Assembly (NCBI GenBank): GCA_937877125.1
Contig: CALEFQ010000054.1
Span: 1-8,171 of the forward strand
Origin: an uncultured bacterium
GTDB lineage: Bacteria; Patescibacteriota; CALEFQ01
Direction of reading: 5' to 3'
Length of the DNA: 8,171 nt
Shown here one piece after another: positions 1-8,171 of this stretch. The translations under genes were made by a program, and so were the position numbers. The notes under the pieces were generated by a model. That model made no database searches and was not told where the DNA came from. It was given only the letters and a program-made list of their open reading frames with translations. The stretch's first letter is position 1; the number at the start of each line of letters is the position of its first letter.

Positions 1-95
1 ACCTATGTGAGTATTACCCTGTTTTCTGTTTCTGATTCTAGAGTAGCAAGTTCCTAAATCCAGGCAATGTATTTTTTGTCCAGATGGGCAATAAA
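1..95. other. non-coding left edge, no feature recognised
   Basis: This short stretch lies downstream (minus-strand sense) of the SDR gene stop. I see no convincing open reading frame, tRNA arm or GC-rich hairpin with a T-tract that would serve as a terminator. The window edge cuts it, so a neighbouring gene may lie just beyond. Confidence 0.5.
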
Positions 96-818
96 TTAAA
101 GTCTTACCCTCGGATCAATCACCATCTCCCCTGTTTTCTTACCGTCTTTCAAAATGCCGACTATTGTTTCGGCGACTTCTTCTGCCGTGCCGAGTTTTCC
201 TTTTTTGATTATCCGTTGTTGTTCCTCAGAAGTGAAAACATCACGGAAACGATCAGTGTCGGTCACCGTAGGAATAACGGTGTTTACTCGAATACCACTC
301 TCTTGGAGTTCTCGAGCAAGGCCGATGCTAAGAATATTAGTCCCGGCATTAACCACTCCATAGGGCACAGAATTCGAATCGACATATTCAGGCATCCCTA
401 GGCGTGAAGAAATATTGATGATATTTCCATCAGCCGATTTTTTCAGGTGCGGGATGCTGTATTTGACGAAAAGAAATTTGGCTGTCAGATCCACCCGGAG
501 CATTTCCTCCCAATCAGCCAATTTGTAATCGACGACATCACCAAGAATATTGATCCCAGCGTTATTGATAAGCGCGTCCAGACCACCAAATTTTTCGACA
601 GCTTGCGTCACCGCCCGCGTTGCCGTCTCTTCTTGCCCAATATCTCCCTTGATCATCAAAATATTCGGACATTCTTTAAGCAAGCTCGAGGCCATGTCAT
701 CGCGAGATTTATAGACGCCGACGACATTGCAGCCAAGACTATAAAGCTTTTTTGCTGTTGCGCGGCCCATACCACGACTGGCGCCGGTGATTAAGATTGT
801 TTTATTTTTGAAATCCAT
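96..818 (-). CDS. SDR-family oxidoreductase with altered catalytic lysine
   Basis: A 240-residue classical short-chain dehydrogenase/reductase, the normal length for the family, expected to be a cytosolic NAD(P)-dependent oxidoreductase; its substrate cannot be told. The Rossmann nucleotide-binding motif TGASRGMG is at residues 11-18, the NNAG motif at 85-88, the catalytic-serine segment NISS ends at Ser138, and the active-site Tyr is Tyr153. The family pattern is YxxxK, but here it reads YGVVN, so the lysine that binds the cofactor ribose and lowers the Tyr pKa is Asn157. The Asn of the usual N-S-Y-K tetrad aligns with Asp110 (VDLT), a milder and commoner change. The fold is otherwise complete, so the protein may be catalytically weak or specialised. 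It is the last gene of a four-gene run, 33 bp after the S51 peptidase. No clear Shine-Dalgarno precedes the ATG. It resembles FabG-like 3-oxoacyl reductases, but a specific FabG call is not justified. Confidence 0.9.
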   Translation of the reverse strand: MDFKNKTILITGASRGMGRATAKKLYSLGCNVVGVYKSRDDMASSLLKECPNILMIKGDIGQEETATRAVTQAVEKFGGLDALINNAGINILGDVVDYKLADWEEMLRVDLTAKFLFVKYSIPHLKKSADGNIINISSRLGMPEYVDSNSVPYGVVNAGTNILSIGLARELQESGIRVNTVIPTVTDTDRFRDVFTSEEQQRIIKKGKLGTAEEVAETIVGILKDGKKTGEMVIDPRVRL

Positions 819-851
819 GTAGTTGCAGCTTATTAAAACAAAACGACAACC

Positions 852-1472
852 CTATTTAGTGACATCGACAATTTCCATCTTCCCATTTAGCACATGAATA
901 TACTGACTGTCGCTCAGGAGAACCAGCGGAGACAAACGCTTTTCGTAGGCAATTTTCATTCTCCCGCCCAAGTATTTCTGCTTGAAATCATCCGATCCCC
1001 AATGCGGAGCAATCGTGAAATTGACTAGCCCAAAAGCAGCCAGATCATCCGACTTCATGTTAGGCGAGTCTTCTGTGAGATACGCCGGGATCTTTGGCCC
1101 GGCGATTATTGATCCGGCGCTAGTGCCAATATAGATCTTGTCCTTTACCAGTTTTCGCACCAAGGAAATAAACCCGGACAGTCGTGCTTGTTTTAAAAGA
1201 TAAGACGTGTCACCTCCCGACATATAGATATAATCAAATGCCGCCAGGTCATTTTTTAACTGTGTTTCGGATTTACCAGTCAGTGTATAGTCCGTAACTA
1301 AGAAACCAGCATTTACCAATGCTTGCCGATCATTTTTCAGCCAGCTTTTGTCTCCCGTCTCCGGCTCTGCCGCCGTATCAATAAAAACAAGCTTCTTGGC
1401 TTTGGCCAAATTTACTTTCCGAGCAATATCATGCGCCACCGCGTGGACGCTGGAGGTTAGGAATAGTTCCAT
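852..1472 (-). CDS. peptidase S51 (dipeptidase E-like) family protein
   Basis: A 206-residue protein of the S51 family (PepE/cyanophycinase-like, class I glutamine amidotransferase fold). S51 enzymes are cytosolic serine peptidases; E. coli PepE cleaves Asp-X dipeptides. A GGDTSYL turn lies near residues 86-92. The nucleophile elbow GTSAGS has Ser118, LTED gives Asp135, and APHWGS gives His157. These match the spacing of the E. coli PepE triad (Ser120, Asp135, His157, from memory of the family), so the enzyme looks active. The ATG directly abuts the TAA of the upstream metallo-hydrolase with no gap, which suggests translational coupling in one operon. There is no strong ribosome binding site of its own. 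Whether the substrate is an Asp-dipeptide or something else cannot be decided from sequence. Confidence 0.88.
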   Translation of the reverse strand: MELFLTSSVHAVAHDIARKVNLAKAKKLVFIDTAAEPETGDKSWLKNDRQALVNAGFLVTDYTLTGKSETQLKNDLAAFDYIYMSGGDTSYLLKQARLSGFISLVRKLVKDKIYIGTSAGSIIAGPKIPAYLTEDSPNMKSDDLAAFGLVNFTIAPHWGSDDFKQKYLGGRMKIAYEKRLSPLVLLSDSQYIHVLNGKMEIVDVTK

Positions 1473-2063
1473 TTATTTTTCAACTTTAAATATTTTCCCA
1501 TGTCCCGGCACCACATAATCAGCTACTTTTAATATCTTGCTCCGACTTTGCCGAAGCTGTTTTTCGTTTTTGACATAGGGATCTTTTTTGGCCAACAAGC
1601 TTGCCCGATCTATTTTTTGAACTTCATTATCTGTCCAAAAAAAGACATCCGAAGCAATTGCCACTTTTCCATAGTCCTTGGTGTCCACCAATAATGTCCC
1701 CTGGAAAATATCATGCCCAGGGGTTTTGATTATCTTAATTTCCGTTCCTGGAATTTTCCCGTCATGATCTTCGATTCGTCCGTCCCAAGAATAGATTGAA
1801 CTATCATCAACAACCTTGGCCGATTCAAAGATGCCAGTGAGCAACGAATGGTCGGAATGCATGTGAGTGAGAAAAACAAAATCAATATCCGACAATGACA
1901 AACCGGCACGTTTTAAGGACGCCAACAGCTTATTCCGATTCATTCCCGGATCAACAACAATATTCAATCCCTTGTCTTGGATCAGAGTCGTAGTCGAGGA
2001 AGCATATTCACCACCCTTTTCTTCTCGGGCATAGCCAGGAATAAGGATTTCTAGTTTGGCCAT
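1473..2063 (-). CDS. metallo-beta-lactamase-fold hydrolase (MBLAC1-like)
   Basis: A 196-residue compact metallo-beta-lactamase-fold protein, expected to be cytosolic since no signal peptide or membrane span is seen. The metal-binding signature THMHSDH at residues 66-72 gives His67, His69, Asp71 and His72. The other ligands follow in the expected order: His117 in TPGHD, Asp139 in ASDVF, and His188 in VPGHGK near the C terminus. All ligands of a dinuclear site are therefore present and activity is likely. Its short length and overall layout resemble the MBLAC1 subgroup, whose members are varied hydrolases (thioesterase or nuclease types are known in the superfamily), so the substrate is unknown. 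It lies 15 bp after the HAD-like gene, and its stop codon touches the next gene's start. It is probably co-transcribed with both. Confidence 0.88.
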   Translation of the reverse strand: MAKLEILIPGYAREEKGGEYASSTTTLIQDKGLNIVVDPGMNRNKLLASLKRAGLSLSDIDFVFLTHMHSDHSLLTGIFESAKVVDDSSIYSWDGRIEDHDGKIPGTEIKIIKTPGHDIFQGTLLVDTKDYGKVAIASDVFFWTDNEVQKIDRASLLAKKDPYVKNEKQLRQSRSKILKVADYVVPGHGKIFKVEK

Positions 2064-2077
2064 AAAGTTGAAACTTT
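2064..2077 (-). promoter_or_regulatory. small palindrome directly before the metallo-hydrolase start
   Basis: The 14 bases directly upstream of the ATG form a 5-bp inverted repeat (AAAGT, four-base loop, ACTTT). It occupies the place where a Shine-Dalgarno would be, and no GGAGG-like site is present. It could be a weak translational hairpin or simply chance in AT-rich DNA. Confidence 0.2.
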
Positions 2078-2078
2078 A

Positions 2079-2468
2079 TTAGTTCAATAAATTCTGGTCT
2101 ATAAACTCTTTCAATTCTTTCAAATCTTTCTTGTCCTTGTCGTAATACAGCGTAGAGATCCCGACCGATCGCGCACTCTTAACCGCATCTTCTTTGTTTT
2201 CAAAATAGACCACATCTTTGGCATCTAGTTTGAAATGGGCCAACATTTTTCGGTAATACACCGGGTCTGATTTTTCCGGATCGTGTTTCAGGGTAAAAAC
2301 CTCGTAAGGCATCTTCTCTAGGCCGTGTTCCTTGAATTGCTCGTCATTGGCGCTAGTCAAAATGATTTTTCGGTTGGGATATTTTTCAAGCAACTCATGC
2401 ATTTCTTTGAATATGCCCTGGCCCTTGAGAACGAAAGCGTTGATTGCATCCACAAGAATTGTTTTCAT
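2079..2468 (-). CDS. degenerate HAD-like small protein
   Basis: I start this gene at the internal ATG (MKTILVDAIN), giving 129 residues. The in-frame extension upstream to 2627 would translate across a terminator hairpin and a T-arm-like sequence, so I reject it. The layout is that of the haloacid dehalogenase superfamily: a hydrophobic strand with Asp7 (motif I), Thr38/Ser39 in ILTSAN (motif II), a DPVYYRKMLAHF helix with Lys66 before it (motif III region), and VVYFENKEDAVKSARSVGIST, the usual motif IV plus helix. Two features are degenerate: the second Asp of motif I (DxD) is Ile9, and motif IV reads E90-N91 in place of an acidic pair. Ordinary Mg-dependent phosphatase chemistry is therefore doubtful. 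It is the first gene of the four-gene run, and no Shine-Dalgarno is evident. Confidence 0.75.
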   Translation of the reverse strand: MKTILVDAINAFVLKGQGIFKEMHELLEKYPNRKIILTSANDEQFKEHGLEKMPYEVFTLKHDPEKSDPVYYRKMLAHFKLDAKDVVYFENKEDAVKSARSVGISTLYYDKDKKDLKELKEFIDQNLLN

Positions 2469-2555
2469 AATGCAATTGTGATTACGTTTCTGAATTTGCT
2501 GTAAATGTATGATAACATAGGCCAAATAGCCCGGAAAGGTATCGACCGGGGTCAA

Positions 2556-2572
2556 GCAGGACTCGAACCTAC
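2556..2572 (-). other. isolated tRNA T-arm-like sequence
   Basis: On the minus strand these 17 bases fold as a five-pair T-stem (one G-U pair) around the loop TTCGAGT. They differ from the T-arm of the neighbouring tRNA-Asn at only two positions. No matching acceptor, D-arm or anticodon arm can be found around it. It may be a leftover tRNA 3' fragment; because T-arms are conserved, chance or origin from another tRNA is possible. Confidence 0.25.
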
Positions 2573-2591
2573 CCGTTCCCTTATATAAGCC

Positions 2592-2613
2592 AAAACCCCT
2601 TTTCAGGGGTTTT
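2592..2613 (-). terminator. Rho-independent-type terminator after tRNA-Asn
   Basis: A perfect 9-bp hairpin: on the minus strand AAAACCCCT, a GAAA tetraloop, then AGGGGTTTT. The four Ts of the stem act as the U-run, and the mirror arrangement would also work on the plus strand. It sits about 80 bases downstream of the tRNA-Asn 3' end and about 120 bases upstream of the HAD-like gene. It therefore separates the tRNA region from the four-gene operon. Confidence 0.7.
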
Positions 2614-2690
2614 TCGATGCTGTTCACTCGAACTAATTTTTTGGGCTGTGCTTAGCGAAAATTTGTATTCAAAGACAAATAAAAATTCGT

Positions 2691-2765
2691 TGGCTCCCCG
2701 GGCAGGGCTCGAACCTGCAACATCCTCGTTAACAGCGAGGCGCTCTACCATTGAGCTACCGGGGA
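2691..2765 (-). tRNA. tRNA-Asn(GTT)
   Basis: A complete cloverleaf on the minus strand. The acceptor stem TCCCCGG pairs with CCGGGGA, the D-arm is GCTC/GAGC with a normal GG in its loop, and the anticodon stem CCTCG/CGAGG holds the loop CTGTTAA (anticodon GTT). The T-arm GCAGG/CCTGC carries loop TTCGAGC. The discriminator is G73 and CCA is encoded (2691-2693). Two partial copies of its 5' half lie directly upstream. Confidence 0.96.
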
Positions 2766-2783
2766 ATAATTAATTTCTAAATT

Positions 2784-2841
2784 GTTAACAGCGAGGCGCT
2801 CCCTGCCTACCAGCAGGCAGGTACCATTGAGCTACTGGGGA
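2784..2841 (-). pseudogene. tRNA-Asn 5'-half duplicate (copy adjacent to intact tRNA)
   Basis: This repeats the 5' half of tRNA-Asn(GTT): acceptor 5' strand (with one change, CCCCAG for CCCCGG), D-arm, 5' anticodon stem and the whole anticodon loop. The T-arm and 3' acceptor strand are missing. A 20-bp palindrome interrupts it between the D-loop and the 3' D-stem strand. It cannot form a tRNA. Its first bases also serve as the end of the GIY-YIG gene that lies upstream. Confidence 0.85.
2802..2821. repeat. 20-bp palindromic insertion, copy 1
   Basis: CCTGCCTACCAGCAGGCAGG on the plus strand, with CCTGCC/GGCAGG arms. It interrupts the tRNA-Asn 5'-half copy and differs from the second copy (3117-3136) at one base. 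It resembles short GC-rich palindromes scattered between genes in many Parcubacteria-type genomes (from general knowledge, not searched). Confidence 0.8.
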
Positions 2842-3086
2842 AGAATAATCGCCTTTATAAATTGTTTGCCGCAACCACTTTTATAATACTTCTCTCGTTT
2901 TCTGGCAAGTTGCCTTGGACCTAAAAACTCTTGATATACCAACTTCCAAGGACGATATCCCTTGGTTGAAAAAACTTGACCACCATTATGTGCTCTTAAA
3001 CGTTTAGTTATATTTCTAGACATCCCAACATATAAGCGCCCATCTTGAGCACTCTTTATAACGTAAACGCTAAACCCTCCTTCCAT
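2832..3086 (-). CDS. GIY-YIG domain protein trapped between tRNA-Asn fragments
   Basis: An 84-residue stand-alone GIY-YIG nuclease-fold protein. The two signature strands are VYV (7-9) and YVG (19-21), followed by the NITKRL helix with Arg29, the segment FSTKGYRPWKLVY, and the presumed catalytic Glu65 in ARKREKYYKSGCGK. UvrC and the YhbQ/URI families share this fold, and homing enzymes such as I-TevI use it to nick DNA. The gene lies between two 55-bp direct repeats derived from tRNA-Asn. Its last codons and TAG stop are the first bases of the nearer tRNA fragment; the stop equals tRNA positions T8-A9-G10. The start is odd: the only ATG has no upstream ribosome site, while a strong AAGGAGGG lies inside the first codons. 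Sister genes in this window begin their homology right after such a site. The original start codon may have been lost. Confidence 0.85.
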   Translation of the reverse strand: MEGGFSVYVIKSAQDGRLYVGMSRNITKRLRAHNGGQVFSTKGYRPWKLVYQEFLGPRQLARKREKYYKSGCGKQFIKAIILPQ

Positions 3087-3101
3087 ATTTTTTAAACTAT
3101 C

Positions 3102-3156
3102 AACAGCGAGGCGCTCCCTGCCTACCGGCAGGCAGGTACCATTGAGCTACCGGGGA
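3102..3156 (-). pseudogene. tRNA-Asn 5'-half duplicate (distal copy)
   Basis: A second tRNA-Asn(GTT) 5' half with the same 20-bp palindrome at the same D-arm position. It differs from the copy at 2787-2841 at only two of 55 bases, and its acceptor strand is identical to the intact tRNA. It even shares the GGGGAATAAT plus-strand flank of the intact gene. Homology stops immediately after the anticodon GTT. With the other copy it forms 315-bp-spaced direct repeats around the GIY-YIG gene. Confidence 0.85.
3117..3136. repeat. 20-bp palindromic insertion, copy 2
   Basis: CCTGCCTACCGGCAGGCAGG on the plus strand, one mismatch pair away from a perfect 20-bp palindrome. Position and orientation inside the tRNA fragment are identical to copy 1. 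The insertion therefore came before the duplication. Confidence 0.8.
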
Positions 3157-3162
3157 ATAATG

Positions 3163-3272
3163 AATAAGATATTAAGAATTTAAGATATTAAGAAAATTAA
3201 GAGTTTGGAGGAAAAGGCGAATGATTAATAAGATATTAAGAGCATTAAGACATTAAGAGTTTGGAGGAATAA
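3163..3272 (+). repeat. two AT-rich leader-like repeats ending in GGAGGA
   Basis: Two tandem, imperfect copies (about 3163-3214 and 3222-3269) of short words such as GATATTAAGA, each ending in GAGTTTGGAGGAA and soon followed by an ATG. They look like the leader and ribosome binding site of the four-helix-bundle gene but point the opposite way. The ATGs open only tiny frames (about 11 and 23 codons), which I do not call as genes. Together they form the downstream arm of inverted repeats around that gene. Confidence 0.6.
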
Positions 3273-3277
3273 GAATG

Positions 3278-3655
3278 TCAGAGAGTATCACGTACCTTTT
3301 TTATCATCGAAGCGATAATGCGAGTGATTTGCTCGCTTTCAGATAATAATTCTTCTAAGCGGTGGCTGTCAACCATTTCCAGTTTCTGCAATATATCAAG
3401 CCAATATATCGTTTCATTGGCTTCTTTCAGAGCGATAGTAGCGGAACTAAGAAAATCCTTTTTAGAGCGATTAATTCTGGCCTCGGTCAAATTTGAGCCG
3501 ATCGCTCCGGCGGATCTGATAACCTGATCCCCCACCGAAAATCGCACCGATCCCGGGGGCAAACTACTGATTAGGCGAACAACCGATACCACCAACCGCT
3601 TGGATCTTTCCACGATATCATTTTCTTTTGAATACTGACAATAAACCCTCCTCAT
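3278..3655 (-). CDS. four-helix-bundle protein (23S rRNA intervening-sequence family)
   Basis: A 125-residue, mostly helical protein of the four-helix-bundle family first named from ORFs inside 23S rRNA intervening sequences, and structurally related to Avd of diversity-generating retroelements. The diagnostic block is residues 46-69: VIRSAGAIGSNLTEARINRSKKDF, split here as VIRSAGAIGSN and LTEARINRSKKDF, followed by IALKEANETIYWLDIL (74-89). The role is unknown; a small basic nucleic-acid-associated oligomer is the usual guess. The start is fixed by a GAGGAGG site at 3660-3666 four bases from the ATG. It lies 65 bp downstream of rpoD with no terminator between. It is enclosed by inverted copies of its own leader (3231-3257 and 3683-3709), an arrangement reminiscent of the stem that closes rRNA intervening sequences. 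It ends in TGA. Confidence 0.88.
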   Translation of the reverse strand: MRRVYCQYSKENDIVERSKRLVVSVVRLISSLPPGSVRFSVGDQVIRSAGAIGSNLTEARINRSKKDFLSSATIALKEANETIYWLDILQKLEMVDSHRLEELLSESEQITRIIASMIKKVRDTL

Positions 3656-3656
3656 A

Positions 3657-3719
3657 TTTCCTCCTCTTAATATTCTTAATTTCTTAATATCTTAATACTC
3701 TTAATATCTTAATATCTTT
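3657..3719 (-). repeat. AT-rich leader of the four-helix-bundle gene, inverted-repeat arm
   Basis: On the minus strand this is an array of ATTAAGA-type words running into the GAGGAGG ribosome site of the four-helix-bundle gene. Its 27-bp core (3683-3709) matches 3231-3257 in inverted orientation at 25 of 27 positions, so the gene sits in the loop of a potential long stem. It fills the whole gap to the rpoD stop codon. No GC-rich terminator is seen in it. Confidence 0.65.
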
Positions 3720-3720
3720 T

Positions 3721-5013
<1,293 letters not shown>

Positions 5014-5022
5014 ATGAATATG

Positions 5023-6822
5023 TTATCGTTGATTAATCTCGGTTTCTAAATTTTGCAGTTCGGCAGTCCGCCGCGAAAACTCGGTCGACCAGCGCTCCAC
5101 TTCGCCGGCTTGCCGGTGCGATTCCGCTTGGAATATCTGCCCGCTGATTTCCTGTAATTTTTGCTTAAGGAACCGGCGCTTCAGCAGACGCCAGCAGATC
5201 CGCAGTTCTTCGGCCAGCGCTTCCGGATCGGCCGCCTCAAAATCCTGCTCGATTTGAAAAACTAATTGTTTGGCGCGCGCCTCCGTTTCCGGCTGGATCT
5301 TTTTCAGCTGGGCCAGCAGTTCCGCCTCCGTCTTCCAACGTTCGGTATTATATCGTTTTTCCAATAAAATGTAGAACTGGCGGTTTTCCGGCTGATTCAA
5401 GTAATCGGGATCAAAATTATCCAGGATATATTCCATCTCCCCCGGCAGGCGCACCAGCAATCCCAGCAAACGGTTTTCCAGCACCGCGGCCACGTTTTTG
5501 GCCGCCGCCTGGTCCGGCGCCGGAGCCGGACGCCGGCTCAAAGCCGGCTTTGGGCCCGGCAGTTTTCGGATCGCCGCCTGGAGCGTTTCCGGCGGGACCT
5601 GGACCGTTTTGGCCAGCCGCTCCAGATAAAAATATTGTTCCACGTTGTTATCGATCCTTTTAATCACCGCCAATAATTCCGCGGCGATTTTTTTCTTGTC
5701 CGAGATCTTGTCCGGATCGCGCCCCCGCAAGGTTGATTCGAAAAAATATTCCATGATCGGCCGCTGGTCTTTGATCGCCTGCTTCCAGGCCGCCGGATCT
5801 TTGACCGCCAAGTCGCCCGGATCTTTTTCCGCCGGAAGTTTAATAACCGTCACGTTGAAACCGCGCTGGAGCGCCAGGTCGATGCCGCGCCGCGTCGCCA
5901 GGTCGCCCGCCAGGTCCATGTCGAAAGCCAGCGCGATATTTTTGGTAAAACGTTTGAGCAGTTCCAGGTGCCCGTCCGTCAGCGCCGTGCCGGAAGAAGC
6001 CACCACGTTTTTAACCCCGCTCTGGTGCGAAGCCAAGACATCGGTATAGCCCTCGACGACGATCACCTGCTGGCTGGCCCGGATGGCGGAACGAGCCGCC
6101 GACAGTCCGTACATCACCCAGCTTTTATGGTAAATTTCCGTCTCGGGCGTGTTCAGGTACTTGGCGCCGCGGTCATCCGCCCGCAAGACCCGCCCGCCGA
6201 AACCGACCACGTCCCCGTGGATATTTTTTATCGGGAACATCAGCCGGCCGCGGAAACGGTCGTAATAGCCGCCCCGGTCTTTGCGCACGCTTAGGCCCGC
6301 GGAAAAAATATCTTCATCAGAATAACCTCGTTTTTTTAAAAAAGTGCCGGTCAGATCCCAGGAATTGGGGCTGTAGCCGATCGAGAATTCTTCAATCGTC
6401 TGCGCGTTGAATTGCCTTTTCACGAAATAGTCGCGGGCAATCTTGGCCTCGCGGCTTTTCAAGAAAGCTTGGTGAAAATATTTAGCCGCCAGATTATTGA
6501 TTTCATAAAGCTTGTTTTTGCGCCCCCACTGTTGCGGATTGCGCGGCTTGATTTCCACGCCGGCCCGCTGGCCCAGGGTGCGGAGAGCCTCGCCGAATTC
6601 CAGGCCTTCTTTTTCCATGATGAAGGTGAAAATGTCACCGCCCTTGCCGCAGCCGAAACAGTGCCAGATTTGCTTGTCGGGGCTGACCATGAACGACGGC
6701 GTTTTTTCATTATGAAAAGGACAGGGCGCCTTGAAATTCGTTCCGGCTTTTTTCAATGGCAGATACTCGCTGATGAAGTCAACGATGTCGAGGCGTTCTT
6801 TGATTTGGTCGCGTTCATCCAT
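5023..6822 (-). CDS. dnaG: DNA primase DnaG
   Basis: A 599-residue bacterial primase, which makes RNA primers at the replication fork and normally works with the DnaB helicase. The N-terminal zinc ribbon is Cys34, His37, Cys55 and Cys58, within CPFHNEKTPSF and HCFGCGKGGD. The catalytic core has GFGGRVL (207-213) and the TOPRIM residues Glu257 and Asp261 (VEGYTD), then Asp301 and Asp303 (FDMDLAGD). KDPGDL (333-338) is the usual downstream acidic patch. A proline- and alanine-rich linker (about 421-441) leads to a helical C-terminal domain, the expected helicase-binding part. All metal and zinc ligands are present. The start MDERDQIKERLDIVDFISEY matches normal primase N termini. It forms the dnaG-rpoD part of the macromolecular synthesis operon; rpsU is not next to it here. 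A palindromic repeat array lies right upstream. Confidence 0.98.
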   Translation of the reverse strand: MDERDQIKERLDIVDFISEYLPLKKAGTNFKAPCPFHNEKTPSFMVSPDKQIWHCFGCGKGGDIFTFIMEKEGLEFGEALRTLGQRAGVEIKPRNPQQWGRKNKLYEINNLAAKYFHQAFLKSREAKIARDYFVKRQFNAQTIEEFSIGYSPNSWDLTGTFLKKRGYSDEDIFSAGLSVRKDRGGYYDRFRGRLMFPIKNIHGDVVGFGGRVLRADDRGAKYLNTPETEIYHKSWVMYGLSAARSAIRASQQVIVVEGYTDVLASHQSGVKNVVASSGTALTDGHLELLKRFTKNIALAFDMDLAGDLATRRGIDLALQRGFNVTVIKLPAEKDPGDLAVKDPAAWKQAIKDQRPIMEYFFESTLRGRDPDKISDKKKIAAELLAVIKRIDNNVEQYFYLERLAKTVQVPPETLQAAIRKLPGPKPALSRRPAPAPDQAAAKNVAAVLENRLLGLLVRLPGEMEYILDNFDPDYLNQPENRQFYILLEKRYNTERWKTEAELLAQLKKIQPETEARAKQLVFQIEQDFEAADPEALAEELRICWRLLKRRFLKQKLQEISGQIFQAESHRQAGEVERWSTEFSRRTAELQNLETEINQR

Positions 6823-6894
6823 TGGTCTTTGGTCTTTAGTCGTTGGTCTTTAGCCATCTGGCCAAAGACTAAAGACAAAAGACTAAAGACTTTA
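6823..6894. repeat. inverted array of GTCTTTAG words before dnaG
   Basis: Left arm (about 6823-6852) repeats GGTCTTTGG/GGTCTTTAG words on the plus strand. After a short centre containing CCATCTGGCC, the right arm (about 6862-6894) repeats AAAGACTAAAGAC, its reverse complement. The transcript upstream of the dnaG ATG could fold into a long, imperfect, AU-rich hairpin. It could be an expression-control element, a mobile repeat or both. No Shine-Dalgarno for dnaG is visible in it. Confidence 0.6.
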
Positions 6895-6972
6895 GAATAA
6901 AAGAATCGCCAAAATCACCAGCACGATGACCGGAATCAAGAGCAGTCCCCAATTTTTGATTAAACGCGGCAT
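6892..6972 (-). CDS. possible 26-residue single-pass membrane peptide
   Basis: A short frame, ATG to TAA, encodes MPRLIKNWG followed by a 17-residue hydrophobic stretch (LLLIPVIVLVILAILLF). This gives a positively charged N terminus and one predicted membrane span. Its stop codon overlaps the outer edge of the inverted word array upstream of dnaG. The charge pattern and the uninterrupted hydrophobic segment argue for a real peptide. The lack of a strong ribosome binding site and the very short length argue against it. I do not recognise a family. Confidence 0.35.
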   Translation of the reverse strand: MPRLIKNWGLLLIPVIVLVILAILLF

Positions 6973-7000
6973 TAATTAGTTGTTAGTTGCTTGAGCGAGG

Positions 7001-7145
7001 TCCTTCGATTCCTCTTCGCTACGCTCGGGGTCTCTCAGGGCTAGTGCTGATCATCTTCTTGGTAGCATCTCCACCCTGAGTAAGCTCCGAAGGCTTCGAC
7101 CTGAGGGCTCAGCCCGAAGGGCGAAGTGAGGAGCGCATCGAAGGG
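7001..7145. repeat. dispersed hairpin repeat, copy A, at the 3' end of tRNA-Pro(GGG)
   Basis: This non-coding stretch is homologous to 7543-7655. Shared blocks are TCCTTCGA, CTAGTGCT, then from CCACCCTGAGTAAGCTCCGAA to GAGCGCATCGAAGGGTGG. The latter part has CCACCCT/AGGGTGG ends and an inner GCTCC/GGAGC stem, so it can fold as a hairpin. Its closing TGG is the complement of the tRNA-encoded CCA. Copy A carries an extra block of about 30 bases (7092-7121) that copy B lacks. I see no gene in it. Confidence 0.75.
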
Positions 7146-7223
7146 TGGTCGGGGCGGAGAGATTCGAACTCTCGATCTCATGCACCCCATGCATGCGCCT
7201 TAGACCAGCTGGGCCACGCCCCG
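7146..7223 (-). tRNA. tRNA-Pro(GGG)
   Basis: A complete cloverleaf on the minus strand. Acceptor CGGGGCG pairs with CGCCCCG, giving the C1-G72 pair typical of bacterial tRNA-Pro. The D-loop AGCTGGTCTA has the usual GG. Anticodon stem CATGC/GCATG holds loop ATGGGGT (anticodon GGG, G37). The T-arm GAGAG/CTCTC has the normal loop TTCGAAT. A73 and an encoded CCA (7146-7148) follow, and the CCA runs straight into repeat copy A. Confidence 0.95.
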
Positions 7224-7262
7224 AGGGTGCTTCATATTGAAATTCACGCGAACTATAAAGTA

Positions 7263-7523
7263 TTACCGGATCGGTTTGCCATATTTTATTAGATTCTCTT
7301 TCTTTTCTCGCCGCCAGCTCTTAATCTGATTCTCGCGTTTCTTAGCTTCTATAAAATCGCCGTATATCTCGTAATAAACCAATCTTATCGGGAGCTTATT
7401 CTTAGTGTATAAGCACCCACTACCACATTGGTGGTCAACGATTCTTCGTCTTAAGTTCTTAGTAAATCCAATATATAAATCACCGTCTCGGCAGCGAAGA
7501 ATATAAACAAAATATTTCTTCAT
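7263..7523 (-). CDS. GIY-YIG domain protein (YhbQ-like) upstream of tRNA-Pro(GGG)
   Basis: An 86-residue GIY-YIG protein starting at MKKYFVYILRCRDG. I prefer this start over one 13 codons upstream because an AGGAGGG site (7526-7532) sits just before it and the longer form would reach into a dispersed repeat. Signature strands are VYI (6-8) and YIG (17-19). Then come NLRRRIVDH with Arg25-27 and His31, and the presumed catalytic Glu64 in AKKRENQIKSWRREKKENLI. That last block is typical of the YhbQ/UPF0213 group and differs from the EKYFKTGSGK type of the other two genes here. The two subgroups thus share the same genomic setting. Its stop lies 39 bases before the tRNA 5' end on the same strand. 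A nicking or repair nuclease activity is inferred from the fold only. Confidence 0.88.
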   Translation of the reverse strand: MKKYFVYILRCRDGDLYIGFTKNLRRRIVDHQCGSGCLYTKNKLPIRLVYYEIYGDFIEAKKRENQIKSWRREKKENLIKYGKPIR

Positions 7524-7542
7524 GGCCCTCCTAAAATCGTTG

Positions 7543-7655
7543 TCCTTCGACTCCCCCGCCAAAGGCGGGTTCGCTCAGGACTAGTGCTAATCACCTTCTT
7601 AGCAGCACCTCCACCCTGAGTAAGCTCCGAACGAAGTGAGGAGCGCATCGAAGGG
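7543..7655. repeat. dispersed hairpin repeat, copy B, at the 3' end of tRNA-Pro(CGG)
   Basis: The second copy of the repeat seen at 7001-7145, without the 30-base extra block. It contains a separate small hairpin, CCCGCC/GGCGGG, near 7555-7569. The CCACCCT...AGGGTGG part (7611-7658) again ends on the complement of the tRNA CCA. It lies between the GIY-YIG gene start (7523) and the tRNA-Pro(CGG) 3' end. No gene seen. Confidence 0.75.
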
Positions 7656-7732
7656 TGGTCGGGGTGGTGGGATTCGCACCCACGATCTCTGCGACCCGAA
7701 CGCAGCGCCTTGGACTACTGGGCCACACCCCG
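7656..7732 (-). tRNA. tRNA-Pro(CGG) with unusual D- and T-loops
   Basis: The cloverleaf on the minus strand has acceptor CGGGGTG/CACCCCG, anticodon stem CTGCG/CGCAG with loop TTCGGGT (anticodon CGG, G37), T-stem GTGGG/CCCAC, A73 and encoded CCA (7656-7658). Two conserved loop positions are altered. The T-loop reads TGCGAAT, so position 55 is G rather than U. The D-loop AGTAGTCCA lacks the G18-G19 pair of bases. Its first 18 bases overlap the end of the upstream GIY-YIG gene. Confidence 0.93.
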
Positions 7733-8017
7733 ACTACGGCCTAACCGAGGAATCTCATACGAAAATATTTGCTCTAATTGTAAAATTCGCTTTTTAAGGA
7801 TCGCTTTGCCGGAACCGGTCTTGAAATATTTTTCTAGCTTCCTCGCTCTGCCTTCGCCGCACACCAAGATCGCCGAAATAATTTTCCAAGGTCGATAACA
7901 CTTGGTCGCCAAGCAAAAACCGTTATTATGATGCCACAACCTTCGCTGTAGATTATTGGTAGAACCAATATAGATCTGGTTGTTCATCTCACTTAAGATG
8001 ATATAAACACACCACAT
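7715..8017 (-). CDS. GIY-YIG domain protein overlapping tRNA-Pro(CGG)
   Basis: A 100-residue GIY-YIG protein. An AGGAGGG site (8020-8026) two bases before the ATG fixes the start, and MWCVYIILS begins directly with the first signature strand. VYI is at 4-6 and YIG at 16-18, followed by NNLQRRLWHH (Arg25/26, His29/30), then YRPWKI. The presumed catalytic Glu62 lies in RKLEKYFKTGSGKAILKKRI, the same subtype as the gene at 2832-3086. The core ends near residue 78, and a tail of about 22 residues continues into the tRNA. Codons 96-100 (RGVAQ) and the TAG are exactly the first 18 bases of tRNA-Pro(CGG). The overlap may mean the gene was captured or inserted next to the tRNA and ran on to the first available stop. 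Nuclease function is inferred from the fold. Confidence 0.87.
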   Translation of the reverse strand: MWCVYIILSEMNNQIYIGSTNNLQRRLWHHNNGFCLATKCYRPWKIISAILVCGEGRARKLEKYFKTGSGKAILKKRILQLEQIFSYEIPRLGRSRGVAQ

Positions 8018-8081
8018 TTCCCTCCTGTCACAAGATATTTTAATGATGCGGACAGCTTAACAATAATTATCTAATAGGTCC
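8018..8081. other. non-coding leader of the last GIY-YIG gene
   Basis: AT-rich stretch that holds the AGGAGGG ribosome site (8020-8026) of the GIY-YIG gene at its left end. I see no tRNA, second gene or convincing promoter pair in the rest. It separates the GIY-YIG gene from the tandem repeat at the window edge. Confidence 0.5.
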
Positions 8082-8171
8082 TGGCCTGCCAGACGAAGCC
8101 TGTGAAACGAGCGAACTGTGGCCTGCCAGACGAAGCCTGTGAAACGAGTGAAGTGTGGCCTGCCAGACGAA
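8082..8171. repeat. 37-bp direct tandem repeat, cut by window edge
   Basis: Units begin at 8082, 8119 and 8156, each with TGGCCTGCCAGACGAA; the second half reads GCCTGTGAAACGAG then a slightly variable end. The first two units differ at two bases and the third is truncated by the window. Units follow each other with no spacers. The GCCTGCC core is related in style to the GC-rich palindromes elsewhere in the window. Confidence 0.85.

Follow-up and report, generated by a model that had tools for sequence, protein, structure and literature searches.

A small GIY-YIG gene between partial copies of tRNA-Asn: a likely homing-like cassette at tRNA genes

Introduction

How did a gene for a small nuclease-like protein come to lie between two partial copies of a tRNA-Asn gene, beside an intact one? 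This question is raised by the window, as we call the whole stretch of 8,171 nucleotides analysed here, and the first-pass annotation had answered it with a cassette that duplicated the 5′ half of its tRNA target while one complete tRNA was kept. The top matches of the DnaG protein of the window were mostly 43–45% identical and came mostly from MAGs named as Patescibacteria lineages, which makes a Patescibacterium the likely host. The sampled phylum is likely Patescibacteria, and was taken so since the sample includes a genome (G001) of a Parcubacteria MAG.

The tRNA-Asn locus in the window

The elements are all located on the minus strand, in the order copy A (3156–3102), GIY-YIG gene (3086–2832), copy B (2841–2787) and intact tRNA-Asn(GTT) (2765–2691). 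Two 55-nt repeats bracketing a small GIY-YIG gene beside an intact tRNA-Asn were confirmed, with 2 of 55 bases mismatched and a spacing of 315 bp, and a longer repeat family (D2) had 76 nt and 89% identity. The repeats had been described as 5′ halves of tRNA-Asn; through sequence comparison, 35 of the 55 nt in each copy were found to be tRNA-Asn positions 1–35, but the other 20 nt form a palindrome inserted into the D-loop. Copy A is a displaced 5′ part with this hairpin insert at 3117–3136, and copy B is a second 5′ part with the palindrome at 2802–2821, differing from that of A by one base. The palindrome interrupts each copy after tRNA position 20, which is the end of the D-loop, and a pattern scan of the window allowing one error found it at A and B only. 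The gene, encoding 84 amino acids with a predicted Slx1/UPF0213-like fold, was annotated as filling the interval; it does lie between the copies but overlaps copy B, of which positions 8–10 form its stop codon TAG (2832–2834).

In the region upstream of the gene, none of 36 tRNAs of other isotypes matched equally well; because of this, and because the pattern recurs in other genomes, the arrangement is considered beyond chance. The GIY-YIG gene is the sole ORF of the 315-bp unit, and an integrase-borne island was rejected, since the unit contains no recombinase such as marks an integrase-type element targeting tRNA genes.

Copy B is followed by 21 nt, with no gene between, and then by the true tRNA-Asn. 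It occupies the place of a rebuilt tRNA, yet it has the palindrome, and from this we infer a second round of insertion. Copy B is probably the former rebuilt tRNA of the present gene, displaced later; at least two rounds would then have occurred, the first leaving copy A with the present gene and the next entering copy B, whose nuclease gene would have been lost. The palindrome in each duplicated part and the place of copy B had both been missed by the earlier cassette proposal.

Other features were also observed in the window. A further GIY-YIG gene (7715–8017) has its stop inside tRNA-Pro(CGG), and another (7263–7523) is located between tRNA-Pro(CGG) and tRNA-Pro(GGG); the spacer before the latter gene contains a sequence repeated after tRNA-Pro(GGG) (region 7146–8017). 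The displaced-copy test described below revealed no displaced tRNA-Pro part at either gene. Between rpoD and the cassette lies a four-helix-bundle gene (3165–3714; 23S IVP, PF05635) flanked by A+T-rich inverted repeats, and two tandem 37-nt repeats with 95% identity are located at the window end (8082–8155).

Samples and classification of loci

Two samples of distinct GIY-YIG genes were analysed, sample A with 153 and sample B with 109 genes (262 in total; a later recount, with few loci added, gave 263). They were built from the best matches of longer lists, with 80 regions chosen per list and further loci around matches, and the loci were taken around dnaG and GIY-YIG matches. Sample B was obtained through a class-I protein profile and shares genomes with sample A; it was therefore treated as a replication and not as an independent draw. 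ORFs of at least 260 aa, matches above E 1e-3 to the profile built in this analysis and repeated identical genes were left out before the counts; for the trees, which contained 152 and 259 rows, proteins under 60 aa were also left out.

Class I comprises genes whose stop is followed within 150 bp by a tRNA on the same strand, and class II those with a tRNA or tmRNA upstream of the gene. One locus (L335) resembles class I and was missed by the 150-bp rule. A displaced copy was accepted when no other isotype gave an equal score, at least 14 nt were aligned and the gap was below 110 nt. These conditions removed L171, where the match was a whole neighbouring tRNA, and L095 passed with a divergent copy free of insert. 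In the matched control, the first 45 nt of each tRNA was compared with the 600 nt upstream, with 40 mismatched tRNAs and a score of at least 28.

Recurrence at tRNA genes

Of the 262 small GIY-YIG genes, 87 belong to class I, directly 5′ of a same-strand tRNA. Sample A contained 43 class I, 21 class II, 2 opposite-strand and 87 other genes, and sample B contained 44, 26, 1 and 38, respectively. For comparison, a random stranded position has a same-strand tRNA within −40 to +150 in about 0.65% of cases. The strand was the same in 65 genes and opposite in 2 when sample A was scored without strand preference; for both samples the numbers were 134 and 3 under a scoring that prefers same-strand downstream tRNAs.

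The class-I genes adjoin tRNAs of 18 isotypes and 33 anticodons. Their stops are concentrated at the tRNA start, 74 of 87 lying between −36 and +30, and the tRNA itself contains the stop codon in 33 of 87, in 14 of them as a TAG at positions 8–10, like that in copy B of the window. A Shine-Dalgarno-like 5-mer within 20 nt was found before only seven of the 87 genes. The ORFs are free-standing, in neither intron nor intein, and the adjoining tRNA genes may be their targets.

The class-I protein profile matched 272 of 379 genomes from the phylum of G003, and many genomes had several matches; such a match is not equal to a tRNA cassette, and many of the matched genes in both samples had no adjoining tRNA.

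The class II genes of sample A (21 loci, for example L139, L156, L167, L202, L096 and L143) are located 20–232 nt on the 3′ side of tRNAs or tmRNA; a long spacer precedes some of the genes, and some are followed by a 3′ tRNA part. Two of them at different tRNA-Gln genes of one genome (L139 and L156) were 96.5% identical over 343 nt, and two copies in one genome (L167 and L202) were 78% identical. Two genomes contained GIY-YIG genes inside 23S rRNA genes (L084, L089), and at L251 three GIY-YIG matches clustered with no adjoining tRNA, some of which may be pieces of one broken gene.

The displaced tRNA part and its insert

Upstream of the gene, a 5′ part of the adjoining tRNA was found in displaced form at 57 of the 87 class-I loci (sample A, 33 of 43; sample B, 24 of 44), with a mean identity of 96% to the tRNA. 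It begins at tRNA position 1 in 48 of 57 and ends at varied positions (14–60); therefore no single cut site is indicated, which counts against a cassette. The gene starts at most 20 nt from the displaced part in 45 of 57, the ATG being at a median of 11 nt past its end, and the repeat unit has a median of 344 bp (range 279–498). The test revealed no displaced copy at the other 30 of the 87 genes, including the two GIY-YIG genes at tRNA-Pro in the window, and this also counts against a cassette.

In the matched control, a displaced part was present at 51 of 85 class-I tRNAs but at 6 of 86 tRNAs lacking a GIY-YIG gene within 900 bp (Fisher p 3e-14), and at 12 of 96 tRNAs that have one nearby outside class I; 51/85 and 57/87 are different measures, because the control used a somewhat different test.

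These numbers bear on ordinary decay of tRNA arrays, in which the fragments would be remains of tRNA copies broken long ago, and the GIY-YIG gene would have landed beside them. A whole neighbouring tRNA did give one false positive (L171), and two fragments without gene (L018, L069) have no insert by eye and could come from plain array decay. Against this stand the 96% identity, the start at position 1 in 48 of 57, the closeness to the ATG in 45 of 57 and the rarity of such parts where the gene is absent. Plain array decay was set aside on the matched control and appears extremely improbable. Fragments without the gene had been named beforehand as an observation that would speak against a cassette, and this was borne out in part, at the 6 of 86 tRNAs; of the six, L006, L009 and L010 showed a palindrome-like insert by eye, and L012 showed one just past the match.

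Inserts of at least 8 nt were found in 46 of 57 displaced parts. Of 54 insert positions, 35 were in the D or anticodon loop, compared with 43.8% expected for any loop (p 0.001), which is a modest signal. The coupling of insert and end was stronger: at 46 loci the median distance from the last insert to the end of the displaced part was 12 nt, with a standard deviation of 5.6 versus 9.9 at random, although such a coupling would also result if parts were truncated where a tRNA arm ends. In sample A, 24 of 32 inserts had a folding z below −2, and insert sequences differed between many loci. A dispersed double hairpin, TCCGCCnnnGGCGGATCAGCC (at most one mismatch), was observed at 21 sites in genome G105 and at none in 6 of 11 genomes; in G005, a hairpin of this type had one site, 33–53 nt before a GIY-YIG match, in a displaced tRNA-Asn part.

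The palindrome-bearing tRNA 5′ part might itself be the moving or duplicating unit (palindromic, MITE-like or by slippage), with the GIY-YIG gene as passenger or occasional partner. Parts located 9–75 nt before a tRNA with no gene between (L006, L009, L010, L157, L199 and L240, by eye among 10 loci), copy B of the window before its intact tRNA and the dispersal of one hairpin type in G105, though it is absent from 6 of 11 genomes, all favour this explanation. It fits poorly with displaced parts being far commoner where the gene is present (51/85 versus 6/86), with a gene apparently under purifying selection and with the fixed order and strand, and we regard it as improbable. Palindrome-bearing parts without gene do exist and count against the cassette; they fit relics of lost cassettes, or could be a separate non-autonomous unit.

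Sites with and without the gene

In many relatives rpoD is followed by tRNA-Asn, and inspection of their tRNA-Asn loci, as the first-pass annotation had suggested, did reveal both occupied and gene-free sites. Of the 74 rpoD loci, 31 had an uninterrupted tRNA-Asn within 1 kb; 28 of these contained no GIY-YIG gene and 3 contained one, in a comparison between species only. One of the 28 (L009) has the fragment without gene mentioned above. Searches for empty sites in the same genus returned only the query genomes.

Between an empty site (L030) and an occupied one (L034), the flank from rpoD onward is conserved. A promoter-like sequence TTGCCA-17-TATACT (10 of 12) precedes the tRNA in L030 and the displaced copy in L034. 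From the first base through GGAGCC the two tRNAs do not differ, and the rebuilt half in L034 is thus not visibly foreign. No convincing promoter was found before copy A of the window: the region 2600–3750 contained 4 minus-strand matches versus 2.3 in shuffles, and the nearest one sits inside the neighbouring four-helix-bundle gene. All these promoter-like sites are consensus matches and not evidence of function.

L002 is, like the window, an occupied rpoD site, and its tRNA-Asn contains an intron. In L002 (4849–5141), L008 and L331 the tRNA-Asn is interrupted at the anticodon by an intron, that of L002 matching group I with E 4e-11 and 48.5 bits, slightly short of the 50-bit cut-off; L002 and L331 have a class-I GIY-YIG gene besides. 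Twelve loci (L005, L024, L025, L031, L033, L041, L042, L053, L056, L063, L064 and L072) showed no plain tRNA-Asn near rpoD; the intron-bearing tRNAs called there were labelled tRNA-Thr(tgt), which may be a wrong name for tRNA-Asn with an intron. The L002 intron (ARAGORN) lies in the neighbouring tRNA with the ORF outside, and an intron-borne nuclease was rejected, as the introns observed lie in the tRNA and the ORF outside.

The GIY-YIG protein

The window protein matched Pfam PF01541 with 53.3 bits (cut-off 22.6), and the catalytic Y, Y-G, R and E that mark the GIY-YIG superfamily are present. All 87 class-I proteins have Y8, Y19, G21, R29 and H33, and 86 have E65 (L103 is without E). dN/dS was computable in three of nine pairs and gave 0.13–0.22 at a dS of 1.7–1.9, near saturation; judged from these alignments, the gene looks to be under purifying selection.

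The AlphaFold2 model was confident (pLDDT 94). Profile matches among solved structures were UPF0213 (1e-16), SLX1 (2e-7) and I-TevI (0.0014), and Foldseek placed Slx1 and UPF0213 on top, a single match falling below E 0.001. With its 84 aa the protein is a bare domain, closest to Slx1/UPF0213 and weakly similar to I-TevI, which counts against a homing-like cassette.

On the protein tree, class labels and isotypes cluster, with few alignment columns. Isotype changes numbered 57 versus 65.1 when shuffled (none of 300 shuffles as low), and the nearest class-I protein from another locus had the same isotype in 22 of 87 cases versus 7.8% expected. This clustering could come from vertical inheritance at one tRNA.

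The conserved catalytic residues, the co-orientation and the stop overlapping the tRNA in 33 of 87 would also suit a domesticated tRNA-linked gene that is not mobile at present and whose leader and nuclease act in the processing of tRNA or other RNA. Such a gene would hardly be so patchy at the same locus (3 of 31), occur at 18 isotypes, give several matches per genome in many genomes and have near-identical class-II units at different loci, and domestication is therefore considered very unlikely.

Proposed insertion into tRNA genes

Taking together the gene order, the duplication, the gene-free sites, the isotype persistence and the conserved nuclease, we favour the GIY-YIG unit of the window as a homing-like mobile cassette of about 350 bp. 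It likely inserts into tRNA genes and leaves a complete tRNA downstream. The cassette proposed by the first-pass annotation has thus gained from its recurrence at 18 isotypes and from the gene-free sites.

The nuclease might break a cassette-free tRNA gene near one loop, and repair from a cassette-bearing copy would install the gene, guided by the tRNA sequence common to cassette and target. The old 5′ part would end up upstream of the gene and the tRNA would be completed downstream. The tRNA's own promoter could then drive one transcript, from which tRNA processing would free the tRNA. The inserts may mark the insertion point, and perhaps block recutting, recombination or the tRNA folding of the displaced copy. 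The rebuilt tRNA still carries the presumed target, and this counts against the cassette.

A further speculation, doubtful as it is, is that such units form a new class of minimal mobile elements across Patescibacteria. In it, a bare Slx1-like nuclease would act on folded single-stranded DNA at tRNA loops, and the hairpin-bearing tRNA part would be the element's own address and recombination site; the target would be picked by tRNA sequence and not by a protein recognition domain, and the tRNA rebuilt at each jump. If this structure-directed reading is true, the hairpin copies without gene would be non-autonomous partners.

The cassette, if true, would explain several small GIY-YIG genes beside tRNAs in many sampled Patescibacteria genomes, as a very small mobile unit composed of one domain and a borrowed tRNA part. 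It would be an example from nature of essential RNA genes that receive insertions without losing the RNA, and would make target finding by bare GIY-YIG domains a testable question.

Comparison with known systems

No title on GIY-YIG cassettes at Patescibacteria tRNA genes was found among the matches listed in the open-access literature, a search with most subscription journals and bioRxiv outside it. As far as the accessible text of each goes, a Patescibacteria gene-transfer study includes a GIY-YIG protein among genes predicted as donated to other bacteria (PMC12455944), and a study of phage nuclease genes covers phage GIY-YIG genes and contains no tRNA cassettes (PMC10448857).

UPF0213 and Slx1 resemble the cassette protein most closely, being the best sequence matches among solved structures and the best fold matches. 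In the CPR, rRNA insertions carry GIY-YIG genes, most insertions being at tops or bases of stem-loops (PMC11270868); they share the broad bacterial group, the domain and the structural RNA genes as location. That paper differs in that "tRNA" is absent from its main text, as available, and that homing by GIY-YIG proteins is doubted; its judgement that these genes are outside homing spread counts against the cassette (PMC11270868).

The accessible text on SegB of phages T4 and T6 describes a GIY-YIG gene enriched beside tRNA genes, with cleavage peaks within tRNA genes and local amplification (PMC13096335). The linkage of a GIY-YIG nuclease with tRNA genes is alike, by description and not by sequence. 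SegB differs in being phage-borne, and no isotype preference or displaced 5′ part is described in that text (PMC13096335). A phage origin of the cassettes was set aside: no relatives were found in viral contigs (one protein, close relatives only), and phage records matched cassette proteins weakly. Phage homing-endonuclease families matched some of 29 members and not the window protein.

The mobile ORFs of fungal mitochondria (Allomyces atp6; Glomus atp6, atp9, cox2 and nad3) are similar in arrangement, as far as described in the available text: an endonuclease ORF lies in a gene, part of which is duplicated, the complete gene is kept and the old part remains beyond the ORF (PMC3630166). Such a duplicated target part beside a complete gene was found here at 57 of 87 loci. 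The fungal ORFs are at the 3′ end of protein genes, whereas the cassettes are at the 5′ end of tRNA genes, and the displaced part of the cassettes, unlike that of the fungal ORFs, usually has an insert. The rebuilt part of the fungal genes reads as foreign, but here restored and displaced parts are 96% identical and the rebuilt tRNA of L034 equals that of its empty relative, with the donor outside the comparison; this difference counts against the cassette. On our best reading by analogy, the cassette would be akin to the fungal mitochondrial mobile ORFs and to phage SegB.
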